Positions 1 through 37,204 of a stretch of DNA of 37,204 bases are shown here, piece after piece; the stretch's first letter is position 1; each line of letters opens with the position of its first letter. The notes below the pieces were generated by a model. It saw only the letters and a list, made by a program, of their open reading frames with translations. It ran no database searches and was not told the origin of the DNA. The stretch covers positions 1-37,204 of the IMG/VR virus record IMGVR_UViG_3300025585_000100; one strand, written 5' to 3'. The translations under genes and the position numbers were made by a program. This DNA is from a virus.

Positions 1-56
1 TCGGTTTACAGATTTTCACGATTTTGAGCACTGGTGGAGTTAAATGAGGGGTTTAA

Positions 57-1256
57 ATGAAAATTAGAGATCGAATCAAGGAGCTGCGAAGGGTGAAATC
101 ATCCGAGCTTATTCCCAATCCAAAAAACTGGAGGACGCACCCGATCGCGCAACAGGATGCGCTCAAGGGGATTCTTGCGGAGGTTGGTTTTGCTGGTGCG
201 GTCCTTGCCCGAGAACTTGATGATGGATCATTGATGCTGATCGACGGACACATGAGAGCGGAGACAACAAGCAATCAGGAAATCCCGGTTTTGGTTTTGG
301 ATGTCACTGAAGCCGAAAGCGATAAACTCCTGGCCACATTTGATCCGATTGCCGCGCTTGCTGAGAGTGACGCAGCAGCGCTCGATTCCCTTTTGCGCAA
401 TGTGGACACCGGGAGTGAGGCGCTTCAAAAAATGCTGGCGGATCTTGCCGAGGATGCAGGACTTTATCTTGATGACAAGGAAGTGGTTGAGGACGAGGTT
501 CCCGAACCGCCAGTTGATCCAATCACCAAGCCCGGCGATCTTTGGATTCTTGGAGAGCATCGGTTGCTGTGCGGGGATAGTACGAGGGCAGAAAATATAA
601 GCGAACTTATGAATTCAAATAAGGCATCTGCAATTATAAGTGACCCACCTTATGGTGTGAGCTATGTTGGTAAAACAAAAAGCGCACTGCCTGTGCATAA
701 TGATGGTGAAGAAACTCTGCTCCCATTATTGACATCATCACTTGGATTAGCATTTGAAAATTGTCTTGATGGATCGTGTTGGTATATTGCGGCCCCGCCG
801 GGGCCGCAATTTTATGACTTTGCAACAGTATTAAAAAAACTAGGTGTTTGGAGGCAGACTTTAGTTTGGGCTAAAAACTCTCTTGTTATGGGACACAGCG
901 ATTACCATTATCAGCACGAAGCAATATTTTATGGATGGAAACCCGGTGGTCCTCATAAACAACCACCCGATAGAAAACAAACAACTCTTTGGCAATATGA
1001 TAGGCCAACCGCATCAAGGGAACATCCAACAATGAAGCCAATTGGCTTATTTGCCAAGATGATTGAAAATAGCTCTGTTGTTGGAACATTGATTTATGAT
1101 CCTTTCCTTGGTTCCGGCACCACCCTCATCGCCGCAGAGCAATTGGGCCGCAAATGTTACGGCATGGAAATCAGCCCTGCCTATTGCGATGTGATCGTTC
1201 ATCGGTGGGAAAAGCTCACCGGGAACAAAGCGACGCTGGAGGTGAAAAATGGGTAA
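57..1256 (+). CDS. ParB-like domain fused to DNA adenine/cytosine-N4 methyltransferase
   Basis: Residues about 12-105 resemble a ParB/Srx-type nuclease fold, with the phage-type motif LIDGHMR near residue 62. The C-terminal half is an amino-methyltransferase: motif IV DPPY at residues 196-199 and the SAM-binding motif FLGSGTT at 350-356. The order IV then I fits the beta class, which methylates exocyclic amino groups in DNA. Such fusions are common beside phage terminases and may protect phage DNA or mark packaging sites. The ATG at 57 has GAGGGG upstream at good spacing. The end overlaps the small terminase gene by 8 bases. The stretch from about 585 to 1108, covering motif IV and the probable target-recognition region, is clearly AT-richer than both flanks, which suggests domain exchange. 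Confidence 0.9.
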   Translation: MKIRDRIKELRRVKSSELIPNPKNWRTHPIAQQDALKGILAEVGFAGAVLARELDDGSLMLIDGHMRAETTSNQEIPVLVLDVTEAESDKLLATFDPIAALAESDAAALDSLLRNVDTGSEALQKMLADLAEDAGLYLDDKEVVEDEVPEPPVDPITKPGDLWILGEHRLLCGDSTRAENISELMNSNKASAIISDPPYGVSYVGKTKSALPVHNDGEETLLPLLTSSLGLAFENCLDGSCWYIAAPPGPQFYDFATVLKKLGVWRQTLVWAKNSLVMGHSDYHYQHEAIFYGWKPGGPHKQPPDRKQTTLWQYDRPTASREHPTMKPIGLFAKMIENSSVVGTLIYDPFLGSGTTLIAAEQLGRKCYGMEISPAYCDVIVHRWEKLTGNKATLEVKNG

Positions 1257-1725
1257 AGGAAGGAAGCCCACTCCGACGAACATCCTAAAGATCCGCGGGT
1301 CTTGGCGTGCGAAGACACGACCAAACGAACCGAAACCGGAAGTCATGAAAATTAAAGCGCCTGAGTTTCTCGGGCCCAGGGAGCGTGAGATCTTCGACAA
1401 GATGGCCGAGAAACTTTTTGACCTTGGTGTCCTGACCGAGATCGATGCTGGAGCGTTGACAAGGTACGCGTCAATCTTGGTTCGTTGGATGGATGCTGCC
1501 AAGCAGATGGCGGACGGCGTTCCATCGTTCATGCCCGTGAAGGATGAGAGCGGCAAGGTAAAGGGGTTCATCCCCACGCCACCGTATATGGTTTTCAATA
1601 AATCCAGCGAGCAACTGTTGAAACTCGAAAGCGAGTTTGGGTTGACACCAGCAGCGAGACCGAGACTTGAAAGCAGCAACGGCGGCAAGGACGGCATCAT
1701 CGACATCATGAGGGCAATCGAGTGA
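1249..1725 (+). CDS. terS: Terminase small subunit, P27 family
   Basis: This 158-residue protein begins MGKGRKPTP and continues with the basic N-terminus and 'NEPKPE' stretch typical of P27-family small terminases. The family recognises the packaging site and recruits the large subunit. The ATG lies inside the last codons of the methyltransferase gene and has GGAGG at 1238-1242. The gene's end overlaps the GTG start of the large subunit by 4 bases, so the two are translationally coupled. Length and position fit the family. The exact DNA site it binds cannot be told from the protein. Confidence 0.88.
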   Translation: MGKGRKPTPTNILKIRGSWRAKTRPNEPKPEVMKIKAPEFLGPREREIFDKMAEKLFDLGVLTEIDAGALTRYASILVRWMDAAKQMADGVPSFMPVKDESGKVKGFIPTPPYMVFNKSSEQLLKLESEFGLTPAARPRLESSNGGKDGIIDIMRAIE

Positions 1726-3296
1726 CCGTGAGAGCGCCACGAAAAAAGAAACCGGTCGCAAAGGATCACCGCATCGTCCGGTTTTTCAACGCGCACCTCT
1801 GCCACACGAAAGGGGAATGGGCAGGCACTCCTTTCGTGTTGGCGGAGTGGCAACGCTTATTCCTCAATGAGCTTTTCGGCACCGTGCGCAAGGATGGTCT
1901 ACGGCAGTACCGCACCGCGTATCTCGAGGTTCCACGCAAGAACGGCAAAAGCACGCTCGCCGCTGGTATCGCTCTTTATCTGCTCTGCCTTGATCGTGAG
2001 GATGGCGCTGAGATCTACTCGGCAGCAAGTGACAAGGAACAAGCCTCGATCGTGTTTGACCAGGCGGTCCAGATGATCGAGGAAAACCCGAGCCTCGCCT
2101 CGATGCTGCGTGTCTACCGAAACAAAACCATCGAGCATAAATCATCCGGTAGTTTTTATCGGTCGCTCTCGAGCGATGCATTCACGAAACACGGCTTGAA
2201 CGCTCATGGGATCATCGTGGACGAGGTGCACGCCCAGCCGAATCGAGAGCTTTGGGATGTTTTGACGACATCGACCGGAGCGAGACGCCAGCCGCTGACG
2301 CTCGCAATCACGACCGCCGGGCATGATCGCCAGTCTCTTTGCTGGGAGCTCCGGCAGTATGCTCTAGGTGTTCAGGATAAACTCATTCACGACCCGACAT
2401 TTTTCTCAAGGATCTACACCTCGAGCGGTGACTGGAAACAGGAAAGCACCTGGCGGGAGGCGAATCCAAATTACGAGGTCACCGTCAAGCGGGATTATTT
2501 TGAAAAGGCAGTCACGGAGGCGCTGGCGAATCCGAGCCGGGAGAACGCATTCCGCCGACTGCACCTGAATCAGTGGACCTCGCAGGAGACGAGATGGATC
2601 TCGCTTGAGCGCTGGGATGACTGCCTCCGCGAGTTCCCTGATTTATCCAACCGGATGTGCTATGCAGGGCTTGATCTCTCAAGCACCTTGGATCTCACGG
2701 CTTTCGTGCTTCTGTTCCCACCGATAGAACCCAACGAACCCTATTGGGTGCTTCCGTTTTTCTTCGCTCCCGAGGGCGCAGCGAAAGAGCGCGAGCGAAC
2801 GAACCGGCACCGGCTCGAGGAGTGGGAGCGACAAGGGTTGATTTACACGACACCGGGTCGAAGTCTTGATTACAAGGCGGTGGTGACAGTCATTGAAAAC
2901 CTCGCTGAAAAATACAACATCCAAGAGATCGCCGTCGACAGGTGGAATATCAACCAGATTTCAAAGGACCTCGAGCAGCTCGGAAAAAACAACGGGCGAC
3001 CCGACTGGCTTGTGGGATTCGGTCAGGGTTTTGCGGCGATGACCGCTCCATCGAAAGAGCTTGAGGTGCTGGTGATGAGCCAGCGCATCGCTCACGATGG
3101 CAACCCGATTCTGAGGTGGATGTTTTCCAATGTCCAGGTGGAGAGGGACAACGCCGGAAACATCAAGATGCACAAAGGAAAAGCGGTGGAAAAGATCGAC
3201 GGCATTGTTGCGACGATTATGGCGCTCGGGCGCGCCCAGGTCAGCACACTGAACCAGACAAACATCTATGACACTCAGGGGATCACACTACTATGA
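1722..3296 (+). CDS. terL: Terminase large subunit (packaging ATPase/nuclease)
   Basis: A 524-residue terminase of the Terminase_1 type that powers DNA packaging into the prohead and cuts concatemers. The ATPase half has a Walker A-like motif PRKNGKST at residues 71-78 and a Walker B GIIVDE at 163-168. The nuclease half is RNase H-like, with an aspartate in AGLDLSS (D318) and another in IAVDRWN (D406). The GTG start overlaps the terS stop, and the end overlaps the portal start by 4 bases. Large subunits that pair with P27-type small subunits usually belong to cos (cohesive-end) phages, which fits the HNH gene at the far end of the window. Confidence 0.95.
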   Translation: MTVRAPRKKKPVAKDHRIVRFFNAHLCHTKGEWAGTPFVLAEWQRLFLNELFGTVRKDGLRQYRTAYLEVPRKNGKSTLAAGIALYLLCLDREDGAEIYSAASDKEQASIVFDQAVQMIEENPSLASMLRVYRNKTIEHKSSGSFYRSLSSDAFTKHGLNAHGIIVDEVHAQPNRELWDVLTTSTGARRQPLTLAITTAGHDRQSLCWELRQYALGVQDKLIHDPTFFSRIYTSSGDWKQESTWREANPNYEVTVKRDYFEKAVTEALANPSRENAFRRLHLNQWTSQETRWISLERWDDCLREFPDLSNRMCYAGLDLSSTLDLTAFVLLFPPIEPNEPYWVLPFFFAPEGAAKERERTNRHRLEEWERQGLIYTTPGRSLDYKAVVTVIENLAEKYNIQEIAVDRWNINQISKDLEQLGKNNGRPDWLVGFGQGFAAMTAPSKELEVLVMSQRIAHDGNPILRWMFSNVQVERDNAGNIKMHKGKAVEKIDGIVATIMALGRAQVSTLNQTNIYDTQGITLL

Positions 3297-5116
3297 TCGA
3301 TCGAATAAAAGGATTTATCACGCGTGCGCTTTCCCTGTCCGGTGGAAACCTCAAGGACCCGCGCCTTAATGAGCTGTTTGGCTCATCCGGCACTGATTCC
3401 GGTGTGCCAGTCACGCCCGATACGGCGCTGACCTATTCTGCGGTTTATGCTGCGGTTCGCTGCATCGCCGAGTCGGTCTCTTCGCTGCCGCTTAATTATT
3501 ATGAACGCCTTCCCACTGGCGGAAAGGCACCCGCCAAGGCGAACCCATTGCACACGCTTCTACATGATGAACCCAATCCCGAGATGACCTCGTACCAGTG
3601 GCGCGAGGCGTCAATGGCGCACCTTCTTCTCTGGGGCAATGCGTATTCCGAAATCGTGCGAGACCTCGAGGGGAACGTGGTCGAGCTCTGGCCGATCGAT
3701 CCGACGATCGTGACCCCGAGGCGCACCGAATCCGGTGACCTTTACTACGATCTCAACCGTGGCAAGACCTTCATCACCGCCAATAATATGCTGCACATTC
3801 CTGGGCTTTCCTTCGATGGGATCTCGGGCATGAGTCCGATTTCGCTGGCCCGCCAGTCGATCGGGCTTTCGATGGCGATCGAGCAGTTCGGTGCCGGGTA
3901 TTTCGGGCGTGGCGCTCGCCCTGGTGGCGTGTTGACTTTCCCTGGTCAACTCAGTCCCGAGGCCCGCCAGAATCTCCGAAGGTCGTTTGAAGAACTTCAT
4001 GCGGGCGGTGCGAACTCGCACCGGGTCGCTCTGCTGGAGGCTGGGCTCAAGTGGGAAGCGATTGGCGTGCCTCCGGATGATTCGCAGTTTTTACAGTCAC
4101 GGGAATTTCAGATCATCGAGATCGCCCGCTGGTTCAATCTCCCGCCCAATAAATTGAAAGACCTCTCCAAGACGAGTTATAACAGCCTCGAGCAAATGGA
4201 AATCTCCTTCGTGGTGGACACGCTCCGCCCGTGGTTGGTGCGATGGGAGCAGCAACTCAACCGTAAGGTCGTCAGGCCGAGGGATAAGGGAAGCTACTTC
4301 TTTGAGTTCAATGTGGACGGGATGCTTCGAGGCGATCTCGCTTCCCGCTACCAGTCGTATTCGGTCGCTCGTAATTGGGGCTGGCTCAGTGTGAATGAGA
4401 TCAGAGAGAAAGAGAACATGAACCCGATCGAGGGTGGTGACAGTTACCTCCAGCCGCTGAATATGCAAGGGCTGGATACCGCAACGACTTCGGCACCAGC
4501 AACGACGCCGTCTGTTGGAACAACCCCCACCGTAGGCAGTCAGGACGCTTCTGTTGTTGACCCCAATGTGGATGTGGCGGCAACTGCGCTCAATGGCGCT
4601 CAGATTGCTTCCCTCGTCGATCTAGTGGTTCAGGCAAACTCGGGCTTGATCTCAATGTCATCGGCGCAGGCGATTGCCGGGGCGTCTTTCCCATTCCTGT
4701 CTAAACAGGTTAGTGACATGATCTTTTCTGGTGAAGCCCCTCCAAATCCCGCCCCATTGGCAACCACGCCCACCCGCTCCGATGAATCGATTCTCCTGCG
4801 CCTCCTCGACGATGCGGGAGAACGCTTGCAAAATGTGGAGTGCAGCGCCGTCAAGCGCTTCGCCAACAAGCCCAACGAGTTTCTGGCCAAGCTCGATCAC
4901 TTCTGCACCGAGCATCGCTCGAGGGTGGTGGCGGCATACGCCCCGGTGCTCGAGGCGTTTGGGATGAGCGCGGATCTCGATCACCATGTCGGCAGGCACC
5001 TCGATCAGTTCCGGTCGGTCTGGTTGGATTTTTCTGGCACGGTCTCAGCAAAAGATTTTTCCGAAGCGGTCATTGAAAAAATCAAAACCATGAAAGGATC
5101 AAAAGATGAAAACTAA
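3293..5116 (+). CDS. Portal protein, HK97 family, with long C-terminal extension
   Basis: Residues 1 to about 400 match the HK97-type portal plan: 'TYSAVYAAVRCIAESVSSLP' near residue 45, the 'LLLWGNAYSEIVRD' core, and 'LSKTSYNSLEQ' followed by the clip and crown region. The portal is the dodecameric ring at the head vertex through which DNA passes. At 607 residues it is about 200 longer than usual. The extra C-terminus has an Ala/Thr/Pro linker, a helical 'LNGAQIASLVDLVVQANSG' segment seen at the end of other phage portals, and a further helical tail. It overlaps the terL stop by 4 bases and the protease start by 11. Confidence 0.93.
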   Translation: MIDRIKGFITRALSLSGGNLKDPRLNELFGSSGTDSGVPVTPDTALTYSAVYAAVRCIAESVSSLPLNYYERLPTGGKAPAKANPLHTLLHDEPNPEMTSYQWREASMAHLLLWGNAYSEIVRDLEGNVVELWPIDPTIVTPRRTESGDLYYDLNRGKTFITANNMLHIPGLSFDGISGMSPISLARQSIGLSMAIEQFGAGYFGRGARPGGVLTFPGQLSPEARQNLRRSFEELHAGGANSHRVALLEAGLKWEAIGVPPDDSQFLQSREFQIIEIARWFNLPPNKLKDLSKTSYNSLEQMEISFVVDTLRPWLVRWEQQLNRKVVRPRDKGSYFFEFNVDGMLRGDLASRYQSYSVARNWGWLSVNEIREKENMNPIEGGDSYLQPLNMQGLDTATTSAPATTPSVGTTPTVGSQDASVVDPNVDVAATALNGAQIASLVDLVVQANSGLISMSSAQAIAGASFPFLSKQVSDMIFSGEAPPNPAPLATTPTRSDESILLRLLDDAGERLQNVECSAVKRFANKPNEFLAKLDHFCTEHRSRVVAAYAPVLEAFGMSADLDHHVGRHLDQFRSVWLDFSGTVSAKDFSEAVIEKIKTMKGSKDEN

Positions 5117-5663
5117 CATCGAAAGACGATTCAGCACCGAGCTGCGGGTCGACCCCGGCACGCAGAAAATTATTGGCTACGCCGCCAAATACGATTTACC
5201 ATCCGAGGATCTCGGCGGCTTCAGAGAGTTTGTTCGCCCAGGTGCGTTTCAGCGCTCCTTGGATAATCATCCCGATGTGAGAGCACTCATCGACCACAAC
5301 CCAAGTCTCATTCTCGGGCGCACCCTCTCGGGCACGCTGAAGCTCGAAAGCGATGCGGTCGGTCTACGAGTGACTATAGATCCACCCGACACCCAGTACG
5401 CCGCCGACCTTATGGCAGTCATGGCGCGCGGTGATGTTTCTCAGATGTCATTTGCGTTCACGACAAACCTGGACTCTTGGGATCTGGTGGACGGCGAGCG
5501 GGTGCGATCGCTCCTTTCCGTGGATCTGCATGATGTCTCGGTGGTCACCTACCCAGCGTATCCCGACACCAGCGTTGCCGTGCGCTCACTGACCACTATG
5601 ATCGACGAATCGGTGCGAGCCGCCCAAAGGCTGAGAGACCTCAAGATCCGCCGAATTTGGTAG
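5106..5663 (+). CDS. HK97-family prohead protease
   Basis: A 185-residue serine protease of the U35/HK97 type that cleaves the capsid delta domain during prohead maturation. The catalytic histidine is H64 in LIDHNP and the serine is S115 in QMSFAF, almost the same spacing as His65/Ser114 in HK97 gp4. The 'VDLHDVSVVTYPAYPDT' strand near residue 140 is also typical. The ATG lies within the portal gene, so translation is coupled. Unusually, the major capsid gene does not follow directly: about 1.6 kb of unrelated genes lie between. Confidence 0.95.
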   Translation: MKTNIERRFSTELRVDPGTQKIIGYAAKYDLPSEDLGGFREFVRPGAFQRSLDNHPDVRALIDHNPSLILGRTLSGTLKLESDAVGLRVTIDPPDTQYAADLMAVMARGDVSQMSFAFTTNLDSWDLVDGERVRSLLSVDLHDVSVVTYPAYPDTSVAVRSLTTMIDESVRAAQRLRDLKIRRIW

Positions 5664-5682
5664 TATTTTGCACATTTACCTG

Positions 5683-5704
5683 GGGTGGGGTAAATCCCCC
5701 ACCC
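5683..5704 (+). terminator. GC-rich stem-loop after the protease gene
   Basis: GGGTGGGG (5683-5690) pairs perfectly with CCCCACCC (5697-5704) around a six-base loop, 20 bases after the protease stop. The following bases are A-rich rather than T-rich, so it is a poor intrinsic terminator on the + strand. It may act as a 3' stability hairpin or a weak terminator at the left edge of the accessory cassette. Confidence 0.5.
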
Positions 5705-5773
5705 TAATAAAAACACTTAAAATATAGGCAAATTAAAAATATTAAAAAATATTCCGCAAATTCTCATAATAAA

Positions 5774-5804
5774 TTGTTCGCTCAAGCGAATAATATAATA
5801 TACT
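5774..5804 (+). promoter_or_regulatory. Candidate promoter with overlapping palindrome for the accessory genes
   Basis: This very AT-rich stretch has TATAAT at 5794-5799 and TATACT at 5799-5804. The best upstream hexamer, TTGTTC at 5774-5779, is 14 or 19 bases away, so the -35 spacing is poor. A perfect dyad TTCGCT-CA-AGCGAA (5777-5790) sits where a regulator would block polymerase. It lies 57-84 bases before the first cassette gene. The rest of 5705-5860 is AT-rich and holds no gene I can support. Confidence 0.35.
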
Positions 5805-5860
5805 GATCACATGAGGTAAACGAGTGATTTGCCCAGGATCATGACAGAGGAGTTTTGGAA

Positions 5861-6043
5861 ATGTCTAAGAAAACACGGTACGAGTTCACTTGGTTGAACC
5901 ACGAAAACAATCATGAAATAACTGATTGGGTTGTTGCGAGTTCAAAAAAAGAAGCTATTGAAAAATTCAAGGAACAGCGTGAAAACGCAGGAAAAAATGT
6001 TCCGACTAACTACACAGTAAAAAGCACTTTTTTAATTGTTTAA
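5861..6043 (+). CDS. Small unknown protein, first gene of the capsid-side cassette
   Basis: A 60-residue charged protein beginning MSKKTRYEFTW, with no family I recognise. The ATG at 5861 is preferred because AGGAG at 5848-5852 sits 8 bases upstream. A TTG two codons earlier would crowd the ribosome site. The pattern 'VVASSKKEAIEKFKEQ' predicts a strand then a helix, as in small alpha-beta phage proteins. Codon use is more AT-rich than in the structural genes around it. Since it lies in an inserted cassette between protease and capsid, a virion role is doubtful. Confidence 0.65.
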   Translation: MSKKTRYEFTWLNHENNHEITDWVVASSKKEAIEKFKEQRENAGKNVPTNYTVKSTFLIV

Positions 6044-6063
6044 TTTTCAAAGGAGTTTGTAAA

Positions 6064-6417
6064 ATGAAGATTTTTGCGACTGTTTCTGATTTACGACTTT
6101 GGGTTTCGGAGCGCGTTGGCGAATTGGAGACCCATGACGAGGTCGATCAAATAACCGATGTGATTCATGGCATGGATGATTTCCCAAACTGGGGCGAGGA
6201 TGCAAGCGAATTTTTGGAAACGCTTCCAGATGATTTAAGCAAATTGTTAAAACCAGTTTTTCCAGACTCGATTATTTTTAATTTTTTTGATGAATGCAGA
6301 AGCTTTGATTTTATGAAAAACGAATATAAAAAATGGTGCAAAAAAAATAAAATTGAATTTTCAAGGTTTGAGTTTCAAGAAATTTATGATCGCGTTGCCG
6401 ATCAAGAAATTCGATAA
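6064..6417 (+). CDS. Unknown acidic protein in the accessory cassette
   Basis: A 117-residue protein with AAAGGAG shortly before its ATG. The N-terminal 70 residues are acidic (ELETHDEVDQITDVIHGMDD) and the C-terminus is basic and aromatic (KNEYKKWCKKNKIEFSRF), which suggests a helical protein with segregated charge. I recognise no motif or family. It follows the 60-residue gene by 20 bases and precedes the Cys-rich gene by 15, so the three are probably co-transcribed. The DNA is AT-rich, unlike the portal and capsid genes on either side, consistent with a separate origin. Confidence 0.7.
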   Translation: MKIFATVSDLRLWVSERVGELETHDEVDQITDVIHGMDDFPNWGEDASEFLETLPDDLSKLLKPVFPDSIIFNFFDECRSFDFMKNEYKKWCKKNKIEFSRFEFQEIYDRVADQEIR

Positions 6418-6432
6418 ATAAAAGGAATAATA

Positions 6433-6924
6433 ATGAAAACTTGCTCTTGCTGCGAATCTGCACCGGTCCACCCGCTCTGCGGGGATCATTGCGAAAAATG
6501 TCACCGGCCTTTTTTTTGCTCCCAATGCACTGGCGATTTAATGAACGATCAGATCGAGAGCTGGTCTCCTGGCGAATCAACGGACATGGTCTGCGAGTCT
6601 TGCGAAAAAAATGCAGTGCGTCATCTGTGGTTGGATGAGACATGCGCCGCAATCCAGCAGCTCGCCGAGGAGCATGAGTGGGAGGTTGATCCCATCTCGA
6701 TTGCTCAGACTGGCACCCGCTATTTTAGACTTTCCCGGGAATGCTCATCGTGCCTTGGCGTCGTGGATCGTGAATGCGAATGCGAGACCTTGACAGTCAG
6801 GGTGAGCGATCATGCGACAGCGCACTGCCGGGAGGACATTTCCATCGCAATGAATCCGAGCGGAGATGACCACACCATGAATGACCTTGAGCGCCGACTC
6901 AAAAGAGAGGTGACTCATGGGTAA
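6433..6924 (+). CDS. Cys-rich zinc-binding protein, unknown role
   Basis: A 163-residue protein. The N-terminal 60 residues carry several CxxC pairs (CSCC, CEKC, CSQC, CESC) in a treble-clef or zinc-ribbon arrangement. The C-terminal half has another cysteine cluster (CSSC and CECE), followed by 'LTVRVSDHAT', a strand seen in small phage proteins that I cannot name. The ATG at 6433 has an AAAGGAAT ribosome site. Its stop overlaps the next small gene by 8 bases. A nucleic-acid-binding or protein-bridging role is plausible, but nothing fixes the function. Confidence 0.72.
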   Translation: MKTCSCCESAPVHPLCGDHCEKCHRPFFCSQCTGDLMNDQIESWSPGESTDMVCESCEKNAVRHLWLDETCAAIQQLAEEHEWEVDPISIAQTGTRYFRLSRECSSCLGVVDRECECETLTVRVSDHATAHCREDISIAMNPSGDDHTMNDLERRLKREVTHG

Positions 6925-7096
6925 ACTGATCAGCGTGACCAAAGCCAGCGCCATCCTTGGGATTTCCCCGAGGAGGGTGCAAATTTTTATTGCCGAGGGT
7001 CGGTTGCCCGCTCAGAGGTTTGGTCGCTCATTTGCGATCGACCAGGATGATCTTGCTCTCATCACCCGAAAGCCGGTGGGACGCCCGAGGAAATAA
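6917..7096 (+). CDS. Small helix-turn-helix protein with AT-hook-like tail
   Basis: A 59-residue protein starting at the ATG inside the end of the Cys-rich gene. Residues 6-50 read as a MerR/excisionase-type helix-turn-helix: 'SVTKASAILGISPRRVQIFI' followed by 'EGRLPAQRFGRSFAI' and an aspartate-rich turn. The C-terminus KPVGRPRK contains the GRP core of an AT-hook, common at the end of this family. It probably binds DNA, and may control the cassette promoter at 5774 or the promoter just downstream at 7108. It could also act as a Xis-like factor, but it lies far from the integrase. Confidence 0.78.
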   Translation: MGKLISVTKASAILGISPRRVQIFIAEGRLPAQRFGRSFAIDQDDLALITRKPVGRPRK

Positions 7097-7107
7097 CTCC
7101 CCGAGTT

Positions 7108-7137
7108 TTGACAGTTCAAACCATGTCGTGCTAAATT
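7108..7137 (+). promoter_or_regulatory. Sigma70-like promoter upstream of the capsid gene
   Basis: A perfect TTGACA (7108-7113) lies 18 bases before TAAATT (7132-7137), 12 bases after the HTH gene's stop. Transcription would start near 7144. The transcript meets an intrinsic terminator at 7165-7205 before reaching the capsid gene, so it would make either a roughly 60-base RNA or an attenuated capsid message. Confidence 0.5.
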
Positions 7138-7164
7138 AATCACATCGAATCTCGTGCAGTCTTT

Positions 7165-7205
7165 ACGCACAGATCCCGAACTAGGGACCTGTGCGTTTAT
7201 TTTTT
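7165..7205 (+). terminator. Intrinsic terminator or attenuator before the capsid gene
   Basis: ACGCACAG (7165-7172) pairs perfectly with CTGTGCGT (7189-7196). A second inner stem TCCC/GGGA closes a short loop, and TTTATTTTTT follows. It ends the accessory cassette on the + strand and separates it from the capsid gene. Confidence 0.8.
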
Positions 7206-7229
7206 CCCGCCCGGGAAAAAGCACCCGGT

Positions 7230-7249
7230 CCTAATACCGACTTATTAGG
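7230..7249 (+). promoter_or_regulatory. Hairpin overlapping the capsid ribosome-binding site
   Basis: CCTAATA (7230-7236) and TATTAGG (7243-7249) form a perfect 7-bp stem with a six-base loop. The 3' strand contains the TAGGA Shine-Dalgarno-like sequence 9 bases before the capsid ATG at 7259. The ribosome site could be partly hidden until the hairpin opens. Confidence 0.5.
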
Positions 7250-7258
7250 AAAAATCCG

Positions 7259-8620
7259 ATGAACGAAATTGAGACACTGCGCACCGAGCGCGCTGCTAAG
7301 ATTGCAGAAGCTCGAGCAATCCATGCCAAGGGCGAAGCTGAAAAACGAGCTTTGACACCCGAGGAGCAAACCGCGTTTGATAATCTGGTCGCCGAGGTTG
7401 ATGATCACGAAATGCGAATCGGAGAACTCGAAGCGGCAGCTCCTGCACCCGCAACCAACTCCGTTGACGCTGGCACCACCCGCAGCGCCAAGCTTGCTGA
7501 GCTCGATGAAAAAAGCAAAAAGGTGGCGACAAGGAAGTCCGCTCCCATCGAAGCTCCTGCGTTTGTACGCGATCTTGGAGATCGTCAAGCAACTGCAGAC
7601 CGAGCCCTGGCCCTTCGAGGATGGCTCGGATTTCACAGCGTAAACGGCGCTTCCGACGCTCAACGCCTCGCAGCTCAGCGCTCTGGCCTTGAACTTGGGA
7701 ACAATCGCTTGAGCTTCAAGCTCGGTGCCAAGGCTCCCAAGAGCCAAGCCGAAGCCCGTGCTCAATCCTTATCCGGTTCCGCTGGTGGTTACACCGTGCC
7801 ACAGGGTTTTCTCAATCAATTGGAAGCTTCCTTGTTGGCATTCGGTGGGATGCGAGAAGTCGCAACCATTATCCGAACTGGCGAAGGAAACGACTTGCCG
7901 ATTCCAACCGTCAGCGATCATTCCAATGTTGGAGCGATCCTGGCTGAAAATACCCAGGTCGCTGAGCAGGATGTGACCTTCGGTCAGATCACGCTGAAAG
8001 CCTACAAATACAGCAGCAAGCTCATCCGAGTTTCTGCTGAACTTTTGCAGGACACTGCGATTGATTTGGAGTCCTTTATCGGGGGGGCTTTAGGGGAGAG
8101 AGTGGCAAGAATTTTAAACACTCACTTCACCACAGGTGACAACTCCAGCAAGCCCCAGGGCATTTCAGCATCCGGTTCCAGCGTCACCGCTGCCGCAACC
8201 GGTGCTGTGACCTATGCGGAACTGGTGGATCTCCAGCATAGTCTTGATCCTGCCTATCGTGCGAATGCAAGATTCATGATGCACGACAGCACTTTCAAGG
8301 CTATCAGGAAATTGGTGGACGATCAGAATCGTCCGATCTTCCAGCCTGACATCAGCGCCTCATCTCCTGGCACACTGCTCGGCTCGCCGATCGTGATCAA
8401 CCAGGATGTGGCAACGATGGCAGCTTCCGCCAAGGCGATCTATTTTGGTGACTTCAGCAAGTACATCATCCGCGATGTCCAGGACTTCACCCTCCTGCGT
8501 CTCGAGGAAAGGTACGCTGATTATCACCAAGTCGGTTTCGTTGGATTCTCCCGTCACGACGGAAGAATCCTCGATGCTGGCACTGACCCCATCAAGCACT
8601 TGGTGATGGCAGCAAGCTAA
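7259..8620 (+). CDS. Major capsid protein, HK97 fold
   Basis: A 453-residue HK97-type capsid precursor that forms the icosahedral shell. Residues 1 to about 170 are a charged, coiled-coil-rich delta/scaffold domain (LRTERAAKIAEARAIHAKG) expected to be removed by the protease at 5106. The mature part begins around 'GSAGGYTVPQGF' and includes the usual 'IPTVSD', 'KLIRVSAELLQD' and C-terminal 'YADYHQVGFVGFSRHDGRI' segments. The ATG follows the 7230-7249 hairpin. The stop overlaps the next gene's start (TAATG). Expression is probably high and separately controlled, given the terminator and promoter-like signals just upstream. Confidence 0.96.
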   Translation: MNEIETLRTERAAKIAEARAIHAKGEAEKRALTPEEQTAFDNLVAEVDDHEMRIGELEAAAPAPATNSVDAGTTRSAKLAELDEKSKKVATRKSAPIEAPAFVRDLGDRQATADRALALRGWLGFHSVNGASDAQRLAAQRSGLELGNNRLSFKLGAKAPKSQAEARAQSLSGSAGGYTVPQGFLNQLEASLLAFGGMREVATIIRTGEGNDLPIPTVSDHSNVGAILAENTQVAEQDVTFGQITLKAYKYSSKLIRVSAELLQDTAIDLESFIGGALGERVARILNTHFTTGDNSSKPQGISASGSSVTAAATGAVTYAELVDLQHSLDPAYRANARFMMHDSTFKAIRKLVDDQNRPIFQPDISASSPGTLLGSPIVINQDVATMAASAKAIYFGDFSKYIIRDVQDFTLLRLEERYADYHQVGFVGFSRHDGRILDAGTDPIKHLVMAAS

Positions 8621-8826
8621 TGAAAGTTAAATTCCTCACCTCCGTGGCCGGTTTGAATTTTGGCTATGATGCGAATCTGGTCTATGATCTGCCGGACTCG
8701 GAGGCAAAAAAATGCGTTGATCTTGGGTGGGCAAGCGTCGTTGAGGCGCTTGCTCCTCCACTCCCCGAAACCCGTAAAAACAAGGCTGAGAAGGCAACCA
8801 CCAAAAAACACAAAGAGACTCGCTAA
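8620..8826 (+). CDS. Small protein following the capsid gene
   Basis: A 68-residue protein beginning MKVKFLTSVAG, a type often found directly after HK97-like capsid genes ('DLPDSEAKKCVDLGWASVVE'). Its role is not established; a head-decoration or head-completion function is an inference from position. The C-terminus is lysine-rich (KNKAEKATTKKHKETR). Its ATG overlaps the capsid stop and its stop overlaps the next start. Confidence 0.75.
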   Translation: MKVKFLTSVAGLNFGYDANLVYDLPDSEAKKCVDLGWASVVEALAPPLPETRKNKAEKATTKKHKETR

Positions 8827-9395
8827 TGCTCACGGTCACCACGCCACCAGCGACCGAACCAGTCACCCTCGCAGAGATGAAACTGCATTCGAGGATCGAC
8901 ACCCTAGAGGATGACGACCTCATCCTCGGCTTGATCTCGGCGGCGCGTCAGCACATCGAGCAGATGGCAAACATCAAGCTGATCACGCAGACCCTTGCGC
9001 TCTCGATAGATGAACTTCCAGACAGCGGGATCATTTACCTTGATGGCCCGGTGCAGTCCGTGGACTCGATCATTTATTACGACCTCGCCGGAAACCAGCA
9101 GGAGTGGGACAGCTCGCTCTACCAGGTCGACACCAGCGCCAACCCCGGGCGAGTCATGCCAGCCTATGATGAAGACTGGCCCGATGTGATCGATGACTAC
9201 AACTCATTCATCATCAACTATGTCGCAGGTTACGGTGACGCAAGCGCAGTCCCAGCGATCTTGAAACAAGCGATCAAGCTTTTAGTCGGTCATTGGTATA
9301 ACCAGCGCGAGACTGTTTCCCAGGCGCAAAGCTACGAGGTTCCCTACGCGGTTGAAAACATCGTGAAAATGTTCTCTAGGGGGACAGTCAACTAA
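8826..9395 (+). CDS. Head-tail connector, HK97 gp6 / phiE125 gp8-like
   Basis: A 189-residue adaptor. The N-terminal 'PVTLAEMKLHSRIDTLEDDDLILGLISAARQHIE' pattern is the signature of this connector family, which forms a ring below the portal. Its C-terminus, 'PAILKQAIKLLVGHWYNQRE', is the family's terminal helix. It sits two genes after the capsid, as in other HK97-like phages, and overlaps the next gene by one base. Confidence 0.9.
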   Translation: MLTVTTPPATEPVTLAEMKLHSRIDTLEDDDLILGLISAARQHIEQMANIKLITQTLALSIDELPDSGIIYLDGPVQSVDSIIYYDLAGNQQEWDSSLYQVDTSANPGRVMPAYDEDWPDVIDDYNSFIINYVAGYGDASAVPAILKQAIKLLVGHWYNQRETVSQAQSYEVPYAVENIVKMFSRGTVN

Positions 9396-9724
9396 TGATC
9401 AAAGCCGGTGAATTAACCCAGAGAATCAACCTCCAGCGGGACGCTGGAAACTCCGTCGATGACTACGGACAACCGCAGCGCCTCTGGGGAACATATCACA
9501 CGACCTGGGCGAGCGTGCGCCCGCTTTCCGGCAGGGAGCAGGAGCAGGGAGCTGCCCGCCAAGCGGTGATCTCGCATCGGGTGCGTTTGCGCTACAAGAA
9601 CGGCGTCCTTCATGGGGACCGGATTTCGATGGCTGGCGGCAGAGTCCTCGAGATCGTGAGTGTCAGAAACATCGATGAGGGTTCGTGGGAACTTGAGATT
9701 GATGCCATTGAAAGGAGCGCGTGA
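9395..9724 (+). CDS. Head-tail joining (head closure) protein
   Basis: A 109-residue protein of the head-tail-joining family (SPP1 gp16 / HK97 gp7-like). Typical features are 'GELTQRINLQR' at the N-terminus, then 'GTYHTTWASVRPLSGREQ' and 'HRVRLRYKNGVLHGDRI' beta segments. It seals the head after packaging and docks the tail. Start and stop overlap the neighbouring genes, which shows operon coupling. Length is normal. Confidence 0.9.
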   Translation: MIKAGELTQRINLQRDAGNSVDDYGQPQRLWGTYHTTWASVRPLSGREQEQGAARQAVISHRVRLRYKNGVLHGDRISMAGGRVLEIVSVRNIDEGSWELEIDAIERSA

Positions 9725-10335
9725 TGGGAAGACCAAGGTCATCATCCACGAGCTCAAAAAACTCCAGCAGAATTTACATTGAGGCGAGCTCCCTCAAAGG
9801 AATCCTGCAAAACATGGAGCACATTGATCGTTACATCAAGAGGGTGGCGCTCGGTCAAGCTTTGGAAGCTGGTGGCGAAATGATTCTGGATGTTGCGCGC
9901 CAAAAGGTGAAAAAAGCCAGCGGGCACCTGTCCAGATCGCTTGGCATGAGAAAAAAGATTGTGCTCCAGACAAGGGCGCAATACAGCTACGCGGTCATAG
10001 GTCCGATCAGAAGGAGCTACACCGCAGCAATGAAAAGACTCCAGATGAATCGGTCGCAAAGAAGAAACTCAACACCCAATGAAGTGGTTAACAGCGCAAC
10101 TCAGTATAGTCATTTTGTCGAGTACGGAACCTCTCCGCATCCCATCGGGAGCGGAGATGTCACCAATTACGACTTATCGATGCGCAAGGGTAAAAAGTAT
10201 CAAGCCAAGGGTGCCTGGCATCCGGGCGCAAAACCTCAACCTTTCCTTCGTCCAGCATACGACGAGAAGAAAGACCTTGCGATCAAGGTCATGGGTGAGA
10301 TTTTGGCAGATGCTGTCGAAAGGGGTTCCGCATGA
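9724..10335 (+). CDS. HK97 gp10-like tail-joining protein
   Basis: A 203-residue member of the HK97-gp10 family, found at the neck or tail-completion position. It shows the core 'ALEAGGEMILDVARQKVKKASGHLSRSL', the 'HFVEYGTSPHP' turn and 'AKPQPFLRPAYDEKK' near the end. The ATG at 9724 is chosen over an in-frame GTG one codon upstream because GGAG at 9713-9716 fits it and it overlaps the preceding TGA. A Ser-rich N-terminal arm precedes the fold. Confidence 0.88.
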   Translation: MGRPRSSSTSSKNSSRIYIEASSLKGILQNMEHIDRYIKRVALGQALEAGGEMILDVARQKVKKASGHLSRSLGMRKKIVLQTRAQYSYAVIGPIRRSYTAAMKRLQMNRSQRRNSTPNEVVNSATQYSHFVEYGTSPHPIGSGDVTNYDLSMRKGKKYQAKGAWHPGAKPQPFLRPAYDEKKDLAIKVMGEILADAVERGSA

Positions 10336-10739
10336 GCGCAAGCAAAGCACTCCGGGCCCGACTGGTGGATGATGCGACCATGACCGGACTGGTCGGCACC
10401 CGCATTTATCCAGGGCGAGCCCCGCAGAATGTCAAGCTCCCCTACATCGTGTACCACCGGATCAGCACCGTGAGGGCGGCGACCCTTGATGTCGGCAATG
10501 CCAAGGTGCCCGAGGTCAGGATGCAGTGCGATGTGATCGCCGCCACCCAGGCGGAAGTGGAAACAATTCTGTCACGCATGCGGGTCGTGATGGACAATTT
10601 TCGCGGCACCTCCGCAGGGGTGACCGTGCTCGGCGTCAGTGTGGATGATGAGCAGGACCAACCCGAATTTTACGAAGGGTCGGACACCGTGTTTTATCAT
10701 TCGAGTTTGGACTTTTCCATCATCTATAGGGAGGTATAA
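10332..10739 (+). CDS. Tail completion protein, DUF3168 family
   Basis: A 135-residue DUF3168-type protein ('KALRARLVDDATMTGLVGTRIYPG' and 'LPYIVYHRIS' are typical). Family members form the tail terminator ring that stops tail-tube growth and joins the head. It overlaps the gp10-like gene by 4 bases and lies directly before the tail-tube gene, the expected place. Confidence 0.88.
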   Translation: MSASKALRARLVDDATMTGLVGTRIYPGRAPQNVKLPYIVYHRISTVRAATLDVGNAKVPEVRMQCDVIAATQAEVETILSRMRVVMDNFRGTSAGVTVLGVSVDDEQDQPEFYEGSDTVFYHSSLDFSIIYREV

Positions 10740-10743
10740 AGCC

Positions 10744-11148
10744 ATGGCAGCAGTAATCACCAGCGGAACAACCTTGACCATCGGTGGCACATCGCTCACC
10801 GGGGTCACTGACATCACCCCACCGAGCTCGACTCGCGGGATGATCGACACCACCCATCTCGGCAGCGCCGACCATGCCAAGGAATATTTCCCAGGCATGA
10901 TCGACGGCGGCGAGCTGTCAGCAACCGTGATCGTGGGAGCTGGCGCTGGCATCGGTACTATCGCTGGTTATGTCGAGGATTATGGCGCAACCAAGCCATG
11001 CGTGATCACCCTTGCCGACACCAGCACCGTTTCATTTTCCGGTTATGTCACCAAGGTCCAGGTCGATGGGATCGCAGTCGGTGACAATGTTGTCAAGGCG
11101 ACTGTTGGCGTTAAACCAGTAGGAAAAATCACCTACACATTTGATTAA
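10744..11148 (+). CDS. Major tail (tube) protein
   Basis: A 134-residue beta-rich protein beginning at the ATG at 10744, behind GGAGG at 10730-10734. An in-frame upstream extension has no better start. The segments 'TTLTIGGTSLTGVTDITPPSS', 'IDTTHLGS' and 'GGELSATVIV' match short tube proteins of long-tailed phages, whose hexameric rings stack to form the tail. Position before the chaperone and tape-measure genes supports the call. Strong ribosome site, so expression is likely high. Confidence 0.85.
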   Translation: MAAVITSGTTLTIGGTSLTGVTDITPPSSTRGMIDTTHLGSADHAKEYFPGMIDGGELSATVIVGAGAGIGTIAGYVEDYGATKPCVITLADTSTVSFSGYVTKVQVDGIAVGDNVVKATVGVKPVGKITYTFD

Positions 11149-11159
11149 GGAGATTTCAC

Positions 11160-11507
11160 ATTTTAGACAAGGCAAAACTACTTGGCGCAGGAAGCGCCTA
11201 CAAGCTCGGGGAGATCGAAATCCCCGAGCTCGGCGGCAAGGTGTTCTTGCGGGTCATCTCCTCAAGGGAGCGTGACCAGCTTGAAAGCGAGATTTCAGCG
11301 GGCAGCAAAAGCGGGAACCTCTCCAACATCCGCGCCAAGCTGGTGGTCAGGTCACTCTCGGACGAGGCGGGAAAAAGGATTTTCTCCGATGCCGATGTAG
11401 AACTGGTCGGGGACATGCCTGCGCCTCTTGTGGGCATCCTGTTTGACGCCTGCGCCAGGCATAACGGCATGACTGGCGGAGCGGTCGAAGACGCCAGAAA
11501 AAACTAA
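11160..11507 (+). CDS. Tail assembly chaperone (G-like), ATT start
   Basis: A 115-residue chaperone that coats the tape measure during tail assembly. The frame carries good coding sequence (LDKAKLLGAGSAYKLGEIEI) well upstream of its first conventional start, a GTG at 11241. The only start that suits the ribosome site AAGGAG (11147-11152) is the ATT at 11160, 7 bases downstream. ATT initiation is rare; E. coli infC and pcnB are known cases. The reading ends at TAA 11505-11507, immediately after the slippery site at 11498, so most ribosomes make this short form. A sequencing error at the first base is the main alternative. Confidence 0.8.
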   Translation: MLDKAKLLGAGSAYKLGEIEIPELGGKVFLRVISSRERDQLESEISAGSKSGNLSNIRAKLVVRSLSDEAGKRIFSDADVELVGDMPAPLVGILFDACARHNGMTGGAVEDARKN

Positions 11508-11824
11508 TCGAGCGCCCTGCGCGCCGGTTTCTTTTCCGGCTGGCAGGGCACTTGAAAAAGACGGTCGCCGAAATACTTGACGGCATGGATGCCGCCGAGC
11601 TCACCGAGTGGATTGCGTTCTCCACGATCGAGCCCTTGGATGGTGACCGGGCAGACATTCACGCGGCGCAGATTTGCAGCACCACGGCGAATGTGTGGCG
11701 AGGCTCGGACACGAAACCGATCGAGGTGAAGGACTTCATCCCGGACTGGTACGGTGAGCAGAAAAAAACCGACAACTTCGCCGCGTTCAAGGCGTGGGCG
11801 ATTGCGATGAGTTCAAAAAAATAG
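11160..11824 (+). CDS. Tail assembly chaperone long form (GT) by -1 frameshift
   Basis: Slipping back one base at 11498-11504 joins the G-like protein to the downstream frame (11504-11824). This adds about 106 residues beginning KLIERPARRFLFRLAGHLKK and continuing 'EILDGMDAAELTEWIAFSTIEP', a DUF4035/gpT-like sequence. That frame has no ribosome site or good start of its own, and its first codons encode family sequence upstream of any start, so frameshifting is the natural reading. In lambda-like phages the GT form bridges tape measure and tube protein. The product is about 221 residues. Confidence 0.85.
11498..11549 (+). promoter_or_regulatory. Programmed -1 ribosomal frameshift signal
   Basis: The heptamer A AAA AAC (11498-11504) is in the correct phase of the upstream frame. 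Nine bases later a GC-rich stem begins: GCCCTGC (11514-11520) pairs with GCAGGGC (11543-11549). Inside it, GCCGG (11523-11527) pairs with CCGGC (11536-11540). The 0-frame stop follows the heptamer at once. This is the textbook layout for a -1 shift. Confidence 0.9.
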
Positions 11825-11833
11825 GGGATCGAC

Positions 11834-14554
11834 ATGGCAAAAACAATCGGGTCGCTCAATGTTTCGATGGGCCTGTCGATCACCGATTTCATCCAGAATC
11901 TCGACAAAGTCAAGGAGGACATGGGGAAGCTTGAGTCCGTGACTCAGGCGGCCTCGCAGCATTTTGACCGGGATGTTGCCGGGGTCATGGGTGACGCTCT
12001 CCACAAGTTCGCAAAGACCTCGAAGCTAGGGGCCGATGATGCCCTGGCGTTTGCGGTCAACCTCAAGAAGCTAGGTCTTGACGCTGATGGCATCACCAGC
12101 ACGCTTGAAAAGTTTGGGAAATCCATCGGGAGATTTGCCAAGAACTCGGGCGAAGCGTCCAAGGCATTTGCCGGGGTGCTCGGTAAAATCGGGCAAAGCG
12201 ACAAGGTTCTTCTCCAGGATATTCAAGCGCTGGAGTCGATGGGGGTCAAGGCATTTGACGCTTTGGCCAAGGAGCTTACCAAGGTTGAGGGCAAGGCGGT
12301 CACGACCGCAGAGGTCATGAAGCGGATCTCATCCGGTGCGATGTCTGGCGCTGATGCCTTCAAACTTATCACGCAGGGTGGGAGAGAACAAACCCAGAGC
12401 GCGGCCCAGGAACAAAAAGCAAAAAGCAGACTCAGCCAGTTTCTCACGCATGTCGAGACCAAGATCACCTCGGCTGCATCCGCAATTTACAACAAGGTGA
12501 TCAACCTGGTAACCAACCCGATCACCGTGATCAGCGGGGCGCTTGCTTCTTACGGGGTCTACAAGATCTACGACCGCGCGGTGATGGCATTCGCAAACAC
12601 CGAGGAGATCCTGACCCGGATCAAGGGCCTTGCTGGCGATGCCGGAGCGGCTGAAATCGGCGGCGCAATGAACGAGATCGCCAATCAAGGACGCATCGCC
12701 CAAGAAGCAATCGGCAAGCTCGCCACCGGGTTTCTGACTCTTGGAGTGTCCAGCTCCGACGCGGCAAGAATGCTCCAGTCATTCGGGACAATTTCCCAGG
12801 TCGCCGGGTCCGGTGCAGGTGATGTGTTTGCGAAGCTCGGCGAAATCAGTCAGTCGATGATCAGGACAAGCGAGGTGCAGGCATCTGATTTTGAGCAGCT
12901 TGCCGCATTGGGTCTACCAGTCTATGAGGCGCTGGCGCAGCGGCTTTCTCAAGTTACAGGGCAGGCAGTCACTGCTGAGAAGGCGATGCAACTTTTGGCT
13001 CGAAAAGAGGTCGGAACCGCCGATGCGCTCAACGCTATAAACAATCTGCAATCGAATCCCAAGGTGATCACGCAGCTCGAGCAACAGGCAAACACGCTCA
13101 AGGGAATCTATGCCCGGCTCGCTGGCGAGGTTGAGGGATTCTTCACCGAGTTCGGTGGTGCGATCATGGAGGCGCTTGACCTCAAGGGATTTTCCAACAG
13201 TCTAGTGGCATTTGTCCAGAACATTAGAAACAACTTTGAAAGCATTGTCCCGGCTATTAAGAATGTCGGAATGATCCTTGCAGTGGTGCGTGATGTGTTA
13301 TTCCAGGCGTTTCAAGGTCTGGTCAATTTCTTTACGACGCTTGGAGGCGCTGATGCCACGGTTGGAAACATCGACAATATCAGATCAGTGGTCATTCAAT
13401 TTGCTCAAGGGGTTTTGACAGCACTTCAGAGCGTGATGCTGGCAGCGGTGGATATTGTAAACAAAATGATTCAATCCGTCGGAGGTCTGGAGAGATTTGC
13501 TAAAATCGCCGGTGGTTTCGTGGCTGGCGCTGGATCAGGCGCTTTACTTGGGTCTTCTGCTGGTGGCATTGGCGCTTTACCAGGGGCAATTGTTGGCGGC
13601 ATTACCGGAGCTGTTTATGCGTTTAGCAAAACATCTGGTGCCGGTGACATGATTGACGCCGAAGCCATCAAGGCAAAAATGAATGATGCCTTCAAGTCAA
13701 TTGCGGATGCGGTTGGCGCAACGGGAACTGATCAGGCGCAAAGCATCGTTCAGCAGTTCATCGGGTCGTTCAACACGGCGATCAATGACGCTGCTGCCGG
13801 AACCATCAATCAAAACAACATGATCATGAAGATAAACACCGCGTTTGATAAAATGATCGATGGTCTGGACATTGGCATCACCAACGGAACAATGGGGCAC
13901 ACCGCTTTCTTAAACCAGCTTTCTGGTGGCACTGCGACAGCGATCGCCATGTTCAAGCGCCAGCTTGATCTCGGATCAATCAGCACTGATGAATTTGCAA
14001 AGACAATGGATCGCATGAGGACAACGGCGTTTGCGGCTCTGGACGCGCAACTATCCGCTGGAACCATTACCAACGAAGAGTACGGCAACTCGATCATTGC
14101 GATCCAGCAACAGTTTGACGCACTCAACCCGCCAGATCTCGCAGGGCTTAACGCGTTCATGGGCGGCGACAATGTGCCGCAGTGGATCAAGGATCTGAGC
14201 AAGGTTGAAACTCCCCTCGAGATCTACCGGCGCAAGATGGAAGAACTCCAGATGGCGCTGGCCGACCGGCCCGACCTGTTCGCCGCAGGAGCTGCGCAGC
14301 TCGCCGATGAGCTTGAAAAATCAGTCGGTGCGGTCGAGGCCCTCAAGAATCCCGGTGCGCTGTTGGCTGGAAGCGCCGCCGCCTTCTCCCAGGTGCTCAA
14401 GATCCAGAACGCTGGCAAAGGTGAAAACGCAGCGGATCGGCTTGCACGCATTCAGCAACAGGCACTCCAGCAGGATCGCGCCAGAAATGAACTCTTGCAG
14501 CAGATCGGCGCTGCCGCCGCTAACCAGAACAATCTCGTGATCGCAAACTTCTAG
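11834..14554 (+). CDS. Tape measure protein
   Basis: At 906 residues this is the longest protein here. It is helix-rich with a hydrophobic centre (the GSGALLGSSAGGIGALPGAI stretch near residue 565), as expected of the protein that sets tail length and crosses the host membrane. Using the known ~1.5 Å per residue, the tail would be about 135 nm (inference). A segment near residues 114-180 (LLQDIQALESMGVKAFDAL...) recurs at about 332-402 (FEQLAALGLPVYEALAQRL...), so the N-terminal tape-measure domain is duplicated. It follows the G/GT chaperones by 10 bases, the standard order. Confidence 0.93.
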   Translation: MAKTIGSLNVSMGLSITDFIQNLDKVKEDMGKLESVTQAASQHFDRDVAGVMGDALHKFAKTSKLGADDALAFAVNLKKLGLDADGITSTLEKFGKSIGRFAKNSGEASKAFAGVLGKIGQSDKVLLQDIQALESMGVKAFDALAKELTKVEGKAVTTAEVMKRISSGAMSGADAFKLITQGGREQTQSAAQEQKAKSRLSQFLTHVETKITSAASAIYNKVINLVTNPITVISGALASYGVYKIYDRAVMAFANTEEILTRIKGLAGDAGAAEIGGAMNEIANQGRIAQEAIGKLATGFLTLGVSSSDAARMLQSFGTISQVAGSGAGDVFAKLGEISQSMIRTSEVQASDFEQLAALGLPVYEALAQRLSQVTGQAVTAEKAMQLLARKEVGTADALNAINNLQSNPKVITQLEQQANTLKGIYARLAGEVEGFFTEFGGAIMEALDLKGFSNSLVAFVQNIRNNFESIVPAIKNVGMILAVVRDVLFQAFQGLVNFFTTLGGADATVGNIDNIRSVVIQFAQGVLTALQSVMLAAVDIVNKMIQSVGGLERFAKIAGGFVAGAGSGALLGSSAGGIGALPGAIVGGITGAVYAFSKTSGAGDMIDAEAIKAKMNDAFKSIADAVGATGTDQAQSIVQQFIGSFNTAINDAAAGTINQNNMIMKINTAFDKMIDGLDIGITNGTMGHTAFLNQLSGGTATAIAMFKRQLDLGSISTDEFAKTMDRMRTTAFAALDAQLSAGTITNEEYGNSIIAIQQQFDALNPPDLAGLNAFMGGDNVPQWIKDLSKVETPLEIYRRKMEELQMALADRPDLFAAGAAQLADELEKSVGAVEALKNPGALLAGSAAAFSQVLKIQNAGKGENAADRLARIQQQALQQDRARNELLQQIGAAAANQNNLVIANF

Positions 14555-14562
14555 GAGCACCG

Positions 14563-15513
14563 ATGGCAGTCACCAACACCTACGAAACTTATGAGGGACG
14601 CACCGGAAGCGATGACAGCAAGCTCCAGGTATCGCTGGTGCGAACCTTCCTGGTGCAGACTGACACGATGAGCGATGATGTTCCCGATCTGTTCGGGGCC
14701 AATCTTCCCGCGCTTTTCTCGGTGCATCCGAACTTTGCCCGGGCGTGGTGCGTCGGCAGGACAGCGGCGCAGACCGAAGACCCCTATTTTTGGAAAGTCA
14801 CTTGCACCTACAGCAGCAATGTTGACACGATTTCCCCGAGCTCGACCCCGAGCGCACCGCAGACACCCGAGGTCGCCAACCAGATGAAGGGCGCAAGCCC
14901 TGCGGAAAAGGCCGACCCAGATTTCATCAACCCGCTGCTCCGTCCCACCGATGTCGATTTCTCCACGGTGGAAAAGGAATATGTTCTTCTTGATGATTTC
15001 AGCCCGACCCAGAAAGCAGTCCTCAACGGGAACGGCGAGCGGTTCGACCCTCCGATCATGGGATCTCGGCCCGTGGTGTCAATGAAACTTGAGTTCAACA
15101 CGGCGACATTTCTGGCAACGACCTGGATGGCAAGAGTCAAATGCGTCAATCAGGCAGCATTCGGATCGTTCGCCGCCCGCACCATTCTCCTGGATAAAGT
15201 CAGCGCCAAACGAGTCTATGAAAATGGCTACAAATACTGGCGAGTCACGCTCGAGTTCCAACTGGATCAAAACACCTGGGACGCGGTGGTCTTGAATCAC
15301 AGCTACACCGAATGGAATGGAACCGAACTGGTGCCAGCGACCGACAAGAGCGGGAGACCTCTTCCCAACGGGGTGATCCTTGCGGGTGCGACCGGGGTCG
15401 CTTTGGCTCATGGCACCGAGCCAACCGAAGCGAACGGCGGCTATCTGCGCTTTCGGGTGTATGAGGACATTTCATTTTCTTGGCTCGATCCAATTTACGC
15501 CAACATCCTCTAG
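14563..15513 (+). CDS. Tail-tip protein, unknown family
   Basis: A 316-residue protein right after the tape measure, where distal-tail or tail-hub genes lie. It is beta-rich with many aromatic residues (KYWRVTLEFQLDQNTWDAVV), and ends in a long strand-rich segment before SWLDPIYANIL. I do not recognise a named family. Position and length would suit a Dit-like or tail-hub adaptor. The ATG follows GGAGCACCG by a short gap, and the stop overlaps the next gene's ribosome site. Confidence 0.75.
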   Translation: MAVTNTYETYEGRTGSDDSKLQVSLVRTFLVQTDTMSDDVPDLFGANLPALFSVHPNFARAWCVGRTAAQTEDPYFWKVTCTYSSNVDTISPSSTPSAPQTPEVANQMKGASPAEKADPDFINPLLRPTDVDFSTVEKEYVLLDDFSPTQKAVLNGNGERFDPPIMGSRPVVSMKLEFNTATFLATTWMARVKCVNQAAFGSFAARTILLDKVSAKRVYENGYKYWRVTLEFQLDQNTWDAVVLNHSYTEWNGTELVPATDKSGRPLPNGVILAGATGVALAHGTEPTEANGGYLRFRVYEDISFSWLDPIYANIL

Positions 15514-15521
15514 GAGTCTTC

Positions 15522-16670
15522 ATGAGCGGATACGGATTTACCGAGGATAGTGCCAGGAGGATCGTGAACGCGGTCCGCAAAGTCGAGGGAGACACCACGC
15601 CACCGGTCGCCGTGGGTCCCCGCTTTACCGGCTCCCAGATGAGCGTCGTGAAGGTGACCTCGGTTTCAACACCTCTCTCGCTTGGAATACGCTTAGATTA
15701 CAACGCCAAAGATGGGGTTCTTGAGGTTCAAAACACGGTAAAGATCAAGGAGGTCAACGGGCAAAATCTCAAGGTTAATAATTATTATGTCGGGTTTTTC
15801 TCGGGATACACCTCCGGTGGAGACCCGGTTTTTCTGGTGAGTGTTTCCGGTTCTTCATCATCGGGTTCATCATCCGGTTCGTCCTCTGGGTCAGGATCTT
15901 CCGGGGAATGCTTTGATGTTATCCAGAGCATTGACTGTAGCGATGGCGAAATTCATGTCACTTATGCCACTATTTGCCCGGATTCTGGAACAGCGATCAT
16001 CGTGGGACAGCAGACAGGAAACTACTCAATCAACACCCGTTATTCATTGACCGGGGGCGGGTCATTGTCGTCTGGGGTTACTCTTAATCTGATTGGCGAT
16101 GTGGCCAGTCCGGGCTCTAATATGTTTTACGGAACTAATGCCAATGGGGTGCGTGGTTGGTACCCATTTTCAAACATTTGCACCGTTTGCGGCAGTACAC
16201 CAACGCCTACACCTACGCCTACACCAACACCAACGCCTACACCAACGCCTACACCAACACCGACTCCTACGCCAACGCCAACGCCAACGCCAACACCAAC
16301 ACCAACGCCTACAACTGGATTTAGTGTAACAGGGCAGACGACTAATAACGCCGGACTGGTTGGATCTGGCTTGTCTCAGGCGGATATGGCCCAAGGTACT
16401 GTGACCAGCGTGGGCGACTATGAAACAATCACTATCACAGTAATGACTGCTGGAACACTAAACTATGCCTACAACGTTGGCACCGACATAAATAACAATG
16501 CCGCTGGGTCGATTGAGGTGGACGGCGTTTCGCTAGGTACCAGTATGGGCAATGATAGTGGAATTTCTGGGACCATGGCGGTAACCGTGGGACAGGTCAT
16601 CACCTGCAACGTTGAATCGTTTCCTGGCCCAACGTCCGCCACATTAAATTTTTATCTTTACATTACCTAG
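15522..16670 (+). CDS. Tail fibre-like protein with Ser/Gly and Thr-Pro linkers
   Basis: A 382-residue protein starting at the ATG at 15522 behind TAGGAG; an in-frame TTG 42 bases upstream lies inside the previous gene and is less likely. The N-terminus (GFTEDSARRIVNAVRKVEG) is helical and probably docks to the tail. Then come a Ser/Gly linker (about 15844-15906), a beta domain, a pure Thr-Pro linker of 19 TP pairs (residues 226-263) and a C-terminal beta domain (GFSVTGQTTNNAGL...). The plan of short domains on flexible stalks suggests a receptor-binding or accessory fibre. The Ser and Thr stretches are plausible O-glycosylation targets for the transferase at 18158. Confidence 0.72.
   Translation: MSGYGFTEDSARRIVNAVRKVEGDTTPPVAVGPRFTGSQMSVVKVTSVSTPLSLGIRLDYNAKDGVLEVQNTVKIKEVNGQNLKVNNYYVGFFSGYTSGGDPVFLVSVSGSSSSGSSSGSSSGSGSSGECFDVIQSIDCSDGEIHVTYATICPDSGTAIIVGQQTGNYSINTRYSLTGGGSLSSGVTLNLIGDVASPGSNMFYGTNANGVRGWYPFSNICTVCGSTPTPTPTPTPTPTPTPTPTPTPTPTPTPTPTPTPTPTPTTGFSVTGQTTNNAGLVGSGLSQADMAQGTVTSVGDYETITITVMTAGTLNYAYNVGTDINNNAAGSIEVDGVSLGTSMGNDSGISGTMAVTVGQVITCNVESFPGPTSATLNFYLYIT
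16197..16310 (+). repeat. Thr-Pro coding hexanucleotide repeat
   Basis: This run of about 19 ACN-CCN units (consensus ACACCA/ACGCCT) encodes a TP linker. Such short tandem repeats can change length by slippage in multiples of 6 bases without shifting the frame. Confidence 0.9.
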
Positions 16671-16680
16671 GAAACAAAAT

Positions 16681-17847
16681 TTGACGCTGGATTTGACAAA
16701 AAATTCATCAACCGCTTTGGTGCCATGCGCCCCGTGCTGTCACAAAACAAAAGAAATTTATGATGGTATTGCGGCGGTCATCACCCCCAGTTATCAGGAT
16801 GGGATTACATATCCATTTGTAGCACCTGGGTATAATTCCCGAGGTGTGACATACTCCAACAATCTATTTACATACTATTCTACCTGGGGATATGATTCCT
16901 ACCCCCTAGCATTGGTTTTAATTCAAACAGAAGGCAACATAAGGACTTACCAAAATGAATGTAACCTAAAAATCCCTTTAGATAATGCAAATGTTTTAAT
17001 AAGTCCTTTTTTTGGGCTTGAAGACTTGTATAACTATACAACCGCTCGTTATTTTTTAAAATTAGTTGTTGTTGAAAACATATCGCTTGACGTGTTTTTT
17101 TCTGTAGATGGCACGACATGGACAAAACAACAAGAAACTTTTTACGGCGAATATTTATCTTTTGAAGTTACAAGCGCACTTCAAACAAATTGGTTTTCTG
17201 ATCCTATAGAATTAAGTTCCCCGATAAAAATGAGGATTACAATCAACACGGGTAACTACTACAAATACCCTAGTGATGCACATTACAAATTTTCCGAATC
17301 TGGTAAATCATGCTACGACGGAAATTACCGCAGAAATATTCAGATAGTCGAAATTGAACCTGGGATATACGGGCCTGCAAACGGAGAAAATGTTGTTTGT
17401 CTAAATGAGAAATTTAAAAAATGGTTTTATCAAGATGAATTTTATGGAAAATTTGGTGTTAAATCCGCCATAGCGTTAAGCTTTTTTGACATTATTGCTG
17501 GCCGAGCTTATTATAATTCAACACTTGGAGATTGGAACACAGACACCGGGCCTATAATTTATCCAGCATTTGATTGGATCGGAAATGATGGTAGCAATTT
17601 TGTTAATAATTTAAACAGTTTTCAAGGTTTTATTGACGAAGGCAATGGCGTTTTGCTGAGAGCGGATACTGCGTTCATTGACTATCGTAAACCTGTCTAT
17701 TTTGTTTCAAAACCGTTTTATCTGGAAGCAACAGTCAATGTTTGGGGCGACTATAGGTATACTTTCAACAATAGTCTTAATCCGGGGTTGTCTGTATACG
17801 AAGCATTAAAACTTTTATGGTCGGCTAAAATGGTAATCACCGAATGA
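16681..17847 (+). CDS. AT-rich unknown protein in the tail-fibre region
   Basis: A 388-residue protein starting at TTG 16681, with TAGGAAA just upstream. It begins with CAPCC and is rich in aromatic residues and Asn, with many strand-like segments (YYNSTLGDWNTDTGPIIYPAFDW), like surface or fibre proteins. I recognise no family. DNA from about 16840 to 17830 is much more AT-rich and uses different codons from the genes on both sides, which points to recent transfer. It overlaps the Cys-rich gene downstream by 4 bases. A host-recognition role is an inference from position. Confidence 0.65.
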   Translation: MTLDLTKNSSTALVPCAPCCHKTKEIYDGIAAVITPSYQDGITYPFVAPGYNSRGVTYSNNLFTYYSTWGYDSYPLALVLIQTEGNIRTYQNECNLKIPLDNANVLISPFFGLEDLYNYTTARYFLKLVVVENISLDVFFSVDGTTWTKQQETFYGEYLSFEVTSALQTNWFSDPIELSSPIKMRITINTGNYYKYPSDAHYKFSESGKSCYDGNYRRNIQIVEIEPGIYGPANGENVVCLNEKFKKWFYQDEFYGKFGVKSAIALSFFDIIAGRAYYNSTLGDWNTDTGPIIYPAFDWIGNDGSNFVNNLNSFQGFIDEGNGVLLRADTAFIDYRKPVYFVSKPFYLEATVNVWGDYRYTFNNSLNPGLSVYEALKLLWSAKMVITE

Positions 17848-18161
17848 AACGCCCCTGTGATTGCAACCGTGTGACATCACCCGACTGGTCACCCGACCAA
17901 TGCCGCCTATGCTGGTTGGCGACCTATGACCCCAGATATCAAAAGCTTTTTGGGACGATCAAAAACACCGGGATCAAGTCGGTCAAAATAATTCGCCGGG
18001 ATAACTGCCTGCATCTTGGAAAAGTGCTTGACCGGGGTTCGTGCAATTGCCCATCGAAATGGATACGCCAGTGCGAAAAGCATGAGACATGCCGAATTGG
18101 CCCGAGTCCGGACGCTGTCCGGTCCTGCACCGTGTGCCCTGAGTACGAGGTTGACGCATGA
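17844..18161 (+). CDS. Cys-rich small protein paired with a glycosyltransferase
   Basis: A 105-residue protein with four Cys clusters: CDC near the start, QCRLC, CNCPSKWIRQCEKHETC and a final CTVCPEY. The 'CLHLGKV...RGSCNCP' arrangement is familiar to me from Planctomycetota proteins encoded beside glycosyltransferases, but I cannot name the family. It probably binds zinc or forms a disulphide-rich fold. Start and stop overlap both neighbours by 4 bases, so it is translated with the transferase. Confidence 0.72.
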   Translation: MKRPCDCNRVTSPDWSPDQCRLCWLATYDPRYQKLFGTIKNTGIKSVKIIRRDNCLHLGKVLDRGSCNCPSKWIRQCEKHETCRIGPSPDAVRSCTVCPEYEVDA

Positions 18162-18889
18162 AAGCAGGAGTCATCATCGGGTGCTACAATTACCCGCGCC
18201 TCATCGAGACCCAGATCAAACTGATCCGGGAATGCAACGGACCAAAGACCCCGATCCTAATATCGGACGATTGCTCCCCAGGTTCCGGGGATATTCCCGA
18301 CCCGGATTCCAGTTTCTCGACCCTGCTCCAGATCGCCCAGGAAAATGATGTTGCGCTCTGGTGCTCACCCGACCGGCTCGGTCATGTGGGAGGCGATCTC
18401 GCATGCTATTACCTAGGCATCCAGTGGGCGAAGATGATAGGGGTTGATGTTGTCTGCAAACTATCGCAAAGATTGCTCATTGATATTCCATGCTGGCTTG
18501 ACGAAAGCGCCGAGAAGCTCTTGGCGAGTGAGTTTGCCACTGGGTGCCAATCGTGTTTTGAGGGACCGCACAGGCTACCGCTACGCACCGAGGCGATCTT
18601 GTTTGATGTCCAGAAATGGCACCGTCAGGATGTGCTCCTGCACATGCGACCGCGACCAACGCAGCGCCAAGCTGCCGAATCGATCGTGATGCAAGCGCTG
18701 CAGATGATCGAGCTGGATTTCTGGAGGTGGGATCTGTTCCAGGAGCGGCGCACTGTGCGAGATCCGGGAATCATCTGGCATTGCTCGGCGTCCCTGGATG
18801 AATACCAGACAATCGCAGATCGCTACGGCATCACGCTGGATGAGTCTTTCACGGTCTCGGGGTGGGGACATACAAGGAACTACGCATAA
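18158..18889 (+). CDS. GT-A-like glycosyltransferase
   Basis: A 243-residue protein. Its N-terminus reads as a family 2-type nucleotide-sugar fold: 'AGVIIGCYNYPRLIETQIKLI', then 'ILISDDCSPGS', where the acidic pair may coordinate the metal-bound sugar nucleotide. 'VVCKLSQRLLIDIPCW' near residue 97 resembles a Planctomycetota group I recall. The full-length fold lacks a clear DXD beyond SDD, so substrate and activity are uncertain. Encoded in the tail region beside a Ser/Gly/Thr-Pro-rich tail protein, it may glycosylate the virion or alter the host surface. Confidence 0.72.
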   Translation: MKAGVIIGCYNYPRLIETQIKLIRECNGPKTPILISDDCSPGSGDIPDPDSSFSTLLQIAQENDVALWCSPDRLGHVGGDLACYYLGIQWAKMIGVDVVCKLSQRLLIDIPCWLDESAEKLLASEFATGCQSCFEGPHRLPLRTEAILFDVQKWHRQDVLLHMRPRPTQRQAAESIVMQALQMIELDFWRWDLFQERRTVRDPGIIWHCSASLDEYQTIADRYGITLDESFTVSGWGHTRNYA

Positions 18890-18899
18890 CCCGAGCAAT

Positions 18900-18927
18900 T
18901 TGCGCACGAAACATACGAGATTAGAAT
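18900..18927 (+). promoter_or_regulatory. Candidate promoter for the fibre genes
   Basis: TTGCGC (18900-18905) lies 16 bases before TAGAAT (18922-18927) in the 66-base gap ahead of the next gene, one of the few gaps in the late region. The -10 is good and the -35 moderate. Confidence 0.35.
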
Positions 18928-18955
18928 ATTTATTATCGTTTTTTTAGGGGGTCTA

Positions 18956-19303
18956 ATGGCAGCATTTCACCATCTAGTCATAGATCAGGGCGCGACTTTG
19001 CGAGAGTCATTCACTTACAAGGACTCCGACAACACCGTCGTTGACCTCACCGGATACACCGCGCGCTGCCAGGTCAGATCAAAGTACAGCTCCGCCACCA
19101 CAGTCCTCAATCTCACCAGTCAGGCTGGCACCCTCACGATCACCGCAAACACCGGGACCATCGCCTTCAATGTTTCCGCGTCGACAACCGCAGCACTCAC
19201 TCCCGGGAACTATGTCTGGGACCTGGAGCTGGTGGACGCTGGAGGAATTGTGACTCGTCTGGTCGGTGGAACATGTACCGTAACCCCGGAGGTGACCCGA
19301 TGA
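18956..19303 (+). CDS. Virion beta-domain protein (baseplate/tail-tip type)
   Basis: A 115-residue protein with 'LVIDQGATLRESFTYKDSDNTVVDLTGYTARCQVRSKYSS', a pattern common in phage baseplate-upper and tail-tip proteins. The rest forms repeated beta strands ending 'VGGTCTVTPEVTR'. It probably anchors the following fibres to the tail tip. The ATG follows AGGGGG, and the stop overlaps the next gene's start (ATGA). Confidence 0.75.
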   Translation: MAAFHHLVIDQGATLRESFTYKDSDNTVVDLTGYTARCQVRSKYSSATTVLNLTSQAGTLTITANTGTIAFNVSASTTAALTPGNYVWDLELVDAGGIVTRLVGGTCTVTPEVTR

Positions 19304-19572
19304 ATGAGGACTTCATCATCGTTCATGAGGCGCCTGCACCGATCGAGATCATCTCAAGGGTCGGGACGCTCACGGTCTCGGCACCCGGACCAGTCGGTCC
19401 CAGGGGATTCACCGGGGCAACAGGACCGCAGGGTCCCTCGGGCGTTGCCGGTGGCCTTGATTCTGTGGACGATGTGCTCCTGGTAAATCTTCAGGACGGG
19501 CAGCTCCTGCGCTACAGCGCATTGCTTGCGCAATGGACAAACTCAAACACCGTGGACGGTGGCAACTTCTAA
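19300..19572 (+). CDS. Short collagen-like fibre protein
   Basis: A 90-residue protein. The ATG at 19300 has GGAGGTG upstream; an ATG 27 bases earlier would extend it into the previous gene. Residues 30-54 are collagen-like Gly-X-Y triplets (GPVGPRGFTGATGPQG...), expected to form a trimeric stalk. The C-terminus 'LVNLQDGQLLRYSALLAQW...NTVDGGNF' is a typical short fibre tip. It lies at the head of the fibre cluster. Confidence 0.8.
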   Translation: MNEDFIIVHEAPAPIEIISRVGTLTVSAPGPVGPRGFTGATGPQGPSGVAGGLDSVDDVLLVNLQDGQLLRYSALLAQWTNSNTVDGGNF

Positions 19573-19590
19573 CTTGAAAGGTCTTAGATC

Positions 19591-20868
19591 ATGGCTAACA
19601 CGATTCGTATCAAACGCAGATCCGCAGCGGGAAGCGCCGGGGCTCCCAGTCAACTTGCACCCTCAGAAATTGCGTTTAACGAGGCAGATAACACGCTTTA
19701 TTACGGATTTGGTGATGCGGGTGGCGGAGTGTCATCCAGCATTGTCGCCATCGCCGGGTCGGGTGCATTCGCTTCTCTCAGCGGGAATCTGACTTTCAGC
19801 GGCACCGTTTCTTTCACGAACACATCAGTAACTTTTGCCAATGGATTCACGCTTCCTGTTAATCGTGGAGGCACCGGAGCGAGCAGCGCTGGCGATGCCA
19901 GAACCAACCTCGGCCTCGGCACCATGTCCACGGAAACAGCCACAGACTATTTAAGCAAAGCTGGAAATTTATCGGGTCTCGCAAGCACCAGCACCGCACG
20001 CACAAACCTCGGTCTTGGGACGATGTCCACGGAAACAGCGAGCGATTATCTAGCGAAAGCGGACAACCTTTCCGGGCTGGCCAGCGCTAGCACCGCACGC
20101 ACCAATCTGGGACTGGGCAGCATCAGCACCCAGGACGCAAGCAATGTGACGATCACCGGCGGCTCAATAACTGGCATCACGGATCTCGCCATCGCCGATG
20201 GCGGCACCGGGGCGAGCACTGCTTCCGGGGCTCTCGTCAATCTGCTCCCAAGCTACACCTCAAACGGATCAAAAATCCTAGCGCTCAACAGCGGCGCAAC
20301 CGACGTGGAATGGATCACACTTCCCGCTACCGGTGTGACCTCCGTCGCATTGAGCGCACCTAACATCTTTAGTGTATCGGGTTCTCCGGTGACCTCGACC
20401 GGGACCTTGGCGCTCAGCCTTGCGACACAAACGGCGAATTATGTGTGGGCAGGCCCGACCTCTGGTGGTTCTGCCACTCCAGCTTTCCGGGCCCTTGTCG
20501 CTGGTGATATTCCCGCGCTCTCTTATCTCTCGACCTCGGGCGGCACCGTGTCCGGGAATGTCACCGTCACAGGCGACCTGACCGTGCAGGGAACCACGAC
20601 CACCATCGATTCGACGACGGTCAATGTCGCAGACAAAAACATCGTGCTCGGAAATGTCACGACCCCGACCGATAGCACGGCGGACGGTGGCGGGCTCACC
20701 TTGAAGGGCGCAACCGACAAAACTCTTAATTGGGTTGACGCCACCGACTCATGGACAAGCTCCGAGCACCTCGACCTCGCCTCGGGCAAAGTGCTCAAGA
20801 TTAACGGCACCACCGTGTTGTCAGCAACCGCTCTTGATGGCGTGGCGATTGACGGAGGCACTTTCTAG
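19591..20868 (+). CDS. Tail fibre protein
   Basis: A 425-residue fibre. It begins MANTIRIKRR, the same N-terminal type as the next gene (MANTIKPKR), probably the attachment tag to the tail. Residues 90-190 contain three copies of a stalk motif 'NLSGLAS.STARTNLGLGTMST', common in trimeric phage fibres, and a 'GGTGAS' linker. The C-terminus is rich in Thr, Gly and Ser. It is co-transcribed with its neighbours by 18- and 2-base gaps. Confidence 0.88.
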   Translation: MANTIRIKRRSAAGSAGAPSQLAPSEIAFNEADNTLYYGFGDAGGGVSSSIVAIAGSGAFASLSGNLTFSGTVSFTNTSVTFANGFTLPVNRGGTGASSAGDARTNLGLGTMSTETATDYLSKAGNLSGLASTSTARTNLGLGTMSTETASDYLAKADNLSGLASASTARTNLGLGSISTQDASNVTITGGSITGITDLAIADGGTGASTASGALVNLLPSYTSNGSKILALNSGATDVEWITLPATGVTSVALSAPNIFSVSGSPVTSTGTLALSLATQTANYVWAGPTSGGSATPAFRALVAGDIPALSYLSTSGGTVSGNVTVTGDLTVQGTTTTIDSTTVNVADKNIVLGNVTTPTDSTADGGGLTLKGATDKTLNWVDATDSWTSSEHLDLASGKVLKINGTTVLSATALDGVAIDGGTF

Positions 20869-20870
20869 GA

Positions 20871-21761
20871 ATGGCGAACACGATAAAGCCCAAGCGCAGT
20901 TATACTCTTAGCAGCGTCCCCAGCGGACTCGCCGCCGGAGAGCTTGCGGTAAACGCTAGCGCAACCCCAAAGGTGTGGATCGGAAACTCCGCCGGCACCG
21001 GGAATGTTCTCATTGCCTCGCTTTCGCTTTCCGATATGGCAGGAAGCACAACCAACATCACCGAAGGCACGAATTTATATTACACCGATGCGCGAGCAAG
21101 AGCGGCGGTTTCTGCAGGAACCGGAATCACTTATTCATCCTCGACAGGCGTGATTACAGCGGACGCCGCCAGCGCAAACACCGCAAGCAAACTGGTGATT
21201 CGTGATGCCTCCGGGAATTTTTCGGCAGGAACGATAACCGCAACCCTGACAGGAACAGCATCCACAGCAACTAATCTTGCTGCTGGTTCTGGTGGCACGA
21301 TTCCTTACCAGTCTGCTGCTGGCACGACTGCAATGCTGTCTAACGGAACAGCTAACACAATCCTCCAGGCAAATGGTGGCACCTCTGCTCCATCATGGGT
21401 TTCCACAGTTTCCGGTTTGACGATCACAGGACTAAAAGAAACCAAAACCGCTCCAGCAATTTCCAGCGGAACATTAACTTTAAACTGTTCCCTTGGGAAT
21501 GTTTTTGCCGTTTCGCTCAATGCAAATATCACCACCTTGAGTTTCACCAATGTGCCAGCAACCGGAACAGCATTTGGCTTGACTCTAATGCTCACGGCAG
21601 ATGGCACAGCTCGCACGATTACCTGGGGAAGTGCTGTTAAATGGTCTGGTGGAACCGCACCAACTTTAACTAGCACGAATGCCAAGGTAGATGTGTTTGT
21701 TCTGGTTACGCATGATGGTGGCACGACTTGGTATGCCATGATTGGAGGCCAGAATTTCTAA
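20871..21761 (+). CDS. Tail fibre protein
   Basis: A 296-residue fibre sharing its first residues with the preceding gene. It carries 'TEGTNLYYTDARARAAVSAGTGITY', a stalk motif widespread in T4-like and cyanophage fibres. The C-terminus forms a beta-rich tip ('TLTLNCSLGNVFAVSLNANITTLSF', 'WSGGTAPTLTS', 'GTTWYAMIGGQNF'). Codon use becomes AT-richer toward the end. Its stop overlaps the start of the propeller gene, so the two are coupled. Confidence 0.87.
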   Translation: MANTIKPKRSYTLSSVPSGLAAGELAVNASATPKVWIGNSAGTGNVLIASLSLSDMAGSTTNITEGTNLYYTDARARAAVSAGTGITYSSSTGVITADAASANTASKLVIRDASGNFSAGTITATLTGTASTATNLAAGSGGTIPYQSAAGTTAMLSNGTANTILQANGGTSAPSWVSTVSGLTITGLKETKTAPAISSGTLTLNCSLGNVFAVSLNANITTLSFTNVPATGTAFGLTLMLTADGTARTITWGSAVKWSGGTAPTLTSTNAKVDVFVLVTHDGGTTWYAMIGGQNF

Positions 21762-22771
21762 TGCCAATTGCACGATCATTAATGGGTTTGACACGGCAAA
21801 GAGTGTTTACAGGTGCGTTGAGTGGAACTAGCACGATTGCTACTGGAACTAATCCAAGAATAATATGCATTTCAGCAGATGGAACCAATGTTTATGTTGT
21901 TAATTATGATTCTAATACAGTCTCAATATTTTCAAGAAACACATCTACTGGAGCATTAAGTGGAACCAGCACGATTGCTACTGGACTACTTCCTAACGGA
22001 ATATGCATTTCAGCAGATGGAACCAGTGTTTACGCTGTAAATTATTTCTCAAGAACAGTCTCAACATTTTCAAGAAACACATCTACTGGAGCATTAAGTG
22101 GAACCAGCACGATTGCTACTGGATCAAGTCCACACGGCATTTGCATTTCAGCAGATGGCACAAGTGTCTATGCTGCAAACAACAGCAGCAACACAGTCTC
22201 AATTTTTACACGCAACACAAGTACAGGTGCCTTGAGCGGAACCAGCACAATTGCTACTGGATCAGGTCCATACGGCATTTGCATTTCAGCGGACGGAACC
22301 AATGTTTACGCAACTAATTATAACTCAAATACAGTCTCAATTTTCACACGCAACACAAGCACTGGAGCTTTATCAGGAACTAGTACAATTGCTACTGGAT
22401 CACGTCCTATCGGCATTTGCATTTCAGCGGACGGAACCAATGTTTACGCAACTAATAATAACTCAAATACAGTCTCAATATTTTCAAGAAACACATCTAC
22501 TGGAGCATTAAGTGGAACCAGCACGATTGCTACTGGATCAAGTCCACACGGCATTTGCATTTCAGCAGATGGCACAAGTGTCTATGCTGCAAACAACAGC
22601 AGCAACACAGTCTCAATTTTTACACGCAACACAAGTACAGGTGCCTTGAGCGGAACCAGCACAATTGCTACTGGTACAACCCCTTGGAGTATTTGTATTT
22701 CAGCAGACGGAATTAGTGTTTACGCAACTAATTCTAACTCAAACACAGTCTCAATCTTCACACGCTCCTAG
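21761..22771 (+). CDS. Seven-repeat beta-propeller receptor-binding candidate
   Basis: A 336-residue protein starting at the ATG overlapping the previous stop. After 17 residues come seven tandem copies of a 46-residue YVTN-like repeat. Its consensus reads GALSGTSTIATG..P.GICIS, then ADGT.VYA.N..SNTVSIF, then TRNTST. Six copies are full and the seventh is shortened to 43. Seven such repeats would close a seven-blade propeller. This family usually binds surface ligands or has lactonase-like folds; no catalytic residues are evident. At the end of the fibre cluster it probably contacts the host surface. Copies 3 and 6 are identical at DNA level. Confidence 0.85.
   Translation: MPIARSLMGLTRQRVFTGALSGTSTIATGTNPRIICISADGTNVYVVNYDSNTVSIFSRNTSTGALSGTSTIATGLLPNGICISADGTSVYAVNYFSRTVSTFSRNTSTGALSGTSTIATGSSPHGICISADGTSVYAANNSSNTVSIFTRNTSTGALSGTSTIATGSGPYGICISADGTNVYATNYNSNTVSIFTRNTSTGALSGTSTIATGSRPIGICISADGTNVYATNNNSNTVSIFSRNTSTGALSGTSTIATGSSPHGICISADGTSVYAANNSSNTVSIFTRNTSTGALSGTSTIATGTTPWSICISADGISVYATNSNSNTVSIFTRS
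21812..22768 (+). repeat. 138-bp tandem repeat array within the propeller gene
   Basis: Seven 138-bp units encode the propeller blades. Bases 22066-22260 and 22480-22674 are identical over 195 bp, exactly three units (414 bp) apart, showing recent copying between repeats. Confidence 0.95.
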
Positions 22772-22779
22772 GTGACATC

Positions 22780-23142
22780 ATGCAAAATTACGCAATCATT
22801 GAAAACAACAGCATCACAAAATTCCCTGCCGATCCAGTGCGTGAAAATCCTAACACATCATTTGCTCCCGGCTGGCAGGGTGGAACAGTGAACGGCATCA
22901 CCTATGTTTTGGTTGAGATCGATAACGCACCTGAGATTGATCCTCTGACTCAGGACGCAACACCACAGCAACCGCAGAAGGTGAACGGCAAATGGGTGCA
23001 AAAATATTCGGTTGTCACTGTTTCAGCACCAGAACAGCAGAGAAGGCGAGCGGATAAGGCGAAACGAGATCAGGAACAAGCGGATTCTTTTTTGACTCCT
23101 GATGAGATCCGGGCGGTTAGGAAACTTTTGAAGCAAGGATGA
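22780..23142 (+). CDS. Tail accessory/fibre assembly-like protein
   Basis: A 120-residue protein. The N-terminus 'MQNYAIIENNSITKFP' is like phage proteins that follow fibre genes and help fibre assembly. The C-terminus is highly charged and helical (EQQRRRADKAKRDQEQADSF) and ends 'TPDEIRAVRKLLKQG'. No enzymatic motif is visible. It follows the propeller gene by 8 bases and ends 4 bases before the lysis-region gene. Confidence 0.65.
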   Translation: MQNYAIIENNSITKFPADPVRENPNTSFAPGWQGGTVNGITYVLVEIDNAPEIDPLTQDATPQQPQKVNGKWVQKYSVVTVSAPEQQRRRADKAKRDQEQADSFLTPDEIRAVRKLLKQG

Positions 23143-23146
23143 CACC

Positions 23147-24631
23147 ATGAACTTTCTACTTTATCTCCTTATGTTTTCCCAGGTCGAGTCAAGCTCGGTC
23201 GAGGGTGGTCGCACCTCACCTGATGGCAGCGAGGAAATCCAGGTCGATCTCCCGGGCTCGGAGCAGATGAAGAACACCGGCGGACGCGATGGCGCTGGCC
23301 TTTGCGTTTTCACCTCGATCGAGCACAGCGGACGCTGGCAGAATGTCGAATCCATCCTCGGCCTGCAAAAGAAAATGACCAAGGAGCTCGGCGGCGGCTA
23401 CCCATCGAAGGTCGAGAAGATGCTGGCCAAGTATTGCGAGGGTGCGCAATATCTTCAGTACGAGGGAAACGATCCCTCACTCATCAAGCTCGCTCTCACG
23501 ACCGGGAGGATGCCATCGGTCACCTACGGATATTCGCCCAGGTACAGTGGCAAGATCGCTCACATGGTAAACGCTGCGCATCTCTCGGAAAAGTGGGCAG
23601 CGATCCTGGACAATAATTTTCCCGGCGAGGATAAATACGAGTGGATGTCTCCCAGCGAGTTCAAGAAACGCTGGATCTCCGGCGGTGGTGGCTGGGCGGT
23701 CGTGCTGCTGGCACCTCCTCCTCCTCCGATCCCGGTCAATGATTCGCCTCCGGTGAAAACCTACGGGCAGAAATGGGGCGCAAGCTCCAGCGCCGCGGTC
23801 GCGGTGCCCTATGAGTGGAGGGTCATCGACGCGGACCAGGTTGCGCTCTACAGCGGTGGTTACCAGCGGGGAGTCTGGATCAAGAAACGCCAATGCTACC
23901 GAGAGCTTCTCCCAGATGGCAACTGGGGAGCGGATCAACCCGAGGCCCCGATCACGCCACCCGAATCCCACCTCGAGAAAGTCATCGAACAGAAGGAACT
24001 CAACTTCGGTTTGGATCGTTCTCGCATCGACACCGGGGTCGAGAAGTTCTGGCTCGGTGGCGTTGAGGTTTCCAAGAAACAAGCTTACAGCGCGCTTGAG
24101 GGAAAGGGAACCGATCTCATCGACGACCGTCAGAAGCTCCGTTTAACGGTGATCGGCACTAAAGCTGAGTGTCAGGCAGTTGTCAAAGATCTCGAAGATC
24201 ATCCCTCATTACACGCTTTTGCTGACATCTTGCTGGTCCAGTCATACCGGCCCGACTCCTGGGCGGTCAAGGATATCGGATTGCTTCCGGGTTCACCACG
24301 GATCGTGGTGCAATCGGGGCCCGATGCCAAGGGTGTTGGCAAGGTTTTGCATTCCCAAGGTGACTATGATGGCGGAGCTGCGGCGCTTGCGGATGCGCTC
24401 CGCAGGGTGCGACCTGACTACGACCCCAAAAAAGACGCAGACAAGCGCAAGATCCCGAACCCGCTGCCATCCTCGGGAAGTTTTCTAAGCCTCTTCTTGA
24501 TGCTGGTGGCGGGCGGGTTGACGCTTGCGGGTTTCCCTCTGCTGGCCGCTCTGGTGCGTGGCGGGAGCGCCATCGCAAACAAGGAACCCGAGGTTAAAAA
24601 ACCAGTAAAGCGCCGTCGCAAAAAGACTTAG
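23147..24631 (+). CDS. Papain-like/C39-type cysteine peptidase candidate with membrane anchor
   Basis: A 494-residue protein. The N-terminus MNFLLYLLMFSQ is a short hydrophobic, signal-like segment. Residues 45-190 look like a cysteine peptidase: C53 in GLCVFTS, H139 in GKIAHMV and N156 in LDNNF give a plausible Cys-His-Asn triad. A Pro-rich linker (PPPPPIP) and two unassigned domains follow. A transmembrane segment lies near residues 445-470, ending in a basic tail KRRRKKT. Directly before holin-like genes it is a candidate lysin or entry enzyme, and I recall similar proteins in Planctomycetota phages. It could instead be a structural protein. The short gap after it (24632-24703) has no gene. 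Confidence 0.65.
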   Translation: MNFLLYLLMFSQVESSSVEGGRTSPDGSEEIQVDLPGSEQMKNTGGRDGAGLCVFTSIEHSGRWQNVESILGLQKKMTKELGGGYPSKVEKMLAKYCEGAQYLQYEGNDPSLIKLALTTGRMPSVTYGYSPRYSGKIAHMVNAAHLSEKWAAILDNNFPGEDKYEWMSPSEFKKRWISGGGGWAVVLLAPPPPPIPVNDSPPVKTYGQKWGASSSAAVAVPYEWRVIDADQVALYSGGYQRGVWIKKRQCYRELLPDGNWGADQPEAPITPPESHLEKVIEQKELNFGLDRSRIDTGVEKFWLGGVEVSKKQAYSALEGKGTDLIDDRQKLRLTVIGTKAECQAVVKDLEDHPSLHAFADILLVQSYRPDSWAVKDIGLLPGSPRIVVQSGPDAKGVGKVLHSQGDYDGGAAALADALRRVRPDYDPKKDADKRKIPNPLPSSGSFLSLFLMLVAGGLTLAGFPLLAALVRGGSAIANKEPEVKKPVKRRRKKT

Positions 24632-24703
24632 GAAATTATTTTTTCCGAGCGCTGGATTTTTGGAAATCTCGGGTGACAATCGTCGAATAACTAGGAGGCG
24701 ATA

Positions 24704-24928
24704 ATGGCAGACCCAATCAAGCCAGGCTGGCAGACAACCGAATTCTGGACCACGATGGTCGTGCAGGGAATTTCCCTTGCCGTCGTCTTCGGGGTCATCA
24801 ACAGTTCCGATAGCTCCACACTCGCGGATTCATTGACCAAGATGATCACTGCTCTTTTCTCGCTGCTGGTTTCCGGCAGCACCGTGCTCAACTACATCAA
24901 GGCCCGAGTCGCGGTGAAAACCCGATGA
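24704..24928 (+). CDS. Holin-like membrane protein
   Basis: A 74-residue protein with two hydrophobic segments: about 18-32 (MVVQGISLAVVFGVI) and about 47-65 (MITALFSLLVSGSTVL), and a basic end (KARVAVKTR). Size, two-helix plan and position after the peptidase-like gene fit a class II holin that would permeabilise the inner membrane. AGGAGG at 24693-24698 gives a good start. Its stop overlaps the next small gene (ATGA). Confidence 0.75.
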   Translation: MADPIKPGWQTTEFWTTMVVQGISLAVVFGVINSSDSSTLADSLTKMITALFSLLVSGSTVLNYIKARVAVKTR

Positions 24929-25068
24929 ACTTCCGGGACTTTATCCTTGGAGGCCTCATCGGCTGGGTGCTTTGGATCACGCTCTACGGAGGGTGCCAGT
25001 GTGCCAGTCAGCGTCCACTCGTTTCTCTCGGAAAACTTCTCCTCTGGTTACTCGGAGCTCTCCTCTAG
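24925..25068 (+). CDS. Very small membrane protein in the lysis cassette
   Basis: A 47-residue protein with an ATG overlapping the holin-like stop. It reads as two hydrophobic segments: FILGGLIGWVLWITLYGG and LVSLGKLLLWLLGALL, separated by CQCASQRP. It could be a second holin, pinholin or anti-holin. The cysteine after LYGG recalls a lipobox, but the tyrosine at -3 fits poorly, so a spanin call is not supported. The next gene begins within or just after it. Confidence 0.6.
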   Translation: MNFRDFILGGLIGWVLWITLYGGCQCASQRPLVSLGKLLLWLLGALL

Positions 25069-25069
25069 C

Positions 25070-25411
25070 ATGCCAACAAACCCCGAGGATGATCCCTGGG
25101 TGGCTCATTTAGAGCATTGCTATCTCAACCGAGACAAGGGAGCAAACGCTGTCGATCCCGAGGATCTACGCACCCTCATGCTGCGCAGGCTGGTGATCGT
25201 GTTTGGAGTGGATTCCGACTATGTAAACTCCCTCATGCCGCTCCTCATCCAGCAGTTCGCGATTGACTACGCTCGAAACGGCAAAACCAAAATGTGTTTT
25301 CAAAGCCTCGATGAAAACTTCATTGAGCTCAGCGATCCGAGATTTCACGCCAAGCTGAAAAAAATGCGTCGTGGTCGTGGGAAAGACCCCTATGCCATCC
25401 CAGGAGTTTAA
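25070..25411 (+). CDS. Unknown protein after the holin-like genes
   Basis: A 113-residue protein from ATG 25070. A GTG at 25001 has a stronger ribosome site (GGAGGG at 24989-24994, 6 bases away) and would add 23 residues while overlapping the small membrane gene by 68 bases. The start is therefore unsettled. The body is helical with 'RRLVIVFGVDSDYVNSLMPLLIQQFAIDYARNGK' and a basic end (KLKKMRRGRGKDPYAIPGV). No family recognised. No membrane segment is clear. Confidence 0.65.
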   Translation: MPTNPEDDPWVAHLEHCYLNRDKGANAVDPEDLRTLMLRRLVIVFGVDSDYVNSLMPLLIQQFAIDYARNGKTKMCFQSLDENFIELSDPRFHAKLKKMRRGRGKDPYAIPGV

Positions 25412-25412
25412 C

Positions 25413-25925
25413 ATGAGAGAATTCTTGTGCCCCGGATGCAGGCAGATCAAAAAACACCGGGCGAAAAATCTTTGCATTAATTGTTATGACAAACTACCGA
25501 GAAAGAAAATAACCTGTCTCGGGTGCGGGAAGGTCCGTGAGCATCGAGCTCGGAGACTTTGCGCGCTTTGCTACGACAAGAAAAAGAAAGGGTTCCCGAA
25601 AATGACACACTCGCTCGGATGCGTCCGTGAGGAGCAGGAAAATCAATACGACAGCATGAGGGTCCAGCCCTTGTCACCTACGATGGCTCGACCCGGGACC
25701 GAGGAAAAGATTCAAGTGCTGATCGCACGGCACGCCCGCCACGAGCTTCTTTGGCACCCCCACGATTGCCTCATCCCGAGCGAGCGCGGTGAGCTCGGCA
25801 TGTCGGCTCGCCCAGGGAGGCATCTCCGAGGAGAGAAAACAGTCAAGCGGGCCTCTGGCTGGCACAACAGCCCGGTCGAGAAAATCTTCAGTGTTCCCGA
25901 TGAGATCGGCCTTGATGCAGACTAG
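25413..25925 (+). CDS. Tandem zinc-finger protein
   Basis: A 170-residue protein from the ATG at 25413, behind AGGAGTTT. Two adjacent zinc ribbons each have CxxC...CxxCYD: CPGCRQIKKHRAKNLCINC and CLGCGKVREHRARRLCALC. The later 'MARPGTEEKIQVLIARHARHELLWHPHDC' matches a segment common in phage proteins from Planctomycetota and others. DNA or RNA binding is likely, but the role is unknown. It overlaps the small membrane gene that follows by 11 bases. Confidence 0.75.
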   Translation: MREFLCPGCRQIKKHRAKNLCINCYDKLPRKKITCLGCGKVREHRARRLCALCYDKKKKGFPKMTHSLGCVREEQENQYDSMRVQPLSPTMARPGTEEKIQVLIARHARHELLWHPHDCLIPSERGELGMSARPGRHLRGEKTVKRASGWHNSPVEKIFSVPDEIGLDAD

Positions 25926-26130
25926 ATCCATGAGCATGATCGAGGCGATCACCAACACGCTGGTCGGGTTCGTGATGTCAATCCTCCTGCAATTGATGAT
26001 GACATCCGCTCTCTCGATCCAGATGAGCCTCGACCAAAATTTAATCATGTCCCTGGTGTTCACGGTCGCCAGCGTGGCGCGGGGTTATCTGGTGCGCCGG
26101 ATGTTTTTGAAATTGCACGACATTTTTTGA
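25915..26130 (+). CDS. Small membrane protein, DUF7220-like
   Basis: A 71-residue protein beginning MQTRSMSMIEAITN, with two hydrophobic stretches ('TLVGFVMSILLQLMMTSAL' and 'LIMSLVFTVASVARGYLVRRMF'). The form 'MxTRS..S.IEA' is a common phage small-membrane type, possibly DUF7220. I chose the ATG at 25915 for that match. Its role is unknown; a superinfection-exclusion or lysis function is only a guess from its place before attP. The DNA becomes AT-rich right after it. Confidence 0.7.
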   Translation: MQTRSMSMIEAITNTLVGFVMSILLQLMMTSALSIQMSLDQNLIMSLVFTVASVARGYLVRRMFLKLHDIF

Positions 26131-26139
26131 TTAAATTTT

Positions 26140-26375
26140 GTACAGAATCCGTACAGAAAACCGTTTTTAAAATCTTCAAATTACCGCAGAAATCCTCGAT
26201 TTTTTCAAAATATCTTTTCGCAGAAAATGCGTGCATGAAACGCTATAAACACAGGGTTTTTTGCGGATTCGTTGCAACCGCTTGGGGTGGAAGAGGTCGC
26301 AGGTTCAAATCCTGTATCCCCGACTAGACTTACGACGAATCGAGACCCCTCAATTTTCTGTACCGTACAGAAAAT
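26140..26375 (+). other. attP: Phage attachment region (attP) with putative arm-type sites
   Basis: The core is the tRNA-Pro fragment 26282-26323. Four copies of GTACAGAA flank it: two direct (26140-26147, 26151-26158) and an inverted pair making an 11-bp perfect dyad (26353-26375). The direct copies are 11 bp apart, one helical turn. These are good candidates for arm-type binding of the integrase at 26457 or an accessory factor. The stretch 26131-26456 has no gene on either strand that I support. Confidence 0.65.
26282..26323 (+). tRNA. 3' half of tRNA-Pro(GGG), attP core (not a functional tRNA)
   Basis: The sequence reads as anticodon loop TTGGGGT, 3' anticodon strand GGAAG, variable AGGTC, T-stem/loop GCAGG-TTCAAAT-CCTGT, acceptor strand ATCCCCG and discriminator A. 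This matches E. coli tRNA-Pro(GGG) position by position. The 5' half, with D-arm and acceptor 5' strand, is missing and the upstream bases do not pair. It therefore marks the integration target; the crossover probably falls in or near the anticodon loop. Confidence 0.8.
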
Positions 26376-26456
26376 CATGGCAGATCGAAAAGGAGATGTT
26401 CGTTTTTCATGTATACTGAATCCTTGGGGCAACCATCCTCAAAGGAGATAAGTCGC

Positions 26457-27602
26457 ATGAAGCGCACACCTAAACTCTGTCGGCACAAGGCACGCAACCT
26501 CGGGTACTCAACCGACCCGCGCACCGGGCATGTTGTCTATCACGGCCCTTGGGGACTGCGGTCAACCAAGGAAAACTACTCCCGATGGGTGGCGGCATTT
26601 GCCTCGGGCCTCGATCCGCTCACTCCCTCCGCAGATCCAATCGTCGCTGATCTCATCAATCAGTTTGCCCGCTGGGCCGACACTTATTATCGCGACCCGG
26701 TCACCGGGAAACCCACCAGTCAGATTCATGTCTTGAAATCAGCGCTCCGAGAATTAAAAAATTATCTCACGAAACCGATCAAGGATTTTACCCCGCAGGA
26801 TCTCATCGCAGTCCGGGCCGAAATGATGGAGCGACCCATCACGGCCCAAAGCAAACGCACAAAACCCAAACCGCTTGCGATCTCCACGGTCAACAGCTCA
26901 ATATCCAAAATCAAAATGGCATTCAAGCGTGGCGTGGAGTGGGGGCTCGTCCCTGTGGCGGTCTATCATGCGCTTTCTTGCGTCCAGTCCCTCTCCTGGA
27001 GAACCGCTCCCACCCTGCGCACCACCGAACCGATCAAGCCGGTTGACCAAAAAGACATTGATGCAATCATCCCCCATCTCAAGCCGATGCACCGGGTCAT
27101 GGTCAAGCTCCACTGCGCAACCGGCATGAGGCTCACGGAGCTCGTCGGCATGAGGTGGAGCGAGATCGAACAGGTGGATGATGACCTCTGGTGCTATCGC
27201 CCAGGGCGACACAAGAACTCCCACCGGAAACAGGACCGGGTCATTTATTTTCATGAAGACTTTATCCAGATGATGCGATCCATCAGGAAACCACTCTGGG
27301 ACCCCGACCTCGTTTGGTGCAGCAAAGGCAAGGGACGCCATCGAGGCTACACCGGGCAGGCTACCGTGAGCAGCTACCAGAGGGCGATCCAGTGGGGACA
27401 GACAAAATACAACCGGACAGCGAAAAAGAAACTGCGCTGGACCCCGCTTCAGATCCGGCATATGGTCGGGACCCGGGTCCGGGAAGCCTACGGACTCGAG
27501 GGGAGTCAGGCTGTTTTAGGGCATTCCCGAATTGACAGCACCCAGATCTACGCGGAGCGCCGGGATGACCTCGCCCGCAAACTCGCCCGAAAAGATATTT
27601 GA
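26457..27602 (+). CDS. int: Tyrosine recombinase integrase
   Basis: A 381-residue integrase from the ATG at 26457, behind AAAGGAG. An N-terminal SAM-like domain (about 60-180) precedes the catalytic part. Catalytic residues: R225 in ATGMRL, R334 and H335 in LQIRHMVG, H356 in VLGHSR and Y365 in QIYAER. The usual HxxR histidine is Leu331. The ending 'SQAVLGHSRIDSTQIYAERRDDLARKLA' resembles Planctomycetota integrases I recall. It recombines attP with the host tRNA-Pro gene. The protein has normal length and lies beside attP, transcribed away from it. Confidence 0.95.
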   Translation: MKRTPKLCRHKARNLGYSTDPRTGHVVYHGPWGLRSTKENYSRWVAAFASGLDPLTPSADPIVADLINQFARWADTYYRDPVTGKPTSQIHVLKSALRELKNYLTKPIKDFTPQDLIAVRAEMMERPITAQSKRTKPKPLAISTVNSSISKIKMAFKRGVEWGLVPVAVYHALSCVQSLSWRTAPTLRTTEPIKPVDQKDIDAIIPHLKPMHRVMVKLHCATGMRLTELVGMRWSEIEQVDDDLWCYRPGRHKNSHRKQDRVIYFHEDFIQMMRSIRKPLWDPDLVWCSKGKGRHRGYTGQATVSSYQRAIQWGQTKYNRTAKKKLRWTPLQIRHMVGTRVREAYGLEGSQAVLGHSRIDSTQIYAERRDDLARKLARKDI

Positions 27603-27643
27603 GAGTTTGTTTATTTTTAAAGTTTTTGCTTTTTTTGAAAGAT

Positions 27644-27666
27644 GGAATCATTATGATAATCATTCC
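27644..27666 (+). promoter_or_regulatory. Imperfect 23-bp dyad before the winged-helix gene
   Basis: GGAAT (27644-27648) pairs with ATTCC (27662-27666), and ATTAT with ATAAT inside it. One base pair mismatches in each half. It lies 35 bases before the start of the winged-helix gene and could be an operator for it. No convincing -35/-10 pair was found. Runs of T at 27602-27635 follow the integrase but make no clear hairpin. Confidence 0.4.
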
Positions 27667-27700
27667 GCATGTGTCACTAACCCCAGAAAGGTGATCAGTC

Positions 27701-28084
27701 ATGAGCCAAGTTTTAATGGAAGCAATTCAAGTCGCCGCCAGAGAAGCCGTCGAGCAGTTTTTATGTTTGAAAATTGATCAAGGATTGTCCAGCAGTGTGT
27801 TATCCCCAGATAAATTCACTCACCGTAGGAGTTCGCAAATGAAGTGGTTTGATTTTTCAGATGAAGAGTTAAGGATCGTTAACGAGATTGAAAAAAAACC
27901 AGGCATGAAACAGTCGGAGATCATTGCGTTTATGTCGGTCGCTGGTTCTGGTCCAGAGGATGCCTCCTGCGAGGCTGGAACCACGAAGGTGCTTCTGGCA
28001 AATCTCGTCAAACGCAATGTGCTTACATCAAGCCCATCTCATGGATACAGGCTTACCTACGACAACCCGCCTGGCATCCAATAA
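27701..28084 (+). CDS. Winged-helix-type regulator candidate
   Basis: A 127-residue protein behind AAAGGTG. The first 40 residues are a short helix with a hydrophobic start. Residues 50-120 read as a winged helix: 'FSDEELRIVNEIEKKPGMKQSEII' then 'VLLANLVKRNVLTSSPSHGYRLT'. This form, a helix-turn-helix followed by a hairpin wing, is typical of transcription regulators. It may bind the dyad just upstream. A perfect intrinsic terminator follows. Not assigned to a known phage regulator. Confidence 0.68.
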   Translation: MSQVLMEAIQVAAREAVEQFLCLKIDQGLSSSVLSPDKFTHRRSSQMKWFDFSDEELRIVNEIEKKPGMKQSEIIAFMSVAGSGPEDASCEAGTTKVLLANLVKRNVLTSSPSHGYRLTYDNPPGIQ

Positions 28085-28116
28085 TCATTTGATAACTCAA
28101 TCGATTTACCCAAGAT

Positions 28117-28141
28117 CCCGAAAGCAATTTCGGGTTTTTTT
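28117..28141 (+). terminator. Intrinsic terminator after the winged-helix gene
   Basis: CCCGAAA (28117-28123), loop GCAA, TTTCGGG (28128-28134) and seven T. The stem is perfect with a GNRA-type tetraloop. It isolates the integrase/winged-helix unit from the next genes. Confidence 0.9.
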
Positions 28142-28145
28142 ATTC

Positions 28146-28302
28146 TGTCATACTGCTGTACGATTTCTGTATGACAACAGTCGCACCGGATTCATACCGT
28201 TGTAGGATTGCAAAAAAAATAAAAAACACAAAGATGATCCCCAGACGATCTGTTTGCCCAAATCGTCGCGGGGCCGGTGCGTTATTCCTTTGAGCATCGG
28301 CC
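28146..28302 (+). promoter_or_regulatory. Structured regulatory region before the HTH gene
   Basis: TGTCATAC (28146-28153) and GTATGACA (28169-28176) form a perfect inverted repeat, a candidate operator. Further on, GACGAT and ATCGTC (near 28251-28267) and GGCCGGTGC (28272-28280) with GCATCGGCC (28294-28302, one G-U pair) would fold in an RNA leader. No clear promoter pair was found. The whole gap 28142-28331 has no gene. Confidence 0.4.
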
Positions 28303-28331
28303 TCATTATAAAAACATAGTGGGGAGCTTTG

Positions 28332-28628
28332 ATGGCTGATTATTCTAGTCTGATTCCTGAGAGCGCCGTGTCCCCTAAAGAGCTGGCGCAGTTATGGAAC
28401 TGCACCGTGTTCCAGGTTTACGGCTGGATCAATTACGGGATCAAGCGCGGTGATAAAAAAATTTTCTTAGAGGCGTGTCGCCTTGGTGGCTCATGGGTTA
28501 TCGATCCGGTGATCGCTGAAAAATTCATCAGCGAAATGAATCCAGGTCGACATCAACCGAAACCGAAAAAAAACAAAATCATTGAGCAGGAAGCAGTCAC
28601 AAGGGCGAGCTCCTGGCTCGCACGATAA
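28332..28628 (+). CDS. Helix-turn-helix DNA-binding protein (excisionase/MerR-like)
   Basis: A 98-residue protein starting at the ATG at 28332 (GGGGAG at 28321-28326). Residues 13-60 read as a MerR/excisionase helix-turn-helix: 'AVSPKELAQLWNCTVFQVYGWINYG', then a wing with 'GGSWVIDPVIAEKFI'. The C-terminus is basic (PGRHQPKPKKNK). It lies between integrase and the repressor switch. It could be an excisionase or a Cox/Cro-like early regulator; the sequence does not decide. Confidence 0.7.
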   Translation: MADYSSLIPESAVSPKELAQLWNCTVFQVYGWINYGIKRGDKKIFLEACRLGGSWVIDPVIAEKFISEMNPGRHQPKPKKNKIIEQEAVTRASSWLAR

Positions 28629-28817
28629 GTGCCCATCAAACAAAACTATCTCGAATATGTAGCAGATTTACTGTCAAGGATGGCGGACCATGTCCAGAGC
28701 GCTGACGCACCTACCACGAAATTCCAGCATCGCATTTACGACGAGCGCACAACTCAGTTGGTCAATCATCTTCTGGAAATTCTGGACGATGCTATTGAAG
28801 ATCATCCGGGAGCTTGA
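28629..28817 (+). CDS. Small unknown protein
   Basis: A 62-residue acidic protein whose GTG start directly follows the stop of the previous gene in the same frame, with no clear ribosome site, so it may need readthrough or coupling. An ATG at 28680 would give a shorter form. Content: 'EYVADLLSRMADHVQS' and 'LVNHLLEILDDAIEDHPGA', helical. It overlaps the 3' end of the minus-strand gene by 26 bases. Weak support. Confidence 0.4.
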   Translation: MPIKQNYLEYVADLLSRMADHVQSADAPTTKFQHRIYDERTTQLVNHLLEILDDAIEDHPGA

Positions 28818-28989
28818 GGTTACCAAACTTGTCGGGATATCTGGCGGCCGCGTAGGCACGAAGGGCGCGCCACAGGATTACGCCGTGAAGTCTCTCCTCC
28901 ATCGCTGCGAGACTGTCCAGGAGTTCTTTAGCTTCACTCGGAAGCCGGACAGTCGAGCCGCGGTCGGGTTCTTTTTTCGATTTACTCAT
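28792..28989 (-). CDS. Ribbon-helix-helix protein, probable phage repressor
   Basis: A 65-residue protein on the minus strand, one of the few in this window. Residues 12-50 show the CopG/Arc pattern: a strand STVRLP, then helices 'EAKELLDSLAAMEERLH' and 'VILWRALRAYAA'. A perfect TATAAT with an upstream TG lies just before the start codon, so the mRNA probably begins at or next to the ATG and there is no ribosome site. It transcribes away from the rightward early promoter and the paired operators at 29061-29106. That layout suggests it represses the early genes, as in the lambda cI-PRM system. It could also be an antitoxin-like or copy-control protein. Confidence 0.72.
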   Translation of the reverse strand: MSKSKKEPDRGSTVRLPSEAKELLDSLAAMEERLHGVILWRALRAYAAARYPDKFGNLKLPDDLQ

Positions 28990-28995
28990 GCTGAC

Positions 28996-29004
28996 ATTAT
29001 ATCA
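28996..29004 (-). promoter_or_regulatory. Extended -10 promoter for the minus-strand repressor gene
   Basis: On the minus strand the sequence reads TG-A-TATAAT, an extended -10, ending 6 bases before the ATG (28989-28987). Transcription would begin at or within a base or two of the start codon. No TTGACA-like -35 lies at the usual distance. Confidence 0.6.
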
Positions 29005-29052
29005 GACATTCAAGCGCCTTTTGTGTTTTTTGTGATTTTTAATATTTTGTGG

Positions 29053-29081
29053 TTGACTTGGTTTACAACTGCATACTAATA
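29053..29081 (+). promoter_or_regulatory. Rightward early promoter candidate
   Basis: TTGACT (29053-29058) lies 17 bases before CTAATA (29076-29081), or 18 before TAATAT. The upstream operator copy sits in the spacer. It would drive the csrA-replication operon, and no other promoter is evident there. Confidence 0.5.
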
Positions 29082-29106
29082 TCACACCCGTCTACAACTG
29101 TAGACG
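29061..29106 (+). promoter_or_regulatory. Twin operator sites
   Basis: Site 2 (29089-29106) is a perfect palindrome CGTCTACA-AC-TGTAGACG. Site 1 (29061-29076) is a related GTTTACAACTGCATAC, matching 13 of 16 core bases. Their centres are 29 bp apart. Site 1 lies between the -35 and -10 of the early promoter, so binding would block it. The likely binder is the minus-strand RHH protein or another regulator nearby. Confidence 0.7.
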
Positions 29107-29126
29107 ATATTGAATTGAAGGAATCA

Positions 29127-29189
29127 CCGGGCGGCGGGTAACACTAGACGCACATGCTTCTGGAGCTCGTTGCTCCGACCGCTGCCCGG
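29127..29189 (+). promoter_or_regulatory. Structured leader of the csrA gene
   Basis: CCGGGCGGCGG (29127-29137) pairs with CCGCTGCCCGG (29179-29189) over 11 pairs (one G-U). A nested hairpin GGAGC (29162-29166) with GCTCC (29172-29176) lies inside. The csrA ribosome site AAGGAGGT follows outside the stem. GGA motifs in and near such hairpins are the sequence CsrA proteins bind, so self-control is possible. Confidence 0.5.
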
Positions 29190-29210
29190 AGAATTTACAA
29201 GGAGGTTTCG

Positions 29211-29402
29211 ATGCTTTGCATCACCCGAAAACATGGCGAAGTAATCAGATTTTTTGTCGGTCGTGAGGAGTTCACCATCCGCTGCGAGCTTGATGGCAGC
29301 ACTCGAATGAAATTCGCAATTGACGCCAGTCACAATGTCACGGTCGTCCGCGAGGAAATTCACCAGCGAGAGATGGCATCAACTGCGGGGGTGAAATCAT
29401 GA
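29211..29402 (+). CDS. csrA: CsrA-family RNA-binding regulator
   Basis: A 63-residue protein from the ATG at 29211, preceded by AAGGAGGT. It follows the CsrA plan: 'MLCITRKHGEVIRFFVG' (family: MLxLTRKxGExIxIG), central strands, and 'VTVVREEIHQRE' at the end. Arg6 and Arg47 (E. coli Arg44) are kept, so RNA binding is likely. CsrA dimers bind GGA motifs at ribosome sites and block or alter translation of mRNAs. At the head of the early operon, it may regulate phage or host translation on infection or induction. It overlaps the next gene by 4 bases. Confidence 0.85.
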   Translation: MLCITRKHGEVIRFFVGREEFTIRCELDGSTRMKFAIDASHNVTVVREEIHQREMASTAGVKS

Positions 29403-29797
29403 GCACCCCGATTCCAAATCACATCCGCGAGGGTATCGAGTCCGCAATCTCAAGAGGTCTGGCTGACGACCTCAAGAGCACTGATTCATTCATCAAAACA
29501 AGAAAAGAATTTAGGGACCGCATCCCGCTCTGGATGCACGACTGTTCACGCGATGATTTTAGTTATCACAGCGGGATTGCCAAGGAAAGTTTTAAGCTTC
29601 CCGGCGGCGAGATCATCATGGTTTGCCTGCTTGAAAAATCCGACCCGTTTCATGTCACATGGTGGCATCATACCAACGAAAAATATATCAAGGCGGACAC
29701 CATCGATCATGCGATCTACTGCGCGACTCAGGAGACCGAGGAGCGCATGGTGAAAAAAGCCAGGATGATCCTCGACGCCCAGGAGGAATCAGCATGA
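29399..29797 (+). CDS. Unknown early protein
   Basis: A 132-residue protein coupled to csrA (ATGA overlap). Two halves are visible: a helical N-terminus ('HIREGIESAISRGLADDLK') and a beta part with 'GGEIIMVCLLEKSDPFHVTWWHHT', followed by a helical C-terminus 'ETEERMVKKARMILDAQ'. No motif recognised. Length, ribosome coupling and codon use support a real gene in the early operon. Confidence 0.75.
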   Translation: MSTPIPNHIREGIESAISRGLADDLKSTDSFIKTRKEFRDRIPLWMHDCSRDDFSYHSGIAKESFKLPGGEIIMVCLLEKSDPFHVTWWHHTNEKYIKADTIDHAIYCATQETEERMVKKARMILDAQEESA

Positions 29798-30147
29798 AAA
29801 CCCTTCTCGTTGACGCCCAGATTGCAAACTACAGATCCAAGACCCAGCTCGGGGCAAACTTCCAGGTCTACCTCGAGGACGGGAAATGGTGGATCAAAAC
29901 GACCCCATCGGTCTGGCCTCCGCGGGAACTTTCATTGCTCGAAATGTGGGGTCTGGTGCGAAACCAAAATGATTACCACCTCACCAACACCGGCCTGCTC
30001 ATGAAGAACGATGAGCGCTGGCGCTCAATCATGGCCAAGGCTCAGTTTGATGAGATTGATCGCTGGGATGAGACCGGGGCGATTGCCGCGGAGGTTGATG
30101 AGACGGTTGGGAAATTGATTGAAGAAATTGAAGGTGCCCATCGATGA
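29794..30147 (+). CDS. Unknown early protein
   Basis: A 117-residue protein from the ATG at 29794, overlapping the preceding stop. Sequence 'YRSKTQLGANFQVYLEDGKWWIKTTPSVWPPRELSL' suggests a beta core followed by a helical acidic tail ('IAAEVDETVGKLIEEIEGAHR'). I recognise no family. It sits directly before the primase gene, with a 4-base overlap, and probably belongs to the replication operon. Confidence 0.75.
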   Translation: MKTLLVDAQIANYRSKTQLGANFQVYLEDGKWWIKTTPSVWPPRELSLLEMWGLVRNQNDYHLTNTGLLMKNDERWRSIMAKAQFDEIDRWDETGAIAAEVDETVGKLIEEIEGAHR

Positions 30148-32189
30148 ATGCCAAGGACTCGGCAAAAAAATATCTTGAACTCGGTCTCAGTGTCCTTGCC
30201 ATCTCGCCCGATGGCAGCAAGTCACCGGCAAGGGAGGTCGGTCTTTGGCACTCATTCCAGCATGAGTGCGCAAGCCCATCCCAGGTCGAGCAATGGTGGC
30301 CGGATAACAGCCTCAACGGCGTGGCGATTGTTGGCGGGGCTGTTTCCGGTGATCTCGCTGTCATCGACATCGAGACCGGCGATGCTTACTCCAAGTTCCG
30401 GGATGACTGCCACGGCGAGGGCCTTTTGTTCGCCCTCGATTCATGCCCGATCGTCATCACTCCCAATGGTGGGAGGCACATTTATTGTTTTGGCCAAAAC
30501 CTCAAAAACCGCAAGCTTGCCAAGAACATCGACGGCAAGACCGTGATCGAGATCAAGGCGGAGGGCGGGTATGTCCTGGCCCCGGGCTCGACCGCGGAGT
30601 GCCATCCCACAGGGTTGATCTATCGCTGGGAAAACAATTCCCTCCTGGAACACGAAACACCACCCAAGAAAATAGACCGGGATGAGTTCTCGTTGATGCT
30701 GGCAGTCGCCAAGCTCCAGAATGCCCAGAATGTCGTTGAAAAAACTTTCCCGCAGATCGTGACCACGGTCAATTATGACGGCAGGAAACGCCCAGGAGAT
30801 GACTTTAATGAGCGCGGAGACTGGGAAACCATCCTCACTAACGCTAATTGGCAGATATACAGGCGCCGCGGTGACATGATTTGGTGGCGCAGGCCCGGCA
30901 AGGACACGGAGGGATTCAGTGCAACGACCGGCTATTGTAAGAATGAGCGCAGCGGAGATCTGTTCCATGTGTTTTCATCAAACGCATTTCCTTTTCAAAT
31001 GGACCAGTCTTATTCAAAATTTACGGCATACGCCCTTCTAAATCATGATGGAAATTTTGCCTTGGCAGCAAAGGAACTAGCATTAAACGGCTATGGAGAT
31101 CCCGATCCAGAAATCAAGTTCCTCCACAAACCCAGGGAACCCATCACCCCAAAGATCTGGACGCCCGAGATCGTGGACCAGGCCTCGGGCAGGGAATATA
31201 AATTCGCCCGCGAAATCAAGGCGACCAACCCAAACAAGGAATGGCACTGGCACGGCTACATCTATCCCGGATGCACCACTATGCTATCGGCGCTCTGGAA
31301 AGTCGGTAAGACCAGCCTTATCTCGCAGCTCTTGCGCTCTTGGATGCATGAGGAAACATTCCTCGGGCAAAAGATCAGCAAGGCAAGGGCGCTCTATGTC
31401 AGCGAGGAGGGCGACGCGACCTGGGAGGAAAGGACGCTGAAATATGGACTGAGGGAGAGCGATCATCATGGATGGTTCCTGCGCCCATTCAGCACCCAGC
31501 CGACATTGCAACAGTGGCAGGATTTCATCGGGCTGGCATCCTTCATCATGAACCGTGATGGATTTGATGTCCTGGTCATCGACACACTGTCGAAGATCTG
31601 GCCGGTGAAGGACGAGAACTCAGCGGGTGAAGTCGCGCAGGCGATCAACTCGTTTGACATGGTTACCAAGGCCGGGCGTTCCGTCCTTGCGGTGCATCAC
31701 ATGAGAAAGGGAGGAGGTGAAAACTTCACGGCATCGAGGGGATCTGGCGCGGCTTCCGCGGCGTTTGACATCCTGCTGGAGTACAGTCGTGAGGAGGGAG
31801 GATTTGGTCCGAAGTCAAAAACGAAACGCGTACTAAACAAGACGGGCCGGTGGAACGAACACGGACCCGAGACGATGGTCATCGACTTTGTCAATGACGA
31901 GCTCGTTTCTCTTGGGGATCGGGACGAAGTGGAAAAGGTCATCCGTAGAAAATCAATCTATGAGGTTCTTGATGACTTCCAGTTTTTGTCAGTAGACGAG
32001 ATCCGGGAGCTTTCCGGGCAACGCAAAGACACGGTGATCAAGCAACTCGAGGACCTGGTCGATGGTGGCGAAGTCGAAACCACCGGCACCGGTTCCCGGG
32101 GATCAAAAAAGAAGTTCAGAAGAGTTACGATCAAACAACCTTTACAAAAAGATTTAGGAGAGTTTAATGCCAGTGCTCAAGGTCTCTAG
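30144..32189 (+). CDS. Primase-polymerase fused to RepA/AAA helicase
   Basis: A 681-residue replication protein. Residues 1-200 are a bifunctional primase-polymerase domain: the metal pair D75/E77 in VIDIE, H112 in GGRHIYC and the 'EIKAEGGYVLAPGS' strand. Residues 365-560 are a RecA-like ATPase: P-loop A383-x4-GKT (ALWKVGKT), and Walker B VLVIDT with D480, then 'VHHMRKGGG'. The C-terminus (620-665) is a winged helix, 'FLSVDEIRELSGQRKDTVIKQLEDLV'. It would prime and unwind phage DNA at its origin. It overlaps the next gene by 23 bases. Confidence 0.92.
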   Translation: MNAKDSAKKYLELGLSVLAISPDGSKSPAREVGLWHSFQHECASPSQVEQWWPDNSLNGVAIVGGAVSGDLAVIDIETGDAYSKFRDDCHGEGLLFALDSCPIVITPNGGRHIYCFGQNLKNRKLAKNIDGKTVIEIKAEGGYVLAPGSTAECHPTGLIYRWENNSLLEHETPPKKIDRDEFSLMLAVAKLQNAQNVVEKTFPQIVTTVNYDGRKRPGDDFNERGDWETILTNANWQIYRRRGDMIWWRRPGKDTEGFSATTGYCKNERSGDLFHVFSSNAFPFQMDQSYSKFTAYALLNHDGNFALAAKELALNGYGDPDPEIKFLHKPREPITPKIWTPEIVDQASGREYKFAREIKATNPNKEWHWHGYIYPGCTTMLSALWKVGKTSLISQLLRSWMHEETFLGQKISKARALYVSEEGDATWEERTLKYGLRESDHHGWFLRPFSTQPTLQQWQDFIGLASFIMNRDGFDVLVIDTLSKIWPVKDENSAGEVAQAINSFDMVTKAGRSVLAVHHMRKGGGENFTASRGSGAASAAFDILLEYSREEGGFGPKSKTKRVLNKTGRWNEHGPETMVIDFVNDELVSLGDRDEVEKVIRRKSIYEVLDDFQFLSVDEIRELSGQRKDTVIKQLEDLVDGGEVETTGTGSRGSKKKFRRVTIKQPLQKDLGEFNASAQGL

Positions 32190-32796
32190 TTCAGATTACA
32201 CATCAGTGCCAGTCGGCACCTATCGCGCGAGATTGCTCGGGTATAAGGAAATGCCAGCAAGCTCAAAATTCCCGGATTCCGGCCCATCTTTCGTGTGGGA
32301 GTTCGAGGTACTTGAGGGAGAGTTCTCCGGGAAAACCGTGTCCAGGTGGACACCCACCAACCTCACGATGGGAAACGGTTTTGGAAAGCTGGTCCGCGAA
32401 TTACGCGGAGGACCGATCAAGGCCAACGAAGAGATCGACCCGGATCATTTCATCAACAAGCAATACCAGATCACGGTGGGACCAAACGCCGACGGGCAGA
32501 AAACCAAGGTCATCATGGTTTCACCCATAAGCAACCTGGCACCCCCAGGAGCTCCAACCGCTGCGCCACCCGGAGCTCCTCCAGCTCCAAAAAAACCAAG
32601 TCAACCAGCGCCACCTCCGCCGCCAGCATCCCAGGAGAAAGTATTCTTTTCCCGCGACGGAGTCGAGAAGGCGGAGTTCATGCCATTCGATGAAGCCTAC
32701 AAGCTGGTTGACAAGCCAGGCTATGAAAAGGCGATGGTCTGGGACCCGAAAAAAGGGATGTATGTTCCAGCCCGGGATTACTTGCTGCCGTTCTAA
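32167..32796 (+). CDS. OB-fold-like ssDNA-binding candidate with proline linker
   Basis: A 209-residue protein. The first 110 residues read as a beta-rich fold like DUF669/phage SSB-type proteins: 'VPVGTYRARLLGYKEMPASS', 'FVWEFEVLEGEFSGKTVSRWTP', 'HFINKQYQITVGPN'. A Pro-rich linker (APPGAPTAAPPGAPPAPKKP) joins it to a short C-terminal domain. Position between PrimPol and the recombination-type genes supports a DNA-binding role. It starts 23 bases inside the PrimPol gene. Confidence 0.7.
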   Translation: MPVLKVSSSDYTSVPVGTYRARLLGYKEMPASSKFPDSGPSFVWEFEVLEGEFSGKTVSRWTPTNLTMGNGFGKLVRELRGGPIKANEEIDPDHFINKQYQITVGPNADGQKTKVIMVSPISNLAPPGAPTAAPPGAPPAPKKPSQPAPPPPPASQEKVFFSRDGVEKAEFMPFDEAYKLVDKPGYEKAMVWDPKKGMYVPARDYLLPF

Positions 32797-32810
32797 GTTT
32801 GTTCTCTTGA

Positions 32811-32833
32811 GCGCCTGGCACTGTGCTGGGCGC
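32811..32833 (+). terminator. Strong hairpin between replication and recombination genes
   Basis: GCGCCTGGCA (32811-32820) pairs fully with TGCTGGGCGC (32824-32833), two pairs being G-U, around a three-base loop. Only scattered T follows (AATTCTTACTTT). It may be a weak terminator or an RNA processing site that sets the level of the next gene. Confidence 0.45.
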
Positions 32834-32864
32834 AATTCTTACTTTGACTGAGGAGATTCGATTA

Positions 32865-33527
32865 ATGACTGTACTATCTAAGAAATTACCCAAGTTTGAA
32901 GTTCCAACAATTGAAACACCAACAAAGCTTATTGCTTTGGATATGAAAACAATTCTAGTTAACCTAGAAGGAATCACCCCTTTTATTTGTCATAACTGGG
33001 ACGAAAAAAACATTAAAAAAATGCAAGAAAAACATGCTGGAACAGCTAGCAAAGGTCGTGAAAAACGAAACCCTATTGCTGAATATGAAGCTGCTTATTA
33101 CCGACTCCCTGACGGTCGCCCTGGCATGAAACTCATCGCCTTTAAAAATGCCGCTGTTACCTCGGTGACAAGCTTGGGCAAGGAGTTTACCAAGGTTGGA
33201 GCTCGTCAGGCATTTTTTATACTGCGTGACAAGGACGGTGGTGAACTGACTCCGATTTATTATCCAGAAGATACACCACCATACATGAGAACAGACACTG
33301 TTCCAGTCGGCATGGGTGGAACTGACTTGCGCTATCGCCCAGAGTTTTTGCGCTGGGGTGTCACGCTTGCCATTGAATTTAACTCCCGGGCGATTTCCCA
33401 GGACCAACTGGTAAATCTTATAAATCTTGGTGGTTTCTCCGTTGGGGTTGGCGAATGGAGACCTGAGAAAAACGGAGATCATGGGCGCTTTAAGGTAGTC
33501 AGCAAATTTTCATGGGAGGGCGCGTGA
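32865..33527 (+). CDS. Conserved recombination-module protein with glycine-rich C-terminal loop
   Basis: A 220-residue protein from the ATG at 32865 (AGGAG at 32851-32855). It belongs to a widespread phage group that I know by sequence but not by a firm name. Features: 'LVNLEGITPFICHNWDEK', the 'AEYEAAYYRLPDGRPGMKLIAFKNAAV' core and the C-terminal 'LINLGGFSVGVGEWRPEKNG' loop followed by GRFKVV. That Gly-rich loop resembles the one at the end of RAMP/Cas7-type RNA-binding folds (a weak inference). The first 450 bases are AT-rich compared with neighbours. It overlaps the next gene by one base. Confidence 0.75.
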   Translation: MTVLSKKLPKFEVPTIETPTKLIALDMKTILVNLEGITPFICHNWDEKNIKKMQEKHAGTASKGREKRNPIAEYEAAYYRLPDGRPGMKLIAFKNAAVTSVTSLGKEFTKVGARQAFFILRDKDGGELTPIYYPEDTPPYMRTDTVPVGMGGTDLRYRPEFLRWGVTLAIEFNSRAISQDQLVNLINLGGFSVGVGEWRPEKNGDHGRFKVVSKFSWEGA

Positions 33528-33997
33528 TGTATCAATACAAGCCAGGTAGATCGATACCAGGGAAAAAAGCGGAGGATGTGGGCAATGAACTTGCCCGCAT
33601 CAACGACAAGCATGGAGAGCTTACACCCGCGCAGATCGTTGAGGAAAGCAAACCAAAAAAGGCACTGCTTCATGATGTCTTTGAGTGGAATGATCAAGTC
33701 GCCGCTGAAGAATATCGCATTCATCAAGCGAGATTGGTCGTTAATTGCGTGACTGTCGTGGATGAAAACCTTCCGGAAACAAAACCGGTTCAGGCTTTTG
33801 TCTCCATCACCGTGATGAATGAGAACGAGGAAAACGAGCGCCGCTACATTCCAGCGAGGGAAGTCACGAGCAACCCAAAACTTCTTGAGCAGCACTTGGA
33901 TCACCTAAAGCGCAGGCTTAAAAACATTCGGATCGAGCACGCAGCTTTCACGGAGCTCGCTGAAGTCTGGCATGCGATTGATACCGCTGTCAAGTAA
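33527..33997 (+). CDS. Conserved phage protein coupled to the Gly-loop protein
   Basis: A 156-residue protein from the ATG at 33527, overlapping the previous TGA. The segments 'HGELTPAQIVEESKPKKALLHDVFEWNDQVAAEEYRIHQAR' are characteristic of a conserved phage family often encoded beside the preceding gene type; its function is not known to me. The C-terminus is helical (LEQHLDHLKRRLKNIRIEH). The pair is the last coding unit before the pentamer array. Confidence 0.78.
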   Translation: MYQYKPGRSIPGKKAEDVGNELARINDKHGELTPAQIVEESKPKKALLHDVFEWNDQVAAEEYRIHQARLVVNCVTVVDENLPETKPVQAFVSITVMNENEENERRYIPAREVTSNPKLLEQHLDHLKRRLKNIRIEHAAFTELAEVWHAIDTAVK

Positions 33998-34000
33998 CAC

Positions 34001-34380
34001 GGAAGGCAAGGCATGGCGCGGTGCGGCGGGGCTAGGCGAGGCGAGGTCTTGCAGGGCAGGCGAGGCGAGGTCTGGTACGGCCGGGCTGGTTGTGGCGGGG
34101 CAGGGCAGGCGTGGCTGGGCGAGGCGCGGCTCGGCAAGTCAGGGCTGGGCAGGCTTGGCAGGGCAGGCGAGGCTCGGTGAGGCGCGGCGCAACGAGGCTT
34201 GGCTCGGCATGGTTTGGCAGGCGAGGTGCGGCGTGTCCTGGAATGGTTTGGCAGGGCAAGACTTGGCAGGCAAGGCGGGTCTAGGTTAGGTCTGGTCAGG
34301 CTCGGAGAGGTTAGGCATGGCAGGCGAGGCAAGTCGGGTCGGGGCTCGAAAAGGCAAGTCCAGTCGAGGCAGGCTAGGCA
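34001..34380 (+). repeat. Non-coding GGCNN pentanucleotide array
   Basis: This 380-base stretch is a degenerate 5-base repeat, about 75 units of GGC plus two variable bases. At the left end GGC/GGT starts at 34005, 34010, 34015, 34020, 34025, 34030, 34035 and 34040. Occasional one-base slips change the phase and the period of 5 resumes. The + strand is very G-rich. The period is not a multiple of three, and open frames through it are low-complexity in all six readings, so it is not coding. It fills the gap between the recombination-type genes and the terminator at 34395. I know of no named element that fits. Confidence 0.9.
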
Positions 34381-34394
34381 AAATAAAAAAGAAC

Positions 34395-34436
34395 CACAGC
34401 GCAGGAAGCGACCAGCTCCCGCGCTGTGTTTTTTTT
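34395..34436 (+). terminator. Strong intrinsic terminator of the early operon
   Basis: CACAGCGC (34395-34402) pairs with GCGCTGTG (34421-34428), with further pairing inside, followed by eight T (34429-34436). It ends the transcript that crosses the pentamer array. A perfect dyad TTTTAAC-AATG-GTTAAAA (34433-34450) overlaps its end. Confidence 0.92.
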
Positions 34437-34465
34437 AACAATGGTTAAAACAGGAGGTTTAGATA

Positions 34466-34663
34466 ATGATAAGTCAAAACGGATTCTATTCCGTTCCCAC
34501 TATAGTAAAGGGAATATGGGAACAGAATCTGTTCCTTAGAAGAAAGACTCTAGAAATCGTCTTTAAAATCATCATCGTGGACATAACTCTAATGTACACG
34601 ATGATTTATGTATTCTGTTCCCTAGTTCCTCTTACTATGATGGGAACGGAATCGAAATTATGA
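34466..34663 (+). CDS. Small hydrophobic protein read through the inverted-repeat element
   Basis: A 65-residue reading frame with an ideal ribosome site (AGGAGG at 34452-34457). It overlaps the next gene (ATGA), so it may serve mainly to couple translation. The C-terminal two-thirds is hydrophobic (IVFKIIIVDITLMYTMIYVFCSLVPL). Most of its codons fall in the inverted-repeat element at 34488-34652, so the protein sequence may be a by-product of that structure. Either a leader peptide or a small membrane protein is possible. Confidence 0.45.
   Translation: MISQNGFYSVPTIVKGIWEQNLFLRRKTLEIVFKIIIVDITLMYTMIYVFCSLVPLTMMGTESKL
34488..34652 (+). repeat. 165-bp inverted-repeat element with four copies of an 11-bp motif
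   Basis: The left arm (34488-34528) and right arm (34612-34652) are 41-bp imperfect inverted repeats. Each arm is itself a hairpin of the motif ATTCYGTTCCC and its complement (34488-34498 with 34518-34528; 34612-34622 with 34642-34652). The 19-base loops of the two arms are also complementary to each other. In the centre, AAGAC/GTCTT and ATCATCGTG/CACGATGAT make further stems. The element is AT-rich and lies just after the early terminator. Confidence 0.85.
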
Positions 34664-34992
34664 ATTGTCGCGACTGCGGGAGAGCGTGCGGGGTGTCGGG
34701 TTATCCGACAGTGGGGGCTCGAGGTGTCTACTGTCGGGGATGCGCCTCGAGACGCTCCGGTCTGACCCGGAAGATCCTGACAAACGCCAAAAGGGCCCAT
34801 TCCGTTGCCAAAAGCAAAAACGACACCATAGCCCGACTTAGGCTACAAATCGCAAAATACGAAGAGCGTGAGGCCTTGCTGAACGCTGAGATCGACAGAC
34901 TGGTGGATGGCATCTGCGAGATGTTGGAAGATCAGAAAACCTTAGAACGGGAGATGAGGCGCCATGAGCGAAAAAAACGGAATACTGGATGA
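34660..34992 (+). CDS. Zinc-ribbon and coiled-coil protein
   Basis: A 110-residue protein whose ATG overlaps the stop of the small frame upstream. The N-terminus carries two zinc-binding pairs, CRDC...C and YCRGCASR. Residues 50-100 form a long charged coiled coil (NDTIARLRLQIAKYEEREALLNAEIDRLV...). DNA-associated or oligomerising role is likely, but no family is assigned. It overlaps the DUF6378-like gene downstream by 29 bases. Confidence 0.72.
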   Translation: MNCRDCGRACGVSGYPTVGARGVYCRGCASRRSGLTRKILTNAKRAHSVAKSKNDTIARLRLQIAKYEEREALLNAEIDRLVDGICEMLEDQKTLEREMRRHERKKRNTG

Positions 34993-35239
34993 GGTCAACA
35001 GCACTCTCACGGAGCGCGGGAATGTTTACGGAGATGCCAGCGAGTCGTTTGCCCAGATAGCGGAGATCTGGACCAGCCTGCTCCGCCCGAGACTGGCTCC
35101 CAACCGGAGGCTTACCCCGAGCGATGTGGGGCTTCTGATGGCGGCGCTTAAAATCGTTCGTGAGGCAAACATGCACAAGCGGGACAACCTCATTGACGCT
35201 GTCGGTTATTTGACGATCGTGTCCAGGATAAATGAATGA
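34964..35239 (+). CDS. DUF6378-like protein
   Basis: A 91-residue protein with 'ILDEVNSTLTERGNVYGDASESFAQIAEIWTSLL', 'LTPSDVGLLMAALKIVREANM' and 'DNLIDAVGYLTIVSRI', the core of a family common in phages (probably DUF6378) with no firm role. The start lies inside the coiled-coil gene, and the stop overlaps the HNH gene. Length and form match the family. Confidence 0.8.
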   Translation: MSEKNGILDEVNSTLTERGNVYGDASESFAQIAEIWTSLLRPRLAPNRRLTPSDVGLLMAALKIVREANMHKRDNLIDAVGYLTIVSRINE

Positions 35240-35559
35240 GCCTGATCAAAACCATCACGGAATATTTTGCGGGAATGCCAAGGCGCTCGTCCCGGTGGCC
35301 AGCGTTGCGAGCCGCACACCTCAAAGATAATCCGAGGTGCATTTGCTGCGGTAGTAAAACCAATCTTGAGGTGCATCACATCCTCCCTTTTCACTTGTAC
35401 CCAGACCAGGAGCTTGCCGGTGGCAACCTTGTCACGCTTTGCGAAGCGGGTGGCAACTGTCATTTTTTGATCGGTCATCTCAAGGATTGGAAAAGTTATA
35501 ATCTCGATGTCAGGAAAGACGCGGAGGTCTTACGAAAGAAAATACAGGCGAGACCGTGA
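35236..35559 (+). CDS. HNH endonuclease
   Basis: A 107-residue protein with an HNH nuclease core: the zinc pair CICC near residue 35, 'LEVHHILPFHLYP' with the catalytic HH, 'GGNLVTLCE' and 'CHFLIGH'. HNH enzymes cut or nick DNA and need a metal ion. In the nuclease cluster near RusA it may act in recombination or replication. Its start overlaps the DUF6378-like stop and its end overlaps rusA by 4 bases. Confidence 0.87.
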   Translation: MSLIKTITEYFAGMPRRSSRWPALRAAHLKDNPRCICCGSKTNLEVHHILPFHLYPDQELAGGNLVTLCEAGGNCHFLIGHLKDWKSYNLDVRKDAEVLRKKIQARP

Positions 35560-35930
35560 GGATCGAGCTACCGATCCCACCTTCAACTAATCAACTCTTT
35601 CGCGCTCGACAGCGTGGTCGACGCGGACACTTTTATAAATCTCGAGTTTACACGGATTGGATCAGGGAAGTCTCGCTCACTGTGCCCAGGGGAAAACCCA
35701 TCGAGGGTCTGGCTGAGATAGCGATCGAGATCCACGGTGGCACAGGCTGGACACATCGCCGAGATTTAGACAACACGAACAAGGCGGTGATTGATCTCTT
35801 AAAAAACAAAGGTTACATCCACGACGACAACACGAAGCATGTGCGCAAGATAACCACCTCCTATCATGCGCCGAGCCTCAAGAATGCCCGAGCAATTTGC
35901 GTGGTTTACATATCGCATTTAAAATTTTAA
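35556..35930 (+). CDS. rusA: RusA-like Holliday junction resolvase
   Basis: A 124-residue protein from a GTG start overlapping the previous stop. It shows the RusA signature 'RRDLDNTNKAVIDLLKNKGYIHDDN', with acidic metal ligands D70, D72 and D90/D91 and the conserved lysine K76. It opens with 'IELPIPPSTNQLF', a family hallmark. RusA dimers resolve Holliday junctions during recombination-dependent replication or before packaging. Length is normal. Confidence 0.93.
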   Translation: MRIELPIPPSTNQLFRARQRGRRGHFYKSRVYTDWIREVSLTVPRGKPIEGLAEIAIEIHGGTGWTHRRDLDNTNKAVIDLLKNKGYIHDDNTKHVRKITTSYHAPSLKNARAICVVYISHLKF

Positions 35931-35953
35931 ATAGTTTTTTTAGGAGAACGCTT

Positions 35954-36832
35954 TTGGCGAAACCAAAACAGCGTTGGTCCTTCAGAAAAATCAACGAGCG
36001 AGTCTATGAATTGCGGGCAATGTTTAAATTTGCAAACACCCGCTTTCGTTTTTTGGCGCTCACTGATCTTCACTGGGACTCAGCGCACTGTGACCGAAGC
36101 TTCTTGAAAAAGCACCTTGATTACGCACTAGCAGAGAATGCGCCGGTGATTATCGTCGGGGATTTATTTGATGTGATGCAAGGTCGATTCGATCCAAGGG
36201 CCGACCCTGAGACGCTGCGGCCCGAGCATCGTGGATCTAATTATTTTGATCTCATCAGCGCAACCGCTCTTGAGTGGTTTGCCCCTTATGCCGCGATCCT
36301 CTGCCTCATCACGCCCGGCAATCATGAGGCGAGCATACTTAAACGAAACGAGGTTGACCTCATCGATAGACTGACTCATGGCCTGCGCACCCAGTACGGC
36401 TCGCCGGTTCTCTACGGTGAGGATTGGTGTTACCTACTGCAAAAGAACAACCGTTCCACAGGCGGCATCGGAAACACCAAAACCAAGAAGGTGTTTCTTC
36501 ATCACGGCTATGGTGGCGGCGGTGAATCCTCCCGTGGCATCAACCAACACCAGGCTACGAGATCGCAATGGCAAGCTGATGTTTTCATCAGCGGTCACAT
36601 TCATCGGCGCAACACCGATCACAACATGATTACCAGCGTAACTGGAAAAGGAAAGATCGAGACGAGTGACCAGTGGTTTGTTCGGTGCGGGAGTTACAAG
36701 CAGGAGCTTGATTGCGGCTGGCACATCTCCCGAGGTGCGGCAGCTCGCCCTCTTGGAGGATGGTGGATTACCACCGAGATGAACCGGAGTCACCAAGATA
36801 CTAATTATATCATGTTTCCGGAGCAACCATGA
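35954..36832 (+). CDS. Calcineurin-like metallophosphoesterase
   Basis: A 292-residue enzyme. I use TTG 35954 because AGGAG (35942-35946) lies 7 bases upstream; the in-frame GTG at 35897 lies within rusA. The metal-site motifs are complete: TDLHW (D38/H40), VGDLFD (D70), GNHEA (N123/H124), 'VFLHHGYGG' and GHIHRR (H215/H217). The family includes DNA exonucleases such as Mre11/SbcD and other phosphodiesterases. Here a DNA-processing role is an inference from its neighbours. It overlaps the HNH gene downstream by 4 bases. Confidence 0.92.
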   Translation: MAKPKQRWSFRKINERVYELRAMFKFANTRFRFLALTDLHWDSAHCDRSFLKKHLDYALAENAPVIIVGDLFDVMQGRFDPRADPETLRPEHRGSNYFDLISATALEWFAPYAAILCLITPGNHEASILKRNEVDLIDRLTHGLRTQYGSPVLYGEDWCYLLQKNNRSTGGIGNTKTKKVFLHHGYGGGGESSRGINQHQATRSQWQADVFISGHIHRRNTDHNMITSVTGKGKIETSDQWFVRCGSYKQELDCGWHISRGAAARPLGGWWITTEMNRSHQDTNYIMFPEQP

Positions 36833-37167
36833 GATCGCACAAACCTCCGCGACATGAAGTGCGGTTCCACAACGCTCCTGGATGCCAGCCTCCGAGGCTA
36901 TCACCATCAAGGCGAGGTTACGGTCACACATGGCGCAAGCTGCGCCAGATTGCGCTATCACGGTCTCCGCTTTGCGTGCGCTGTAACGCACCGGCAACCG
37001 ATGTCGATCACATCCTAGCTAAATCGCATGGTGGGACCGACAGCTTGGAAAACCTGCAGACGCTCTGCCACCGCTGTCATGCGCTGAAAACCTGGCACGA
37101 GGACAAAGTGGGAGCGGCAGACCGGTCAAGCTGGAGAACGGCGGGCCGGGACGAAAAAAAAGGGTAG
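36829..37167 (+). CDS. HNH endonuclease, packaging-associated
   Basis: A 112-residue HNH protein: 'RGYGHTWRKLRQIALSRSPLCVRC', 'DVDHILAKSHGGTDSLENLQTLCHRCH'. This type lies directly beside terS in many cos phages and is needed with the large terminase for cutting at cos (known for HK97 gp74). It is the last gene, so on a circular map it would come just before the methyltransferase and terS at the window start. Its end is followed by a G-rich stretch. Confidence 0.92.
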   Translation: MRSHKPPRHEVRFHNAPGCQPPRLSPSRRGYGHTWRKLRQIALSRSPLCVRCNAPATDVDHILAKSHGGTDSLENLQTLCHRCHALKTWHEDKVGAADRSSWRTAGRDEKKG

Positions 37168-37204
37168 GGGGGGGCGATTTTGTTCTACTAGGGGTCAAAG
37201 TACA
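37168..37204. other. Candidate cos-side region at the genome end
   Basis: After the HNH gene the sequence contains a run of eight G followed by CGATTTTG and GGGGTCAAAG. Similar G-rich tracts occur between HNH and terS in HK97-like cos phages. No overlap with the first bases of the window is visible, so the join remains unproven. Bases 1-56 hold only the upstream region of the methyltransferase and no gene. Confidence 0.4.

What the first reader, a model, noticed from the sequence alone, without database searches (positions are those of the whole stretch)
34001..34380. Non-coding GGCNN pentamer array before the early terminator
About 75 units of GGC plus two variable bases run for 380 bases with 5-base periodicity, occasional one-base slips and strong G bias on one strand. 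It lies in the replication/recombination region right after two conserved phage proteins and ends at a strong terminator. It is not coding and not a normal microsatellite, since the GGC core is kept while the other bases vary. That suggests selection on a binding site or nucleic-acid structure: an origin, an R-loop or G-rich fold, an annealing-protein loading site, or a decoy RNA.
Basis: partly seen in the sequence, partly recalled or inferred. Interest (0 to 1): 0.85.

Follow-up and report, generated by a model that had tools for sequence, protein, structure and literature searches.

The report
Phage guide-RNA array of VIPR type
The odd GGCNN stretch is a set of about seven RNA guides belonging to a phage-encoded, CRISPR-ancestor-like system (VIPR, first described in a 2026 preprint) that most likely lets this phage recognise and silence the DNA of rival phages.

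Summary
In detail: 77 GGY+NN units at 34001-34381, array score 251 bits against about 16 at best in shuffled DNA. The array follows two genes, A (32865-33527) and B (33527-33997), and ends at a strong terminator. The trio recurs widely: 76 of 80 A-loci and 74 of 80 B-loci in IMG/VR, plus actinophages, a cyanophage and bacterial genomes. In 228 of 230 loci with A the best array is on the A/B strand, median 9.5 nt away. A is homologous to the solved SUSP1 Vipr protein (E 1e-13) and folds like Csm3/Cas7 RAMPs. The locus is therefore a VIPR system (PMC13142463): the array is a set of guide RNAs whose NN pairs read DNA with a one-base skip. The 'slips' are regular: all eight are the 4-nt unit GGCA, closing blocks of 8-10 units (one of 2); family-wide the mode is 10. 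Guides in two relatives decode to codon positions 1-2 of conserved Vipr peptides, while the owners' own vipr genes carry mismatches. No target of this window's own guides was found. New member of a known kind.

The parts
32865..33527 (+). gene A: vipr, a Cas7-like RAMP (open frame from 32823; ATG at 32865 after GAGGAGA)
   Evidence: phrog_4652; PDB 36pp_D SUSP1 Vipr E 1.2e-13; AlphaFold2 pLDDT 92.9, Foldseek hits Csm3/Cas7 E 1e-6
33527..33997 (+). gene B: vipr-accessory gene (vap), fold unknown; start overlaps the stop of gene A
   Evidence: phrog_15946; next to gene A in most loci; no PDB fold match; not homologous to SUSP1 vap1
34001..34381 (+). guide (vrRNA) array of 77 GGY/NN units
34001..34007 (+). 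5' boundary GGAAGGC, one base off GGCAGGC, which stands at the same place in relatives L006-L009 and L011
34005..34054 (+). guide block 1: AA AT GC GC GG TA GA GA CT AG, closed by GGCA 34055-34058
34059..34103 (+). guide block 2: GA GA CT AC CG TG GT GG AG, closed by GGCA 34104-34107
34108..34147 (+). guide block 3: GT TG GA GC TC AA AG TG, closed by GGCA 34148-34151
34152..34161 (+). short block of two units: TT AG, closed by GGCA 34162-34165
34166..34215 (+). guide block 5: GA TC GA GC GC GA TT TC AT TT, closed by GGCA 34216-34219
34220..34264 (+). guide block 6: GA GC GT CT AT TT AG AA TT, closed by GGCA 34265-34268
34269..34318 (+). guide block 7: AA GG TA TA CT CA TC GA TA AT, closed by GGCA 34319-34322
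34323..34367 (+). guide block 8: GA AA GG GG TC AA AA CA GA, closed by GGCA 34368-34371
34372..34381 (+). last two units after the final GGCA: array end, perhaps 3' handle of the last guide (inferred)
34395..34428 (.). terminator hairpin, flanked by T runs on either strand
   Evidence: z -4.55, no shuffle as stable; consensus scan

Best explanation
The locus is a phage-encoded VIPR system (Viral Interference Programmable Repeat; PMC13142463). Inferred working: the array is transcribed on the + strand, with vipr and the accessory gene or from a promoter of its own, and ends at the hairpin 34395-34428. It yields guide RNAs (vrRNAs) of about 8-10 GGY/NN units. Vipr, a Cas7-like RAMP, polymerises on each guide and holds the GGY triplets. 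The exposed NN pairs base-pair with double-stranded DNA in steps of NN plus one skipped base, so that a coding target is read at codon positions 1-2 with the wobble base ignored. Binding represses the target gene, most likely in competing phages, prophages or satellites. The 4-nt unit GGCA marks guide boundaries in this contiguous type of array. Shown here: array, gene pair, homology to SUSP1 Vipr, RAMP fold (model), punctuation, family-wide linkage. Shown in the preprint for other VIPR systems (mainly SUSP1): guide RNA expression, Vipr binding, skip rule, repression. Inferred for this phage: that it does the same.
For: Array real and non-random. Same gene pair with same-strand adjacent array in 76/80 A loci, 74/80 B loci, 83/120 loci found by the array alone, 10/11 bacterial-genome loci. 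Gene A matches SUSP1 Vipr in PDB, E 1.2e-13, and SUSP1 by tblastn; fold matches are Csm3/Cas7. The scorer picks out four arrays in SUSP1, one upstream and three downstream, as the paper describes. Family guides match loci best with a one-base skip (99 hits against 2-9 at other skips and 7-14 for shuffled guides); L025 and L063 guides read conserved Vipr codons in 57 and 33 loci but not in their own vipr.
Against: No convincing target for any of the window's own guides. The skip-rule excess rests mainly on two guides and their many homologous targets. Accessory protein B is not the vap1 of SUSP1, and no separate structured tail follows each guide as in SUSP1. Nothing here shows transcription.
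Confidence: 0.87

Rival explanations
1. A structural or replication element: an origin, R-loop or G-rich fold, or a loading site for a filament-forming annealing protein with a 5-nt footprint.
For: Lies after the primase/helicase gene; strong G bias; 5-nt period.
Against: The array follows the vipr/vap pair, before, between or behind the two genes, in phages with quite different neighbours. Orientation follows those genes in 228 of 230 loci. The variable bases form blocks with regular GGCA boundaries and block-wise turnover, which an origin or fold does not need. The partner is a RAMP, not a known annealing protein.
Confidence: 0.04
2. The Vipr-array complex is a VIPR relative with another job: the array RNA acts as scaffold, decoy or regulator of the phage's own genes rather than as guides against rivals.
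For: No rival target found for the window's guides; B differs from vap1.
Against: No good match of the window's guides in its own genome either (the best in the set searched have at least 3 mismatches). Arrays of close relatives share few guides while their proteins are about 80% identical, which fits changing enemies better than a fixed internal role. Guides of relatives read rival vipr genes.
Confidence: 0.07
3. A protein-coding repeat, a simple satellite, or an assembly artefact.
For: G-rich frames stay open by chance (ORFs of up to 143 aa overlap the array).
Against: A -1 slip about every 50 nt, and length differences that are not multiples of three (arrays of L009 and L011 differ by six whole blocks, 313 nt). 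15 of 16 NN types are used. Comparable arrays occur in independently sequenced isolate phages.
Confidence: 0.01

Closest known systems
VIPR system of Escherichia phage SUSP1 (PMC13142463; PDB 36pp)
   Same: Homologous Vipr protein with G-loop, an accessory gene beside it, GGY/NN arrays on the same strand beside the genes.
   Different: SUSP1 has four separate vrRNAs, each followed by its own conserved tail; here seven full guides and one short block are packed head to tail with a 4-nt GGCA unit between them. B is not homologous to SUSP1 vap1. Pyrimidine mostly C here (61 of 74), mostly T in SUSP1.
VIPR staggered arrays with overlapping vrRNAs (mentioned in PMC13142463, its fig. S18)
   Same: Probably the same array kind: contiguous, register shifted by one base at each boundary (inferred from the phrase only).
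Class 1 CRISPR-Cas RAMPs (Csm3, Cas7)
   Same: Protein fold; guide blocks between a short constant element that is also found at array ends.
   Different: No CRISPR repeats and no cas genes recognised around it; guide interrupted every two bases by GGY.

Membership tests
VIPR system | RAMP homolog of the Vipr family with G-loop | tested here: met
   PDB 36pp_D E 1.2e-13 with G-loop aligned; tblastn to SUSP1; Foldseek Csm3/Cas7
VIPR system | vap accessory gene next to vipr | tested here: met
   Gene B beside A and conserved; it is not vap1 and which of vap2-6 it is could not be checked
VIPR system | Intergenic tandem GGY/NN repeats, about 9-16 per vrRNA in SUSP1 and P. fulva systems | tested here: met
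   77 units in blocks of 8-10 plus one of 2; family mode 10
VIPR system | Structured invariant 3' tail after the repeats | tested here: inconclusive
   No tail between blocks; the array ends two units after the last GGCA, then a terminator hairpin
VIPR system | DNA recognition by NN with one-base skip | tested here: inconclusive
   Supported for relatives; no target for the window's own guides
VIPR system | vrRNA expressed and bound by Vipr; repression of targets | not testable with these tools
   needs RNA sequencing and reporter assays
VIPR system | Mostly encoded by phages or prophages | tested here: met
   Window has terminase, portal, major head protein, integrase
CRISPR-Cas class 1 | CRISPR repeats with spacers, and cas genes beyond one RAMP | tested here: not met
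   GGY/NN array instead of repeats and spacers; neighbouring genes have no cas family hits

The most novel reading that the evidence does not exclude
In this large branch of VIPR the guides are packed head to tail into one array in which a single 4-nt unit (GGCA; in some lineages GGCC, GGCT, GGCG or CGCA) is the only punctuation. It stands at array ends and between guides and so works as a minimal CRISPR-like repeat: guides are gained and lost as whole blocks between GGCAGGC junctions, and the first units of the next guide serve as the 3' handle of the one before.
Probability: 0.3. Interest if true: 0.72.

Novelty: new member of a known kind. Interest (0 to 1): 0.6.

Why it matters
VIPR is proposed as the ancestor of CRISPR RAMPs and as a very small programmable DNA binder. 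This window adds an unannotated member with a contiguous, punctuated guide array. The comparative set gathered here (222 distinct arrays, blocks with mode 10 units, block-wise turnover, guides that read conserved Vipr motifs while the owner's copy is mismatched) makes guide processing and self-avoidance directly testable. It also says what phrog_4652 (Vipr) and phrog_15946 (its accessory) most likely are in phages where they are annotated as hypothetical proteins.

Tried and rejected
Origin, R-loop, annealing-site and decoy readings: set aside once gene linkage and Vipr homology appeared. Coding and artefact readings: contradicted by -1 slips and whole-block differences between relatives. Rfam: no match on the array. 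Pfam: no family for A or B above the curated cut-off. Fold search for B: nothing. Targets of the window's guides: exact scans of IMG/VR with the first 8 units of blocks 1, 5, 6 and 7 gave scattered, chance-like hits, none full length; block 6 hits one conserved gene family repeatedly, but with the skip at codon position 1, so it was not accepted. One mycobacteriophage guide: 8 chance-like hits. Contigs of close relatives, with mismatches: not clearly better than shuffled guides.

Full report
What is there. The window is a temperate tailed phage (terminase, portal, major head protein and integrase by PHROGs). After the primase/helicase gene (30144-32189) and a gene without family hits (32167-32796) come gene A (32865-33527), gene B (33527-33997) and then the reported array. 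The array is real: 77 units, first G kept in 75, second in 66, third base C or T in 74, 15 of 16 NN dinucleotides used; period-5 autocorrelation 0.58 against 0.32 +/- 0.02; 251 bits in a local GGYNN model against at most 16.5 in shuffled windows. It ends at 34381, and a terminator hairpin follows at 34395-34428.

The slips are regular. All eight 4-nt units are GGCA, spaced 49, 44, 14, 54, 49, 54 and 49 nt. Across the loci fetched, GGCA is by far the commonest slip (1021 of 1424 4-nt slips in 222 distinct arrays), and the number of full units between two GGCA units has mode 10, mostly 7-14 (before removal of duplicates). Of 144 arrays with at least four 4-nt slips, GGCA dominates in 121. Many arrays begin directly with GGCAGGC, and several, among them the close relatives of the window, end about one unit after the last GGCA. 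Segments shared between different arrays start exactly at GGCA in 13 of 134 cases and end exactly after GGCAGGC in 13 of 126; L009 and L011 differ by six whole blocks. So blocks between GGCA units behave as units of gain and loss.

The neighbours identify it. blastn found similar arrays in Mycobacterium phages (Cheoctovirus), Gordonia phages and cyanophage Cy-LDV1. In those translated the same gene pair is there, in varying order: array-A-B, A-array-B, and A-B-array here. Profile scans of IMG/VR gave 371 relatives of A and 135 of B; of the best 80 each, 76 and 74 have an array of at least 35 bits. Of the four A loci without one, three stop at the edge of the held contig just after B, and the fourth has a 30-bit array. 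A scan for the array pattern alone gave 120 loci, 83 with A. In 230 loci with A, the best array is on the strand of the nearest A or B gene in 228, at a median distance of 9.5 nt. In bacterial genomes 10 of 11 A loci have an array.

A is Vipr. The profile of 75 A proteins matches one PDB sequence well, 36pp_D 'SUSP1 Vipr protein', E 1.2e-13, G-loop included; tblastn from the window's protein reaches SUSP1 and many Felixounavirus-like phages. AlphaFold2 gives pLDDT 92.9, and the fold matches are Csm3 and type VII Cas7 chains, E about 1e-6. The preprint PMC13142463 describes VIPR: a phage RAMP, an accessory gene, and vrRNAs of alternating GGY/NN whose NN dinucleotides pair with DNA with one skipped base; it reports repression of competing elements and mentions staggered arrays with overlapping vrRNAs. 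As a control, my scorer picks out four arrays in SUSP1, one upstream and three downstream of the genes, as the paper says. B is not homologous to SUSP1 vap1 and has no known fold.

Does the code hold in this branch? With all guides against the fetched loci, skip 1 gave 99 hits from 17 guides; skips 0, 2, 3 and 4 gave 2-9 hits from 2-6 guides; guides with shuffled units gave 7-14 hits from 7-12 guides. The excess is mainly two guides. One in L025 reads GT GG GT GG GA TG CG CC, codon positions 1-2 of VGVGEWRP, the G-loop of Vipr itself, and matches vipr genes of 57 loci. One in L063 reads the EDMVRVGM stretch, 33 loci. The owners' own vipr genes have 3 mismatches in 16 bases to these guides. A guide of L140 reads the LGH motif of tyrosine recombinases and matches mycobacteriophage integrases at 25 of 28 bases; that this motif is canonical is my own knowledge. 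Against vipr and vap genes only, exact 8-unit sense in-frame matches come from 3 guides against a mean of 0.25 for shuffled ones. [quoted passage not shown]

Targets of the window's own guides were not found. Four exact 8-unit scans of IMG/VR gave 8-25 hits each, near what chance gives by my estimate, none full length. Contigs of close relatives gave matches not clearly better than shuffled guides. The function of this particular array therefore rests on homology and architecture.

Judgement. That the locus belongs to VIPR is close to certain (about 0.95); that it works as stated, against rival elements, is likely (0.87 for the whole statement). Novelty is limited because the system was published in April 2026. 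The exact type, and whether the GGCA punctuation has been described, could not be checked because the supplement was out of reach.

Noticed in passing
L025:6288-6424; L063:6054-6166: First guides of these arrays read conserved Vipr codons (VGVGEWRP; EDMVRVGM) of other VIPR systems, while the owners' own vipr genes carry three mismatches each (13 of 16).
   Followed up: yes
L140:3923-4111; L001:382-426: A 15-unit guide reads the LGH motif of tyrosine recombinases and matches integrases of Mycobacterium phages Philus and Donkeykong at 25 of 28 bases.
   Followed up: partly
L083:5303-7867; L357:4620-4987; L175:1990-2353; L200:5698-6056: Some arrays use another 4-nt punctuation unit: GGCC, GGCT, GGCG or CGCA in place of GGCA.
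   Followed up: partly
L127, L129, L130: Loci with genes B and A in reversed order, about 600 nt apart, and no recognisable array.
   Followed up: no
L241:3091-3437 and 3928-4310; L225:10563-10898: Strong arrays without a recognisable vipr gene in the stretch held: perhaps orphan guides or a more distant Vipr.
   Followed up: partly
window 34484-34656: A long inverted repeat (45-nt arms, 82% complementary, 83 nt apart) with TTCTGTTCCC-like repeats lies just after the terminator, over a small ORF (34466-34663).
   Followed up: no
window 32823-33527: The window's own vipr matches the anti-vipr guide of L025 at 15 of 16 bases; the mismatch is in its AGA arginine codon.
   Followed up: no
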